Assembly (NCBI GenBank): GCA_026692905.1
Contig: JAPLNL010000116.1
Location: forward strand, 1 to 58,165
Source: Planctomycetota bacterium
GTDB taxonomy: Bacteria; Planctomycetota; Planctomycetia; Pirellulales; Pirellulaceae
Length of the DNA stretch: 58,165 bases
Direction: 5' to 3'
Each line of letters opens with the position of its first letter. The stretch's first letter is position 1. A program made the translations under genes and the position numbers. Positions 1 through 58,165 of the stretch are shown piece after piece. The notes beneath the pieces are model-generated. The model made no database searches. It saw only the letters and a list, made by a program, of their open reading frames with translations, and was not told where the DNA came from.

Positions 1-226
1 GTCAGTTGCAGCATACGCCCGACGTAGCTGCGGTCGACGCCTTGCTCTTTGGCGATGTCCTCGAGGTCTTCGAATTGCCCCGATTCCAGTTGCTCCTGCC
101 ATGCGTACGCTTTGGCCAGGGCAGTCAGCAGCGCGTTGTTCTGGACCGCAGCTTCATTGGAATCCGATTCGATACTGTCAGCCAAGATCATCTGCCGGCC
201 ATTGCGGCGATAGAACCTCACGGGAA
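1..226 (-). pseudogene. Fragment of recombinase-associated HTH protein, open at window edge
   Basis: The reverse strand from about 226 down to 1 reads without a stop. It gives a short basic stretch (VRFYRRNGRQ), then MILADS, then a helical segment ALAKAYAWQEQLESGQF followed by IAKEQGVDRSYVGRMLQL. The last part has the look of the helix-turn-helix found in small proteins encoded beside serine recombinases in planctomycetes and proteobacteria, which I know from memory. There is no start codon in this frame that fits: the reading runs straight into the DUF1156 remnant in another frame near 226-235. I read it as the 3' half of a gene joined by deletion to unrelated DNA. The 3' end lies beyond the window, so its integrity there is unknown. 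Confidence 0.5.
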
Positions 227-675
227 CGGAAACCACAAGCGGTTGCGTAGAGAATGCATGCTCCGATCGGTGCATCGTCTATTCCGAAGTATCGCCGATG
301 AAGTAAATAGTACGCAGTCACTTCGTCCAGGCGATCAGCTGCGGCCATGTCTGCACCCTGCTCACCAGTTAGTACTTGGCCGACGACGTAGTCCACAACC
401 ATTCGCCGAACGTGATTGAGGAACTCACCAACACCCATTGTTGAGTTCGGTTCGCTCGCTTTTCGAACAACAGGGTGTTTGCTATACGCCTCCATCGCCG
501 GGCCTGTTGCAGCCCAAACGAAGTCGGGGCCGCGAATCCCTGCATCCCAAAACCCTTGTAACTTAATAGCGATGTTGGCACGCATTTCTTCAAGAACGAT
601 GTTGTCCCACCCCGGTCGGGCCGTTGCTGCACGTTTCTTGCAGATAAGCCAAACGCTCGACGCTAAGGATGACCG
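178..675 (-). pseudogene. DUF1156 DNA methylase C-terminal fragment
   Basis: The frame gives LASSVWLICKKR, then WDNIVLEEMRANIAIKLQGF, GPDFVWAATGPAMEAYSKHP, then DRLDEVTAYYLLHRR and DDAPIGACILYATACG. I recognise this as the C-terminal part of DUF1156 proteins, very large DNA adenine methylase-like proteins found in defence-type islands. The full protein is usually around 900 residues or more; only about 150 remain. A TGA in the same frame at 676-678 closes it upstream, and after ATACG the frame drifts into sequence unlike the family until a stop at 178. The catalytic N-terminal part is absent, so this cannot be a working methylase. Confidence 0.65.
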
Positions 676-843
676 TCACGTTGAATCCGGAAGTTCAGTT
701 TTCGGGAGATGTTTTTGCCGACCTCGAAGGAGATCCATGAAATGCATCACGAGGCACATGACGAATGCTTCATCGCCAATTCGGTCAAGACCGAAGTCCG
801 CTGCGTTCCGGTCATGCTGGCTCACTAGTTTTTTGGAAGTCAT
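676..843 (-). CDS. Small ORF (55 aa) upstream of the DUF1156 remnant
   Basis: ATG at 843-841 is preceded by a GAGG-like ribosome-binding site about 9 bases upstream and the frame runs for 55 codons to TGA at 678-676. The product starts MTSKKLVSQHDRNAADFGLD and contains GDEAFVMCLVMHFMDLLRGR. I do not recognise it. It is in the same frame as the DUF1156 remnant and separated from it only by the TGA, so it could be a small gene or the leading part of another deletion chimera. Its composition looks protein-like, but the short length makes the call weak. Confidence 0.3.
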   Translation of the reverse strand: MTSKKLVSQHDRNAADFGLDRIGDEAFVMCLVMHFMDLLRGRQKHLPKTELPDST

Positions 844-928
844 TGGCATTTTCCTCGAACCTATCCGAAGGGACTAGCGTCTCCTCGATTGCCGCCCAAC
901 TCCTCTTTTTGAATCTTTGTCAAGTGCG

Positions 929-1552
929 ATGATCTTCTACGAAGAATATTCCGATGTCCCCAGGGAAATAATCCAACAATTCGTCACCGAGCAGCAGCTT
1001 GGCAGGCTAATCACGGCGAGCACGAGCAGCCAACCTCACATCGGACTGTACCCGTTTCAATTTCTTGGTTCGACCCTCGAGATGCACCTGAATCGTCAGG
1101 ATGAGCAATTGGCCGATTTGAGGGACAATCCGAAATGCGCCTTCGAAGTGGACGAGATGCTCGGCACCATCCCCTCGTATTGGATTCACCCATCCAACGC
1201 CGCGTTTGCGACAGCCTACTATCGAATCGTGATTTTTGAATGCGATGCCGCAATTTCCGAGGATCCGCAAATCATCGCGGAGCATCAACAGCGTCTGATG
1301 CAGCACTACCAGCCCGATGGCGGATATGAAGCATTGAACGCCCAACACGCCATGTACCACGGCTCACTCAATACGATCGCGGCGATTACTCTGACCATTC
1401 GCGAATGCAAGGTGAAGTGGAAGCTAGCCCAAAACCGCGACCGCGAAACCCGCGTTAAGATCATGCAGCACCTCCGGGATCGAGGTCAGGCCACCGACCG
1501 TCGAGCAGCCGACGCCCTGCAATGGACCCTGGATCACGAAGCCTCCAAGTGA
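929..1552 (+). CDS. PaiB-like FMN-binding negative transcriptional regulator
   Basis: The 207-residue product follows the PaiB/FMN-binding split-barrel pattern: an N-terminal MIFYEEYSDVPREIIQQF, then LGRLITASTSSQPHIGLYPF, a short segment on residual substrate binding (HLNRQDEQLADL), and the family-typical IPSYWIHP followed by YRIVIFECDA. In Bacillus, PaiB acts with PaiA in control of sporulation and protease genes; family members are thought to bind FMN. The length is normal. I chose ATG at 929 because family members begin MY/MI plus an aromatic residue; a TTG at 917 would add four residues. It is codirectional with the cupin that follows 67 bases downstream. The role in this organism is unknown. 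Confidence 0.8.
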   Translation: MIFYEEYSDVPREIIQQFVTEQQLGRLITASTSSQPHIGLYPFQFLGSTLEMHLNRQDEQLADLRDNPKCAFEVDEMLGTIPSYWIHPSNAAFATAYYRIVIFECDAAISEDPQIIAEHQQRLMQHYQPDGGYEALNAQHAMYHGSLNTIAAITLTIRECKVKWKLAQNRDRETRVKIMQHLRDRGQATDRRAADALQWTLDHEASK

Positions 1553-1619
1553 CGTTGCTACCAGAACTGCGCCGGACATTACCAAATAATTCACCAACAC
1601 CCAACAGCGAGCTACCCAC

Positions 1620-1949
1620 TTGAACATCCACGATATTCCCTTCGGCGTTACGGACTGGTCGGCGATCCCCAAAACTGTGCATCCCGGCGAGACGGGCACC
1701 GCTTTCTGGCAGACATGCCAATTCGGACCGATTCGAGTCCGTATGGTCGAGTACACGCCGAACTATCTCGCCGACCATTGTTGCGTCAAAGGGCACATCC
1801 TGCTGTGCATCGAGGGGGAACTGCTCACAGAGCTACAGGATGGGCGTGTCTTCACATTGCGACCCGGTATGAGTTACCAGGTTTCGGATCAAGGCGAGCC
1901 TCATCGATCCAGGACGGTGACGGGGGCAAAGCTGTTCATCGTCGACTGA
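1620..1949 (+). CDS. DHCW-motif cupin fold protein
   Basis: This 109-residue protein begins at a TTG (MNIHDIPFGVTDWS) and carries HPGETGTAFWQTCQFGPIRV, YLADHCCVKGHILLCIEGEL and LRPGMSYQVSDQGEPH. That order matches the small single-domain cupins named for a DHCW motif; here the motif reads DHCC, a change at the last position. Cupins of this kind hold a metal through the H/C cluster, with a further His in the second half (EPHRS). Substrate is unknown. It sits between the PaiB-like gene and the GNAT/GGT chimera on the same strand, perhaps as part of a former operon. Confidence 0.75.
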   Translation: MNIHDIPFGVTDWSAIPKTVHPGETGTAFWQTCQFGPIRVRMVEYTPNYLADHCCVKGHILLCIEGELLTELQDGRVFTLRPGMSYQVSDQGEPHRSRTVTGAKLFIVD

Positions 1950-1990
1950 GAGTTCAATGATTTTCTTTTTTCGACACAAGGTGCGGTTCC

Positions 1991-3409
1991 ATGCACTCTG
2001 ATTTTGAACAGATGCGGGATGAGTATTCGATTTCCTGCAATCCCGGCAAACTCGACTTAAGCGTCGTGCATGGGTTTCTGTCGACGTCTTACTGGTCGCG
2101 CGGACTTCCTCTCGACGTGTTGCGGCGCGCGATTGCTGGCTCGCTGTGTTTTGGGCTCTACCATGGCAATGCTCAAGTTGGCTTTGCCCGTGTGATTACC
2201 GACAAAGCGACGTTTGCGTACCTTTGCGATGTCTTTGTGCTCGAGGCGTACCGCGGAAAGAAGCTATCGCGATGGTTGATGGAGGCGATCGTCATCGCAT
2301 CCTACAACCGCGAAGCTCGTGATGCTGGCAAGCAGATCCTTGAGGAGGGAGGCAATGCGTTCGATGCGTTCGTCGCTGCAACCTTGGTCGAATACGTGGT
2401 CGCGCCCGGCGTGACGAGCCTGGCTGGTCCACTGAACGCACTCGTGTATCACCAGAAAATCAACGAGAAACTTTACCTCGACGCGGAATTGAATCATGTC
2501 GCGGATCCCGAGGGGATGTGGTCCGAAGGAGAGGTCGGGGGGAAGGGAGTCATGGTGCCCGGAGCGCTGCACGGGCTGGAATCGATTCATCAGCGGTATG
2601 GCAAGCTCCCTTGGGCCCGACTGGTACAGCCCGCGATCGCACTGGCACGCGATGGTTTTCCCATCGATCCGATCTATTCTGCAACCATCGAGTACCGAGC
2701 TGAGACGCTGAAATCCACCCCTTATGGAACGAAAACATTCTTCAAAAATGGCAAGCCGCTGCAGTCCGGAGAGAGACTCGTGCAGCCGGAGTTGGCCGTG
2801 TTCTTGGAGGAGGTGGCTCAACGTGGCTCGGCCGCTATGTACCGCGGCGCGTGGGGAGAACGCTGCGTCGAAACGGTCCGGTCGCGAGGGGGGCGAATGG
2901 AACTGCAAGATCTTCACAACTATCGATCCCGATGGCTCTCACCGCGGCATATTCGCTATCGAGATTGCGATGTGTACGGCGCTTCGGGCCGATCGTTTGG
3001 GGGGGCATGGTCGCTGCTGGTATTTCGAGATGGACGCCTGAAGATCGTATCTGGGACGTTCAACTCGTCGCTCTTGGAGGGAGGTTTTCAACTCCTGGTC
3101 AATGCAATCGATTTCAAGCTACCGGCAAAGCAAGCTGCCAGCCTGCCGCGGTTTGGTACGTTTTCGTTCGACGAAGAAAAACCTGAATCCAGTTCGGGTA
3201 GAATGTGGCTGGATCTGTCGGTTTCGAAAGAAATCGTTGATCAGCTTGCGGAACGCGGCTTGGAGTTCGAACAGCAGAGTTCGTTTGTCGACACCGGAAG
3301 CGGCGCGATCGCTATCCTCGCTGACGACGGATCGGTGGACGCGGCCTTGTTGCCCTTGGTAGGACATGAACAGGATGAGCCCACATTTATGGACGGAAGA
3401 CGTGAATAG
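1991..3409 (+). pseudogene. GNAT N-terminus fused to catalytically dead gamma-glutamyltransferase
   Basis: The ORF of 472 codons has no stop but is a patchwork. Residues 1-95 look like a GNAT acetyltransferase (VHGFLSTSYWSRGLPLDVL, VGFARVITDKATFAYLCDVF, AYRGKKLSRWLMEAIV) cut before its last helix and strand. From about residue 102 it is gamma-glutamyltransferase (AGKQILEEGGNAFDAFVAAT, GGKGVMVPGALHGLESIHQR, PWARLVQPAIALARDGFPI). The signal peptide and first strand are gone. Near residue 333 the sequence jumps from the end of the large subunit to LLVFRDGRLKIVSGTFNSSL, which belongs late in the small subunit. About 150 residues are therefore missing, including the TTH nucleophile threonine and its autocleavage site. 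Enzyme activity is not expected. Confidence 0.75.
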
Positions 3410-3423
3410 AAGGGGAACGCAAG

Positions 3424-4221
3424 ATGAGTAGGGTCCGAATCGCTCTCGCAAATCTACCTGTGCCTGCAACAAGGGAGGCGTCGCTGCAATCGGCGACCTC
3501 CGCAGTGGCGGAGGCTGGAGAGAAAAACGTTCAGCTCATCTGCTTTCCGGAATGCTTCATTCCAGGGTATCGCTGGCCGGGTACGACGGCACTGGCTCCG
3601 GATCCCGAGTTTCTGGAGCGAGCGTGGGCCGAGGTTGCGCAATCCGCACGGGCGGCGGGCGTCTCGGTCGTCTTAGGGACCGAACGTGTGACCGATCAAG
3701 GTTTGCAGATTACAGCACTCGTCATCAACTCGGACGGATCGATCGCTGGATGGCAGGACAAAGGGCAGCTCGATCCCGGCGAGGAAAGCGTGTATCCGGC
3801 ATTCGGTCATGAACGCCGGGTCTTTCATGCGGGGCCACTCACCTTTGGTATCGTAATCTGTCATGAAGGCTGGCGCTATCCGGAGACGGTGCGTTGGGCA
3901 GCGCGTCGAGGGGCTCAAATCGTCTTTCATCCGCACGCGAATGTGGCCGAGCCTGCGAGTTACCGTCCAACGACATTTGCCGATCCCGCTAACAGTTTTC
4001 ATGAAAAGGCGGTCCTGTGCCGTGCGGCGGAAAACACGATCTACTTCGCGTCGGTGAACTGCGCCAGTAAGGGCTCTGGAACCACATCCGCGATCGCAAA
4101 TCCAGACGGTACCTTGCACAGCTTTCAACCCTATGGGCAAGCGGGATTGCTCGTGGCGGACCTGGATCTCGACCTGGCCACGGGTTTGCTCGCCTCGCGC
4201 TGCCGTTTTTCTCCGCTGTAG
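3424..4221 (+). CDS. Carbon-nitrogen hydrolase (nitrilase superfamily)
   Basis: All three catalytic positions of the nitrilase fold are present in this 265-residue protein: Glu43 in CFPECFIPGY, Lys113 in WQDKGQLDPGEE and Cys146 in VICHEGWRYPE. Length fits a complete single-domain member. The family hydrolyses or condenses amide or nitrile bonds; the exact substrate cannot be read from sequence. The start ATG has AGGGGA about 8 bases upstream, and it follows the GNAT/GGT remnant by 14 bases, which suggests that the two were once cotranscribed. No signal peptide is seen, so the enzyme is probably cytoplasmic. Confidence 0.85.
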   Translation: MSRVRIALANLPVPATREASLQSATSAVAEAGEKNVQLICFPECFIPGYRWPGTTALAPDPEFLERAWAEVAQSARAAGVSVVLGTERVTDQGLQITALVINSDGSIAGWQDKGQLDPGEESVYPAFGHERRVFHAGPLTFGIVICHEGWRYPETVRWAARRGAQIVFHPHANVAEPASYRPTTFADPANSFHEKAVLCRAAENTIYFASVNCASKGSGTTSAIANPDGTLHSFQPYGQAGLLVADLDLDLATGLLASRCRFSPL

Positions 4222-4361
4222 AGTATGATAATGCAATGAAGTTCCAGGAACTCAAGTCGTTCATGAGCCAAAGCGCCCACCGGGTCGGAAGCCGATAAAA
4301 AGGTAGAGGACAAGGCTCCAAAAGGGGCCAAAGCGTCGGGGACCATCTCATCAACCAAAAT

Positions 4362-4415
4362 TGGCCCCTTTAGAAGCGCTCAAAGGTGGCCCCTTTTAAA
4401 GCGCCCACTGACACC
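4362..4415 (-). mobile_element. Possible solo end of an IS21-like element
   Basis: Two imperfect direct repeats (TGGCCCCTTTAGAAGCGCTC and TGGCCCCTTTTAAAGCGCCC) stand 5 bases apart and are followed by ACTGACA. On the reverse strand this begins TGTCAGTGGGCGC. IS21-type elements end in TGT and carry repeated 20-base transposase sites inside the end, so this fits a solo terminus. No istA or istB gene and no second end were found. Confidence 0.35.
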
Positions 4416-4534
4416 GAAAAAGAGCCTTTCGGCTGGGTCGCGTTCGAATCAAGACATGATCCAATCTTGGCACCGTTGCGAGTCCACGAAGCCGCCTCCA
4501 TTAACTTGGTCACCGCAACGTGACCATTCCGCTC

Positions 4535-4564
4535 AAGACCCGCTGGTTCATCCCAGCGGGTCTT
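4535..4564. terminator. Hairpin, perfect 12-bp stem
   Basis: AAGACCCGCTGG pairs perfectly with CCAGCGGGTCTT around a 6-base loop (TTCATC). The right arm is followed by TGCGTTTCT, a weak T-rich tail on the + strand. It could terminate transcription, but no intact gene lies just upstream, so its purpose here is uncertain. Confidence 0.5.
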
Positions 4565-5291
4565 TGCGTTTCTACCCAATAAATCTAAGGGTTTTGCGAT
4601 TCGTCGAGCTTCTCCGCTACACAAACCACGGGCCACCCAAAAAGGCTCAAATCGGGGCCAAAGGCTCTAAACCACGGGACGACCCCCAAACACGTCCCGT
4701 GCTCAGAAACCCTGCAAAACACGGCACTTTCGTGATTTCCAACCAGCGTGAGGTTTTAGCGAAAAGCGCCAGTGGCAGTGACATGAAAAACCTGACCATC
4801 GCGTCCCGCGGTGATGAGCAGATTCCCAAGTGGCGAGTGCATGTTGCGTTCTTCTTACGCTGTTCTTACGAGCTGTTCCGCTGCTACGATGTCGCCCAAA
4901 GAAGCATCGGACCTGGAAACAACTGATCCTCGTCGGAAATACACCATAAGTACACCCCAAGGTTGGGAGTACTGAATCGCGAGATGCGGTCTGGTCGCTG
5001 GTTTTTCGAGTGCTCATCCGAGGGGTGCCCCTTTCGACTTGCGTACTATTACGCGAACTGTCAGCTTCGCCGTGCGTCGATTGAGACGGTTTTGATAAAC
5101 CCAGAACAAACAACTCGCACCGGTTTGGGTGACCGGAGCGACTTGGTGCTACAAATTCGGCCTTCAAGTCTTGTCGCAAGACGAGCTACGACAACAATTT
5201 GGCCCGTAACAAATTTGGCTCGCAACAGCTTATTTCGTTTCTATCCAGTAGTAAGGTTCAGTTCCAGAAAAACGGGAACAAACCAATAAAC

Positions 5292-6038
5292 CTATTTGTC
5301 AGTAAATGGACGCAACGCGAGTTTTGTCTGGTGCTCTTGGAATTTCTCGCCACTCGTATTCCGCCCCTGAAAATAGTCTTTTTGCCACCCAGACTGCACC
5401 GCGTCAGGTTTTCGTGCTTCGAGGTCTTTCAGGAATTCTCCCCGACCTAACTGCCAACAATTGTATTCTTCGCTTAGAGGTTGGTTGTTTTCCAAAGACT
5501 CGAATCGAGGTTCAAGATTTTCCGCGAGAGTTCTTGGGATAGGGACGAGCATACAACAAGGCTCGCCATCCTTGAAATGTATCCACTGTCCAACTCGAGT
5601 AAGCTTCCAATTCATCGTGAATGTCGATATGGACCAGTCCGTTTCAACAATGCCCTCCAGAGGATGGATCCCGTCTTTGACCCAATTGGACGGCCCCTTC
5701 ACCCAAAGATTGATCCCCTTTGGAGTTCGAAACAAAACGGGAAACGTAAAAGTAATGACCCCAGAGCCGAAAATGCTCTGAACTGAATTTGCGGCTTGCT
5801 CCCCATCGATCTCAATCTTGATATCGGTTTTTTTGTCTCCGCCGAACCAATATACGCGAATATCTCCTAACGTTCGCAGTATCCAACCAGACTGATTTGC
5901 AAGCACCATTGGTAAACATCGATAAGCAAATCGAAAGTCAGTGTTATCCATCCACTCTCGTGCAATTGGCGATGGTTCCAATCTGGTCACAGCATTGGGA
6001 TAAATGTTGTAAGCAATGAACTCGTTTTCATTGGACAT
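5292..6038 (-). CDS. DUF6065 family protein
   Basis: The 248-residue product has the run I associate with DUF6065: AREWMDNTDFRFAYRCLPMV, LANQSGWILRTLGDIRVYWF, then WVKGPSNWVKDGIHPLEGIV and ETDWSISTFTMNWKLTR. The family has no assigned reaction; members occur singly and near biosynthetic genes. No signal peptide or membrane segment is visible. It stands alone, with 264 bases to the transposase remnant and over 1 kb of empty DNA on the other side, so the context gives no clue. Start ATG at 6038 is reasonable, though no strong ribosome-binding site is seen. Confidence 0.7.
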   Translation of the reverse strand: MSNENEFIAYNIYPNAVTRLEPSPIAREWMDNTDFRFAYRCLPMVLANQSGWILRTLGDIRVYWFGGDKKTDIKIEIDGEQAANSVQSIFGSGVITFTFPVLFRTPKGINLWVKGPSNWVKDGIHPLEGIVETDWSISTFTMNWKLTRVGQWIHFKDGEPCCMLVPIPRTLAENLEPRFESLENNQPLSEEYNCWQLGRGEFLKDLEARKPDAVQSGWQKDYFQGRNTSGEKFQEHQTKLALRPFTDK

Positions 6039-6302
6039 ATCGATTCCGTTTTGGATAGAGGCTAGTCATGATTCGACCGAACAAAACATGATTCTATCCA
6101 CGATGATCCGGGACGACGAAGGCTTGCCGAAAATAGTCCAACACGTCAGAGGCCAACCCCAATTCCCACGGCGGTCTGCCCCGTTAGTGCAGACGGGCTT
6201 CGAAGCATATATTGCCCCAGACGCACTTTTGCTTGGCCCAATAACGAACGAGGTCCTTACGTCCAAGTTCTCAACAGTGTCAAACGATTGTCTCAAACGT
6301 TT

Positions 6303-7325
6303 TCAACCCACATTGGCAAGATGCCGCACGCTTAACTTGCTTGCCAACTCCCGCAACCTGTCTCGACTCGCAGCCAGAAACCTCCCAAGCAACCGACCAC
6401 CAACCAACTTGGTCATCCGAACGCCCCACGACTCCGGCGTGCAACCAAGCCTCGCGAAAACACCCGCAACCTCATTCGAAATCGCCACCTTCCCATTGCG
6501 CAACATCCGACCTGTATATTCAACCAACATCACATATTGCCCAAGCGTAAATCCACTGCTCATCCCCTCACGCAACGAACCAAGCCCTCGGCGATCCTCA
6601 ACCGGAACCAACCAAAGCTCATCCTCGAGCCCACCGCTAACCCGAGCCGCCGCCACACTCCCAAGCTCCGCAGCTTGCAAATCCTTAGCCCGACCTGCCG
6701 CAACCACATGTTCCACTCGAGCCTTCACCGAAGTATGCTCGCTCGCCTCGGGAGTCTCAGCAATCCCTGCCGCAACTGGATTCAAATCAATATAGGCACA
6801 CACCGTAAGAAGCGACTCGTCATCAAGAATCGCAATCGATTTGAAACGCCCCTCAAAGAAAGCGCCGGTGCATTTATCTTGCTTATTCGCAAGCCGAGCC
6901 AACGGTTCTTTAAGGCACTTCATAAACCAACCAAGCGACGTCAATCGCTTACGAGCACCAGCCACCCAATCCGCATTCGCAACCCGCGCCGCAACAAGCT
7001 CTTTTGAAACCTTCATCGGCTTGCGATCCGAACAGCGTGGCGGAAACAGTCGAAACCAACGCTCAACCACTTCCGAATCCGACCAAGCAATAGCTGTCTC
7101 AGGATCAATACGCAGCAACAAGTGCAAATGATTGTCCATCAGACTGAACCCGCCAACCGAAACGGCAAAGATCCTATCAAGTTCCTACAGCCGATTCTCG
7201 ATCCAGTCCTTACGCCCAGCCCCCGCGTCATCGCCCAAAAAATGCGCCCGGCGAACGCAGCGCGAAATACAGTGATACCAACGACTTACCGTCGCATCAA
7301 CAAGTCGGGAACGGGAAATAGTCAT
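6303..7325 (-). pseudogene. RAYT-like transposase with in-frame amber stop
   Basis: Reading from ATG at 7325 (AGGAG 8 bases upstream) gives MTISRSRLVDATVSRWYHC, then ISRCVRRAHFLGDDAGAGRK, a TAG at 7187-7185 (codon 47) and then, in the same frame, ELDRIFAVSVGGFSLMDNHL with HLHLLLRID. This is the Y1-transposase pattern with the HLH metal motif, followed by GAFFEGRFKSIAILDDES and YIDLNPVAAGIA. The whole frame is 340 codons. The TAG stands where CAG (Gln) would fit. Without suppression only 46 residues, or a product from an internal start at 7139, would be made. These transposases process REP hairpins. Confidence 0.7.
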
Positions 7326-7419
7326 AGCAAAGCTCCTGCACGAAGATACGATTCAACACGCAAATCTTACCAAAACGACCTCAGTCAATCGCTGTGCCTG
7401 TCCTTTTTTGCTTTTATTC

Positions 7420-7594
7420 AAGAAATGAGCCCGGCGAACGCAACGCGAAATACAGTGATACCAACGACTTACAGTCGCATCAACAAGTCGGAAACGGGAA
7501 ATAGTCACAGCAAACCTCCTGCAGGAAGAAACGATTCAGCACGAAATTCCACCAAAATCGACATCATTCTTCAATCGTTGTGCCTGTCCTTTTG
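7420..7594 (-). pseudogene. Truncated second copy of the RAYT 5' region
   Basis: This segment repeats 7237-7406 imperfectly. On the reverse strand, GTG at 7508-7506 starts TISRFRLVDATVSRWYHC and the frame continues to RRAHFL, where similarity stops. Base differences from the first copy are largely synonymous (for example GCG CAT TTT against GCT CAT TTC), with one Ser/Phe change. That suggests two related transposase genes diverged under selection before this one was cut. The rest of the gene is missing. Confidence 0.65.
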
Positions 7595-7611
7595 TCCTCC
7601 TTCTCCTTTCT

Positions 7612-8340
7612 TCACGGTTTCACGATTCGCTTGGCAATTTCTTTGGCATCGCTCGGCGAATAGCAACTAAGTTCAACAAAGATTCGCTGTTTGATTTCCG
7701 TCTTCGTTTTACGACCCCACAGTGACTCGCGCCGTCTCAATGCTTCGATGAATTTACTTCTACTTGGATCCGGCAAACGGTCGATCTCCTCAACGCGGTC
7801 AATCGCGCGATGCAATACCTCGCGCTGGAGCTCGACTAGGGATTCTTGAGGTCGCTCCACGATCCACTGTTCAAACTCATTTTCCTTGAAAACTGGAAGG
7901 AATGGACGGCGTCCTCGGTCATCTACAACGTCAATTGTGTTGATCGGTTCCATTAATATCATCATGGCCGCCCGTCGGCAAATCTCACGAACCGATATTA
8001 CCTCACCACTTATACCTGATCCATTTGGATATTTCAGACAAATGCAATACTCCTCGTTTTTACACTCAATCAACGATCGCCACACATTATCTGGTTTTTT
8101 TCCCGCGAGATCGGAAATCCCTTTTAGTAAAGCAACAATTCGCTGGTCTTCATCCCAATCATAGTCAGCTGGAAATAGCGGTGCACTACCTGCAGTCAAT
8201 TTAACAAGTGCTGGAGCTGGGTTCTTGTTCGTCAGATTTTGGATCAAGACTTCAGGGTTCTGAGTATGGGACATCTGGGCCGCAAACGCCGAAGATAAAC
8301 ACAGTTCTGCGAACAGAAAAAAACAACTTAATAAGTGCAT
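7612..8340 (-). CDS. Secreted protein next to Rhs gene, candidate immunity/partner
   Basis: ATG at 8340 begins MHLLSCFFLFAELCLSSAFA, a clear signal peptide with AFA-A cleavage. The mature part of about 220 residues is mixed and charged, with KGISDLAGKKPDNVWRSLIE, then EYCICLKYPNGSGISGEVIS, and a helical C-terminus (LQREVLHRAIDRVEEIDRLP). I do not recognise a family. The start lies one base past the stop of the Rhs gene (8342-8344), so the two are almost certainly one transcript. In Rhs loci the gene directly downstream commonly encodes immunity to the C-terminal toxin; a secreted inhibitor would suit a toxin exported by this same cell. That role is inference from position only. Confidence 0.6.
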   Translation of the reverse strand: MHLLSCFFLFAELCLSSAFAAQMSHTQNPEVLIQNLTNKNPAPALVKLTAGSAPLFPADYDWDEDQRIVALLKGISDLAGKKPDNVWRSLIECKNEEYCICLKYPNGSGISGEVISVREICRRAAMMILMEPINTIDVVDDRGRRPFLPVFKENEFEQWIVERPQESLVELQREVLHRAIDRVEEIDRLPDPSRSKFIEALRRRESLWGRKTKTEIKQRIFVELSCYSPSDAKEIAKRIVKP

Positions 8341-8341
8341 T

Positions 8342-11300
8342 TTAAAATGGATTGGGTAAAGGGGTATTACGAACCAAAATCGGATAGTCGGCCGCATCGA
8401 ATTTGGCCCAACTGCTACAGTTGTATTGATGCACATATCTGTGCATCTCAGCCAGTGATTTTTTGTTTCCGGTATAAATATCCATGAACATGCCGTCGCC
8501 TAAGTAGAAAACGTTTGAGCCCTGCTCCCCTCTAAATCGATCTTCATTCGCTATGTTTGCGGGCAGCTTATCGTAAAACGGATTTATAAACCATACTTGA
8601 TCACCAGGAAGTAATTCTTCAACCTTGAATCCAGGAGCGCCCCTTTCTTCCCTCGTGAATATCAGCCCGTCACCCCCATTTGGCAGGTCATTAGGGAGAC
8701 TCTTATTTGCCAACGCAGCGTGCATTCGGTACCTTTGACTTGGCAAAGCAAGATCGATATAGCTCTTTAGGATAATAAGCTTTGAGTACTTATTGCATTG
8801 GATTTTTTGCTTGTTACTTCCTCGCTTGAAAGTCCAGAGATCATTGATTGCGGCTAGCGGATTTGACGAAACATAATAATTGTCACTATTCACGCTCCAA
8901 TGAGAAGGAGAGCGATAATCGCCAAACCCTACTTTCGTCTTCATGCTATTAGTTAGGATTCCGATTCGGAGTTTTATTGTTTCTGCATCGATTCCTGCAG
9001 CATTTAGGATCTCGCGAGCTCTCTTTATGTCCTCTTCCGTTGCCTTCTCTTCAAGTCCACTCGGGTCAATCGCGTTAATAGGTTTATTCCCTACATACCG
9101 ATACAGATTGGCATCTCCAGCGGCGAAGCCGATGGGGTCTTGGCTGATCCATCTGCCTGAGGCTGGGTCGTACCATCTTGCTCGATTGAATTGGAGCTTG
9201 ACGTCCTTGTCCCATTCTCTTCCTGTGTAGCCAAAGATGCTGTCAATTGCGTCTGTGGTTGTTCCTCCGCCTCCGCCACCACCGATTGACATTCCTACAC
9301 TGCCAGTGCTTCCTGATGTAAAGTCCTCTGTTTCAACCAATAGTTTGCCAAAGGAATCGTAGACCCGATGCTCCAGTCGTGTGCCATTGCTGTCGACCAG
9401 ATCCCGCACCGTACCAAGATGATCCGACAGCGGCCACAGGATTCGATACAATCCCTCCGTCGATACTGAACCCGTGGAACCCGTTGAACCGATCGGGAAG
9501 CTCATCGGATCCCCTACCGAACCGCCACCTGTTCCAGGCACTCCAACTTGCTCATCGGCCAAAATCAAATCGACAATGTCGCCATACAAATAGCGATTCG
9601 TTAACTTGAACGGCAGCTGAACACCTTCCCCGTCAGGATCCTTAAACTGGAAGATCACTTGGTTTCCGTCCCACACCCAAGCCGTCTTCGAATCGATGCT
9701 GCCATTGCCGCCATCGTCCACCAATTTTCTGATCCGACGATCGAATGCGTCGTACTGATAACTCACTAACTTGCCTGGCGACGCGACTTTGATCAGCCGA
9801 TTTCGGTAATCGTAACTGTACGTGGTCACCTCGCCCGTACTGTTATTGGTTCGCGAGATCTGATTCCCTTCGTTGTCGTACAGGTACGTGTTGGTACCAT
9901 CGTTCTGCACTCGGTTGTGAGTCTCGTTGGCAGAGGTCGATGTTCCGCCATTGGTGCGATTGCCGGTTTTGTCGAAGACGTAGTTCTCTGCTGGCGGCGT
10001 AAACGTGACTGTCGCGCCTGCAAGCGGTGTGGTTGTCGCGCCCGTCAACTGGTCGCGAGTGTCATAGCTGTAAGCCGTGCTGAATTTGTCAAATCGGCTG
10101 GCAAAACTCGTGACCCTGTTCGATTGATCGTATTTCAAGAAATACGCAGCCAAAATGGGATCTGTAGTCGTTGTCGACACGTCCGTTCCATTCCATCCCG
10201 TCGAGATCGCGGTTTTGGAATGGGTTATGACCTGAACTCGACCTGCCCCGTCGTACTGGTACTTGGAACTGGCCACCAAACTTTGCGGTGTCAACGTCTT
10301 GAACCTATTAATCGTGTCCAGTTGCCCAGAAGCGTTGTACGTGAAGTTGACCAATTTATCGGTCACGTTCGCTCCCGATTGCTTGACCGAAGTCATCATG
10401 TTGCGATTGTCGTACGTATAGTCGTTGACCGCATCGACTGTCGTACCGATGGTCGTTGACACTTTCGTGCGAAGGCCGCGTTGATTGAAGTCGTTGTCCA
10501 ATAGCACTGCGCCCACATAAGGAGAAACGCCAGCGATGAAAACCCGCTCGGTATCAACTCGATCGTTGATGTCGTACGTGAAAATATTTGAATTTCCTTT
10601 GTTGTCCGCCGCAGAGACAAGTCTTCCGGTTGCGTCGTACTCGTAGTTATTCACGCCATTTCCCTCAACCGGATTCACCCAAGTCTCCTTGGTCACGTCG
10701 TACAGCTTATTGTACTCGTACAGCGTCGTTCGGCCGTTGCGGTCGACGTAACTCTGGACATTCCCCACACCATCCAGCGCGCTCGTGCGACTTCCATAGC
10801 CAAGCTTGGTTTCCTTGAACTGTCGATTCAATCGATCGTAGTCATAGGTCGTTTTGTTTTGCTTGGCATCCTCGACCTGAGTTGTTTGCCCGTAAACGTT
10901 GTACTTGAACAACGTCGCAGCATCCACGCTGTCGGTCGAACTGATCGCGCGGAATCGTCCGTCGTAGGCCAACGTCGTTCCGGTGCTCGTGTCGTTGTGG
11001 CTATTCAGAACATTCCCAAGCGAGTCAAAGGAACGGAACGAGGCTGCCGCGAGCAGTGGCCCTGTGCCGTCGGGGTCGGGAGAAGTCTGTTTCGTCACCC
11101 GACCAGCTGCATCGTAGGTAAACGAAGTCGTTCGACTCATGGAATCAGTTACGGAATTCAAGCTACCATCCACTCGATAGCTGAATGTGGTTTCGCCAAA
11201 AAGATCGGAAAGGATCGTCCGGCGACCTCGCACGTCGTAGTCCGCATAGCCGACCCGAACTTCCGTGTTTGGTTCTGCGGACATCACCGGACGACGAACT

Positions 11301-14300
11301 TGGCCATCGCCAAAATAAGTCGCGCCCATGACGCCTCCGTCCGGAGCGGTCGACTTGATAACGTTTCCTAGATAATCATATTGCACTGATGAGATATGTA
11401 GATTTGGATCGGTTTGTTGCACGAGCCAACCCGTCTTACTCACCGAGGTATACGAGTACTGCGTCGTTAGAGCAGCGGCACCGATGGTAGGACCAGGAAC
11501 CGTTACCGATTTGGTGCGACCAAGATCGTCATAGCGATAATTGATAGCGGTTCCCTGAGTGTCGGTCGTCCGCCAAGTTTGGTTGATGTTGTCAAAAATG
11601 GTCGTAGAGACATATCCGCCAATTTCGCCTGCCGCAGCATTCGCATTGCGGATTTCCCCTGCCACATTTTGGGCTTCACTGCCTCCCGGATTGGGAGTCA
11701 CAACCATCACGGGCCGATTCGCTCGATCGTAAGTGATTTTGGTGATTCGAGCATCCGCCCCTGCGTTCGAAACCTCAACCGAAACCATGTTGTGGTTCTT
11801 GTCAAATTGATACTTCTTTACCAATCCTTGGTTGGCTGTATCCGTGACTGGAGTGACAGTTGAGTTGGCGGCTGAACTTGTCGAAATTCGCGTGTTGGCC
11901 GCACCCAAGGCTTGCAAATCGATCGATGCCGGAGCAGCAGGAGTAAGGCTACGCGTCACTCCCGTGGCACCAATACCGGTTACATACCAAATCGTTTCGC
12001 CTTTTTGCTGAAACTCGCCTGTCAACCGCTGGAAATTATCGTACGAATTGCCATCCACGAGCGACGTCACGAAGAGGGCACCGGTGCTATCGATAGTAGA
12101 GTTAATAACTTCGGTGGCGATGAGTCGGCCATAGACGTTGTAGTCGTATCGTACCATCGGCGAAATCAACGGACCTGCTCCGTCAGGATCGGGGCCAATG
12201 ACCGAAGTTAAGCGATCCAATTTGTCGTAGAAATACTTCGTAACACGCCCCATCGAGTCCGTTACTTTGTTGACATTCGCACGCGAATCGTACTCATAGG
12301 TGGTGACGGCCGTTACGGCCGTGTTTGGAGCTTCGGTGATCGAACTAATCATACCATGCTTGGATGGGTCACCGGGAACGTTGTAATATGCATACGTAGT
12401 TACCATTTTGTCTGGGTTCGCAATCGTTCCACGCCCAGTGTAAACCGATTGTTTGGTTAGCATTCCACGAGGTAGCGTACCTGTCGACGTGTATTCATAG
12501 TCAACCATCGATTGACTATTGGGACCTAATATCGGGAACCGAGCTGGACCGCCCATACTGAAATAGTCCCAAATCGGTTGGGAGTCCATCGCATTTACGC
12601 TGCCGTCTCCGTTGACGTCTAAAAACGAATCAACTGTCCTATAGGCCGGTAAAACGGATGGTGCGCCCGAGTTGATGTAGTTGATTACGGTCAACAGATC
12701 GAGGATACTGACTCCTCCATCGTTATCTACGTCCATTCTCGAATCGACACCCGGCGATTGAGCCTTATTTTGCCAAGAGGTGTTGCCAGAACGTTGGTGA
12801 GTGACTCTGCCAAGGCTGGTGTCAACTGTTTGAACGGTTTGAATACCGTGTTCATCCGTGTACAAAGTCGGGATGTCGAACTGATCGTTGTAAACCCAAG
12901 TTTGTGCATTCGTCAGAGGACTGAGCAAATTGGTGCGGTTACCTTCGCTGAACGCACTTGTGTACTGAGGCCTAGACAGCGGACCATTGGTTCGGTCGGC
13001 AGCGGGTAAATCTGTTCGCAGAGTGAAATCATCTGGATCGGGCAGTTTGGCAACGAGCACTTCACCTCGATCTTCCCCAATCACTCGCCCCCAAGGATCG
13101 CGGAAGACTGGAGACAAAACGTACTGCGTTGTGATGGATGCGTTGGCTTTGAGCTTTTGGTTAACCAAGCTCAAATTCGCGCTGACACTGAGATCCAACG
13201 TATCGAGACCCAGTAGTTTGACAAAGTATGCGTCCATGACTTGGAAGCCGCGTCCCCTGTGGTCCATACGGTACAGGGTCCGATTCCCGTTGCCATCGGT
13301 ATAGCTTGTGATGTCGTAGTATGGCGACAGATCAGCCCCTGGATTGGCAATCAAGTCCTCCCATTTTAGTACCAGTGCCTTGTGCGCAACTCCAAGCGGA
13401 AGCGAGTACTGTCCAAGATCTTGCCGCCTTCTCGCAAAGTCTATCGTGGTCGTAATATCGTTGTGCGTAATGCTCAACATCCCACGACTGCCAATCTCTC
13501 CTGGTGGCTTTGCAAGATCGAAATCGTACGCAAAGGAGTAGGTTTGAATGGGAGCCTGTCCAACTTCACCGCTGGTGATTCCACTCAAGAACCAGTTACT
13601 ACTAAAATTGTAAACATTTTGCAACGCTTGCCGCGGTCCTGTACCGTCCGGGTCGGGATACAGAACACTCAAAACGCCGCCATTGGAAACGGTGTACGCC
13701 AACGACGCGGCGCTTGCATCGATTCGCCATAGGTTGTAGCCCACAGGGAGATTGTAGGCTGGCGCCCATACTCCGCCGTTAGGAGTCCAAGTCACGGTTG
13801 TGACTGCGCCCCATGGGTCGGCGATACTAAAGGTTCTTGCGCCATTTCCAGCCGGTGCACCATAGGTCACCGTGCTAACTCGACCGTAAGCATCGGTCAT
13901 GGTTCCCGCCGCGCCGGTTCCCCAACTAGAAAGCGCTTTGATCATGCTATACGTAGTGACATTTCCTGATTGATCGACCGAACTGGAGGCATATCCACTC
14001 GGGCTACCAGAGAAAATGGTTTTTGCGCCGTCCCGAAGCGTCAACGTATTACCACTTAGCTTCGATAGTGTTTCCGGTGGACGAGCCGAGCCATTCTTGT
14101 ACCAAGATTCCGACCCGTCGCGACGCGATAGTGTTGTTCCGGTTTCCGGAATCAATTTCCCATTGTCCGCAGGATCAGGCACCAAGGTTTCTTGTGACGC
14201 ATAGAGCCTATCGATCGCCCAATTGATGGCAGCTGGCAATCCCGTCAGTTGCTCAAGGGCAAAGGGGTTCGAAGTCGTAAAAGGCGCAGAGCCCCACCAA

Positions 14301-17300
14301 CCACTAAACTTTTGCAAGTGACTCGTGGTTGGCGCAAATGTTGGGCTTGCAAGTAGTTCGATATTTGTATTTGAACTGGCTCCGCCTGAGAGCATCTCAG
14401 GCAGTAAATCTAACTGGAAATTGACAAAGAGCTTGTCGCCCGGCTGTGGAGCACGAGGATTTGCCCCCTCGCTCAGTAAAGTATAAGGATAGACCGTAAA
14501 TGATTTGATCACACGCTTGACATCGCGGCCAAATGGAGCATTGCTGTTCTTAACGACCGTGTACAATTCTACGTCGATGGCCGTCGGGACCGCCTTATTG
14601 GAGGGCAATGGAATGACAAGGCGAGCGACCGGATATGCAGAACGAAGTGGGTCAGAAAGCGATCCGAGCAAGTTGCCCACTATAGGCGCCAAGATATCCT
14701 GATTTTCGATGTCGAACTTAATCAGTTCTCCGTCGCAAACGGGACATGTGCAATTACATTCGGGTGCTTGTTTTTCTTCCTTACGAATCTCTGCTTTGTA
14801 GTACTCTTCCTTGATGGTAACCGTTGCTTTGTCATTCTCATTTGGCAAGGCTGGGACCACAAGCTCGGCGCGGACAAACTCATCCCCCTCTCGAATCCGA
14901 TCATTGATCGCCGTCGCGTAGACCTGGAAGTCGTTGTCATTGGAGATCTGAAATAGTTGGGAGATGTAGATTCGAGACCCTGGTACTTCTTCTGTTAACT
15001 GTAACGCAACTCCCGTTTCCGTCACCAAACCGTAATCGGTGGTGGGCGTCGCTGCATCTTTGGCACTCGCGTCGATCCTCAATTGAACAGAGGTACACAG
15101 GTACTTGGCCTGGTTGTCCGGTTTGACATGAAAAACGCCAGGTGCATTCGCTTCCCAGAACTCATACGTAAAATCAGGATCGGCAGTCAAGCCGATGCCC
15201 TCGGCCTGATCCGCGATATTGACGGCTCCAGAACCGACAAATTCAATGTTCGGATAATCGTTCACTCCCCAGTTGAACTGAATCGTCTCTGGATCGGTTT
15301 CTATCGTATCCGCGTAGGCCGCCGTGCCGATGAACACATTTTTGGCCCAAGCATCAATATTGAAGGTCAGTAATCCTGTGGTTAAGTTGAAGGCAGACGG
15401 AACTACGTAAAAGTATCCGTTCGCGTCTTGTTCCAAAACGCTGCCAATTCCAAAATCAACACCAGGAGTAGGATTGAAAGTGGAAACCAAGAGGTTGACC
15501 GTTCCACCGCCCCAAGCGGGGGCAACCGTGATTTTGACGGCACCATAGGGGTCCACAGAACTCGGACAATAAAGAGTATTGGGCTCTTCAGAAGAAGGAT
15601 CTGATGGCCCAAGAATCATCTGATATCGCAAAGGATCTTCGGTGATTGCAACTTGAGCTTTGGGTAGCTGCTCTCCCGCATTTAACGTGATCGCGGGGAT
15701 GACCAGTTGACCATAAACCTTTTCGGTTCCTTCTCGTAAATTGTCTAATAACGCATTCACGTCGATATCAGCAAACGGGCCAGGTAATGCTATTAATTCC
15801 GACTGGTACAATCCGCCACCTATACTGCTCAGATTGAGCTGAACTGGCTGAAATGGCGGATTCGGTTTACTTTGCAGCACATAGTCCAAGCCAGGCGTAG
15901 CCGAATCAGTTGGATTGACATTGATTTGCAGGTAAACATCAGTGCACAACCCACGGCCACCTGAGCCAGTAATGTGGAAAGTCCCATAATTTGGGGACCC
16001 TTCCTGGGTGGTAGTTGGCGAAGAAGTCAACTGGCCACGTTCAAGAACGTCACTGATGGTTACAGTACCCGTTCCACCTCCGCCTGAAACGAGAGTAAAA
16101 ATGACCGTCCGCCCGGGATCCGCTTCGATGAAATTCTGTATTGCGTCGGCGTAGATATAGATGGTTTTTATTGCCGTGTTGGTCGGCAAAGTGATCGACA
16201 GAGACATGCCATTCTGAGACCAGTTGATTGGCGGAAACGATGACCCGAGGTCGTGATTGACCCGTATGCCATAGTCACGGGGGTAAATGGCAGTTCCGCT
16301 GACATTTACCGTCACGGCTCCACCTCGCGGCCAGCCGTCGGGGATATCCAACTTGACAGACCCGGTATTGTCCACGGTATCGCAATAAATTAAATTGGGC
16401 TCTTCAGCGGTTGAGTCATTCGGCGACAACTTAAGTGTTGCATCAATGATAGTGACCGTCGCCCCATAGGACAAAATATTGGGCATGCCTGAAATTCTCA
16501 ATACGGCATCGACAGTCTCATCGTTTTCCGGATTCGTGTCGGAAGACGAATAGACTCGAATTTCCGTAACGGATGGCGACAGATTTGCGTACCAAATACC
16601 GTCGTTGTTTGCATCCGTAAGATTGATTAGCGCACCCGACTGATCTTTTAAGACATAGTCCACATTCGGTAGTGCCTTGGTTGTACCCGCGTTTCCAGCA
16701 CCCACAGCATTCACTTCCAATGTCATTGCGGCGCAAATCATATTTACGGGCATCACATAGAATGCGCCGTATGCTGAACTCCCCTCTTTCGTTGAACTCG
16801 GAGAAGCCACCAAACTGATCGCTTCGAAGTCGTCTCTAATAACAACGCTCGCATCTCCAGACGTTGGAACGGACATGAAAATCGGCTGCGTGAACGTGAA
16901 AAGCGGTGTGCGTTGGTCTGTCTCAATGTTGTTCGCAATTGGAATGACGTCAACGTAGACCGATTGTCCGGCTGCCCCAGCAACAGTCCATCGACGCGAT
17001 CCATCTGCGTCCATACCAACAAAATTAACGGCCGGAGTCGGGGCGAGCCCGTAATCGTAAGAAGTGCCACGAATCTCAACAGTACCGCCTGGCCACTGAG
17101 CTGGAAAAGTCACTCTGAATTTTCCGTTATCAACGACTGAATTGCAAATCACGCGGTTTGGCTCAAGAGCATTTGTGTCGACCGGAACCATCAGGACAGG
17201 TGGTGGCGGCGGTGGCGGAGATGGCGGTGGCGGAGATGGCGGTGGCGGAGATGGCGGTGGCGGAGATGGCGGTGGCGGAGATGGCGGAGATGGCGGTGGT

Positions 17301-18193
17301 GGAGATGGCGGTGGTGGAGATGGCGGTGGTGGAGATGGCGGTGGCGGTGATGATGAACTTGAGCAACCTACACAACTACCTTCTCCTTCAGCATCCAAAT
17401 TGGTGTCGAATCGCTCCACAAACTGGCCCACAGGAATTGGCGACTCCGAATTGCGAAGACTTACCTGTACACTTACAAGCGTTTGCTCAGGGTGATCTGA
17501 ATCCGCTATGTCGACGCTGGCCGCACCAAGAATCTCAGGCTTACCCGACGGTCGAAAAGCCAATATTCCCTGCCTATTCACATGGGGTAATCCTTGAAAA
17601 ATCGGCTCTCCCTTGACCACAAGAACATACTGTCGCGGGACCGGCAACCCAACCGATTGAATGAGATTGCCTACATCCAATTCTTGCGGGGGATAATTCA
17701 GCCAATAATCCTTTCCCGACGTATTGACACCGAATCGATTACTGTCCGCTTGGGGATATGCCAAGGAAACAGGAACCGCCAAGGCAGGATCAATGTCAAT
17801 CTTGATTCTGATCGCATCGTTCGTTTGATATTGGGAAACGGAAACGCTACTTGTTCCCGCAACCAAAACTTGCCCAACTGCTTGAGAGACCACCCCAGCC
17901 GATGCTGCAATGCCTGCGGCATCAATTGATTCGTTTTCAATCTTGGCCTGTACGCTCGAAACGCTAGGGGAATCGGCTTCGACTGCCACGACTTGGATGT
18001 CATTTCCATTGTCGACGTGAAATGGCAAATTTGCCGAAGCAAACATTTGCTTGACATCAGAAGCCATCAATCGCCTAGCTTCTAATGTTTCCACTATAAG
18101 CTGACGAAGTTTCGATCGATTCGATTTCAACTGGATTTTGTCTCTTCGGAAATTGAAGAAGGGAGAGAAGGAATCTTGAGATTCACGAAACAT
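8342..18193 (-). CDS. Giant secreted Rhs/YD-repeat protein with dockerin and Tgl-like C-terminus
   Basis: ATG at 18193 has GGAG 10 bases upstream; an upstream TTG at 18205 overlaps that site and is rejected. The 3283-residue product starts with a planctomycete LEPR-like motif (VETLEARRLMA, about residues 35-45). It continues with a Pro-rich linker (SPPPP units, near 281-335) and three tandem 255-280-residue Calx-beta-like units (about 340-1140). A Cys cluster (CNCTCPVC) follows. A type I dockerin (DVDNDGGVSILDLL, DVNGDGSVNAMDS) sits near 1815-1885. YD repeats run to the Rhs core end (LQFNRARWYDPASGRW, DPIGF, NAIDPSGL) near 3045. The last ~235 residues resemble Bacillus Tgl transglutaminase, with Cys3133 in IQCNKYSKLIILK and Glu3223 in GEQGSNVFYLG. 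The partner gene follows after one base. Confidence 0.85.
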   Translation of the reverse strand: MFRESQDSFSPFFNFRRDKIQLKSNRSKLRQLIVETLEARRLMASDVKQMFASANLPFHVDNGNDIQVVAVEADSPSVSSVQAKIENESIDAAGIAASAGVVSQAVGQVLVAGTSSVSVSQYQTNDAIRIKIDIDPALAVPVSLAYPQADSNRFGVNTSGKDYWLNYPPQELDVGNLIQSVGLPVPRQYVLVVKGEPIFQGLPHVNRQGILAFRPSGKPEILGAASVDIADSDHPEQTLVSVQVSLRNSESPIPVGQFVERFDTNLDAEGEGSCVGCSSSSSPPPPSPPPPSPPPPSPPPPSPPSPPPPSPPPPSPPPPSPPPPSPPPPPPPVLMVPVDTNALEPNRVICNSVVDNGKFRVTFPAQWPGGTVEIRGTSYDYGLAPTPAVNFVGMDADGSRRWTVAGAAGQSVYVDVIPIANNIETDQRTPLFTFTQPIFMSVPTSGDASVVIRDDFEAISLVASPSSTKEGSSAYGAFYVMPVNMICAAMTLEVNAVGAGNAGTTKALPNVDYVLKDQSGALINLTDANNDGIWYANLSPSVTEIRVYSSSDTNPENDETVDAVLRISGMPNILSYGATVTIIDATLKLSPNDSTAEEPNLIYCDTVDNTGSVKLDIPDGWPRGGAVTVNVSGTAIYPRDYGIRVNHDLGSSFPPINWSQNGMSLSITLPTNTAIKTIYIYADAIQNFIEADPGRTVIFTLVSGGGGTGTVTISDVLERGQLTSSPTTTQEGSPNYGTFHITGSGGRGLCTDVYLQINVNPTDSATPGLDYVLQSKPNPPFQPVQLNLSSIGGGLYQSELIALPGPFADIDVNALLDNLREGTEKVYGQLVIPAITLNAGEQLPKAQVAITEDPLRYQMILGPSDPSSEEPNTLYCPSSVDPYGAVKITVAPAWGGGTVNLLVSTFNPTPGVDFGIGSVLEQDANGYFYVVPSAFNLTTGLLTFNIDAWAKNVFIGTAAYADTIETDPETIQFNWGVNDYPNIEFVGSGAVNIADQAEGIGLTADPDFTYEFWEANAPGVFHVKPDNQAKYLCTSVQLRIDASAKDAATPTTDYGLVTETGVALQLTEEVPGSRIYISQLFQISNDNDFQVYATAINDRIREGDEFVRAELVVPALPNENDKATVTIKEEYYKAEIRKEEKQAPECNCTCPVCDGELIKFDIENQDILAPIVGNLLGSLSDPLRSAYPVARLVIPLPSNKAVPTAIDVELYTVVKNSNAPFGRDVKRVIKSFTVYPYTLLSEGANPRAPQPGDKLFVNFQLDLLPEMLSGGASSNTNIELLASPTFAPTTSHLQKFSGWWGSAPFTTSNPFALEQLTGLPAAINWAIDRLYASQETLVPDPADNGKLIPETGTTLSRRDGSESWYKNGSARPPETLSKLSGNTLTLRDGAKTIFSGSPSGYASSSVDQSGNVTTYSMIKALSSWGTGAAGTMTDAYGRVSTVTYGAPAGNGARTFSIADPWGAVTTVTWTPNGGVWAPAYNLPVGYNLWRIDASAASLAYTVSNGGVLSVLYPDPDGTGPRQALQNVYNFSSNWFLSGITSGEVGQAPIQTYSFAYDFDLAKPPGEIGSRGMLSITHNDITTTIDFARRRQDLGQYSLPLGVAHKALVLKWEDLIANPGADLSPYYDITSYTDGNGNRTLYRMDHRGRGFQVMDAYFVKLLGLDTLDLSVSANLSLVNQKLKANASITTQYVLSPVFRDPWGRVIGEDRGEVLVAKLPDPDDFTLRTDLPAADRTNGPLSRPQYTSAFSEGNRTNLLSPLTNAQTWVYNDQFDIPTLYTDEHGIQTVQTVDTSLGRVTHQRSGNTSWQNKAQSPGVDSRMDVDNDGGVSILDLLTVINYINSGAPSVLPAYRTVDSFLDVNGDGSVNAMDSQPIWDYFSMGGPARFPILGPNSQSMVDYEYTSTGTLPRGMLTKQSVYTGRGTIANPDKMVTTYAYYNVPGDPSKHGMISSITEAPNTAVTAVTTYEYDSRANVNKVTDSMGRVTKYFYDKLDRLTSVIGPDPDGAGPLISPMVRYDYNVYGRLIATEVINSTIDSTGALFVTSLVDGNSYDNFQRLTGEFQQKGETIWYVTGIGATGVTRSLTPAAPASIDLQALGAANTRISTSSAANSTVTPVTDTANQGLVKKYQFDKNHNMVSVEVSNAGADARITKITYDRANRPVMVVTPNPGGSEAQNVAGEIRNANAAAGEIGGYVSTTIFDNINQTWRTTDTQGTAINYRYDDLGRTKSVTVPGPTIGAAALTTQYSYTSVSKTGWLVQQTDPNLHISSVQYDYLGNVIKSTAPDGGVMGATYFGDGQVRRPVMSAEPNTEVRVGYADYDVRGRRTILSDLFGETTFSYRVDGSLNSVTDSMSRTTSFTYDAAGRVTKQTSPDPDGTGPLLAAASFRSFDSLGNVLNSHNDTSTGTTLAYDGRFRAISSTDSVDAATLFKYNVYGQTTQVEDAKQNKTTYDYDRLNRQFKETKLGYGSRTSALDGVGNVQSYVDRNGRTTLYEYNKLYDVTKETWVNPVEGNGVNNYEYDATGRLVSAADNKGNSNIFTYDINDRVDTERVFIAGVSPYVGAVLLDNDFNQRGLRTKVSTTIGTTVDAVNDYTYDNRNMMTSVKQSGANVTDKLVNFTYNASGQLDTINRFKTLTPQSLVASSKYQYDGAGRVQVITHSKTAISTGWNGTDVSTTTTDPILAAYFLKYDQSNRVTSFASRFDKFSTAYSYDTRDQLTGATTTPLAGATVTFTPPAENYVFDKTGNRTNGGTSTSANETHNRVQNDGTNTYLYDNEGNQISRTNNSTGEVTTYSYDYRNRLIKVASPGKLVSYQYDAFDRRIRKLVDDGGNGSIDSKTAWVWDGNQVIFQFKDPDGEGVQLPFKLTNRYLYGDIVDLILADEQVGVPGTGGGSVGDPMSFPIGSTGSTGSVSTEGLYRILWPLSDHLGTVRDLVDSNGTRLEHRVYDSFGKLLVETEDFTSGSTGSVGMSIGGGGGGGTTTDAIDSIFGYTGREWDKDVKLQFNRARWYDPASGRWISQDPIGFAAGDANLYRYVGNKPINAIDPSGLEEKATEEDIKRAREILNAAGIDAETIKLRIGILTNSMKTKVGFGDYRSPSHWSVNSDNYYVSSNPLAAINDLWTFKRGSNKQKIQCNKYSKLIILKSYIDLALPSQRYRMHAALANKSLPNDLPNGGDGLIFTREERGAPGFKVEELLPGDQVWFINPFYDKLPANIANEDRFRGEQGSNVFYLGDGMFMDIYTGNKKSLAEMHRYVHQYNCSSWAKFDAADYPILVRNTPLPNPF
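17197..17352 (-). repeat. Tandem 15-bp repeat encoding SPPPP units
   Basis: The + strand shows GGCGGTGGCGGAGAT repeated about ten times with minor changes, one shortened copy (SPP) and a last extended Pro run. In the reading frame of the Rhs gene it encodes SPPPP units, an extensin-like stiff linker between a short Ser-rich CxxC segment and the Calx-beta units. Such a repeat is prone to slippage, so copy number probably varies between strains. Confidence 0.9.
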
Positions 18194-18352
18194 GATGTAC
18201 TCCAAGTCGGGTGTGTAACTTTGGGTACCACTGATGCTTTACAGACAATGGAATGAGAGCATACTTAAATCTGAATAGCAACTCCCCACCCAAGTTTTTT
18301 TGAATCAATCGTTTTTCCTGGAACTTTTTCGACTTCAGCCAAAGCGTAAAAC

Positions 18353-19045
18353 ATGGCCATTCACGACTTAACAAATTTTTTTGATCGCGTCGTTGTAATC
18401 ACGTTGCCAAGGAGAGCGGACCGGTGGACGCGATTTATGAAGCATTTACCAAGCGATTGGCCCTTTGAACCACCGTTGCGATTTCCTGCTATCGATGGAA
18501 CCGAAATAGACGTTCCTGATTGGTGGCGTGAAGGTGCCGGCGCGTGGGGATGTTATCAGTCTCACATGAATGTGATTCGAGATGCAATCGAAAGCCGCGC
18601 AGAATCATTGCTTGTTTTCGAAGATGATGCTGTATTCACAGAGTCGTTTGCTATGGACGTTCGCTTTTTCTTATCCGAACTTCCCAGCGATTGGATGATG
18701 CTCTTCTTGGGAGGCCAGTTGCTCGAAACAGATAAAGTTCGTCCAGCGAAATTGAGCACTTGGGTCTACCGGGCTTACAATGTGAATCGCATGCACGCTT
18801 ACGCAATTCGTTCGCTCAAATCACTAAGATCCATTTATGACTATCTGCTCAAGCCGGAAACATGGAAGAAGGGCCAGCACATTGACCACAAGCTTGGTGA
18901 ATACCAAAAAGAGAACGAAGGAATTTATGTCCCTCGCCGATGGATCGTTGGTCAGCGGGATGGCGAAAGCGATATTTGTGGTGCGAAACTAGGGTTTCGA
19001 CTCTTTCGCAATGCAGAAGAACTAAGTGCGACTGAAGGACGCTAG
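18353..19045 (+). CDS. Glycosyltransferase family 25-like protein
   Basis: The 230-residue protein opens with FFDRVVVITLPRRADRWTRF, then FPAIDGTEIDVPDWW, GAWGCYQSHMNVIRDAIESR and LLVFEDDAVF. That is the GT25 signature: an N-terminal VITL.RR.DR segment, a conserved G...CY.SH and an EDD acidic motif that holds the sugar-nucleotide metal. GT25 enzymes add galactose or other hexoses to LPS or to protein hydroxyl groups. It lies between two giant secreted proteins, divergent from the Rhs gene (160 bases between starts) and converging on the second (41 bases between stops). Modification of these proteins, for instance at the Pro-rich linker, is a tempting but unproven idea. Confidence 0.75.
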   Translation: MAIHDLTNFFDRVVVITLPRRADRWTRFMKHLPSDWPFEPPLRFPAIDGTEIDVPDWWREGAGAWGCYQSHMNVIRDAIESRAESLLVFEDDAVFTESFAMDVRFFLSELPSDWMMLFLGGQLLETDKVRPAKLSTWVYRAYNVNRMHAYAIRSLKSLRSIYDYLLKPETWKKGQHIDHKLGEYQKENEGIYVPRRWIVGQRDGESDICGAKLGFRLFRNAEELSATEGR

Positions 19046-19086
19046 CCCGACACCACCCAATTATCCATGGGTTGAAAAAGACCGAA

Positions 19087-22000
19087 TCATTCGTAATTTT
19101 GGAAATACTGGTCTCGCAACTCGTAATCCATTCCGGTCGACCATGCCCGCTTTTTCTTTGAGTTTTCATCCAAACCGAGAGGAGACCAAAACAGCCCTCG
19201 ACTTACCCCCGTCCGACTCGATTTTTCGCCTTCTCCACTACCTTTTGAATTGATGTGATTGATCAGAACCAACGCATCAAGAGGAGACAAGGAACCATCG
19301 CCATCCGCGTCGAGGTACGCGAAATTGGGCAACTGCGAGCTACTGGTTGGTGCATTGAGCGACCGTGGCATGTTGCTGTTTAACGCGTTGACGACCTGAA
19401 GAACGTCCAATGGAGAAGTGGAATCGTCGCGATCAACGTCGGTGCTTACTAAAGGATTCTTGTAAGGCCTCGTGTTTTCGACCATGACCTTTGTTAAACC
19501 TTGCGACAAAACATGAACAAAGGTCGATCCCGCAAAGCTCGGTTCCGAGACTTTCCAGTTGCTATCCAGAGCAAAAATGTCGTTTTCGTCATGCCTGATT
19601 CGTAGCGTACCGTTCCTTGTCGAAGCTTGGTTCACTGCAGACAAATCGAGTTGAAGCCTGTTTGCCCCCGTTCCCGTTACGTCAATCGACTCGATGCTCT
19701 TGATATGCGTCTGATTTGCACCTGAGAAGTCCAACGTGCTACCGCTGTTTACGATTCGGATCGCATCCGTTCCCAATCCGCCATCAAATTGAAGAATCGT
19801 TCCAAATGCAACCGCCGGTATTGGCGAGAGATTAAATACGTCATCCCCAGCACTTCCCTGGAGACGCAACGTCAATCCGGCCAGCGGAGCTCTGAAAAGT
19901 TCTATTCCACTATTTCGCACGACAAGGTCCAAGCTGTCTGCGACAACATCGATTGAACTGGCAAACGGCAGCGACAGGGAAGCTTCTGCGCCGATTTGGC
20001 TACTCAAGATCGGGAGCATATAGTCTTCGACTTCGCCATCCGAGGCCGCTCCGGTTGGAGCCTGACCACCGCTCGAACTAAGTCGAAATCTTGCGAAAGT
20101 GTTGCCCGATTTTGCTCCAGCTGGAATTGCAAAGTTGAGGAGATTCAAGCCGCTTGCCACCGTTAAGCTGCTAAAGATTTGTTCACTCGCATCGGCCCAA
20201 TCTCCATCTTGATTAAAGTCGATCCAACCGTCTAGCTTCGCAGCGGCACTCGCATTGACGGAAAGACTGGCGGTCGTCACGGAGTTCAAACTCGCCACCA
20301 GACTTGCGACTATTTTCACTCCGTCCTCGTCAGCAATACCACTTCCGTCATCACCGCCAGAAGTTAGCCCTGCCTGGGAGTTCGGTGCTCCATCAAATTC
20401 AGCGTCCAGATTGGCTCCCAATCGCAAACCCGTCACGAGGTGTCTCGCTCCGTTTTGCGACAAACTGGTTGGATAATCTGAGGCGAAGCCCGACTGCGTT
20501 TTATTGGGCGCGTCACCGAAGTCCAAAGTTGGAGAATCATTGTCCAAATTGCTTAGCGCTACGTCCTCTGGGTCTATCCCCGCATAGTCCACCGACTCAT
20601 TGTTGTCAGCCACGATTTGGCCGAGAATGATGGAGTAGTTTACGTTGCCATCGGCTTCCGTATCATCGACTCCCGTGACCGTCACGGTTTGAGGGATGTC
20701 CCAATTGTCAAACGTAAACCTTAGGGAACTCACACTGACGGTACCTTCCGTTGGGTCTGAACTTGAAACAGGTATCGAAAAAGCAGAAGCATTGTTTCGG
20801 AAAAGTGGGCGGCTGAGCAGCTTAACGGTGAACGTAGACTGCCCTCCGGCTTCACTGGTGTTTTCTCCGGTTTTTGTAACGGAAACTCCGCGTGTATCAT
20901 CATCGACGTTGGTAACCGCCAACCGTTTCACTGGAGCCTTTCTATAGGCTGCATAGCTGTCAGTGGACACCTAGAATTCATTCTGAAAAACCTGGTCACC
21001 GTCGTCAAACGCGTCATCCACACCTTTGATAGAAGCCTGCTGAGGAACATTCCAATTGCTGGGGGTAAAAATGAAAAACGGCGGACTAAAAACAGCCGCA
21101 ATCGGTTTGTTAGACGGGTCGACGTTTTGCAATATAATGCCGACGCTAACCACTGGCGGTGCCGTGAGGACCACAGATACAGTATCCACCATAGTAACAC
21201 CGTCTTCGGTTACCGTGGTTGCCGTTTTGTTAACGTTGAAACCTGGCACGTCATCATCGACAATCGTGCCAACGGCAGTGGAGAATCCGGTTTCAATGAC
21301 GCCTCCCTGGATGTCGGAAAGGACCGCAACAAGCGTTTCGTTGTTCTCAACCAAATTGTCTTGCAGAATAGGGATATCGACGAACTGTGCGATCTGGCTC
21401 GTGCTGTTCAACGAAAACGTTCGCGAGACGGGAGTGAAGTCTTGATTCGCCGTTGCGTTGCCTCCAAGGATCGAGAACTGGAATGAAAGCGTTGAGCCAA
21501 CCGGTACGCGTCGGCCAAGGCTGATGTTGAATCTCAGGGATGAAGAAGCCTCGTTGACCGAAGCCCCCGAAATCCGCACTCGAATATTCGGGTCCAATTC
21601 CACAGCGCCGATATCGACAATCGCATTGCCATCATTGTCCGCGTCCACAATACGCGGAAAACCGCGTTGGTCTACCGCAGTTGCTTGGTATCCAGGGTTC
21701 CCTTTGTCAATCGCAGGGCCGTCCGCCAAGGGAAGAATGGTTGGCGTTGTTCCGCCATTCTGTTTGACGAGAGGCTTCACCCCATTGTTTTCTACAATGG
21801 TTTTCCAATCTGATATGATACGATTTCCATTGACTCCATCGGTAATTTGAGTTCCAGTACCACCTCCAAAAAGACTATAAGTTGGGTTGCCCGGAGAGAA
21901 AATCACAGGCCCCCCAATGTTGGATTCGATATTTCCAGAGCCAAGGTTTCCTGCAACAATCGAACCGAAAAGACCGCTCTGCGTAACCTGGTAAATACCT

Positions 22001-22788
22001 CCACCCTCTACCGCCGTGTTTCCAACAATCGTACAAGATTCACATGGCAGATTGGTCTCTTCAGCGGTAAAAATTCCTCCGCCAGCGATGGCTAAATTGC
22101 CCGCGATCGTGACGTTTCTAAATCTTCCGGCACCGGAACTGAATATTCCACCACCATTGCGACCGGCAATGTTATTCAGGATCGAACTTTCAATGGCCGA
22201 AAAGGATCGGAATTGGGCTCCAAAAATCCCTCCTCCATCCAGATCAGCAAAGCAATTGGAAATCACAACCGACTGTACCGTTGCCGCTCCGCTGTTGTTG
22301 TAAATCCCTCCGCCGAACCCATCGGAATTCAATAATCGAGCTCTGCCATTGGTTAGCGTCAGCCCACTTATTCGGTTCAGGCCAGACGTTAGATTCAAAA
22401 CTCGCGAATTGTTATTTGCATCAATAGTAAGCTGATCCGCCCCCGGCCCAGAAATTTCGACATCCTGATCGACCTTGAGTTCACCTGCTTGCAAGGTGAT
22501 TTTCCCGGTAACCGAGAACACAATTTTATCGGAAATGCTAAAAAAATCTGGTTGGCTACCTACCGGCGAACCATCGATGGACACATTCTGATTTGCGGCC
22601 TCGATGGCTTCCCGAAGAGAAAGGAATCCGTCGCCCACCGACTGACTTATAGGCGCATCGCTCAGAGTTGTTACAACGAACAACGCCAAAACGCGTCGAT
22701 CCTCAAGTTTTTCAGCATAAAGCCTTCGGGTTGCGCGACTTACTTTGTTGCAATTGCGTTCGCGAATTTTCAACTTCTTCGAAAACAT
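19087..22788 (-). pseudogene. Beta-helix/Calx-beta/dockerin surface protein with internal amber codon
   Basis: ATG at 22788 has AGGA upstream. The first part (605 residues) starts with a basic leader and LEPR-like motif (YAEKLEDRRVLALFVVTTL). It has a choice-of-anchor/right-handed beta-helix region (GFLSLREAIEAANQNV, GGGIYNNSGA, AIDKGNPGY, DIGAVELD) and a Calx-beta domain. It ends at TAG 20973-20971 after GDQVFQNEF. The next codon, GTG, continues the same frame for 627 codons with more Calx-like repeats, then DFGDAPNKTQ, a GEVEDYMLPI domain and a dockerin (DVDRDDSTSPLDVL, DADGDGSLSPLDAL). The two halves plainly form one 1233-codon frame split by a single amber. Either the gene is broken, the codon is read through, or the base is an assembly error. 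Confidence 0.75.
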
Positions 22789-22832
22789 GGGCGGTCCTAA
22801 TAGAAGTCTTGCCTTCCGGAACTTGAATTTTA

Positions 22833-23135
22833 TTGGCCTGCACTTTAGTTGATTGGTATCGAAATCGCAAGCAACTCTCGAACGCGTTTCTGCAATTCTT
22901 CACCTTCGATGGTGAGATCGACGTCCCTACTGGGGTTTTCGTTGTGATCGAGGAAAAGGATTTTGAATTGGGACAATTGCAACAGAATGACGGCATTTCT
23001 CGTCTCGAATTTCGACCTGTCGGGTGCCCAACATGCCAATCAATGGGCTCAATCGTGCAATGGTTTGAGCCGGACCAAAAATGCCCGAAATGCAAGACTG
23101 GTTCAGTACAGCTTCGCGGATCGTGCATATACTAG
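22833..23135 (+). CDS. Small zinc-ribbon-like protein
   Basis: From a TTG at 22833 the frame gives 100 residues with an acidic middle (TFDGEIDVPTGVFVVIEEKD) and a C-terminal GCPTCQSMGSIVQWF then KCPKCKTGSVQL. The paired CxxC motifs 17 residues apart look like a zinc ribbon. No ATG or clear ribosome-binding site is present. The reverse strand (23039-22845) also holds a plausible 64-residue frame ending ELQKRVRELLAISIPIN, so the coding strand is not certain. I favour + because of the Cys pattern and because the following genes all run that way. Confidence 0.4.
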   Translation: MACTLVDWYRNRKQLSNAFLQFFTFDGEIDVPTGVFVVIEEKDFELGQLQQNDGISRLEFRPVGCPTCQSMGSIVQWFEPDQKCPKCKTGSVQLRGSCIY

Positions 23136-23212
23136 TCTCGAACTAACGATTGCACTTTAGATTGTTTTTGCCGACGCCGCGCCGAGGAATCACTAATTCT
23201 GAGATCGGAGAG

Positions 23213-23689
23213 ATGAAGCTTGAAGACTGGCTAAAATCGTATATTACCGCAGCATTTGCTCGCGTGACTCTCGAAGACGGTGTTGACATCCACACAGCCA
23301 AGGTTCGAGATTCGTACGGTTCCGATCAAGACGAATCGCAGCGCGCTGTGTCGTGCCAACGATGCGATTGGCGGTTTGTGGATCCTCAACTCCTCCGTGA
23401 TCGAGCTTGGGTTTTAACATTCCTCGACACCAAAGGATTCCGCTTCTATCTGCCAGCAATCATGATTGACATCATTGACGACGAACGAACATCCGACTTG
23501 GCCGAGACGCTATTTTACAAATTTTCTGTTACGCATGATGGTCGCTTAATGGACCAGCGGTATGTCGATGTCTTCAATCGATCTCAGCGTGCGGCGGTTG
23601 TTCGTTTTCTAAAGTACTTGTGCCACAATCGCAATTGGCAACTCACTGGCCCCGCCGGTAAACTGCTTTATCGCCTTACTCAACGGTAA
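23213..23689 (+). CDS. DUF6714 family protein, first well-supported cassette gene
   Basis: ATG at 23213 follows GGAGAG by 1-5 bases and starts MKLEDWLKSYITAAFARVTL. The 158-residue product contains LEDGVDIHTAKVRDSYGSDQ, then DWRFVDPQLLRDRAWVLTFL and DTKGFRFYLPAIMIDII, which match DUF6714 as I remember it. The function is unknown; members are common as isolated small genes in planctomycetes and myxobacteria. No signal peptide is seen. Just upstream, at 23173-23192, lies a GCCGCGCC..GGAATCACTAAT version of the 3' end of the cassette repeat, so this gene heads the repeat-spaced array. Confidence 0.7.
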   Translation: MKLEDWLKSYITAAFARVTLEDGVDIHTAKVRDSYGSDQDESQRAVSCQRCDWRFVDPQLLRDRAWVLTFLDTKGFRFYLPAIMIDIIDDERTSDLAETLFYKFSVTHDGRLMDQRYVDVFNRSQRAAVVRFLKYLCHNRNWQLTGPAGKLLYRLTQR

Positions 23690-23695
23690 TTGGGA

Positions 23696-23729
23696 GACGC
23701 AGAACATAAGAAGGGTTAGAGTCTGCGTC
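23696..23729. other. Hairpin after the DUF6714 gene
   Basis: GACGCAGA and TCTGCGTC form a perfect 8-bp stem around 18 bases. The right arm with AAGGGTTAGAGTCTGCGTCG recurs in diverged form after 27140 (AAGGATTAGCTTCTGCGTCG), so it is shared by the 3' flanks of two array genes. No T-run follows. Confidence 0.4.
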
Positions 23730-23859
23730 GCCGTTCTATGGGCGCAAGCGGGTGGAATGCGGTCGCTTCCCCGATTTCTGTTTTGTGGATTAAGAAGTTA
23801 CCCAATCGACAGTTCTTGATTCACTAGGGCTGTCCCCCACCGCGACAACTTGTTTACCC

Positions 23860-24007
23860 CAACTCGCTCCGGTTTGACACGCCGGAGCGCCGGCTTTTGC
23901 TCGGCTCCTAGACAAACATTCAGCTCCAAGTAGGTTGCCTGCCCATTAAACCAGCCAGATCGAGTACATTGAGAATGTGTATCGGCGCCGCGCCGAAGAA
24001 TTACTAG
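23860..24007 (+). repeat. Cassette repeat, copy B (148 bp)
   Basis: It starts CAAC then a hairpin of CGCTCCGG and CCGGAGCG (23865-23889) around TTTGACACG. It has TACATT at 23965-23970, a second hairpin TCGGCG/CGCCGA (23982-23996), and ends GAATTACTAG. It stands between the DUF6714 gene and a 55-residue ORF. See copies at 24235, 24921 and 26041. Confidence 0.85.
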
Positions 24008-24041
24008 CTCTCGCGATTGGAAGGCAAATGGAGCGGTTCAG

Positions 24042-24209
24042 ATGGATTTAATAAAAGCGGATCAACGAACCAACCGAAGACGGGGCAACTCTCGGCGTAA
24101 CGCAATTGCAATCATAGCCTTTGCCACCATCATAACCGCAATTTACGTTGCCAGCGTCGGGCCAGTATTTGCAATTACCGTGTTTGCTATGGTCCTATGC
24201 AACTTCTGA
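24042..24209 (+). CDS. Small membrane protein (55 aa) in cassette array
   Basis: The frame starts ATG 35 bases after copy B and encodes a basic N-terminus (MDLIKADQRTNRRRGNSRRN) followed by one or two hydrophobic segments (AIAIIAFATIITAIYVASVG, then PVFAITVFAMVLCNF). Charge distribution suggests the N-terminus stays in the cytoplasm. GGAGCGG lies about 9 bases upstream and may serve as ribosome-binding site. I do not recognise a family. Its place between two copies of the repeat supports it as a real gene. Confidence 0.5.
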   Translation: MDLIKADQRTNRRRGNSRRNAIAIIAFATIITAIYVASVGPVFAITVFAMVLCNF

Positions 24210-24234
24210 CATTTCGAGGGGCAGACCCCGCCAC

Positions 24235-24401
24235 CAACTCGATCCGGTTTGACACGCCGGAGTGAAGGTGTTTCCTCAGCCCCCTGCCAAACGTTCTTCT
24301 CCAAGTAGCTCGCCGGCCCACTCAACCAGCCCTATCTTTTATTGTTCTTCTGTTCAACTGTGTCTTATATTGCCCTACTGGATATGCTAGATTAATTAGT
24401 T
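24235..24401 (+). repeat. Cassette repeat, copy C (3' half degenerate)
   Basis: CAACTCGATCCGG, TTTGACACG and CCGGAGTG keep the first hairpin with one mismatch and one G-T pair (24240-24264). CAACCAGCC in the middle is shared with other copies. The second hairpin is lost; AGATTAATTAGTT near 24390 may be the worn version of GAGAATTACTAGTT. Confidence 0.65.
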
Positions 24402-24440
24402 GAAACGACGTTGCTTCAGCTCTAGTTTCGTGGAACCATT

Positions 24441-24839
24441 ATGGAAGAGAAAAATCTGTCGCGAGCCTTCAGTGGAAATCCGTTGGGAGCAGCAGGCCTC
24501 ATCGTCTCAATTCTCGGATTCGCAATATCTCTTTTTGCTCTATCCTCTTGTTTCATACACCATAGCTCGAGATTCGCCGACTCGAAGCGAATAGCGAGTA
24601 AGAGGTATGAGGGAGGCGATCCGACTGTACTCACGGACAAAATCGGAATTGGAATATCCTACTTTTCGCAAGCGGTACTTTACGGCGCTAGCTTTCTAGT
24701 CGGCGGAACACTTTCGCTCGTGGGGTTCGCCCTTGGAATTGCTGGTGTTACGAGTGAGCCGAAATCAACAGCGATGGTTGCACTTGTTCTAAGTTTAGTA
24801 GGGCCTTTACTACTGTTGTTTTGTTTGGTCTTTTTTTAA
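24441..24839 (+). CDS. Small multi-pass membrane protein in cassette array
   Basis: The 132-residue protein begins MEEKNLSRAFSGNPLGAAGL and shows about four hydrophobic segments: LIVSILGFAISLFALSSCF, a segment around YFSQAVLYGASFLVGGTLSL, GFALGIAGV, and MVALVLSLVGPLLLLFCLVF at the C-terminus. The pattern of paired segments around Gly-rich turns recalls small DUF4190-like membrane proteins, but the match is loose. It lies between copies C and D of the repeat. Function is unknown. Confidence 0.65.
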   Translation: MEEKNLSRAFSGNPLGAAGLIVSILGFAISLFALSSCFIHHSSRFADSKRIASKRYEGGDPTVLTDKIGIGISYFSQAVLYGASFLVGGTLSLVGFALGIAGVTSEPKSTAMVALVLSLVGPLLLLFCLVFF

Positions 24840-24920
24840 GTTGTCCTCCAAAATCCATCGACGCCCCACACAGGAGGCATTGGGGTGGCCAACTCTTTGG
24901 CGAGGTGGGAAGCCATCGTC

Positions 24921-25070
24921 CAACTCGCTCCGGTTTGACACGCCGGAGCGTCGACATCCGGATGATCCAGCCAGGTCTTCCCTAACAGGAATACCGATAG
25001 CCCATCTGACCAGCCAATTGGGCTACAATCGAACTCTAGTTTACAGGCGCCTGCGTCTGAGAATTACTAG
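24921..25070 (+). repeat. Cassette repeat, copy D (150 bp)
   Basis: CGCTCCGG/CCGGAGCG hairpin at 24926-24950 with the same TTTGACACG loop; TACAAT at 25024-25029; second hairpin CAGGCGC/GCGTCTG at 25044-25059; ends GAATTACTAG. The edges GTCCAAC (24918-24924) and GTTACGC (25070-25076) resemble integron core sites, the first exactly and the second with one mismatch. Confidence 0.85.
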
Positions 25071-25088
25071 TTACGCAATAAGAGCAGT

Positions 25089-25496
25089 ATGCTACGGATC
25101 GGTAGAAGTAAGATGACGCTAATGTCTTTCGGAAGAGCGATGCCCATTCACATAGACATGCTTTCGCTCGTTGGCTACGAATCAGAAGATCGCGACATGG
25201 TGCCAGCAAAAAACTTAAATGCCCAAAAAAGAGCAATGATGTCAGGGCTTCACTCCTTACGACGGACTACAAACGTGGACTTTGGGTTCGATGCTGCGGC
25301 ATGGCGAGACTTTCTAATCGAATCCGGGAACGAGTTTGGATATACTCACCCATTTGCGTACAGGGCGGTAGACAAAGCGGTCCAAAATGCACTCGAAAAT
25401 CCAGATGTGCAGAATGCTCTGGCAATACTCGAAGTAGGTCGAAACGCCGCGTCTGAGAATCACAAGTTAGGCGACCACACCTTATCACTCTACTAG
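25089..25496 (+). CDS. Hypothetical protein running into a worn repeat
   Basis: Two starts are possible, ATG at 25089 and ATG at 25113 (MTLMSFGRAMPIHIDMLSLV). The body has GYESEDRDMVPAKNLNAQKR, then VDFGFDAAAWRDFLIESGNE and FGYTHPFAYRAVDKAVQNAL. I do not recognise a family. The last ~25 residues (VGRNAASENHKLGD...) are encoded by the shortened repeat copy E, so the original C-terminus was probably replaced when the cassette boundary decayed. The reading frame up to about 25435 is likely genuine. Confidence 0.55.
   Translation: MLRIGRSKMTLMSFGRAMPIHIDMLSLVGYESEDRDMVPAKNLNAQKRAMMSGLHSLRRTTNVDFGFDAAAWRDFLIESGNEFGYTHPFAYRAVDKAVQNALENPDVQNALAILEVGRNAASENHKLGDHTLSLY
25441..25475 (+). repeat. Cassette repeat, short copy E
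   Basis: Only the 3' part is left: ACGCCGCGT then CTGAGAATCACAAG and GTTAGGC. The final GTTAGGC fits the integron GTTRRRY core exactly. It separates the gene at 25089 from that at 25511. Confidence 0.55.
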
Positions 25497-25510
25497 AACT
25501 CGCAGGTACG

Positions 25511-25879
25511 TTGCCAAATGGGCTGCACGATTCTGAGGTAAGCGAGCTCGTTGTTTCGTATGCTGATCGTACGATTCGAATGTCGATCAACGTCTGGGTC
25601 GGTGATATGGATAACGAGGAATTGCGTGAATCGTATCGGCAGGGCGTCATTATGATTAATGACTTCGTGTACTGCGTGCTGGATCGGCCTGACGTAAATT
25701 ATCCATACGAATCGGCTCGCGTACTAACGATTGACGTCGCCCAACCCGACGAGTCAGTGGCACTAAAAGGCAATGGCGAAGCATGTCGGCTGTGGGTATC
25801 AGAATGGAACGGCTTCATACACATCCGTGCTGGTGATGCTACGCTGAAATGGCTCGGCCCGGCTGTCGTCAGAAGATGA
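25511..25879 (+). CDS. Hypothetical small protein, start codon unclear
   Basis: The frame reads LPNGLHDSEVSELVVSYADR, then MSINVWVGDMDNEELRESYR, YPYESARVLTIDVA and LWVSEWNGFIHIRAGDATLK. The phrase L-P-x-G-L-H-D-S-E followed by a WVGDMD strand is familiar to me from small uncharacterised bacterial proteins. The only usual start is TTG at 25511, which would remove the in-frame LITLLELAGT that also looks native. The true 5' end may have been lost with the boundary of repeat E, or translation may begin at a rare codon. Confidence 0.6.
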   Translation: MPNGLHDSEVSELVVSYADRTIRMSINVWVGDMDNEELRESYRQGVIMINDFVYCVLDRPDVNYPYESARVLTIDVAQPDESVALKGNGEACRLWVSEWNGFIHIRAGDATLKWLGPAVVRR

Positions 25880-26040
25880 AGTTAGTTTTTGGCATACTGG
25901 TTTCCCAATCAAATCCCATTTTTCATAAGGGGACCACGGGCTAGACTGCGGCCACTTGCTCAGTGTCGGTTTTGCGGCCCAAGCGGCATTTCTTGAGTCG
26001 CTTGGGATGCCCCCTCCGAGATATCTTGGCTGCTTTGCCT
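25880..26040 (+). other. Spacer between cassette gene and copy F
   Basis: This 3' flank holds no frame of note. It contains AAGCGGCATTTCTTGAGTCGCTTGG, a weak dyad, and no T-run. It separates the gene at 25511 from repeat F. Confidence 0.3.
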
Positions 26041-26189
26041 CAACTCGCTCCGGTTTGACACGCCGGTGCGTCGGTTTTTGCTCGGCTACCAGCCAAAACT
26101 TCACGCCAAATAGCTCGGCAGACCGTCCAACTCGCCAGATGGGTTACATTACGAATGTGTTTACCGGCACTTCGCCGGAGAATTACTAG
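26041..26189 (+). repeat. Cassette repeat, copy F (149 bp)
   Basis: CGCTCCGG/CCGGTGCG hairpin (26046-26070) with TTTGACACG loop; TACATT at 26145-26150; second hairpin CCGGC/GCCGG (26164-26178); ends GAATTACTAG. The second hairpin differs in sequence from that in B and D but keeps its pairing and its position. Confidence 0.85.
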
Positions 26190-26218
26190 TCACGCCTTCT
26201 CCACTTCAAGGTCTACAA

Positions 26219-26581
26219 TTGGCTAATCTATTCGAATCTTCTACACCCACAGGCCCGGATGGCGACGCTGTACGACACAATCGCATCGCGACCGCGAGAC
26301 GGCGCGTTCAGCTCGCGATTCTTTTATACTTATGCATCCTGCCATTGAATATCTTATTCACGAACTATGGTGAACTCGTCCCATTCGATGGCCTGCCGCT
26401 AGTGATTATTGTCTTTTTGATTTTTGGATTTGCCGCGATCTCTGTCTACGCACTTTCGAGTCGATTACAAACAAAGCCTACTGCGATACTCATGACCGTA
26501 GCCGCACTCATTCCGTTGCTTGGTTTCGCCATACTCTTGTACACCGCTACTCTGAAGACCGACGAAAGTAAACAAGCTTGA
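26219..26581 (+). CDS. Small membrane protein in cassette array
   Basis: A TTG start 30 bases after copy F gives a 120-residue protein (MANLFESSTPTGPDGDAVRH). Three hydrophobic segments follow a basic stretch: LAILLYLCILPLNILF, LPLVIIVFLIFGFAAISVYA and ILMTVAALIPLLGFAILLY. No known family comes to mind. It has the same design as the other array membrane proteins: short, basic near the first segment and with no catalytic motif. Confidence 0.6.
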   Translation: MANLFESSTPTGPDGDAVRHNRIATARRRVQLAILLYLCILPLNILFTNYGELVPFDGLPLVIIVFLIFGFAAISVYALSSRLQTKPTAILMTVAALIPLLGFAILLYTATLKTDESKQA

Positions 26582-26738
26582 CGCAACCCGCAGACGTCGC
26601 CATAATTGCGGAACGAAGTGTTGCAGCCAATCCCTCGATCAGTCGTTTTGACTTGCGTTGAGTCAACTGCTCGTGCTCGGTGCTGCCGGTCGTTACGGCC
26701 AATGTTGGAACCTTTCCGAATCAGTCCGGACAAAGCGA

Positions 26739-27140
26739 ATGGAACAACTAGACGAAAACGCTGCGACTAACGAGATTGGAGATCCTCCCAAGACGAGGCC
26801 TCTCCCTTCGGCTTGGCTGGCATTCTATTCTTGCACATTTCTCGTGGGAGGCCTGTACCTTGTCCGCCTCGTATGGACAAAAACAACATCGTTTCCGATC
26901 CTTACAACGTTTCTTGCCTCCGCAGCTTTCGCAGCTGGTATACTCTTGTGGCTTCAAAAACGGGTTGCACTGCGACTATACATTGCAATGGCACTTGGAC
27001 TTATTGTTTTCGCAGCTTATCGCTTTGCCATTGAGGGGTATACCTCCGGTCGCGTAGGAATGATCATCGGTGGATTGTTGATGTTTGCAGGCTACTCGTC
27101 AGTGTCTGAGGCGCTACCCATCGCAGGCCATAACAAATAA
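26739..27140 (+). CDS. Small membrane protein, last gene of the array
   Basis: ATG at 26739 starts MEQLDENAATNEIGDPPKTR; an upstream TTG at 26658 would add 27 residues of non-native look. Four hydrophobic segments follow: WLAFYSCTFLVGGLYLVRLV, LTTFLASAAFAAGILLWL, LYIAMALGLIVFAAYRFAI and VGMIIGGLLMFAGYSSV. I do not recognise a family. No complete repeat copy lies between this gene and the previous one, but its 3' flank shares the AAGGATTAG.TTCTGCGTCG motif with that of the DUF6714 gene. Confidence 0.6.
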   Translation: MEQLDENAATNEIGDPPKTRPLPSAWLAFYSCTFLVGGLYLVRLVWTKTTSFPILTTFLASAAFAAGILLWLQKRVALRLYIAMALGLIVFAAYRFAIEGYTSGRVGMIIGGLLMFAGYSSVSEALPIAGHNK

Positions 27141-27396
27141 AGGATTAGCTTCTGCGTCGTTCTACTGACGTATGCAGGCTGGTTTCTTCGGGGCAGAAAT
27201 AGCGTTTGTACCGATTAATCATGGTATACATCCGGCCATTAGGATTCGTGATACTTGTTCTCGCAATTCCACGTGACCAACATTCACCAAACCCCAAATC
27301 TGATCTACGTTTCGATAGTTCATAATGGGACATGACTATGGGCCCCGACTCCTCGAAACCGCAGTGATACCCCGAAACCAATTCACGAGCTGATGC

Positions 27397-27951
27397 ATGC
27401 GGTTGCAACGAAATCGCCACATTTGGAACGACTGGTTCCCGAAAAACCCAGTTCATCATCAACGCATTCGACGAGGCTTTTCTCTCGTTGAACTCGTGGT
27501 ATATGTCGCTGTCGTCGCAATCTTAGCTATCTCTTTCATCCGCGTCCTAGACCACACCGAAAAAGCGAAAGTCGCTTCGGTTGCCAAAACGGCACGACTG
27601 ATCAACGATGTTGCAAGTACTATTTTTGCAACGACCGGCGCGTGGCCAGCCGATGTTAACAATAGCATCCTACCAACTTCAATGAATCCATTCCTATCAA
27701 CCAATACGCAAAGTATTTTCGCCAATGACACTCCGTTGAAAGGGCGTTGGGATTGGAACGGACCGACAAACGCTGTTAGTAATCTCATCGGAATCTCGTT
27801 GCGATTCAACCCGCCATCCACTGCGGATCAACAGCTTCTCACAAAGCTTGACATCTTGATTGACGATGGCGATCTGGATACGGGCAGTTGCCGAAAAATC
27901 ACCAACAGTGGATCGCTTTTCTACGTGATCTCTGTTGCGACGAAAAACTGA
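27397..27951 (+). CDS. Type IV pilin-like/pseudopilin with prepilin leader
   Basis: The product of 184 residues has RRGFSLVELVVYVAVVAIL, the classic prepilin peptidase site G|FSLVE with Glu at +5, followed by a hydrophobic helix. The leader is long (about 27 residues) and basic. The mature part contains GAWPADVNNSILPTSMNPFL, RWDWNGPTNAVSN and a C-terminal SCRKITNSGSLFYVISV, as in the short pseudopilins of planctomycete type II secretion or DUF1559-related families. No pilus operon genes flank it, so it is an orphan and may be an array passenger or a housekeeping gene. Confidence 0.75.
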   Translation: MRLQRNRHIWNDWFPKNPVHHQRIRRGFSLVELVVYVAVVAILAISFIRVLDHTEKAKVASVAKTARLINDVASTIFATTGAWPADVNNSILPTSMNPFLSTNTQSIFANDTPLKGRWDWNGPTNAVSNLIGISLRFNPPSTADQQLLTKLDILIDDGDLDTGSCRKITNSGSLFYVISVATKN

Positions 27952-28020
27952 TTGCTCATCATGCGATCGCATCTGGTTAAAGCCCAAACAAAAAAATTCA
28001 CGGAGCCTCTCTAGGTACAT

Positions 28021-28145
28021 ACCTGGGCTGGGCTGCGGTCGATTGCCCGATAGTGGGATACCCACGGAGGCAACAATGGATTGCTACATGCTTGATGAGA
28101 AACGCTGCTTCCCCCGGTATGAAACCGGGGGAGTGCCCAGCCCGG
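28021..28145. ncRNA. Structured element, possible three-way junction
   Basis: CTGGGCTGGGC (28023-28033) pairs with GCCCAGCCCGG (28135-28145) with one G-U pair. Inside lie GTGGG/CCCAC (28053-28065, loop ATA) and CCCCCGG/CCGGGGG (28111-28131, loop TATGAAA). It fills the gap between the converging pilin and propeller genes. It may be a small RNA, a terminator or a REP-like element; nothing links it to a known class. Confidence 0.4.
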
Positions 28146-28223
28146 CGTGGGTTGCTTGTAGCTGCCAATTATCGCCCCACGGACGGCACGACGGAGCTTA
28201 CCTGCTACTTTTGTCCGTCCTAT

Positions 28224-29147
28224 CTACTTTAGCGGCATCCCGGGTTCTGGCTTTCCGTTGGTTGTGAGGATTTGGAAGTGGTGAACGCCGGCTGCGAGTG
28301 GGTGTTCGCTGGTCCAAACGATCTTTTTCTCCGGCGTCACCTCGACCATCGAAATTCCTGTGTTGGCGGCATGACTGCCGACGACCGTGTTGCCGTTGGC
28401 CAAGCGTTGAGAGCCGCACGGATCCTTGAATAGTCCGTTTACCTCTTCGTTGGTAACCTTCCAGATGACAGCTCCTCGCGGATCCAATTCGACCACTTTG
28501 TTGCCGTGTGTTAGCGAAGCGACCGTGTTACCGTTATCTAGTCGAATGGCAGTGAAGGGCCAGTTCTCAGCAGGTCGTCCACCAAGCTCTTCGAAATCCG
28601 TTTTCATCGTTTTGATGACCTTCCCATCCGGCGAATACTCCTTGATCGCGAAAGCCAACAAGTGGGGAACCAGGTAGTTTCCATTCCGAAGTTGGCGAGC
28701 CATTCGGGTTTGCATATGGGCATTGTCTGTTTCAGGTTGCAGCGTCAAATCGAAAGCGATTTCACCTTTGCTATTTACCTCAAGAAGTCGGGGCTGATTG
28801 CCCAGCTCTGTTACGAGCGTATTACCATTGTAGAGCCGTTGCGTTGTGCCGATCTCTCGATTCTGTTTGCTCTTGGTGTAAGAGAAGACGATCTTCTTGT
28901 CCCGAGTCACTTCTTCGACGCGATCACTAAAAGCCAATAGTACGTTTCCGCTGGGAAGGACGAACCCGTCTCGCGAGCCGCCAGAATATTCCCAATCCGC
29001 TGTACCTTGTTCATTGATGATGGCCGTCTTTGCTCCCATGACGAGGTAGCTGTGACGAATTGCGGTTGGCTCGTCAGCGTTCAGACAGGGCAAGCCGCTT
29101 AGGGAACAGGCCATAATCACCGCGAAGCATAAATTTTGGGGGAACAT
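28224..29147 (-). CDS. Secreted PQQ-like beta-propeller protein
   Basis: ATG at 29147 begins MFPQNLCFAVIMACSLSGLP, a signal peptide ending near LNA-DEP. The mature protein repeats short strands of the type GTADWEYSGGSRDGFVLPSG, LPSGNVLLAF, LYNGNTLVTEL, LRNGNYLVPHLL, LDNGNTVASLTHGNKVVELD, and LANGNTVVGSH. The NGN turns mark about six or seven blades of a PQQ-like propeller, as in arylsulfotransferase-type or quinoprotein-type folds. No cofactor or catalytic residues can be assigned. It is monocistronic as far as can be seen, and the converging pilin gene ends 272 bases away. Confidence 0.7.
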   Translation of the reverse strand: MFPQNLCFAVIMACSLSGLPCLNADEPTAIRHSYLVMGAKTAIINEQGTADWEYSGGSRDGFVLPSGNVLLAFSDRVEEVTRDKKIVFSYTKSKQNREIGTTQRLYNGNTLVTELGNQPRLLEVNSKGEIAFDLTLQPETDNAHMQTRMARQLRNGNYLVPHLLAFAIKEYSPDGKVIKTMKTDFEELGGRPAENWPFTAIRLDNGNTVASLTHGNKVVELDPRGAVIWKVTNEEVNGLFKDPCGSQRLANGNTVVGSHAANTGISMVEVTPEKKIVWTSEHPLAAGVHHFQILTTNGKPEPGMPLK

Positions 29148-29173
29148 GATCAACTTGTGGTAAAGGTTGGTAT

Positions 29174-29209
29174 GCCGCCTTCAGGCGGCGTGAGGCGGCT
29201 TTAGCCGCC
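29174..29209. repeat. Double REP-like hairpin
   Basis: GCCGCCT-TC-AGGCGGC (29174-29189) is followed at once by GGCGGCT-TT-AGCCGCC (29194-29209). The two hairpins share the same arms in opposite order. They lie between the TerB-like gene, whose transcript would run into them, and the start of the propeller gene, so they may end transcription of the former. Confidence 0.7.
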
Positions 29210-29282
29210 GATTTCCTAAACAAAGAAACGCGAAAACAGTTTTGCCCGAAGGCGACACTCAAAAGAGCTCCTAAAAATCTAC

Positions 29283-29873
29283 TCAAACATGAGATGGTTT
29301 GGTGAGTGCGTTGGAAAGATCGTTCAGAACATGGCGTTCATTCTCGGAGATCTTTTCGCCGATGCCGAGCAGACCACCGGAAGCCTCAGCGACGCGCCGG
29401 GCACGGCCGATGGTAGCATGGCGGAACGCCGCTAGACTCGGTTCGTCCAATTCGCGAGCGACGGCTTGCGCGTACTTCCACCAGGCATCGAGCATTTGTT
29501 GAGTGGGTCGTTCCTCAAGCCAACGGTTAAGCAATTTGTAGGCCGGGGTGCCGTAGGCGATTCCATCGTCGGCAGCAGCTTGGAGCAACAGTTCGAATTC
29601 ACCGTTTTGCAACTTGGAATCCGCCCAAGCGAGCCGAACCAACGGCATCAACATAAAGGCGGTGATCGAGGCCGAAGTGATACCAGCTTGTTTGAGTGCG
29701 GCAAGCACGACTGGATCGCTGATACCGGCTACGGATTTGAGTTGATCACGCTCTTGCTCCTCTTCGCTAACCGTTTCGAACTGGAGGAAATCGAGAAGTT
29801 CCTGATCGCGTTCTTGAAAGAAAGCATCATGTAAATTTTGTTTGTGTTTCGAGATAGGGACGTCGTTCATCAT
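29283..29873 (-). CDS. TerB-like helical protein
   Basis: I place the start at ATG 29873 (MMNDVPISKHKQNLHDAFFQ), since the 28 residues upstream look untranslated. The 196-residue product is all helical, with FLMPLVRLAWADSKLQ-type spacing (LVRLAWADSKLQNGEFELLL), a pattern seen in TerB/DjlA-like domains where an acidic helix binds a metal. It ends EKISENERHVLNDLSNALTK, also TerB-like (E.E..VL..L). No signal peptide is seen. Its cell role is unknown; tellurite resistance should not be assumed. Confidence 0.55.
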   Translation of the reverse strand: MMNDVPISKHKQNLHDAFFQERDQELLDFLQFETVSEEEQERDQLKSVAGISDPVVLAALKQAGITSASITAFMLMPLVRLAWADSKLQNGEFELLLQAAADDGIAYGTPAYKLLNRWLEERPTQQMLDAWWKYAQAVARELDEPSLAAFRHATIGRARRVAEASGGLLGIGEKISENERHVLNDLSNALTKPSHV

Positions 29874-30391
29874 GGTTCTTTGTTGGGGGTAATTCAGTTG
29901 ACACCCTACCGTTCTACATGTCGAGTTGCAACCCGTGCGACGCTCCTGCGGAGCCAAGGCGTATCGGAGTGATATTCACTATTTAGAAATCATAGTTGTT
30001 CGCATCTCGCTTTGCGAGTAGTGCAGCCAACAAGTCAAGCCATCTTCGCTCCTAGGTAAGGCAGAAAATCGAACGCAGAAAATGAGCGAAGTTGGGGCCA
30101 CACAGCTAACGAATCATCCCTTAAGCAATTAGCTAACCATAATCATCGAATCCCAAGTTTTTAGGCCGAGAGACGAGCGAAATACGGATTCAAAGTTAGG
30201 GCAGCAATGCTTCCGCATTGCTTAGGCGGATGAATGGGTTCGCCCTTATACCCTTATACCGGTCTACAAAAAATCGGAAACATCCTCGGTTGGCAGCCAA
30301 AAGATTGACGAACGAGCGAATTAGCGGTACTATGATGATGTCGTGAGGGCTCGATAAACGCATACGCACTTTCCAACTGAGAAGTGAGAAC
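29874..30391. other. Intergenic region with hairpins
   Basis: No gene is seen. It holds a third, reverse-oriented piece of the dispersed structured repeat (30044-30091) and a small perfect hairpin GCAATGC-TTCC-GCATTGC near 30205-30222. It separates the divergent TerB-like gene and the small secreted protein gene. Confidence 0.5.
30044..30091 (-). repeat. Dispersed structured repeat, partial copy 3
   Basis: The reverse strand reads CATTTTCTGCGTTCGATTTT then CTGCCTTACCTAGG, matching the first third of the copies at 37600 and 42440. Here it is enclosed by an 8-bp stem, CTTCGCTC with GAGCGAAG. The later hairpins of the other copies are not conserved. Confidence 0.6.
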
Positions 30392-30802
30392 TTGATTTCT
30401 TCTTTTGCCAAAACAGCATTGAGTAGAGCGTTTTTCGCTTGCTTTGTCGTTTCTTTGGCATCGCTGGGATTCACGAGCAACGCGTCGGCTAGTTGCGGTG
30501 ACTATCTTCGTCACAATACGATCAGGATATCCAAGAGCTTTTCTTTAGGCGACGTTCGCGATGGGCTTCCGGGTAAATTGCCTGCTCCTTCGACTGGCTG
30601 CAAAAACGGGAAATGCGGCGAGGCTCCACCCGTCGTTCCTGTCGAGTCGAGTCGAATCTCAAAGCTTGATGCAAACCATCTGAACTCTGAATTCTTGTTC
30701 GCACATGGAATGACAGATACATTTGAATTCTTGAATGACAAACCGCCGTTGCAACCAACCTTGGATCTGCGTGATCCACCTCCTCGCACTCTTGCGCCTT
30801 AA
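30392..30802 (+). CDS. Small secreted Cys/Pro-rich planctomycete protein
   Basis: A TTG start gives a 136-residue protein with a signal peptide (MISSFAKTALSRAFFACFVV, ending near SNASA-SCG). The mature part begins SCGDYLRHNT and has STGCKNGKCGEAPPVVP, four Cys in all, then a Pro-rich end (LRDPPPRTLAP). I have seen the SCGDYL...C..G.C layout in small exported proteins of Pirellulaceae, with no known function. The Cys probably form disulphides outside the cytoplasm. It stands 300 bases before the AhpD-like gene. Confidence 0.6.
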   Translation: MISSFAKTALSRAFFACFVVSLASLGFTSNASASCGDYLRHNTIRISKSFSLGDVRDGLPGKLPAPSTGCKNGKCGEAPPVVPVESSRISKLDANHLNSEFLFAHGMTDTFEFLNDKPPLQPTLDLRDPPPRTLAP

Positions 30803-31099
30803 TTCCGTTCGGACTCTGCATTCCGATCTTTGTTTGAGCTTGTCCAGTACGTTACAACGAAGCTCGGTGGGCTTCTTGCAGTTGGCAAAGGTTATGCACC
30901 GACGATTGTTTTGCCTGTTCCTAAGCAAGTGAACACTCATTTCGGAGTCAATGCCTAGTCCGTTCCGAAGCGGAGCATACGAGAGTTTCGGCAATTCAGT
31001 AAGCACAACTACAAAACCATAGCCATAATATTTCTTCAGGAAGTCGCTTTTGCGAGCGAGATCAGCAACCACTTCCACCCATCTTTAAGGTAAGTCATT

Positions 31100-32581
31100 A
31101 TGAAATTATTCAAAACGTTTTTTGTGCTAACGGCCGCCTGGGTCGCAACGCACAGCATGCAGAAATCCACTTTCGCGCAACTCGCAAGCCCGGCCTCCCA
31201 GGGGGCGTCCGACGCAACGGGTTCGCGGGATCAACCAAGACCAACACCGACCACTCGTCCGGAAATGAAGCGTCTTCTGGAGGACATGAAAACTCGCAAG
31301 GAGCGTATCCCCTTGCCTCCGCTGTCGGACATCGATAAGGAGTCGAGCGACCCGCGAACGCAGGGGTACGAAGGACGATTGGGCAAGTTGTTTTTGCCGA
31401 CGACGAATGGAGCGCGAGGCTATTTAAATTTCAGTGGTAGCCAAAAAAGAAATCCTGCGGTAACTCAGCCTTCGAATCGGCCTGCAGTAGAAGAAGACTT
31501 GGCCCTCACGCTCGATTACGGTTTTAAGACGCGACTGTTTTGGATCGCTTCTCGTGTCAATAACTGTCAATATTGCTTGGGTCACCAAGAATCCAAGTTG
31601 CTAGGTGTTGGTATGCTAGAAGACGCGATTGCGGCGCTTGACTCGGACTGGTCCAAGTTTCCGGTTGAGGAACAAGCTGCGTTTGCGTTGGCGCGTCGTC
31701 TGACTCTGGAACCTAACTTGCTATCGGATGAGGATATCGCGGAATGCAAGAAGTACTACAGCGATCTTCAAGTTTTGGAGATCATCCTGTCTGTTTCTGG
31801 CAACAACGCGATCAATCGATGGAAAGAAGGTGTCGGTGTACCTCAATCGACGAGCGGTGGAAGCTTTGGAGTTCCAAACGCGTCGGATCAAAAAGCTCAT
31901 TCGTATCTTACGGATACCAGCGCTCCCTTTTTGACTGCCATCTCGAAAACGATCTATTCATCTGATCCATTGCATTCGGCAGATCCATCTAAAACGGTTG
32001 CAGTTAAGAGTGCGATTGGCGGCGACGCAGCCACGAAACTTCAAGAGGCAGTCAAACGAACCCCTCGACTGCCTCTCGTCAGCAACGAACGAGCCAGGGA
32101 AATCCTGGGGGAGCTCGCGCCGGCAGGTGTTGTTCCAAATTGGATGCGACTGCTACTGAATTTCCCAGTTGCTGGCAAGCGGCAAATCGCTTCACTAGTC
32201 ACCGCGGAAACGGAACTTGAATTAAACCAGCTCATTCTCGCCCAGATGTCCTGGGTCATCGCGTTGCAAAACGGCGCTTGGTATTCGCTTGGCGAAGCAC
32301 AGAAACGCCTTAAGGATTTAGGGCAAACCAATGAACAAATTGATGCGCTAGCACAATTAGGAGAGCTGTCTGGGAAAGACAAACTATCGCCAAAAGACCG
32401 TGCATTATTGATCGTTGCGAAGAATCTTGCCGCATCTCCGGTAGTGCTGACCGACCGACAGGTTGACCAAGCTCTCAAGTTGTCAAGCTCTCAAGATGTG
32501 GTTCAGGCGGTACACTACACCGCTATGAGGTCCATGTTTGACCGCTTCACCGAGGCGGCAGCCTTGGCGACTGACCGCTAG
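31100..32581 (+). CDS. Secreted two-domain AhpD/carboxymuconolactone decarboxylase-like protein
   Basis: The 493-residue protein starts with a signal peptide (MKLFKTFFVLTAAWVATHSM, then QKSTFAQ). Around residues 135-250 lies an AhpD-like domain with the redox motif NNCQYCLGHQE (CxxCxxH). A second copy of the fold follows at about 340-490 (WMRLLLNFPVAGKRQIASLV, ELNQLILAQMSWVIALQNGA, WYSLGEAQKRL), in which the two Cys and the His are replaced. One active and one degenerate domain in a chain probably mimic the usual dimer or trimer contact. AhpD-type proteins reduce peroxiredoxins; an exported form would act in the periplasm or on lipid hydroperoxides. Confidence 0.75.
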   Translation: MKLFKTFFVLTAAWVATHSMQKSTFAQLASPASQGASDATGSRDQPRPTPTTRPEMKRLLEDMKTRKERIPLPPLSDIDKESSDPRTQGYEGRLGKLFLPTTNGARGYLNFSGSQKRNPAVTQPSNRPAVEEDLALTLDYGFKTRLFWIASRVNNCQYCLGHQESKLLGVGMLEDAIAALDSDWSKFPVEEQAAFALARRLTLEPNLLSDEDIAECKKYYSDLQVLEIILSVSGNNAINRWKEGVGVPQSTSGGSFGVPNASDQKAHSYLTDTSAPFLTAISKTIYSSDPLHSADPSKTVAVKSAIGGDAATKLQEAVKRTPRLPLVSNERAREILGELAPAGVVPNWMRLLLNFPVAGKRQIASLVTAETELELNQLILAQMSWVIALQNGAWYSLGEAQKRLKDLGQTNEQIDALAQLGELSGKDKLSPKDRALLIVAKNLAASPVVLTDRQVDQALKLSSSQDVVQAVHYTAMRSMFDRFTEAAALATDR

Positions 32582-32611
32582 CGAGCCATTGCATCGGCTA
32601 AAATTCTCAAT

Positions 32612-34912
32612 TCAATCGTTACAGGCTTTATCGAAATGGGCCAGCAGCGAGGGGAGCAAGAATAAGTCGCAGAGCAGGGCCGAAAAAAGGGTTATGATCC
32701 CTAAGCTGGCAAAGACTCGGTGGTCGCGGGTTTCGCTGATAAGTACGGACCCAAAGCCGGCGACGAGCACCAGCGTTGTCATGATCATTCCAGTTCCAAC
32801 CCCTAGAAATGCTTGTTGCAAGGCAAGGGTGCGATTCGGCTGCTGATGAAGTTCTTCGCGATAACGGGAAAGGAAGTGAATCGTATCATCCACGGCGATT
32901 CCAAGGCAAATGGTAAACGCGCAAACGCTGACCACATCGAGCGGCCAATTGGCGAGGACCATAAACGTACCTGCTGCCGCTAGCGGAATCATGTTTGGAA
33001 TAATCGCAATCAAACCCAGCCGCAGGGACCGGAATGCAATGCCCATCACAATCAAAATCTCGATAGAAGCGGTTCCCAAACTCATCGCGAGATCAGAGAC
33101 AATCTGATAGAGATTCTTCCAACGCCGAATTGGGTTTCCTTCCAAAGTGATCTCAACCCCAGGGTTTTCACCTCTGATTTCTTTGATGGACGATTCAATT
33201 CGCTGAAAAACCGGTTTGTACGTTGCCGTCCCTAAGTCTTGGACACGAAATGTAATCTTTGCAAGATGTTGATCCGGATCGTACAAAGCCAGTTTGAGCG
33301 GCGGCGGCAGGATCTCCACCATCGGCATCTTATCGACAGGAGTTTCGTTTCCAGGCAAGGCTTTCAGGATTCGAACGATCGATAAAGGATGGCCAACGAG
33401 GCGTTCGCTGTCGAGGACTGTATCGATTTTGTGAACGATCGATGCGACCGCAATCGGCTCGAGTTCCTTGCCTTTCCAAGCAACATTGATCGTGCATTGC
33501 TGGAGGCCACCCAATGCGGTGTCCAAATGGGCCATCACCCTCTGTTCGGGACTGCCACTTGGCAGTTCATTCGAGAGGCGATCGTCAGGGCGAAGCATCA
33601 ATGCTGTCGAAGCCAAAACAATCATCAACGCTACAGCAAAATAGGCGACTAACTTAGAGTGCCGCATCATGCCAGCCACAGGCACTCCGATTTGTTGAAT
33701 GTAGCGATCTATCAGGCCGCGTTCGGCCCCCCGTTCCAATCGTTTGCCCCATGGGGTAGAGCAGGCGAGTGGAATTACCAGCAAGACAGACACCAGAATC
33801 GTGGTCGTCCCCATGACACAGGACCAGGCAAACTCGCGGACCATTTCATGATTTGAAAAGGAGAGCGAACCCATACCAATCGCAGTTGTGATCGTGGTTA
33901 TGCTGCATGCAACGCCAACTGTAGCGAGTGCATTGCGGCAAGCTTCGCGAGGCGTTTGGCCTTGGCTGAGACAACTCCGGATGTAGACCATCATATGAAC
34001 TCCGTCCGCAAAGCCGACCAAGCTTAGCAAGACGGGTAAGATCACTTCGCTAAACGGATTGTCTTCCCAACCCAGGTATCGCAAGAACCCGATCGCCCAG
34101 AACACACCTGTTGCAGGAGCGAGCGCCACCACAATCACCACCGTAAACCCGCGAAACAAAATGATGGCCATGAGCAGGATCATGCCGTAGCCAATGAACT
34201 GGTATTTGACGGAGTTCGATTTGTGGATACTGGTAATTCGAAGTCGCAATGGTACTTCGCCTGTTAGCCCGACGCTCATCGTAACCTCAGGATGCTTTGC
34301 GATGACCTGCTGGGCCACATCGACAAGCTTGGTCGTACAGTCTGCCTCTTCCGTTACCATGACCCAATGGAACGATATACCTAAAAGCATGGTCTTGGCG
34401 TCTGGCGATAGCAATTGCCCCACGACCAGAGGATGCCGCACGGCTTTCTGCTTTGCATTCTCAAAGCGTTGTTCGGAGGCTTGGCCTTTGGGCAGTATAG
34501 GCTCGGGCAGTCCAAAAATGTTCAACGGTGGCGCTTGGTCGAGCCAACGAACGCCGGAAACGAAGTCAAGGTCCTCGAGGGCTTGCACCACTTCGCGAAG
34601 CGCATTTGAACCTTCGCGAGTAAAGAACTGATCGGATTGCAATACGAGCAGTGCTTCTGCGCGTCCGAGCGAGTCGCGTTTGACTCGGTTCGATGCGAGA
34701 AAGGGCACATCGCGTTTCTTTTCAGGTTCGGCCTTGGCAATGGCAGGCTTAGGCCGGAACCAGTTTGCAATTTGAGTTGGCCAACCGGGACGGATATACC
34801 CGGCTGCGGCGATGCAACTGATCACGACGAGAAAACAGACACAGATCCACGGATAGTCCACGATCCGAGCGAAATTTCTCGCGACGACGGAGCGCTTCCA
34901 AGGTTCAGTCAC
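32612..34912 (-). CDS. RND/MMPL-family transporter
   Basis: The 766-residue protein has one N-terminal membrane helix (YPWICVCFLVVISCIAAAGY), a large periplasmic loop, then a block of five to six helices with LLSLVGFADGVHMMVYIRSC, a conserved GxxxD-type RND segment. A second loop and a second block (ILIVMGIAFRSLRLGLIAII, LGIAVDDTIHFLSRYREE) follow. DD in the last segment is the MMPL proton-relay pattern. Such proteins export lipids or hopanoids, or serve as efflux pumps. Its start at 34912 overlaps the end of the redoxin/copper protein by 8 bases, so the two are translationally coupled and may act together. Confidence 0.85.
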   Translation of the reverse strand: MTEPWKRSVVARNFARIVDYPWICVCFLVVISCIAAAGYIRPGWPTQIANWFRPKPAIAKAEPEKKRDVPFLASNRVKRDSLGRAEALLVLQSDQFFTREGSNALREVVQALEDLDFVSGVRWLDQAPPLNIFGLPEPILPKGQASEQRFENAKQKAVRHPLVVGQLLSPDAKTMLLGISFHWVMVTEEADCTTKLVDVAQQVIAKHPEVTMSVGLTGEVPLRLRITSIHKSNSVKYQFIGYGMILLMAIILFRGFTVVIVVALAPATGVFWAIGFLRYLGWEDNPFSEVILPVLLSLVGFADGVHMMVYIRSCLSQGQTPREACRNALATVGVACSITTITTAIGMGSLSFSNHEMVREFAWSCVMGTTTILVSVLLVIPLACSTPWGKRLERGAERGLIDRYIQQIGVPVAGMMRHSKLVAYFAVALMIVLASTALMLRPDDRLSNELPSGSPEQRVMAHLDTALGGLQQCTINVAWKGKELEPIAVASIVHKIDTVLDSERLVGHPLSIVRILKALPGNETPVDKMPMVEILPPPLKLALYDPDQHLAKITFRVQDLGTATYKPVFQRIESSIKEIRGENPGVEITLEGNPIRRWKNLYQIVSDLAMSLGTASIEILIVMGIAFRSLRLGLIAIIPNMIPLAAAGTFMVLANWPLDVVSVCAFTICLGIAVDDTIHFLSRYREELHQQPNRTLALQQAFLGVGTGMIMTTLVLVAGFGSVLISETRDHRVFASLGIITLFSALLCDLFLLPSLLAHFDKACND

Positions 34913-36935
34913 GACGCTTCCTTGTCGTCGTTGTCACAATTTCTTCCTTCGTAACGATCCCGTTTCCGTTAGCATCCAACTTGGAAAAGGAATAATCGCG
35001 AATGATCTGCGGAGCTTCCTCTCTGGAGAGTTGTCCATCGCGGTTTCGATCGTACTTTTGCATCAGATTTTCAGCAAAGGCGATGGCCTTCGGATCGTCA
35101 GGATGTGTACCCAGATTACTGACTGCCGATGGATTTTGCTTGTCGGACGAAACAGATGGGGTAGCGTGTTGGATATCGTGCAACGGTTTTGCAACCTCAA
35201 GAAAGGCTACCGCCATCTCTTCCCATGTCTGATCCCCCCAAAGAACATACTCGTCTGGGTTGGGATTGAAAGGATTGTTTTTCGAGTTGTCAAACGACAC
35301 CATGATATTGAGTTTCTGCACAGAGTTAAGCGGAATAGGTGACTCGAGTTCGTACGTATGCTGCCAATTGAAGTCGTATCGAGGAACGTTCAAAAGAGTC
35401 GATTGAGATGTGTCAGTTGCAGTCTGCAATTTGGCGTTGGCGGTCAATTGAAACGATTTTCCTCGCAGATGCATATGTGGCATGATCGCGAGCAGTTCGC
35501 TATTGCGAGGCCACCTCGAAACGGAGGTTGAAACGAGATGGTCGGAGGCATGAGGAGGAATTTCGAATTCCTGATCCAAGCCAACAAGCGTAAAAACTTC
35601 ATGCGTCACATGTTCCTGCTCGATAAAATTAACACCGATTCTCGTAACGTCCGATTGTTCGACGCCGTTTGGAGTGTAATGCATTTGGAAAACAAGTTTT
35701 GAGCCCGCCGGAACGCGCCGTGCATAACCCGGTGGGAACATGGTCGCACGCTGGCCTGGCACAAAGGCCGTGAGCCATCCGACGCCATTGGAGTCGACTC
35801 CGTCAGGTGGTCGAATGAATACGATGGCGTGGTGAACGACGGAGGAGTTGCCTGGAATCACTTGTGCGGCTGACACCCATCGGTCTTCTGTGATCTTGGG
35901 ATCGACGACGAAGTATTGGTAATCGATGGCCCCTGAAGCAGCAATCGTGTAAGGTTGTTCTCGCATCGCAACGACTAAGTCTGGTGATTTTGGTAGTCGC
36001 CAGCCGCTCCTGGTTTCGGGCAACTTCGGCAAGTCAGCAGCGACACCGTAGGGAGCTCCATCCTTGACCCATTGCTTTAAAACGTCCAGGGACTCTTGAG
36101 GCAAGTACCGAGCATTTTTGAAAGCATACTCAGTATCCGTTGCATGCCAGGGAGGCATTCGCTTTTGCTCGATTACCTCGACTACCATATCCGCCCATCC
36201 TCGCAATTCCTCAAACTTGCTAACGTCGAACGGTCCAATCTCATTTGGGCGATGACATTCGTAGCAGTGTTCGTAAAGAATGGGAGCTACCTGCTTGCAG
36301 AAAGTTACCGAGGCGGATTCAACCACCTTTTTGTCGAAAGTGATTAAGCATCCCACAGGTTCGGTCTGCGCGGTCACTGGAGGCGTTCCATCGAGCAAAT
36401 GTGTCAGCGCGTCTTCAAGCTCATTTCGAGTTGCGTTCGATCTCTTTATGCCAGGAGCGTATTGGTCGTCAACTCGTCCGCGATAAAGAATTTGCTCTTT
36501 GCGGTCAGTCACGATCACTTCGGCGGTCCGGGTGGCACGGAATGCGCGAGCGATCGATTGGTCGGTATCTTTTACTTGCGGAAAGCTAAGCCCCAGTTCT
36601 TTTGCAAATTGTTGCAAATCGTTCGTCGAGTCGTTCAAGTTGCTGTTGATTCCAACGAACTGACTTCGGCCTTCATATCGCTTAGCAAGCTCATCGATGC
36701 GTGATGCATAGAAACGTGCGACCGGGCAATCGACTCCAAGAAAGCAAAAAACGCGAAACTGATTTCGGTCTGACCAATCTATCGTTTCGCCATTCACATC
36801 CACCAAACTCAATTTGGGCAGTGTCTCTGTGCTAACTTCCTGAGCGTTCAGGGGAAGCACGACGCATACGAACAGTAGGGCACATGCCAAAAACGACCGA
36901 TTCAAGAAGCGGACGGAAATGCGAATCCAATTCAA
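34905..36935 (-). CDS. Redoxin, cytochrome c and copper-monooxygenase fusion with EF-hands
   Basis: I choose TTG at 36935 since GGAG stands 7 bases before it and a clean signal peptide follows (RSFLACALLFVCVVLPLNAQ); TTG at 36965 lacks this. In order along 676 residues are a thioredoxin-like domain with FCFLGVDCPVARFY, a heme site HCYECH in a cytochrome c fold with MPPWHA, then a domain like the C-terminal half of ascorbate-dependent copper monooxygenases (VVHHAIVF, LVFQMHYT, MPHMHLRG). Two EF-hands (DRNRDGQLSREE, DANGNGIVTKEE) end the protein. Copper ligands are all visible. Its substrate is unknown. It acts outside the cytoplasm and is coupled to the RND transporter. Confidence 0.8.
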   Translation of the reverse strand: MNWIRISVRFLNRSFLACALLFVCVVLPLNAQEVSTETLPKLSLVDVNGETIDWSDRNQFRVFCFLGVDCPVARFYASRIDELAKRYEGRSQFVGINSNLNDSTNDLQQFAKELGLSFPQVKDTDQSIARAFRATRTAEVIVTDRKEQILYRGRVDDQYAPGIKRSNATRNELEDALTHLLDGTPPVTAQTEPVGCLITFDKKVVESASVTFCKQVAPILYEHCYECHRPNEIGPFDVSKFEELRGWADMVVEVIEQKRMPPWHATDTEYAFKNARYLPQESLDVLKQWVKDGAPYGVAADLPKLPETRSGWRLPKSPDLVVAMREQPYTIAASGAIDYQYFVVDPKITEDRWVSAAQVIPGNSSVVHHAIVFIRPPDGVDSNGVGWLTAFVPGQRATMFPPGYARRVPAGSKLVFQMHYTPNGVEQSDVTRIGVNFIEQEHVTHEVFTLVGLDQEFEIPPHASDHLVSTSVSRWPRNSELLAIMPHMHLRGKSFQLTANAKLQTATDTSQSTLLNVPRYDFNWQHTYELESPIPLNSVQKLNIMVSFDNSKNNPFNPNPDEYVLWGDQTWEEMAVAFLEVAKPLHDIQHATPSVSSDKQNPSAVSNLGTHPDDPKAIAFAENLMQKYDRNRDGQLSREEAPQIIRDYSFSKLDANGNGIVTKEEIVTTTTRKRRD

Positions 36936-36994
36936 AAGATTTCTCCAATTTGTACTTCGTTGCAATGTCGGGCCAGCGGGTTCCGATATATCTA

Positions 36995-37053
36995 ACTAGC
37001 ACGACGCGCAAGCTAGTGAACCCAATCTAGCACGACGCGCAAGCTAGTGAACC
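36995..37053. repeat. Two tandem copies of a 27-bp palindromic repeat
   Basis: CTAGCACGACGCGCAAGCTAG plus TGAACC occurs at 36996-37022 and again at 37027-37053, a 31-bp period. Each unit can fold with CTAGC pairing GCTAG. This repeat, as I recall, is scattered through many Pirellulaceae genomes. It lies upstream of the redoxin fusion gene and could influence its promoter. Confidence 0.75.
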
Positions 37054-37239
37054 ATCATTCTACCGCTCGCCATTGTGATGTCGGAAGCTTAGCATATCTT
37101 AGCATGTTTCCGGGACTCCGTCGGTACGATATTAACCATTGCTTAACGCGGCCAAGCACGACATCCCGTGGCGATCTGCTTTTCCATAAAGTATAATTGC
37201 ATTGATTATTTTGCCCACCGATAACGGCAGGACAGCTCG

Positions 37240-37512
37240 ATGCGCACTCGTATTTCAAACACTGGTTTTTCCCTCTTTTCGCTCAACGCCATTGAAGTGC
37301 GAACAGGTCAACGCATTTTTCTTTCTATGATGTTTTTGGCTAGCTACTTTGTTTGCGGGCAGCCGGCGTACTCGCAATCGCCGATTGCTCAAGCTGAGCT
37401 GAACGGTCGCACGTTGGAGCTGTGGAGTGTTGAGATAGGTAGATCCTTCGATGTAAAGCGAGAGAGGGACATGGCACAACAAATGGGGACACACCACTTT
37501 CGAATGAAATGA
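37240..37512 (+). pseudogene. Secreted protein N-terminus cut by a mobile element
   Basis: ATG at 37240 starts a 90-codon frame with a signal peptide (LSMMFLASYFVCGQPAYSQS) and a short mature part (QAELNGRTLELWSVEIGRSF). The last ten codons (QMGTHHFRMK) belong to the 107-bp inverted-repeat element that begins at 37484. The original gene was therefore probably longer and lost its 3' end when that element entered or when DNA beside it was deleted. The remainder gives no family match. Confidence 0.45.
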
Positions 37513-37590
37513 CCCAATAGAGGGGGGCGTCCTTGTGATGGCCTCTTTCTTTCCTTGATTGGAAAGTGAAATGAATGTGCTGTGTCCCCA
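37484..37590. mobile_element. 107-bp MITE-like element with terminal inverted repeats
   Basis: TGGGGACACA (37484-37493) and TGTGTCCCCA (37581-37590) are perfect inverted repeats, and pairing extends inward for about 17 bases with few mismatches (CCACTTTC against GAATGTGC). No coding capacity. Elements bounded by TGGGGACACA are, from memory, frequent near Y1-type transposases. There is no obvious target duplication. Confidence 0.6.
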
Positions 37591-37599
37591 GCGCCCTTT

Positions 37600-37760
37600 G
37601 TTATTTTTCTGCGTTCGATTTTTCTGTCTCGCCTATGGGGAAGAATAGCTTCCCCATTTTGCCAGGTTCGTTTTGACGGGGGGACGGGTCGCTTTTAGCG
37701 CGCCAAGCCTCTTGCGAACTGGGGCACAAGGCCCGCGTTCGCTTTGTATCCGTCTCGCTG
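37600..37760. repeat. Dispersed structured repeat, copy 1 (~160 bp)
   Basis: It begins TTATTTTTCTGCGTTCGATT and shares most of its length with 42440-42590. Hairpin one is ATGGGGAAG-AATAG-CTTCCCCAT (37635-37657). Hairpin two is GCGAACTGGGGC-ACAAG-GCCCGCGTTCGC (37714-37742) with a 2x2 mismatch. It sits 100 bases past the end of the sugar-porter gene and next to the MITE-like element. Confidence 0.75.
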
Positions 37761-37858
37761 GAGTGGGACCATGCCAGACTTTATTACAATTGCTCCCAAC
37801 CTAAACAAAGAACTTACATGGATTCTTTCCAAACCAGAATTGTCAGCGGGGTGGGGGC

Positions 37859-39118
37859 CTAGCTCAACGAATTTGACTTTTTGGGCGCCAACAGAATCGC
37901 GATCGCGCCGAGGGCATAGACGCAGGCACCGATGGCACCGACTTTGGAATACGAACCGTCAAGTGCCAGGAACAACCAACCTGCCACAAAAACGCCGATG
38001 GCTGTTGCAAATCGCCCCGCATTAAACGCAATTCCACTACCGGTAGCGCGGACATGAGTTGGAAACAACTCCGGTAGAAATAGGGGGAGCCATCCGAAGT
38101 ACAACGTCGAAACAAATGCTTGAGCAAACACAATCGGCAGAAACGAGGAGGCGAGCGGCTTGGTACCAAGAAACATGATCAGGGTAAGAACGCTAGCTCC
38201 GATACTGATCACTGCGTACGCTCGACGACGACCAAGCCACGCGGCGATTTGAGCTCCGAAGTAACTTCCCAGCACGGCACCTAACGCCCACCACCCCTGC
38301 ACAGTGGCTTTGTAGCCTGGATGCGTAAGCTTGCTAATCGAGTCCGCCCAAGGGATCATCCACTTGCTCGCCGCCCAAGCCCCAACCAACGGAATCGAAC
38401 CTAGAAGGACTCCCACGAGGGTTAGTCTTAAGAGTGGCGGAACGAACAGTTCGACAAGGATCGAACGTGTCGCAACAATCTTAGCCTCTTCCTTTCGCAG
38501 CGAAAGATTCTTTACGGCAAGCCAAGCTGGTGATTCTGGCAAAAGCCACAATACAATTAGGCCCAGAACTGCCGGAGCGGCCGCCAAAAAAAATATCCAA
38601 CGCCATGAATCAACCGTAATCGGCCATATCCTGGCGACTTGGGACAACATTAAAATACCAACGTTCACGGCAGCTCCCAACAAGCCAGCGACTTTGGGAC
38701 GCGACTTATCTGGCCAACACTCGGATGCAAGCGCGACGGCATTGGGCCAGACGCCGCCAACCCCCAAACCGACAAAGAATCGCAGAGCTAACATTTGCTC
38801 TTGAGTTTCGACCCAAGCTCCGACTCCAGCGAACAGCGAATAGAACAGGATACTAATGCCAAGCGCCTTCGCCCGACCAACCCAATCCCCCAGTCTGCCT
38901 AACGCTATTCCACCAACGGCGGCGCCGAACATCAATGCCGCAGTAAAACTGGCGAACCAACTACCGCCCAGCTCCTTGGTGTACGCATCGCCCAATAACG
39001 ATTCGCTGACCGCCAGTGACGCGACGGGCATCAACCCAAGTTCGAAGCCATCGAAAAGCAAACCGGCAAATGCCGCGGCCAACACAATGCGACGAGCCGA
39101 GGGTGAAAGCGGCGTCAT
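37859..39118 (-). CDS. Major facilitator superfamily transporter (sugar/acid porter type)
   Basis: The 419-residue protein has 12 predicted helices. The loop after helix 2 reads GRLGDWVGRAKALG, a standard MFS motif A, and helix 4-5 has RFFVGLGVGGVWPNAVALAS. A second motif-A-like loop WLGRRRAYAV follows helix 8, and FPTHVRATGSGIAFNAGRFA near the end is typical of the sugar-porter/AAHS branch. It is the last gene of a four-gene operon; its start overlaps the dehydrogenase stop by 4 bases (ATGA). By context it probably brings in the sugar, polyol or sugar acid handled by the upstream oxidoreductases. Confidence 0.85.
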   Translation of the reverse strand: MTPLSPSARRIVLAAAFAGLLFDGFELGLMPVASLAVSESLLGDAYTKELGGSWFASFTAALMFGAAVGGIALGRLGDWVGRAKALGISILFYSLFAGVGAWVETQEQMLALRFFVGLGVGGVWPNAVALASECWPDKSRPKVAGLLGAAVNVGILMLSQVARIWPITVDSWRWIFFLAAAPAVLGLIVLWLLPESPAWLAVKNLSLRKEEAKIVATRSILVELFVPPLLRLTLVGVLLGSIPLVGAWAASKWMIPWADSISKLTHPGYKATVQGWWALGAVLGSYFGAQIAAWLGRRRAYAVISIGASVLTLIMFLGTKPLASSFLPIVFAQAFVSTLYFGWLPLFLPELFPTHVRATGSGIAFNAGRFATAIGVFVAGWLFLALDGSYSKVGAIGACVYALGAIAILLAPKKSNSLS

Positions 39119-39999
39119 GCTTCACTCTCATCCGCTTGCTTCGACGCAAAATAGGCTTCGATAATCGAACTATTGTCAGCTCCGCCGAAACCAAGCTGCG
39201 ATGCCCGCTGGAGAAGTTCTAAATGAGTCTTGCTAAGGGGCAATTCTAAATTGCTCTCTCTCGCACTTGCCAGCATTAGCTTAACATCCTTTGCATGCTG
39301 ATCGAGTTTTGCTTGTGGCGTAAAATCCCTCGCAATCATCTTGTTCCCTTTGGTATCCATGATTCGCGAATACGCCATGGTCGACTTCAAAACCGCGAGC
39401 GCTTTCTTCAGGGGCAACCCGAGCGTTTGGGCGAAAACCAGCCCCTCGGCCAAGGCAGCTCGATTCAGCCCCAAGACCAAGTTCGTTACCAACTTCATTT
39501 GCGCTCCGCAGCCTGACGGACCAACGTGCAAAACTTCGGACGTGAAGGCATCAAGGATGGATTGGCAATCGACTAAGGCCGTTTCCGTTGCGCCGACAAG
39601 TGCTACCGCTGTTCCATTGCGAACTTCATTGCTGCTTCCGGAAATCGTTGCGTCGAGATACGGTATCCCTCGATCTTGCAACGATTTCGCTAAAGCCATA
39701 GCAGTTTTCGGATCGCCGGTCGAAGTATCGATGATTCGATGACCAGATCGCAATTGTGATGAATGCTCATCGAGAAGATTGCGTACAACTTCGTCATTAG
39801 GAAGACTCAGAACCAGAAAATCGCAGTCTGTAAAAACCTGCTGGAGATCATCCGCGACCTTTCCGCCAAGTTGAGCTAGTCCCGTCCGTTGCTCAACTCT
39901 CAAATCCCAGCCGATCAACGAGAAGCCTTGTTTGACCAAGCGTTCGGCAATGGCCGAGCCCATGAGTCCTACTCCGATCAATCCAATCGGTCGATTCAT
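39115..39999 (-). CDS. NAD(P)-dependent beta-hydroxyacid dehydrogenase
   Basis: This 294-residue protein has the nucleotide loop GLIGVGLMGSAIAERLVKQG at the N-terminus, the substrate motif DATISGSSNEVRNGT (usually DAPVSGG..GA..G) and the catalytic lysine in GCGAQMKLVTNLVLG. That is the 3-hydroxyisobutyrate/tartronate semialdehyde reductase family. Substitution of the usual G-G by S-S in the substrate motif suggests a substrate other than hydroxyisobutyrate. It begins 2 bases after the DUF6807 gene ends and overlaps the MFS gene by 4 bases. Likely role: a step in breakdown of a sugar-derived hydroxyacid. Confidence 0.85.
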   Translation of the reverse strand: MNRPIGLIGVGLMGSAIAERLVKQGFSLIGWDLRVEQRTGLAQLGGKVADDLQQVFTDCDFLVLSLPNDEVVRNLLDEHSSQLRSGHRIIDTSTGDPKTAMALAKSLQDRGIPYLDATISGSSNEVRNGTAVALVGATETALVDCQSILDAFTSEVLHVGPSGCGAQMKLVTNLVLGLNRAALAEGLVFAQTLGLPLKKALAVLKSTMAYSRIMDTKGNKMIARDFTPQAKLDQHAKDVKLMLASARESNLELPLSKTHLELLQRASQLGFGGADNSSIIEAYFASKQADESEA

Positions 40000-40001
40000 G
40001 T

Positions 40002-40952
40002 TTACTCCTCGGCGACAAATTGTTCATAGGCAGCGTGCGCATGAAAACCAGACTCTTGAGCCGATTCGTGGACGACCACTGCGTAGGCAATTCGAAGCGA
40101 TTCTCCCATCTTCACGATCACATCACGCTTGGCAGCTTGGGTGAACGCATTTAATCCAAAGGGATTCATCGCGACAAAACCATAGTCGCGAGCGTGACTC
40201 CAGCACGGCCTGAAATTCTTGGGTGATGTCAGTATTGTCATACCGACCCATTTGCCTTCCAGCGGCCCCGCATAGTCACACCACCTCGCGGTCTTGCCCC
40301 AAACATTTGCCCCATTGATTCGATTTTCGCTGTCTAAGATTCGCCCCCCAAGTTTCCTTTCAACTGCCAGCGGCGCGGCGACTCGCACACCAAGCCCCAT
40401 CTCCTCCTGGTCGCCGAATCGCAGTTCGCCCTCCGTCGCCTTGAACTCACTCGTCAGCGTGATCCGATAGCCACCATCCACGGTTCGCACTTGTACCTCA
40501 CACTCTTCAGAACAAATAACTGCATCGGAGTCCGTCGCAAGATAGTGATTCAGAACTTTGAATTTTCCGAAAGAGGCGTCAACCTCCGGTAGTTCGAGAA
40601 AGCGGACTTGTTTCGTTCTCGCTTTCAGACGCCAATAGTCATTGCCGTTTATGTCACCGAACGAGAGCCAGATCCCTGGATGCAAATTGGCGTGATCCAT
40701 CTTTTCAACACCTTCGCGAGGAGGGTGGTTTCTCGACACTTGCTTTCCCGAAAGTGTTTTCACGTGAGCAAAATAAGGTCGCGAGATACTGCTATCCACA
40801 AAAACGTAATCAACGACTTCCTGGTCACCGATATAGATTCTTACTTGTCGCTCTTCCTTCAAAAACCGAATGGTCAGATCAGCGGCGACATTGGAGCCTG
40901 CGAAACTGCTAAACATCAAAAGCAGCGTTAAGACTTGAAGCAGTGACTTCAC
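40002..40952 (-). CDS. DUF6807 (PmoA-like) secreted protein
   Basis: The 316-residue product has a signal peptide (LLQVLTLLLMFSSFAGSNVA) and then YVFVDSSISRPYFAHVKTLS, HPPREGVEKMDHANLHPGIW, SFGDINGNDYWRLKA and the run ARWCDYAGPLEGKWVGMTIL. This matches DUF6807, often annotated as PmoA family although unrelated in function to methane oxidation as far as known. The family is common in planctomycete sugar operons beside Gfo/Idh proteins, as here: its start overlaps the Gfo/Idh stop by 4 bases. The H-P...R.G/DH..H pattern could be a binding site for a sugar or a metal. Confidence 0.8.
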   Translation of the reverse strand: MKSLLQVLTLLLMFSSFAGSNVAADLTIRFLKEERQVRIYIGDQEVVDYVFVDSSISRPYFAHVKTLSGKQVSRNHPPREGVEKMDHANLHPGIWLSFGDINGNDYWRLKARTKQVRFLELPEVDASFGKFKVLNHYLATDSDAVICSEECEVQVRTVDGGYRITLTSEFKATEGELRFGDQEEMGLGVRVAAPLAVERKLGGRILDSENRINGANVWGKTARWCDYAGPLEGKWVGMTILTSPKNFRPCWSHARDYGFVAMNPFGLNAFTQAAKRDVIVKMGESLRIAYAVVVHESAQESGFHAHAAYEQFVAEE

Positions 40953-42256
40953 GAAACCACCTTTAATTTGCTTTCGGCTGGCCGACTCCAGTGATCGCGA
41001 TAGGTACGTTCGAGCAACCGATTCGCTTCGTCGTCGCCGATAATCTCTTCCCGGATGGGATCGAAACGAAAACTGCGACCAACTCGACAGGCCAAATTGG
41101 CGAGGTGCGGGAGGCTCGAGGACAAGTGCCCAGTGAGTGCATTTGCGTTTAGCTCCGCCCCACTGCGAATTGCGTCGATAAAGTTCAATTGGTGCAGTCG
41201 AATGCCAGCGGTCTTTATCTCTGGCAATTCAACCTTCAGCGGTTCGCCTTTTTCGTTAAACACCTCGACCTTGCCACGCTTCGTCAGCAGCATGCGACCT
41301 TTGGTCCCTAGGAATTCGTTTCCATTGTCCATGCCGTTGGGATTATAGCGACTCCACAACCGCATCTCAAAAATCAGTTGTCGCGGTCCGATTGCGCCAC
41401 TTGCGGGATACTCAAAGGCGGCGGTCATGGTATCGGGAAACTGTTGGTCGTCATTGTGAACATACTTGCCGCCGATGGCTGCGACTTGTGAGGGATGTGT
41501 TTCAACGCGAAGGCCCCAGCGGGCAATATCGATCTCGTGGACGCCATCGTTGCCCGCGTCGCCAGTTCCAAAATTGTGCCACCAATGCCAAGTGTAGTGA
41601 TGTCGATTCTTTTGAAAGGGTAGCTTCGGTGCCGCTCCAAGCCAAGTTTCGTAGTCGAATCCGCTTGGCGGATCGCTTGGCGTTTCTTTGCCGATGGGTG
41701 GTCGAAACTGAACATCCCAAGCTCTCGCGATTTTCACTTCCCCGATCACGCCGTCTCTGAGAAGCTTCATGGCAGCTTGAATGAATGGCGTCGAACGACT
41801 CTGCGTGCCATGCTGAACCTTCTTGTTCGTTCGCGAGGCTGCATCGACTAACCACCTTCCCTCACGCACATTGTGGGAACATGGTTTTTCGACGTAAACA
41901 TGTTTGCCTGAGGACAATGCAAGAAGCGATGCGGGGGTGTGCCAGTGATCTGGCGTTGCGATCACGACCGCATCAACGGATTTGTCATCCAAAATGGTTC
42001 GCAACTCACTAACGGCTTTGGCCTTTGTCGCTATTTTTGCGGACTCTGCTAACCGCTGCTCGTCCACATCGCAAATGTAAGCAATTTCGACGTCGGGTAT
42101 GCCAAGAAAGGAGTTCACATGCGCACGCCCCTGGCCGCCGAGCCCTATGACGCCGATCACAACCTTGTCATTTGCCGCAAAAAGCGGTCTGCCTGCAAAT
42201 GCCAAAGCTGTCGTTGCCGCTGTCGCAACAAAACCACGCCGCATCATGTTTTGCAT
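40949..42256 (-). CDS. Gfo/Idh/MocA oxidoreductase with Tat-type leader
   Basis: The protein of 435 residues begins MQNMMRRGFVATAATTALAF, a twin-arginine type leader, then the Rossmann motif VVIGVIGLGGQGRAHVNSFL. HVYVEKPCSHNVREGRWLVD carries the EKP lysine typical of the family, and HYTWHWWHNFGTGDAGNDGV with HEIDIARWGL holds the expected His/Asp pair. Exported Gfo/Idh proteins with tightly held NAD(P) are a hallmark of planctomycetes. It opens the four-gene operon ending in the MFS porter. Substrate is most likely a sugar or its oxidised derivative. Confidence 0.9.
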   Translation of the reverse strand: MQNMMRRGFVATAATTALAFAGRPLFAANDKVVIGVIGLGGQGRAHVNSFLGIPDVEIAYICDVDEQRLAESAKIATKAKAVSELRTILDDKSVDAVVIATPDHWHTPASLLALSSGKHVYVEKPCSHNVREGRWLVDAASRTNKKVQHGTQSRSTPFIQAAMKLLRDGVIGEVKIARAWDVQFRPPIGKETPSDPPSGFDYETWLGAAPKLPFQKNRHHYTWHWWHNFGTGDAGNDGVHEIDIARWGLRVETHPSQVAAIGGKYVHNDDQQFPDTMTAAFEYPASGAIGPRQLIFEMRLWSRYNPNGMDNGNEFLGTKGRMLLTKRGKVEVFNEKGEPLKVELPEIKTAGIRLHQLNFIDAIRSGAELNANALTGHLSSSLPHLANLACRVGRSFRFDPIREEIIGDDEANRLLERTYRDHWSRPAESKLKVVS

Positions 42257-42712
42257 CTGGAAAATCCTATTAGGCCAATGTGAAGTCGACTAAAAAATTG
42301 TGCTGTAACTCACTGAATGTACAGCAAGTCGTGAAGTCCCGTTTACTCTACGCATCATCGTCATCGTTGAAATCCGGTTAAAGAAAGCGACGAACCAATG
42401 ACTGTGGAAGCGAAGACCATGAGATCAACAACAATGTTTGTCATTTTTCTGCGTTCGATTTTTCTGTCTAGCCTAGGAAGGAAGAATAGCTTCCGATTTG
42501 GCCAGGTTCGGTTTGACGGGTCGCTATTAGCACGCCAAGCATGTTGCGAACTTGGGCTCAAGGCCCGAGTTCGCTTCGCGTCCGTCTCGCGTACTTTGGT
42601 TCCTTCAATCACCGTAAATCGCTTGAATTCTTCGAGGAATTTCAGGTGATCCCATCGAGAGATAGAACTTCGAAAAAATCTCAACTAGCCTTAGAGCTGG
42701 GCGGATTCGCTA
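42257..42712. other. Intergenic region holding a structured repeat
   Basis: No gene is seen. Copy 2 of the dispersed repeat fills 42440-42590. The region should contain the promoter of the Gfo/Idh operon and the end of the DUF1549-DUF1501 transcript. Confidence 0.6.
42440..42590. repeat. Dispersed structured repeat, copy 2 (~150 bp)
   Basis: It parallels 37600-37760. Hairpin one is shorter here (GGAAG-AATAG-CTTCC, 42480-42494) with the same loop. Hairpin two, GCGAACTTGGGC-TCAAG-GCCCGAGTTCGC (42546-42574), pairs over all 12 bp with one G-U, so pairing is kept or improved where bases differ from copy 1. Confidence 0.75.
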
Positions 42713-44164
42713 CTACGCGAAGACATCAGCTACCGCTTGGCCTTTTCCGTCCTCTGTCACGTAGAACGGACGATTTTCTACCAAGTACTGCGTCTTAGGA
42801 CTGATTCCCATCGCGGTCATAATGGTTGCGTGCATATCCATGACGCTGACTGGATTCTTGATGGCCAGTAACGGGCGTTCCTCTGCCGTTTCTCCGTACA
42901 AGAACCCTTTCTTTGTACCGCCACCGAACATGAGAACGCTTGTGCCTCCGGTGAAATGCCGGTGCAGTCCGTAGTGCTTCATCTCCGAAACCGTATCAAC
43001 TTTAAACGTCGCTTGGTCGCTTGCAGTCGAGCCTGGTCGTCCCTCAACGATCGCGTCTCGGCTAAACTCGCTCGCCACGACGATCAACGTTCTATCTAAC
43101 AGGCCTCGTTCCTCCAAATCTCGAACCAAAGTTGCGATCGGGCTATCCATCTCCTTGTGCAATCCCGCGAGTGTCTCATGACCATTCGCATGCGTGTCCC
43201 AATACAAAAAGGGGACATACTCCGTCGTGACTTCAACAAATCGTGCCCCGGCCTCGATCAGCCGGCGAGCCAAAAGGCAACCGCGACCAAAACGTCCCGT
43301 GTCGTACTTCGCCAATACTTCCTTAGGCTCTAGTGAAATGTCAAAGGCTTCCCGTTCCTTCGAACTCAGCAATCGATATGCATTGTCGAAACTACGGAGC
43401 ATCGACGCTTGCTGGAAGTCGCTCATCAATTCCCGATTCGGGTTTTTGTCCAGTAACCTCCGAAACATCTTGTCACGGTTCGCGAAGCGTTCCGCGTCCA
43501 TTCCTTTGGGGGGCCGAACAGACTGAGCTGCGTCCTCAGGAAACGGCAAATTCATCGGACCAAATTCGCTACCGAAAAATCCAGCAGTCGTAAACGCTTT
43601 AAGCTCCTCAACTTCACCCACTCCCTCCAACCGCTGGCCGATGTTGATAAATGCTGGAATAACCGAATTGCGTGGACCAAGTACTTTAGCAATCCAAGCT
43701 CCGATATGAGGACAAGCGACTGTTTGCGGCGGAACGTAGCCGGTGTGCCAATGATACTGATGCCGTGAATGCAAAATACTTCCCAAGTCGGGCTGCACAG
43801 CGCTTCGAATCAACGTGGCACGATCCATCACAGAAGCGATGTTCTCGAGCCCCTCACAGATCTTGATGTTATCGACGGCGGTATTGATCGCAGGGAATGT
43901 GCTCAGCATGGAGCTGATTTCAAGTCCATTTTTGTATGGCGAGTAGCGTTTTGGATCAAAGGTGTCTGGGGCAGCCATGCCACCTGCCATCCAAAGCAAA
44001 ATGCACGCATCGGCTTTGGCAGGCGGATTTCCCCCCGAATCATCCTTGGCCTGAACAAACTGCGGCTGGCCCGTCATCAGCGCAGCCGATCCCGCCGCCG
44101 CAAGCTTCTTCAAAAAGTCGCGCCGTATCTCGAACTTGTTCTCGATATTGTTTTCATTTTCCAT
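42713..44164 (-). CDS. DUF1501 protein, Tat-exported sulfatase-like fold
   Basis: The 483-residue protein has a Tat leader (FEIRRDFLKKLAAAGSAALM) then DACILLWMAGGMAAPDTFDP, FVEVTTEYVPFLYWDTHANG and LDRTLIVVASEFSRDAIVEG. This is DUF1501, an alkaline-phosphatase/sulfatase-like fold without a proven substrate. HSRHQYHWHTGYVPPQTVAC and MKHYGLHRHFTGGTSVLMFG carry conserved His residues. It starts 7 bases after the DUF1549 gene, its partner in nearly all planctomycetes; the ribosome-binding site GAGG lies at the end of that gene. Residue count and motif order are normal. Confidence 0.9.
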   Translation of the reverse strand: MENENNIENKFEIRRDFLKKLAAAGSAALMTGQPQFVQAKDDSGGNPPAKADACILLWMAGGMAAPDTFDPKRYSPYKNGLEISSMLSTFPAINTAVDNIKICEGLENIASVMDRATLIRSAVQPDLGSILHSRHQYHWHTGYVPPQTVACPHIGAWIAKVLGPRNSVIPAFINIGQRLEGVGEVEELKAFTTAGFFGSEFGPMNLPFPEDAAQSVRPPKGMDAERFANRDKMFRRLLDKNPNRELMSDFQQASMLRSFDNAYRLLSSKEREAFDISLEPKEVLAKYDTGRFGRGCLLARRLIEAGARFVEVTTEYVPFLYWDTHANGHETLAGLHKEMDSPIATLVRDLEERGLLDRTLIVVASEFSRDAIVEGRPGSTASDQATFKVDTVSEMKHYGLHRHFTGGTSVLMFGGGTKKGFLYGETAEERPLLAIKNPVSVMDMHATIMTAMGISPKTQYLVENRPFYVTEDGKGQAVADVFA

Positions 44165-44171
44165 GACTAAT

Positions 44172-46637
44172 CTACCTCACCATTTGAAATTCTGGTTGCA
44201 TGATAACAACCCATAGCAAATCTTCGATACCGCGAGCGGAAAGGCCGTCGCCCAACAACTCGCGTGCAACTAATTGCTCTTCTTTTGTCGGCAAACGACA
44301 GAACGCTTGGCGATACAGCCATTGCGTAAATCCTTCTTGGTTCGGCCAGGATCGCTTCACCAAATTCTCTGCACCGACGGTTAACGTGTTTGCGAGTAGA
44401 GTGCCGTTCTCCAATTCCATGGCCTCCAACGTCGTGAGATCGTTCGGACGCATACTGACAATTTGATCGCGATTAGGACGCCCAAGAGCACGCATCATCG
44501 GATCGCTTTTGAGCAATGAGGCACGCACCATTTTCGAACTGATATTCGCAGAACGGTTTAGTTCAGCATGGATTTTGGGAGTAACGCCAGCCCAGACTCC
44601 CTGAGCTGCAACGAGCACCGCGGGCTGCCAATCATCTGGAGCCTTTTTGAACTTGCCGTTATCGTTGGGCAATTTTTCCGTCCATTCCCAGGTTGCATTC
44701 GTTGCCAAAGTCAACAGTGGCATATCACCGTCCGATGGGCTCTGCTTACCCAGAATTTTCGCCTCTAGAATCAAGCCCGCAGGATTAGGCGCGCTGCCGA
44801 GATTCTCCGCCACGACGACCAATTCATTGTTGCCTTCAACGAGTCCTTCCAAACGAACGGGAACTGGGCTCTCCCAGTTTTCGCTGCTCGCAATTTTCTT
44901 TCCATTGAGAAAAAGCTTGAAGCCGTTGTCGCAAGTCACCACGGCGCCCGCTTGGCCGAAGCCTTTTGGCACCTCGAACCGTTTACGAAACGTACGCTTC
45001 TCACCAGCAGCGTGCGGAGTCGTTTGACCATCGCTCGACCAAATCCACTTTGCTGTCAACTCAGTCGCATTCGAATTTTGCGGATTCGCTTTGCCCCGTA
45101 CAAATGTTGCGTCCATTTTTGTAGGTGCAGCTTCCGTTAATTGCCATACGGCATCGACAAACTGTTCTGCGGTCAACCGCTTGGCCCGCGGACCTTCATA
45201 GCGGTAAACCCGCGTTTCGGCATCCGGGGTAAGTACCTCCGATTGACTTTGGTAAGCGGCTGAGTTTGCGATAAATCGAAGAGTGTGCTTGAGATCGTAG
45301 CCGTGCTCCACAAAATCGCTTGCTAGCATGTCGAGCAGGTCAGAGCTCCATGGCTCGGTTTGCATCGAATCGGTCGGATGGACAATGCCATGTCCCATCA
45401 TGCGATGCCAAAGTCGATTGACGATCGTTCGTGCGAAGCGGCCATTTTCGGGATGGGTCATCAGACCCGCAAGCTGCCGCAGTCGATCTTCCTGTTTTGC
45501 AGATGCGTCGATGTTGCCAAGTTCCGGAAACAGCCATTTCGCTGCCGCTTTTCGACCAATGGGTTTATCGCATCGGTGGATTTCCAATTCACTGGAAGCA
45601 TAGATGGCAGCCAGTCCGTACGCTTCGTCGAGCTTCCAGCGGTCTACAAAACTATCGTGGCACGAAGCGCATTTCATGTTGATACCGAGCAACGCTTGTG
45701 AAATGCTTTGGGCAAATTGGATCTCATTGGTCTGGCCTGCGCTCACCTCTCCACGCCACTTGATCCCTTCGATGAAACCGCGGCTATCATCGGTCGGCGG
45801 CGCGATGAGCTCGCGCACAAATTGATCGTAAGGCTTGTTGGTGATAAGCGAGCTGTATAACCATCCACTGATCTGCTTACGTCCTCCGGTGATGAAGCCA
45901 GTACCACCGTAATCGTTGCGAAGCAAATCGTTCCAAAACGTCAACCAATGCTCCGCGTAGGCTTCATCGTCCGCCAACAATTGGTCGATAAACGAAGCGC
46001 GTCGGTTGGGGGCTTCGTCCAAGAGGAATCTGTCCAAGCGGCTCGATTCGGGCAACATACCGACTAGATCGAGCGCTGCGCGCCTAGCAAACGTTTCGTC
46101 GGAAATATTGGCTGGTCTAACGCCAGAGGACGACAACAAATACTGGTCGACAATCCTATCGACAGGATGCGTCCTACCGTTGATTGCTGGTGGAAGGTCC
46201 GGGCGACGCGGTTTGAGTGGTGGCTCGTAGGCAGGTGCCTTGAACATGAAGCCCTGTTCCCAGTTCAAACCGCCATCAATCCATCGCTTCAAAAGTTCGA
46301 TTTCTTTTCTCTCCAAGCGTGCTCCCTCTGGAGGCATTCGTTCTCCCTCGACATTCGAAATCAGGAGCTCAATCAAACGGCTCGACTCCGATTTTCCAGG
46401 TTCGAGAACGGAACCATTTTCGCTTCCCTTGAGCAACTCGGTTCTTGAGTTGATCGAGAAACTCCCTTTGCGGTTGTCTCCCGAATGGCATTCGGCGCAA
46501 TGCTTTCTAAGAATCGGAACAATTTCGTGCGAGAAATCGATCGAGGCTTGAGCGTGAAGTTGAGTTTGCCCCATGCAGAGCAAGAGAAAACTGGCTACGA
46601 TGAGTCTTCGTACGATGCGTTTTAGGCGGGTCATCAT
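44172..46637 (-). CDS. DUF1549/DUF1553 planctomycete cytochrome-c-like protein
   Basis: I start at ATG 46637 (MMTRLKRIVRRLIVASFLLL), which gives a signal peptide and 821 residues; the 51 codons upstream look untranslated. HSEIVPILRKHCAECHSGDN-type sequence (KHCAECHS) is a heme c site in the PSD1-type domain, followed by GERMPPEGARLERKEIELLK. DUF1549 (VDRIVDQYLL, ALDLVGMLPES, WLTFWNDLLRNDYGG) comes next, then DUF1553 (HPENGRFARTIVNRLWHRMM, DLLDMLASDFVEHGYDLKH). A galactose-binding-like insert (KLFLNGKKIASSENW) splits DUF1553. These proteins probably act with DUF1501 in handling sulfated or complex carbohydrates outside the cytoplasm. Confidence 0.9.
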   Translation of the reverse strand: MMTRLKRIVRRLIVASFLLLCMGQTQLHAQASIDFSHEIVPILRKHCAECHSGDNRKGSFSINSRTELLKGSENGSVLEPGKSESSRLIELLISNVEGERMPPEGARLERKEIELLKRWIDGGLNWEQGFMFKAPAYEPPLKPRRPDLPPAINGRTHPVDRIVDQYLLSSSGVRPANISDETFARRAALDLVGMLPESSRLDRFLLDEAPNRRASFIDQLLADDEAYAEHWLTFWNDLLRNDYGGTGFITGGRKQISGWLYSSLITNKPYDQFVRELIAPPTDDSRGFIEGIKWRGEVSAGQTNEIQFAQSISQALLGINMKCASCHDSFVDRWKLDEAYGLAAIYASSELEIHRCDKPIGRKAAAKWLFPELGNIDASAKQEDRLRQLAGLMTHPENGRFARTIVNRLWHRMMGHGIVHPTDSMQTEPWSSDLLDMLASDFVEHGYDLKHTLRFIANSAAYQSQSEVLTPDAETRVYRYEGPRAKRLTAEQFVDAVWQLTEAAPTKMDATFVRGKANPQNSNATELTAKWIWSSDGQTTPHAAGEKRTFRKRFEVPKGFGQAGAVVTCDNGFKLFLNGKKIASSENWESPVPVRLEGLVEGNNELVVVAENLGSAPNPAGLILEAKILGKQSPSDGDMPLLTLATNATWEWTEKLPNDNGKFKKAPDDWQPAVLVAAQGVWAGVTPKIHAELNRSANISSKMVRASLLKSDPMMRALGRPNRDQIVSMRPNDLTTLEAMELENGTLLANTLTVGAENLVKRSWPNQEGFTQWLYRQAFCRLPTKEEQLVARELLGDGLSARGIEDLLWVVIMQPEFQMVR

Positions 46638-46985
46638 TGGATGCAACGTAAGGCGGGAGGGAATTCGGAACACCCTTAGTATAACCTCGAAATCGTATCG
46701 GACGTAACTCCGTACCAACTTATGGAATGAAGTTTGGCCAAGCTGCTTACGAAGTTGCAATGGTGGACGGTATCGATTGACAATGGCCAAGCTGGAGAAG
46801 GGAATCTTGTGTTACTCGATTTCCTCGTATAGCGCTGTGTCATTTCGATGCGCGAGCACGCTGCCATTCCAACATCACTTTTCGCTTTTTTGGATCGTAG
46901 ACGGCAATCTCCATTCGGTGATTCAACCAGATCACGAAGACGAGGCAGAGCCCTGGAAGGTTGTTACGGTTCGATGATGAGAGTA

Positions 46986-47007
46986 AAGCGATTGTCCTCA
47001 ATCGCTT
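46986..47007. terminator. Hairpin with TCCT loop
   Basis: AAGCGATTG and CAATCGCTT form a perfect 9-bp stem around TCCT. It belongs to the same family as 47095-47112 and 51529-51550 but in the opposite orientation. It lies about 115 bases past the end of hemB. Confidence 0.55.
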
Positions 47008-47094
47008 AGTGGGTACTTTGCGTTCATTTTGATGAAAAGGGGAGGACGCAAATCGATCGTCAACTACGTAGGAAAAGAATGTTTTAGCGAAGCG

Positions 47095-47112
47095 ACAATT
47101 GAGGACAATTGT
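47095..47112. terminator. Hairpin with AGGA loop next to hemB 3' end
   Basis: ACAATTG and CAATTGT form a 7-bp stem around AGGA, 10 bases beyond the hemB stop. It may slow or end transcription of hemB. The tail has no T-run on the reverse strand. Confidence 0.5.
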
Positions 47113-47121
47113 GCGACACGG

Positions 47122-48132
47122 TTAGCTTCCGAGCCACTCGGCGGCTTGCAATGCATAATAACTCAACACGCTCGTAGCACCTGCTCGTCGAAATGCGAGA
47201 AGGCTTTCGAGGACACATTCCCTTTCTTGGATCGCTCCGCTTTGGCTTGCAAACTTGAGCATCGCGTACTCGCCTGAGACTTGGTAAGCCGCGATTGGAA
47301 CTTGGTACGCATCATGCAATCTTCGAATGATGTCCAGGTAAGGCATGCCGGGCTTGACCATCACGATGTCGGCCCCTTCGTTCAAATCCATTGCCACTTC
47401 ACGCAGAGCCTCGTCGGTGTTGGCCGGGTTCATTTGGTATGTCTTCTTGTCCCCTTTGCCGAGATTCGTAGCCGAGCCCACTGCTTCGCGAAAAGGACCA
47501 TAAAATGCCGAAGCGTATTTTGCTGCGTAGGACATGATGATCACGTCTTGGTAGCCTGCTAGATCAAGTGCTTTTCGGATTTCCCCTATTCGACCATCCA
47601 TCATGTCCGATGGAGCGATCACTGTTGCCCCAGCTGCCGCTTGATTGACCGCTTGTTTGCAGAGAATTTTGGTCGTTTCGTCGTTGGCGATGACGCCGTC
47701 GATCAAAAGCCCATCATGACCGTGCGTGGTGTAGGGATCAAGTGCCACATCGCAGACGATACCGATCTTTGTCCCGAGCTTTTCGGTGATGGCTCGCGTT
47801 GCGCGGCAAATCAAGTTTTCCGGTTCCATCGCATGCTTGCCATCGTCCGATTTTTTTTCCGGCGGGGTGACCGGGAATATGGCGACAGAAGAAACTCCGA
47901 GCGAAGCTGCTCGCTCAGCTGCCTTCACCGCCAAATCCACGCTCAATCGCTCGACGCCAGGCATGCTACCGATCGCTTGTCGTTGGTTGACGCCATCGAT
48001 CACGAAGACTGGCCAGATAAGGTTTGCAGGTGAAAAATGGGTTTCCTGCAGCATTTCACGAAGCCAAGGCCAACGTCGATTCCGCCGCATTCTAGTTGCG
48101 GGGAATGTACCAAAGCACGGGATTTCTGTCAT
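47122..48132 (-). CDS. hemB: Delta-aminolevulinic acid dehydratase (porphobilinogen synthase)
   Basis: ATG at 48132 gives 336 residues, the usual HemB length; 17 codons upstream (MKAVYLD...) are not family-like. HemB condenses two 5-aminolevulinates to porphobilinogen for heme and corrinoid synthesis. The two active lysines are in MSYAAKYAS and VMVKPGMPY. The metal-site segment reads VALDPYTTHGHDG, with Asp/Ala in place of the three Cys of zinc enzymes, so this is the magnesium-type (Cys-free) class. It is divergent from the DUF1080 gene (83 bases between starts). Confidence 0.95.
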   Translation of the reverse strand: MTEIPCFGTFPATRMRRNRRWPWLREMLQETHFSPANLIWPVFVIDGVNQRQAIGSMPGVERLSVDLAVKAAERAASLGVSSVAIFPVTPPEKKSDDGKHAMEPENLICRATRAITEKLGTKIGIVCDVALDPYTTHGHDGLLIDGVIANDETTKILCKQAVNQAAAGATVIAPSDMMDGRIGEIRKALDLAGYQDVIIMSYAAKYASAFYGPFREAVGSATNLGKGDKKTYQMNPANTDEALREVAMDLNEGADIVMVKPGMPYLDIIRRLHDAYQVPIAAYQVSGEYAMLKFASQSGAIQERECVLESLLAFRRAGATSVLSYYALQAAEWLGS

Positions 48133-48215
48133 TAGTCGTCGCTGGGTAGAAAAAAGTGTCAGGTCGAGATAAACTGCTTTCATTAAAGAGACTCTATCCT
48201 CCCACCTATTGCAAG

Positions 48216-48938
48216 ATGAGGTCCACCATGGTCCGTTCTCCCCGCCTGTCCACCGCTCTAGCCTGTTTCCTTTCCTGCTCCTTTGCTGGCGTTTACGCTC
48301 AAGAGCCCAAAGCAGCGGATAAAGTTGTTCGAAACGAAAGCGCTACCCCACCCGCTGCACCGAGCGGCGACGGTTGGACTTCACTGTTCAATGGCAAAGA
48401 CTTATCCGGTTGGAAACAACGCAATGGTTGGGCTGTCTATCGCGTTGAGGGGGACACCATTCTCGGCACGACTTCTAAGGAAAGCCCAAACTCCTTTTTG
48501 TGCACCGAAAAGGACTATTCGGATTTTGAACTGCGTTTCGAAGTGCAAGTCGACCCGGCGTTGAACTCCGGTTGTCAAATCCGTTCCAAGAGCTTGCCCG
48601 AAAAAGACAACGGCCGCGTCCATGGGCCGCAGGTAGAAATCATGCGTGGACCGGGTGAGTCCGGTTATGTTTACGGTGAAGCAACGGGAAGAAATTGGAT
48701 CTCTCCAAGTCAACCCACTCACGAAAACCACAAGAATGGTCAGTGGAATCAGTACTGCATTCGAGCTCAGGGGAACCGTATCCAAACTTGGATTAACGGA
48801 AAGCTAATCGAAGACATGACTGATCCGCAAGCGTTTCTGTCCGGTTTTATTGGTCTCCAAGTGCATGGTATCGCAAAGGACCAAGGGCCATTTGAAGTCA
48901 AATGGCGAAAAATCGAAATTCGCGAACTCTCCAAATAG
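48216..48938 (+). CDS. DUF1080 (3-keto-disaccharide hydrolase-like) secreted protein
   Basis: ATG at 48216 starts MRSTMVRSPRLSTALACFLS, a signal peptide ending near VYAQ. The mature part, about 210 residues, has GWTSLFNGKDLSGWKQRNGW, SDFELRFEVQVDPALNSGCQ, IRSKSLPEKD and HGPQVEIM, the DUF1080 concanavalin-like fold. Members hydrolyse 3-ketodisaccharides or bind glycans; planctomycetes carry dozens of copies. SGFIGLQVHG near the C-terminus is typical. The cytochrome gene follows 17 bases later, so the two probably share a transcript. Confidence 0.9.
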   Translation: MRSTMVRSPRLSTALACFLSCSFAGVYAQEPKAADKVVRNESATPPAAPSGDGWTSLFNGKDLSGWKQRNGWAVYRVEGDTILGTTSKESPNSFLCTEKDYSDFELRFEVQVDPALNSGCQIRSKSLPEKDNGRVHGPQVEIMRGPGESGYVYGEATGRNWISPSQPTHENHKNGQWNQYCIRAQGNRIQTWINGKLIEDMTDPQAFLSGFIGLQVHGIAKDQGPFEVKWRKIEIRELSK

Positions 48939-48955
48939 TTAAGCCTTGAATCGTC

Positions 48956-50239
48956 ATGAAGAACCGTCCCATCCAACCTCTGCTCGCCGCCATTGCATCA
49001 GGAGTATTGCTTGCATCAGCAGGCTGCAAGCCTACGGCTGTCGAGTCTGCTCCACACGAGCCAAACTACCTGTACGCACGCGCGATTGAGATCAAAGAAG
49101 ATGTTGTTTTAGAGCAGCCGCTCAACGATTCACAAGAGCTATTGAAGGAATGGTTCGGAACTCTCGATGAGCCGAAACTGCCGCCTCTCTTTGCAGAAGA
49201 CGACTACAAAGAGTTGTTATCCACGGCGAATTTGGAGATTGCTGCAGGGCCCCCAGCAGCGACGGTCGAGCCAGGTGAAAAAGGGTTGTATCGACAGCTT
49301 TGCGCATCATGCCACGGTGAATCCGGCCAAGGTCGCGGACCGGTAGCCGCATCGCAAAACCCATATCCCCGTGAGTTTCGACATGGCATATTCAAATACA
49401 AGAGCACTGCTCGAAAGAATAAACCTGTCAAAGCAGATATTGCCCGCGCACTCCGCAAGGGCCTTTCTGGTTCACAGATGCCTCTGTTTAACAAGCTACC
49501 GGACGCAAAGATCAACGCCCTCGTAGACTATGTCGTCTTCCTGTCGATCCGAGGTGAGTTCGAGCGAAAGATATTGTTCAATGCTGCGACCGAACTCGAT
49601 TTGGACAAAGATCGTGTTTTCAACGTATCCTTGAAAGGCAGCAACGAATCGGAGCCGAAAAAGCAGTTTGACGGTCAGATTGAATCCGCCGCTGAGATTC
49701 TAACGGCCATCGCAGACGCTTGGGTGGAGTCCAACGACGGAGTCGAAGAATTCGAATTGCCAAGCTTCCCAATCGTCGGCTCAGAAACAACGGACAACAA
49801 GGCAGCGTTGGAAGAGTCGATCGCAAAGGGCCGAAAGCTTTTCTTGAGCGAAGAAGCCGCTTGTGCGAAATGCCATGGCGAATCCGCTCGAGGTGATGGC
49901 AAGCAGCTTCCTGACTATGACGACTGGACCAAAGATTGGACTTCTAAAATCGACATCAGCCCGACGAAGCTTGACAGCTTGATGCCGCTGATGGCACTTG
50001 GAGGGATGAAGCCTCAACCGCTGAAACCACGCAACATTGTGGAAGGGAAATTCCGGGGTGGACGGGAGCCTATGGACATCTATCGTCGTATTCGATACGG
50101 AATCGTCGGCTCGCCAATGCCGGCAGCCGCCATCATCAAATCAAGCGACGACAAAGGGATCAACGAAGTGGATATCTGGCACCTCGTCAACTACGTCCTG
50201 TCCATCGCAGAACCAGAATCCACCATCGCAGCCAATTGA
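48956..50239 (+). CDS. Diheme cytochrome c lipoprotein
   Basis: The 427-residue protein begins MKNRPIQPLLAAIASGVLLA followed by SAGC, a lipobox, so it is probably anchored to a membrane by lipid. Two heme c sites are visible: LCASCHGESGQGRGP near residue 117 and CAKCHGESARGDGK near 302. Each sits in a cytochrome c fold ending with Met ligand candidates (GSQMPLFNKL; GSPMPAAAI). Mono- or diheme proteins of this kind pass electrons to terminal oxidases or take them from exported dehydrogenases. It lies between the DUF1080 and FG-GAP genes on one strand. Confidence 0.85.
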   Translation: MKNRPIQPLLAAIASGVLLASAGCKPTAVESAPHEPNYLYARAIEIKEDVVLEQPLNDSQELLKEWFGTLDEPKLPPLFAEDDYKELLSTANLEIAAGPPAATVEPGEKGLYRQLCASCHGESGQGRGPVAASQNPYPREFRHGIFKYKSTARKNKPVKADIARALRKGLSGSQMPLFNKLPDAKINALVDYVVFLSIRGEFERKILFNAATELDLDKDRVFNVSLKGSNESEPKKQFDGQIESAAEILTAIADAWVESNDGVEEFELPSFPIVGSETTDNKAALEESIAKGRKLFLSEEAACAKCHGESARGDGKQLPDYDDWTKDWTSKIDISPTKLDSLMPLMALGGMKPQPLKPRNIVEGKFRGGREPMDIYRRIRYGIVGSPMPAAAIIKSSDDKGINEVDIWHLVNYVLSIAEPESTIAAN

Positions 50240-50341
50240 AGTGTGTACTGATTGGAGTACTTCTGAGGGTGAAATTTGGAAGCATGGATTCCTGTTCGCC
50301 TTACAAACGGATGGTCGTGCAAAGTCGGACGACAAAACACT

Positions 50342-51469
50342 GTGTTGACCTTACTAGGAATAGCCAAACTCATTCTAGCAGTTCTTGCCCTATACCTATG
50401 CGATGACCCTTTTGGAACTTGCCAGTTTCACCAAGTCATCGAACTCGAGGTTACCGCGGAGACGTCGGCCAACGCGAGCCTGGGGGACTTAGATGGCGAT
50501 GGCGACCTGGACATCGTATTGGCTAAGGGGAGACATTGGCCAGTGCATGATCGCGTCTTAATGAACGATGGCCATGCAAACTTCACCGATGCAAAAAACC
50601 TTGGCGATGCTCCTGACCGGACCTACTCTGCCGTGCTCGCGGACTTGGACAACGATGGAGACTTGGATATCGCTATCAGCAACGATAGCCCGGACAAGAA
50701 GTTAATCTATTTGAACGATGGAAAAGCGAATTTTCATGTCGCAGGCACTTGGGGCGAAGCAAAGTGGAACACTCGAAACGCGGCTGTTGCCGATTTGAAT
50801 GGGGATGGTTACCCTGACTTGATCGCAGCTAACCGCAATAGTCCAAGTTATATTTGCTTAAACGATGGTCACGGCAACTTCAACGAATCCGGCACTGTGA
50901 AGATTCCATCCGAGTCAGCAACTACGATCGTCCCTGCAGATTTTGACGGCGATGGATTCATCGATCTCGCCGTTCCCCATCGCGATGGTGGCCAGAGCCG
51001 AATCTTCTTTAACGACGGGAAAGGTACATTTGCAAAATCGAAACCATTTGGGCCTGCGAAAACTTCATCGCGTGCGGCGGCGGCTGGCGATCTGAATGGC
51101 GATGGAATGGTTGATTTGGTCGTGGGTGATGAAAAGCGTGGTTCGTTCCTTTACATGAACCAGGGGCTTGGTGAATTTGCTGCGGAGTTAGCGTTAAAAG
51201 ACATGTCACGCGGCGTTGGTGCTATCGCCATCGGCGATATGAATCGGGACGGCAAACAGGATATTGTCGTCGGTTACGCTGCTTCGGCTGGTTCTGTATT
51301 TTTTAATCGAGGGAAAGGTACCAACTTTGAACAAGTTCGCTTTGGCGACGGCAAAGGAACGGTCTATGGCATCGCCCTCGGCGATTTGAACCTCGATGGC
51401 TTTCTCGATATTGTTGTCGGGCTTAGCGAAGCCTCAAACAAAGCGTTCCTGAGTGGACCGCTAAGGTAG
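50342..51469 (+). CDS. FG-GAP/VCBS repeat seven-bladed propeller protein
   Basis: GTG at 50342 (or TTG at 50345) fits a short hydrophobic leader LTLLGIAKLILAVLALYLC; the TTG at 50276 adds residues without signal-peptide features. Seven calcium-binding loops follow at regular spacing: DLDGDGDLDIV, DLDNDGDLDIA, DLNGDGYPDLI, DFDGDGFIDLA, DLNGDGMVDLV, DMNRDGKQDIV and DLNLDGFLDIV. That is an integrin-alpha-like beta propeller. It should be exported and stabilised by calcium; ligand unknown. It is 102 bases downstream of the cytochrome stop. Confidence 0.85.
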   Translation: MLTLLGIAKLILAVLALYLCDDPFGTCQFHQVIELEVTAETSANASLGDLDGDGDLDIVLAKGRHWPVHDRVLMNDGHANFTDAKNLGDAPDRTYSAVLADLDNDGDLDIAISNDSPDKKLIYLNDGKANFHVAGTWGEAKWNTRNAAVADLNGDGYPDLIAANRNSPSYICLNDGHGNFNESGTVKIPSESATTIVPADFDGDGFIDLAVPHRDGGQSRIFFNDGKGTFAKSKPFGPAKTSSRAAAAGDLNGDGMVDLVVGDEKRGSFLYMNQGLGEFAAELALKDMSRGVGAIAIGDMNRDGKQDIVVGYAASAGSVFFNRGKGTNFEQVRFGDGKGTVYGIALGDLNLDGFLDIVVGLSEASNKAFLSGPLR

Positions 51470-51528
51470 ACCCGCCGGAGTAACTCGGCACCATATCTCG
51501 GGAATAGCATTTTGGTTTGGCTGTGCCG

Positions 51529-51550
51529 AAACGATTGAGGACAATCGTTT
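51529..51550. terminator. Hairpin with AGGA loop between converging genes
   Basis: AAACGATTG and CAATCGTTT form a perfect 9-bp stem around AGGA, followed by TAC. The arms and loop match the hairpins near hemB. It lies between the FG-GAP gene and the converging FAS1 gene and could serve both. Confidence 0.6.
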
Positions 51551-51601
51551 TACACTGAGTAACCTTCCTGGTTGCCTATTCAATTCGCAGCGAGAGGGAG
51601 C

Positions 51602-52570
51602 CTAGCGATGCGACTGGCTCGGACATTTTTTCGCTGGGATTGCTACTGGAACGTGCCTGGCAGAAACCGGCTTGCTCGGCGGCATGAGAACAGTATCGAT
51701 CACATGAATAACACCGTTGCTGGCTAAAACATCGTTCTTGATCACAGTGGCATTCTCAACGGCTAGCTTACCGTCTTGTAGCTGGAACCGAACGGAGCTT
51801 CCTTGCAGAGTCTTGGCGCTCGCTGCACCGATCGCGTCCTTTGCAGAAACACTCCCCGAAATGACGTGGAACTTAAGTATCCCGATCAAGGTCTCTTTGT
51901 TCTCTGGCAGCAGCAAGGAGGCCAACGTCGCTGCTGGAATTTTAGCGAAGGCTTCGTCTGTAGGGGCCAAAACGGTGTAGGGCGCATTGCCAGCGAAAAC
52001 CCCTGCAAGATCTGCGGCACTCAAAGCTGCCAGCAAGGTTTTGAACATGCCGGTTGACTTGGCCGTTTCAACGATATTGTTTTCTTTGGGGCCTGGCATC
52101 AAAACATCGCTAATAACATGAATAATTCCGTTGCTAGCTTGGACGTTCGCCTGAAGCACTTGAGCATTTCCAAATTTGGGATTCAATCCATCGCCAGTCA
52201 GTCGGAAAGTCGTTCCTTCCAAGGTCTTGATCGGATTTCCTTCCGATGGACGTTTTAGCTCGCCAAGAGATCGTTCTCCTACAACGACGTGAGCTTTTAG
52301 GATGTTTGTCAGCATTTCGCGTCCGCTTGGCTTCATTAAATCTGCAACCGTTTCGGCGGGAAGCTTCGTAAAGGCTTCGTCGGTCGGAGCAAAAACTGTG
52401 AACTCATTATTCGTTTGAAGTGCTTTATCAAGCCCTGATACGACCAAAAGGCTAACAAGTGTTTTGAACTGACCATTGGATGCAGCAACCTGGACGAGAT
52501 TGTCCTCGGCTCGCAAAGGGCTCAACGCCAGTGTAGAAAGCAAGCATAGGACTTGGAAAAACCGTTTCAT
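51602..52570 (-). CDS. Secreted protein with two fasciclin (FAS1) domains
   Basis: The start is ATG 52570, with GGAG about 9 bases upstream and a signal peptide MKRFFQVLCLLSTLALSPLR ending at A-EDN. Two FAS1 domains fill the 322 residues. The first has LQTNNEFTVFAPTDEAFTKL and ILKAHVVVGERSLGELK; the second has APYTVLAPTDEAFAKIPAAT and ILKFHVISGSVSAKDAI. Each ends with the ASNGVIHVID/SD motif. FAS1 domains mediate adhesion in the matrix or cell surface. The region after the second domain (PVAIPAKKCPSQSHR) is short and unstructured. It converges on the FG-GAP gene. Confidence 0.9.
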   Translation of the reverse strand: MKRFFQVLCLLSTLALSPLRAEDNLVQVAASNGQFKTLVSLLVVSGLDKALQTNNEFTVFAPTDEAFTKLPAETVADLMKPSGREMLTNILKAHVVVGERSLGELKRPSEGNPIKTLEGTTFRLTGDGLNPKFGNAQVLQANVQASNGIIHVISDVLMPGPKENNIVETAKSTGMFKTLLAALSAADLAGVFAGNAPYTVLAPTDEAFAKIPAATLASLLLPENKETLIGILKFHVISGSVSAKDAIGAASAKTLQGSSVRFQLQDGKLAVENATVIKNDVLASNGVIHVIDTVLMPPSKPVSARHVPVAIPAKKCPSQSHR

Positions 52571-52859
52571 AATTTGTCTCCGAAGGAACGTTAATCGTTG
52601 AACCGAACCACACTCAATCATTCGAAGAGAGGAAACGATTGGATTCAAAATAGACGCCATCTTGAGGCAACTGCGGTTAAGAGTACTCCTATTTTGTTTT
52701 CGCCGCAGAACCAATATTGCAAACCGTAAAGGAATCGTTGGTCTGGAGCGGCGTTTTGGGGTTGGTTTCGATTGAGTATTGTTCGATGTTGGTTTAGCCG
52801 TGTATCGGTGTATCGGCGGCAGTTCGTGTCTGCGGTGGCTCGCCAGGGTGCGCATAAAA

Positions 52860-52886
52860 AAAGCGGAGGCTGTTGGCCTCCGCTTT
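52860..52886 (-). terminator. Rho-independent terminator for ppdK
   Basis: AAAGCGGAGGC pairs perfectly with GCCTCCGCTTT around a 5-base loop. On the reverse strand the stem is followed by a run of seven T (TTTTTTTATG). It lies about 130 bases downstream of the ppdK stop and in the right direction. Confidence 0.85.
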
Positions 52887-52934
52887 GGTGGGTTTTGGTT
52901 AGCGGTTTTGCACCGGTAGTTAGCCAGTTCAAAA

Positions 52935-52975
52935 CCCCTCACCCCCGGCCCCTCTTCACTTAAAGGGGCGAGGGG
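52935..52975. repeat. CCCCTC/GAGGGG hairpin repeat
   Basis: CCCCTC (52935-52940) pairs with GAGGGG (52970-52975) and inside it GCCCCT pairs with AGGGGC, with a 7-base bulge on the left. This C-rich hairpin is, as I recall, a widespread intergenic repeat in planctomycetes. Confidence 0.6.
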
Positions 52976-53017
52976 AGTAACAGCGTCGGGGCTAGCTAGC
53001 GCCCGTCGGCCAATGAA

Positions 53018-55819
53018 CTACTTTCGCGATGTCTTTGACTTGGTTGCGCCTGTCTTTGCCTTGGAGTCTTTGATGACCTTTGGTGGCGTGACTTTGGCTG
53101 GATGACGCAACGCTGCTTGAGCTGCTGCCAAGCGAGCGATTGGCACTCGGAATGGACTGCAGCTGACGTAGTCGAGACCAATGATGTGGCAGAACTCGAC
53201 AGATGATGGATCTCCACCGTGCTCGCCGCAGATACCGATCTTGAGGTCTGGCTTCGTCGATCGGCCCTTGTCCACACCGATCTTCATCAACTGACCAACA
53301 CCTGTTCGATCGATCGAAGCAAATGGGTTCGCTTTGATGATTTCTAAGGTTTGGTAAGCTGGAAGGAACGAGCCCGAGTCGTCGCGGCTCATACCCAAAC
53401 AGGTTTGGGTCAAGTCGTTGGTACCGAACGAGAAGAACTCAGCCGACTCAGCAATTTCGTCGGCGGTCAAAGCACCACGAGGCACTTCGATCATCGTTCC
53501 GACGGTGTATGGGAACTTCTTGCCGGTTGCCTTCATGACTTCTGCAGCCACTCGGTGAACGATTTCCACTTGCAGATCGAGTTCCTTCTTGAAGCCGACC
53601 AATGGCACCATCACCTCAGGCTTGACTTTGATGCCTTCCTTGATGACCACAGCGGCGGCTTGGAAAATAGCTCGAGCTTGCATCTCGGTGATTTCTGGAC
53701 GCAAGATACCGAGTCGGCAACCGCGGAAGCCCAACATTGGGTTGAACTCGTGCAGTTCCGAAACCAACCTTGCCACTTCAGCGACGGTTGTCTTGAGTTG
53801 CTTGGCGACTTCTTCTTGGCCCTTGTGATTGTCATGCTGTGGCAAGAATTCGTGCAACGGTGGATCGAGCAAACGAATGCAACCTGGCAGACCGTTCAAG
53901 GCTCGGAAGATGCCTTCGAAGTCTTTTTGCTGATAAGGTAGCAAGGTGGCGAGTGCCTTCTTGCGATCCTCTTCTGCTTTGGCCAAGATCATTTGGCGGA
54001 CAGCGATGATTCGGTCCCCTTCGAAGAACATGTGTTCTGTACGGCAAAGGCCAATGCCTTCTGCGCCGAAGGCGATCGCGTTGACAACTTGGTCTGGTTG
54101 GTCAGCATTGGTTCGCATTCCGAGTGTTCGGTATTTGTCTGCGAGCTTCATCAAGAAGTCGTAATACTGGAAAACCTTGCTGTCCTTTGGCTTCATCGTC
54201 TTGTTGACAAGAACTTGCTTGAGTTCGCTGTCCGCAGTCGCGATCTTGCCATGGAACACTTCGCCGGTCGTACCGTTGATGCTAATGAAGTCACCTTCTT
54301 TGAGCGTGACTCCCTTGCACTTGAGCGTACCCTTGTGGTAGTCGATTTCGACATCGCCAGCACCGGCCACGCAAACTTTACCCATTTGACGAGCGACCAA
54401 CGCTGCGTGGCTGGAAACGCCACCGCGAGCAGTCAGAATACCGTCCGAAGCGATCATGCCTCGAAGATCTTCGGGGCTGGTTTCGATACGAGCTAAAACA
54501 ACGCTTTGTCCCTTGGCTGCGAGTTCTTCGGCTTTGCCAGCGGTGAAGACGACGGCGCCAGAAGCTGCACCTGGGCCAGCAGGGAGGCCGATCGCCATGA
54601 GACGACCTTCTTTGGTGGCAGCAGCATATGCGGTCGTATCGAAGATCGGCTGGAGCAATTGATTAAGGGCTTCAGGGTCTCCGGACTTGATTGCGTGTTC
54701 TGGAGTCATCAGCTTTTCTTTAACCATGTCGTGAGCGATCTTGACATAGGCCAAAGCGGTACGCTTGCCGTTCCGAGTTTGAAGCATGTAGAGCTTCTTC
54801 TTCTCGATGGTGAACTCGAAGTCCTGGACATCGCCGAAGTTCTTTTCGAGCGTCTTTCGAACATCGTTCAATTCTTTGTGTGCAGCGCCGATCGTTTTGT
54901 CCTTGGCCATCTCAGCGATGGTTAACGGAGTTCGAACGCCAGCAACCACGTCTTCACCTTGCGCGTTAACGAGGTACTCACCGTAGAATACGTTGTTGCC
55001 GTTAGCAGGGTCGCGAGTGAAGGCAACGCCGGTTGCACAGTCATCGCCCATGTTGCCGAACACCATCGCCTGTACGTTGACGGCGGTACCCCATTCGTCT
55101 GGAATGCGGTACTTTTGGCGATAGAGAATCGCTCGGTCGTTCATCCATGAGCTGAACACTGCAAAGACAGCGCCTTCGAGTTGCTTAACAGGATCGGTTG
55201 GGAACGCCTTGCCGGTCCAATCCTTGATCAGCTTCTTGAATCGCTTGACGAGTTCTTGAAGATTGGCGGCGGAGAATTCGGTGTCATCTTTGACGCCGAC
55301 TTCTTTTTTGAGCGCGTCCATGACTTCTTCAAACGGCTCGTGGTCGTTTTCATTTTTCTTTTGGACGCCCATCACAACGTCGCCGTACATTTGAAGGAAT
55401 CGTCGATACGAATCCCAGGCAAAGCGTGGGTTGGCGGTTGCAGCGGCGAGACCTTCGCAGGTTGCGTCGTTGAGTCCAAGGTTGAGGATAGTATCCATCA
55501 TACCAGGCATAGAGTCGCGAGCACCCGAGCGAACCGAAACGAGAAGCGGATTCTTGACGTCGCCAAACTTCTTGCCGGCTTCTTTCTCGAGCCACTTGAC
55601 GGCTTTTTCCATTTCCACAGCGAGTTCAGCTGGGGCTTTGCGACCATTTTTGTAGTAATTGACGCAGACTTCCGTCGTGATGGTGAAGCCGGAAGGGACC
55701 GGCAAACCAATTTTGGTCATTTGGGCAAGGTTAGCGCCTTTACCACCGAGCAGAGCCTTCATGTCTCCGCCGCCATCGGTTTTCGATTTTCCAAAAAAAT
55801 AGATCAACTTGTTAGCCAT
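53018..55819 (-). CDS. ppdK: Pyruvate, phosphate dikinase
   Basis: ATG at 55819 starts [20 protein letters not shown]; 41 codons upstream are not family-like. The 933 residues hold the full PPDK layout. The ATP-grasp domain has [20 protein letters not shown] and [11 protein letters not shown]. The swivelling domain carries the phosphohistidine in [20 protein letters not shown]. The C-terminal barrel contains [17 protein letters not shown] and [18 protein letters not shown] with the catalytic Cys in [17 protein letters not shown]. It interconverts PEP, AMP and PPi with pyruvate, ATP and phosphate. The last 25 residues are a Lys/Thr/Ser-rich tail. Divergent from the gene at 55991; a terminator lies downstream. 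Confidence 0.95.
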
Positions 55820-55990
55820 GGCCGAATGCAATGCTCCAATGTTTCTGCAAAAATCATGTTGGGTCCGACAGCGTCGGATGTCATTGTGACATACCCCAGA
55901 AATACGGGCGAAGAGTGTACTTTCGCGACTACATATCGTCAATTGCCGTTAGCCGCCCGATATTCAACTCCACTTGGAAAATAGGCTCCA

Positions 55991-57910
55991 ATGAACGCCC
56001 CCAAACAACTGCTGAACGCACTCACCAAGTTTCTAAACGATCCCACATCTACGTCGCCGAGTGAGGGCATTTCATTCCAAGCATTTGTTGTGGATAGCTT
56101 CGAAACGTGCGTTTTGATGGCGGAATCATCCGGGAATCCTTGGTTCTTCAGGCCGTTCCCATCTCCCCAGCCTTCGCCAAGTTCCGAAGTTTCGGGATCG
56201 CAAACAGTCGCCAACGACTGGAATGTTCACCATCCATTGACACGCGAAGTTCAGAATATTTGCAGTGAAATCGTTACGAAACCTGGCATTGCGAAAGAAA
56301 TAGAACGCTTGGTTGTTTTGCAGAATTCAGAGCTCGGAACGGTGTTGAGCTTCCCATGCAACCACCTCAATCACGTCGCCACCATCTTGCGAAAATGGGG
56401 AGCTCCGCCAGAAAACGTCCTTCGGGATTGGAGGTCACAATTAAGGTCATTTGGCCAACCGACGCCCAACACGGCCGAAACATTTGTTACCGATGACGGT
56501 CGCCTCGTTCCGCTTACTGGCATTATTAAGCAATTGAACAAGAGTGCCCCCAACGATCCAAAAAAGGATTCACTTTTGGGAAAGAGAAGCCCCTTTCTGA
56601 TTTCGCCGCCTGATTGGCCGTGGGCATTGTCTCGTCCTGAGTCAGCGATTCAGGAAGAGCAATTTGACTTGGGTAATCCGCAAAGCTCTAGCCTTTCGAA
56701 CTCGGGGACTTCGTTTGCACTGCGCGCAAATCGTCCGCAAAAGAACTCGAATAAGAACAAGCTTTGGATGGGTGCCGCCGTTCTACTGGTCGCCTCTTTG
56801 ATTTTGGCGAGTTTGTTCCTCCTTCCAAATTTGGAGCAGGAGCAAATACCAAAGCCTATCGCAAAAGCGAAGGACAAAAGCGCACTTAATAATGACGGGA
56901 AACTTACTAACGACGGATATATGGAAGAAGTCGCTAACCTATCCAAAGAAACCAAAGTCACGAAAAACAATTCAATCGAGAGCACGGAGCAAGAAACGGC
57001 AACCGAAACCATGGAACTTGTGACGACTCCCCATCCATCCGCAGGAGTGGAAGAAGCGGAGTCACAGCAAAATGAAAAAATGGTGCAAGCGTTGCTTGCG
57101 GAGCTCAACCCAATCGGAAACAACTCGATCCGTCTCGATCAATCATCGCCTTCGTCCATCATCAGCGATGTTTTGAAACCGAATACTGCCGATAGTGGGC
57201 TAGCCAACCTCGTGATCATCGATGCAATCGAGATGACAAGCGAATCCGATGATGAATCCAAATCGAACGAATTGAATTCGAATGACACGGAGGCCGAGGA
57301 ACTCAAGGTCGTCACGACGGAACGCGGCGTTATCACCTTGGAAAAACCACTCACCCTTCGATCTGCCTACGCGAAAGAAATCGTATCCATTGGCAAGCCC
57401 GTATTGGTAAAGGCATCGCGTTGCGAGATCGAACTGAAATTGTCGGACAAAGTCGTTGTTGAGCCGATGGAGGTCGCGACGATCGACGGATCAGGCAAGG
57501 CGACTTGGAAAATCGCAATCGAAGACGAAGCACCCGAAATGCTAGTGAGGATCGAATCCAAACCCGGCGCACGATGGGAGATCAAGGCATGGGTTGGCTT
57601 GCGTGAAGAGAGAGAGGCAATGCTATTTGGAATTGGACCTCGCGACGCACAGAGCGTTGGCAATCGGTTGATAGACTACAAACAACGAGTCAGCTTCACG
57701 ATCGAATCGCTTCGGACGAAACGCTCCAATTCGCGAGGGCAATCCTCGAGCGTGATCACCAGCCAAATCAAACAGTTGGAGCTCCAAGAAAAAGAAGTGG
57801 AAAAAGCGATCGAGCGCTGGCAAGTCATTGCTCGCTTGAGCCATTTCTTTTTCGACACGCATGAAATTCGAATGCAGTTCACGGCCATCGAGAAGGATTT
57901 AGCGAAGTAG
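55991..57910 (+). CDS. Unrecognised membrane protein with C-terminal coiled coil
   Basis: I do not recognise a family. The 639 residues divide into a cytoplasmic N-terminal part of about 250 residues (ISFQAFVVDSFETCVLMAES, then LVVLQNSELGTVLSFPCNHL) and one membrane helix near 258-276 (KLWMGAAVLLVASLILASLF). A low-complexity acidic/Ser/Thr-rich stretch with many Glu and Asn residues follows. The C-terminal domain has LTLRSAYAKEIVSIGKPVLV and a final coiled-coil (QIKQLELQEKEVEKAIERWQ). The layout suggests a protein that links the cytoplasm with a folded domain outside. It is divergent from ppdK (172 bases). Confidence 0.7.
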   Translation: MNAPKQLLNALTKFLNDPTSTSPSEGISFQAFVVDSFETCVLMAESSGNPWFFRPFPSPQPSPSSEVSGSQTVANDWNVHHPLTREVQNICSEIVTKPGIAKEIERLVVLQNSELGTVLSFPCNHLNHVATILRKWGAPPENVLRDWRSQLRSFGQPTPNTAETFVTDDGRLVPLTGIIKQLNKSAPNDPKKDSLLGKRSPFLISPPDWPWALSRPESAIQEEQFDLGNPQSSSLSNSGTSFALRANRPQKNSNKNKLWMGAAVLLVASLILASLFLLPNLEQEQIPKPIAKAKDKSALNNDGKLTNDGYMEEVANLSKETKVTKNNSIESTEQETATETMELVTTPHPSAGVEEAESQQNEKMVQALLAELNPIGNNSIRLDQSSPSSIISDVLKPNTADSGLANLVIIDAIEMTSESDDESKSNELNSNDTEAEELKVVTTERGVITLEKPLTLRSAYAKEIVSIGKPVLVKASRCEIELKLSDKVVVEPMEVATIDGSGKATWKIAIEDEAPEMLVRIESKPGARWEIKAWVGLREEREAMLFGIGPRDAQSVGNRLIDYKQRVSFTIESLRTKRSNSRGQSSSVITSQIKQLELQEKEVEKAIERWQVIARLSHFFFDTHEIRMQFTAIEKDLAK

Positions 57911-58165
57911 GGTTTTCTTGCGGTTGCAGTCACTGTCGATCACGTTCTCAATGACAAAACTTAGCTACAATAGCGTGGGTCAGTAAACAATTAATTCCTA
58001 ACTCGGGAGGGTGAGGCTCCTGCCGAACCGCTGCACCATTGGCTCGGCAGGAGCCTCGCCCTCCCTAAGGTTTTCAACGGAATTGACTTTGCAAAGATGT
58101 TTACAGCGGTGGCCTCGCCCTCCCAAACCGCACCTTGCCTTCCTAAAACATTTTGCACAATACGA
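57911..58165. other. Intergenic tail with GGGAGGG repeats
   Basis: No gene is seen. It holds the long hairpin at 58005-58065 and a further half copy (GGTGGCCTCGCCCTCCC) near 58109-58125. Confidence 0.6.
58005..58065. repeat. 22-bp-stem hairpin repeat
   Basis: GGGAGGGTGAGGCTCCTGCC and the next bases GA pair with TC, then GGCAGGAGCCTCGCCCTCCC, over 22 bp with a single G-U, around a 17-base loop (58027-58043). It lies 95 bases past the stop of the gene at 55991. Such GGCTCCTGCC palindromes are frequent between genes in Rhodopirellula relatives, from memory. Confidence 0.75.

Follow-up and report, generated by a model that had tools for sequence, protein, structure and literature searches.

A probable integron-derived gene array from the Pirellulaceae, with units that species appear to exchange at a conserved 25-base core

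The window, which is the whole stretch of DNA analysed (58,165 nucleotides of contig JAPLNL010000116.1, assembly GCA_026692905.1, from a member of the Pirellulaceae), includes a short array that is probably, on balance, composed of integron-derived units. What repeats would be an attI-like site together with its cassette, and a second exchange site would mark the limits of each unit. Units are shared as blocks between loci and between species, bounded by a 25-bp core, and appear to have been swapped between species at this core. Among Pirellula-like bacteria, small accessory genes are often preceded by a copy of their own of this apparent integron landing site. A full unit comprises the core, approximately 75 nt, an attI-like module, a cassette gene, a 3′ flank drawn from one of several families, and then the next core, and may also hold an attC site and a second cassette, as with genes 7 and 8 here. 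The module contains a promoter-like box (TACAWT) followed by a leader hairpin and a predicted insertion point, ACTA-G^TT. It would act as an attI site with its own cassette promoter, so that each cassette could be expressed alone. Whole units would be shuffled at the core by a site-specific recombinase supplied in trans, and an integron integrase would swap cassettes at G^TT.

The cassettes of ordinary integrons depend for the most part on a single platform promoter, and how strongly they are expressed depends on the distance to it. An array with an attI-like site and a promoter-like box ahead of many of its cassettes would escape this limit and would show a route from integrons to modular promoter-gene arrays. 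No description of the core or of arrays of attI units was found in the excerpts of open-access literature consulted.

Repeat copies, genes and an attC site in the window

All eight of the small genes originally predicted on one strand are borne out as ORFs in the window (genes 2-8 in Table 1), and a Pfam match above cut-off is seen only for the DUF6714 gene. Direct reading confirms three complete copies of a repeat, B, D and F, at 23860-24007 (148 nt), 24921-25070 (150 nt) and 26041-26189 (149 nt), each with CGCTCCGG-TTTGACACG-CCGG(A/T)GCG, a TACATT or TACAAT box, a small second hairpin and GAATTACTAG. The first hairpin attributed to every copy is recognisable in all three, with one pair broken in copy F (CGCTCCGG/CCGGTGCG). 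Partial copies occur at each of the three sites proposed; the one at 24235 keeps the first hairpin with 2 mismatches and has a diverged right half, and the other two are right ends only. The second hairpin had been described as changing its bases while pairing is kept. Pairing is indeed kept, with 82.6% of cells paired vs 32-42% in slid registers, but covariation is modest; among 500 shuffles, 19 attained the covariation score and 3 the cells paired, and the number of pairs changed on both sides was not above shuffles (attained in 314 of the 500). No Rfam family matched the window at its gathering score.

Table 1. Features of the array, with positions in the window.
Feature	Positions	Strand	Evidence
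Partial attI-like module (right end only), before DUF6714 gene	23156..23198	+	CM R1, 32.9 bits
Gene 2, 158 aa, DUF6714	23213..23689	+	PF20461, E=4.5e-21
Left-flank module, family II, between gene 2 and core 1 (limits approximate)	23695..23859	+	Repeat D5; similar flanks in G021, G002, G000
Core 1	23865..23889	+	Pattern match and direct reading
attI-like module 1 (TACATT box, hairpin, GAATTACTAG)	23962..24009	+	CM R1, 59.9 bits; in R1's training set
Gene 3, 55 aa ORF	24042..24209	+	
Core 2 (2 mismatches)	24240..24264	+	Pattern match and direct reading
Possible degenerate attI end of copy 2, AGATTAATTAGTT	24389..24401	+	By eye; missed by R1
Gene 4, 132 aa ORF	24441..24839	+	No Pfam match
Core 3	24926..24950	+	Pattern match and direct reading
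attI-like module 3	25021..25072	+	CM R1, 48.2 bits; in R1's training set
Gene 5, 135 aa ORF, runs into attI-like fragment	25089..25496	+	
attI-like fragment (right end), terminates near CACAAGTTAGGC	25441..25468	+	CM R1, 16.2 bits, E=0.11
Gene 6, 122 aa ORF	25511..25879	+	No Pfam match at cut-off
Core 4	26046..26070	+	Pattern match and direct reading
attI-like module 4	26142..26191	+	CM R1, 65.5 bits; in R1's training set
Gene 7, 120 aa ORF	26219..26581	+	PF12698, 24.4 bits, below cut-off
Canonical attC-type site between genes 7 and 8	26608..26698	+	CM R2, 78.6 bits
Gene 8, 133 aa ORF	26739..27140	+	No Pfam match

A piece of the left-flank module, 23700-23730, is seen again at 27129-27159.

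The site between genes 7 and 8 folds into a single long hairpin that includes an unpaired extra base. It shows covariation in a seven-sequence alignment that contains it and from which the covariance model R2 was built. As this is a genuine attC-type site, the array is integron-related and not a wholly separate cassette system, as had been considered. The idea that the repeats themselves are attC sites does not hold for copies B, D and F. Edges resembling integron core sites are rare, with RYYYAAC in 8 and GTTRRRY in 1 of 50 full copies and both together in none, and a strict R/L-box scan of the array loci of the same-genus genome G021 gave 4 matches vs 2.8 in shuffled sequence. At integrase loci the same scan gave 8 vs 3.2 where R2 found 25 sites, indicating that the scan is insensitive and that the edge counts weigh more. 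As a positive control, R2 found attC at 9 of 16 integrase loci. This genome (G000) is, as proposed, without an integron integrase above cut-off, the best match to TIGR02249 scoring 85 bits against a cut-off of 265, and 14 of 27 same-genus genomes have one above it.

The core and the units it bounds

The core is the 25-bp sequence CGCWCCGGTTTGACACGCCGGWGCG, and the end of the attI-like module lies approximately 120 nt further, just before the gene. With up to 2 mismatches, a 19-mer of the core, CTCCGGTTTGACACGCCGG, has 15 copies on 8 contigs of this genome and 109 in G021, and a reversed control pattern has none in either. A search with an HMM found 109 repeat pieces across 19 G021 contigs. The repeat is real, and related arrays occur in the genus. 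The control pattern gave 1-2 matches in 7 of the 60 genomes searched, and single inexact matches in distant genomes therefore carry little weight. Apart from its own genome, a phylum draw of 392 yielded 1 weak match; viral contigs had no match to the exact pattern, and plasmids and phages none with one repeat as the query. Core-like matches in two genomes of other genera (G170 and G107) lack the module.

Adjacent cores less than 3.5 kb apart share one orientation in 106 of 108 cases across seven genomes. Of 106 core-to-core units, 90 have their longer ORF on the strand of the repeat (medians of 159.5 aa on that strand and 89.5 aa on the other), hence the repeat is not a common REP unrelated to gene boundaries. 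The centre of the core is nearly constant inside a genome and different between genomes. It is exactly TTTGACACG in 98 of 105 G021 cores, with G as the central base in none, and TTTGGCACG in 7 of 7 cores in G023. Both types are present in G002 and in G009, and genomes with the G type mostly have 1-2 cores. Arm positions of the core are unlinked, and flanks diverge while the centre is near-invariant in G021. The A/T pair of the first hairpin shows no covariation (Fisher p=0.34; 94 of 98 G021 copies have A or T in both places), suggesting that it behaves as a DNA site and not an RNA stem, and a reading of the core as an RNA hairpin was rejected. Reassortment is seen among the flanks of 88 cores (Mantel r=-0.005, p=0.61), with limited power because left flanks are similar in only 85 of 3828 pairs.

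Among homologous segments of at least 350 bp and at least 80% identity, 60 ends were usable and 18 of them lie no more than 25 bp from a core, well above the 2.75 expected. An earlier set (at least 300 bp) has 17 of 45 ends at a core vs 2.59 expected. These counts leave out ends located 60 bp or less from the limit of a locus, and segment pairs and ends are not all independent. In comparisons using one genome per species, G021 and G023 share a unit (85%) that ends at cores on both sides in both genomes, as do G000 and G021 (83%). For the unit shared by G006 and G021 (91%), both genomes have a core at one end, whereas at the other end a core is present in G021 alone. Segments common to loci and species thus end at the repeat, contrary to what is expected if these genes never move independently.

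The attI-like module

The module consists of a TACAWT box with no evident -35 partner, a small hairpin and GAGAATTACTA-G^TT, and is located just ahead of a gene. In the closed genome G006, attC sites follow all 5 modules, 0.4-1.1 kb downstream on the same strand (4 of these 5 places are independent of the sequences that trained R2), which identifies the module as attI by position. A Helitron- or IS91-like 3′ end (hairpin and CTAG), considered on resemblance only, was dropped because the modules occupy the attI position.

All 8 core-bearing genomes searched yielded modules and none of the 6 core-free genomes did. Scoring covered the 150 best candidates in each genome, and 4 of the 8 positive genomes had supplied training sequences; 7 of 84 candidates had been left out of alignment A2 by eye beforehand. 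Counting the 111 cores with at least 185 nt downstream, the distance from core to module end is 100-139 nt in 63, of which 49 fall in one 10-nt bin, and no recognisable module follows the other 48. Of 20 modules examined outside the main core arrays, 16 have no core upstream (one of them, L184, has half a core), and the same applies to the two module fragments in the window.

Breaks at the module end (G^TT) account for 1 of 60 segment ends vs 0.61 expected, so the attI function is argued from position. In one alignment, of an orthologous unit from G021 and G000, divergence begins at the end of the module. The sequence AGAATTACTAGTT (up to 3 mismatches) has 10 matches in 11 integrase loci, a weak resemblance of the module to attI there, and 2 or 3 of these are placed where attI should be (L083, L088, perhaps L093). 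R1 found no module in 21 integrase loci. A promoter for each cassette is testable by transcript mapping, and the near-constant core centre of each genome makes the recombination question directly testable.

Possible recombination at the core and comparison with known systems

It is conceivable, if rather doubtful, that the core is not a recombination site but one conserved segment, such as a site bound by a protein, within a duplicated attI/promoter region, with units reshuffled by ordinary homologous recombination between these short stretches of identity. Breaks at cores would also be expected if the core is the sole homology between contexts, its spacing from the module is nearly fixed, and any recombinase dedicated to it is hypothetical. 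However, approximately 25 bp is short for efficient homologous exchange, core-like matches occur in other genera without the module, and genes for helix-turn-helix (HTH) proteins adjoin cores. The G021 centre is also near-invariant despite diverging flanks, and its middle base differs between genomes.

A tentative extension of the preferred reading, integron-derived units delimited by the core, is a two-level system in which attI-plus-cassette units would themselves be the cassettes of a second site-specific system made up of the core and a serine recombinase with an HTH partner. Each captured gene would then have its own promoter, and promoter-gene units could be traded between species. The corresponding alternative, that a large serine recombinase encoded alongside a small HTH protein uses the core as its attachment site and that this pair integrates and shuffles units, is possible and not more than that. 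The core starts 9, 29, 103 and 107 nt beyond the final sense codon of an HTH gene in G006 (L169), G023 (L166), G000 (L002) and G021 (L196), respectively, always in identical relative orientation; the rough chance expectation is 0.0002-0.014 HTH-core pairs per genome, with PF00239 counts substituting for HTH counts. The L196 recombinase is full-length (PF00239, PF07508, PF13408), and in L169, L174 and L180 modules are preceded by HTH matches at distances of 54-355 nt (E=8e-5 for the match in L180). Against this, 16 serine-recombinase loci include an HTH gene and 15 of these have downstream sequence, but only L196 has a core within 420 nt. The core-adjacent HTH genes belong to divergent clades, and the adjacent recombinase ORFs in G000 and G006 span only 242 and 171 codons of the C-terminal part (the L166 contig stops before reaching the recombinase). 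PF00239 genes are also present in core-free genomes, R2 found no attC in 20 loci searched, and the HTH and recombinase pair may be cargo. A tyrosine integrase beside a G002 core (L130) was rejected as a candidate, its other matches in the genus being only 29-32% identical and in 3 genomes, as were other tyrosine recombinase genes on core contigs, which are distant (approximately 8 kb in G000 C94 and 14-21 kb in G021 C33, C25 and C70).

A plain CALIN, an ordinary cassette array with decayed attC sites, is improbable. The attC site in the window, the lack of an integrase above cut-off and cassette-like genes (SMI1/KNR4, DUF4240, DMP19) would fit it, but the repeats have no attC edges, R2 found only 7 attC (E<=0.1) across the array loci of G021, decay would not leave the core and module constant as they are, and different species have core-to-core units in common. 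It is very improbable that the 150-bp repeat is a small mobile element spread by REP/RAYT or another hairpin transposon, since despite the near-constant length, conserved ends and RAYT-like genes or fragments approximately 1-17 kb away from G000 and G021 cores, the repeats are co-oriented and gene-phased, shared segments span genes and terminate at cores, and relatives of the nearby RAYT (at least 60% identity) do not co-occur with cores by genome, being not found in G017 (21 cores) and present in core-free G007. A role as dif was rejected for the core; the only G006 core among the matches listed is at 6.06 Mb of 6.53 Mb with dnaA at 0.6 kb, which is not the expected terminus. The core also appears unlike the 28-bp XerC/XerD consensus of dif.

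The array of integron-derived units resembles integrons, chromosomal integrons and CALINs in having attC in the array, attI-like sites before cassettes and short, co-oriented single-gene cassettes, and integrons with an integrase and attC exist in the genus. It differs in that many cassettes are preceded by their own attI-like site and promoter-like box, the core delimits units as a second exchange site, and the genome has no integrase above cut-off. In Delta-attI-type cassettes, as described in PMC12901181, a gene is flanked by attI or partial attI copies that are reported to be recombined by IntI1, with 96 cases among 1,685 class 1 and 14 among 57 class 2 integrons; here there are dozens of units in one genome, plus the core. 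The dif/pdif (XerCD) modules and module islands of Acinetobacter are likewise linear gene-module arrays bounded by a short recombination site, according to PMC12907356, whereas the units described here carry an attI-like module. Vibrio superintegrons include promoter-bearing, gene-less cassettes, and internal promoters drive distal cassettes (PMC11014356); there the promoter is the cassette itself, whereas here the attI-like region is repeated.

Anatomy of the repeat and of the units

The repeats of 148, 150 and 149 nt between the genes of the array, and their partial copies, were found on reading the sequence as the original prediction had described them. The repeat is made up of two parts that behave differently, a left 25-bp core, CGCWCCGGTTTGACACGCCGGWGCG, and a right module of ~50 nt that comprises GGGTACATT, a 6-bp hairpin and then GAGAATTACTAGTT. 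Among the 111 cores with at least 185 nt downstream in loci of G000 (the genome of the window) and G021 (a relative in the same genus), the module ends 100-139 nt past the core in 63, and 49 of these distances fall in a single 10-nt bin; the other 48 cores are not followed by a recognisable module. Both levels, core with module and attC, are visible in the fourth unit of the window. We conclude that the array is probably an integron derivative, in which the repeating unit is an attI-like site plus a cassette and is bounded by a separate exchange site. The data show the anatomy of the units, their orientation and boundaries, the co-occurrence of core and module and the module's position, from which roles as attI and promoter and the action of a recombinase are inferred.

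Positions of features in the window and in loci of related genomes (G, genome; L, locus; C, contig)
Sequence	Positions	Feature	Remarks
Window, unit 4	26046-26070	core	
Window, unit 4	26142-26191	module	followed by gene 7
Window, unit 4	26608-26698	attC	followed by gene 8
Window, units 1 and 3		core, module and gene in each	
Window, unit 2		core	right half diverged
Window, genes 2 and 6		module fragment	precedes each gene
Window	27397-27951	184-aa ORF	directly past the array; type IV pilin-like N-methylation motif
Window	4492-5141	shared segment	89% identical to G000 C134; 93% to G005 C70 over 282 bp
Window	6303-7404	RAYT-like transposase gene copy	one internal TAG; has relatives on C63 and C40, two contigs with cores
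L130 (G002 C73)	9651-10691	tyrosine integrase gene	347 aa
L169 (G006)	119-3780	tRNA-like repeats	near a core, HTH genes and an attC array
L070 (G021 C33)	7912-7975	two core left halves, head to head	palindromic; array end

Across seven genomes, 106 core-to-core units have a median length of 828 bp, and orientation is identical for 106 of 108 adjacent cores. The forward ORF exceeds the reverse one in 90 of the 106 units, and forward ORFs of at least 60 aa start at a median of 140.5 nt past the core. Pfam searches with 96 unit ORFs returned 29 families, including SMI1/KNR4, DUF4262, DUF4240, DMP19, ankyrin and LRR, and among 25 of the 29 each was matched in one or two ORFs. Genes of these kinds resemble those of integron cassettes and immunity-type genes.

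Distribution of the core and apparent exchange at it

The 19-mer centre of the core occurs 15 times on 8 contigs of G000 and 109 times in G021, where it forms same-strand series on most contigs. Matches to the centre were present in 19 of 60 relatives; as a reversed control pattern also gave one or two matches in 7 of the 60, lone inexact matches outside the genus may be due to chance. Allowing up to two mismatches, the 25-mer was found in 13 of 199 family genomes drawn, 9 of them within the genus, and a draw of 392 genomes from the phylum added a single, weak match.

Segments shared between loci or species tend to stop at cores, which coincide with 17 of 45 usable segment ends (2.59 expected) and with 18 of 60 in a larger locus set (2.75 expected). 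Not every segment pair in these counts is independent, and RAYT copies account for many of the non-core ends. Aligned units bounded by cores at both ends were found between G021 and G023 and between G000 and G021, and alignments of G017/G015, G011/G015 and G005/G017 show flanks that are 96-99% identical between two species and diverge at the core. The main rival to a dedicated exchange site is that a conserved element serves as a place of homologous recombination. In 88 cores the left flank was not associated with the right one (Mantel p=0.61, a test of limited power), and the two A/T positions in the core arms are unlinked.

The core centre is near-invariant inside G021 and differs between genomes. 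The form TTTGACACG is that of most genomes, and TTTGGCACG is found in G006, G011, G012, G022, G023 and G024 (13 cores, 7 from G023), as well as in one of five G002 cores and one of four G009 cores. Such a pattern would be expected if the centre were an overlap region whose sequence has to agree between partner sites; common descent is an alternative explanation. In several cores, located in L002, L077, L118, L120, L181 and L185, 11 bp of the centre are duplicated in tandem in an identical way, GTTTGACACGC, which may be the footprint of an aberrant exchange.

The attI-like module and attC

R1 is a covariance model of the module built from 77 sequences, to which the searched genomes G000, G021, G017 and G002 contributed. 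With the best 150 candidates per genome scored, it detected modules in all 8 core-bearing genomes searched and in none of the 6 core-free ones, all of them from the same genus. In the closed genome G006, each of five modules has a same-strand attC 0.4-1.1 kb downstream, and none was found upstream in the stretches examined. These attC were called with R2, a model made from seven sites that show covariation and form a single long hairpin in which an extra base stays unpaired; R2 detects attC at 9 of 16 integron integrase loci. Likeness to attI at integrase loci is weak, with 10 inexact matches in 11 loci, of which those in L088, ending GGGGATAATTACAAGTTC, and L083, ending GGGGGATAATTCATAGTTC, lie at plausible attI places; R1 found no modules at 21 such loci. 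In one orthologous unit, divergence between G021 and G000 begins where the module ends, but only 1 of 60 segment ends coincides with a module end, which does not exceed expectation. The module appears to be attI-like and may act as an attI, and its region may also serve as a promoter. Arrangements of attI-gene-attI are described in PMC12901181 as rare cassettes of class 1 and 2 integrons, and IntI1 is reported there to recombine them. Planctomycetes are named among the taxa carrying integrons in PMC9668308, and among those covered by attC models in PMC8352920.

Candidate enzymes

An integron integrase above the cut-off was absent from G000, and the one in G021 (L078, C416) is on a contig without cores, where one attC and a gene for an IS91-type Y2 transposase adjoin it. 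On contigs that carry cores, tyrosine recombinase genes are ~8 kb or farther from cores, with the single exception of the L130 integrase gene in G002, whose end is separated from a core by a few tens of bp and for which no close homologues were found in the genus.

At four loci, each from a different genome, a core is adjoined by an HTH gene of the type found after large serine recombinases. The relative orientation is identical in all four, and the rough expectation for such pairs is no more than 0.014 per genome. A serine recombinase with its HTH gene is no more than a candidate for the enzyme of the core, because a full-length recombinase lies beside the HTH gene at just one of the four loci (L196 in G021), these HTH genes are divergent from one another, no core lies within 420 nt at 14 of the 15 recombinase loci whose downstream side could be read, and R2 found no attC in the 20 fetched serine-recombinase loci. 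The tRNA-like repeats of L169 may be a dense tRNA gene cluster.
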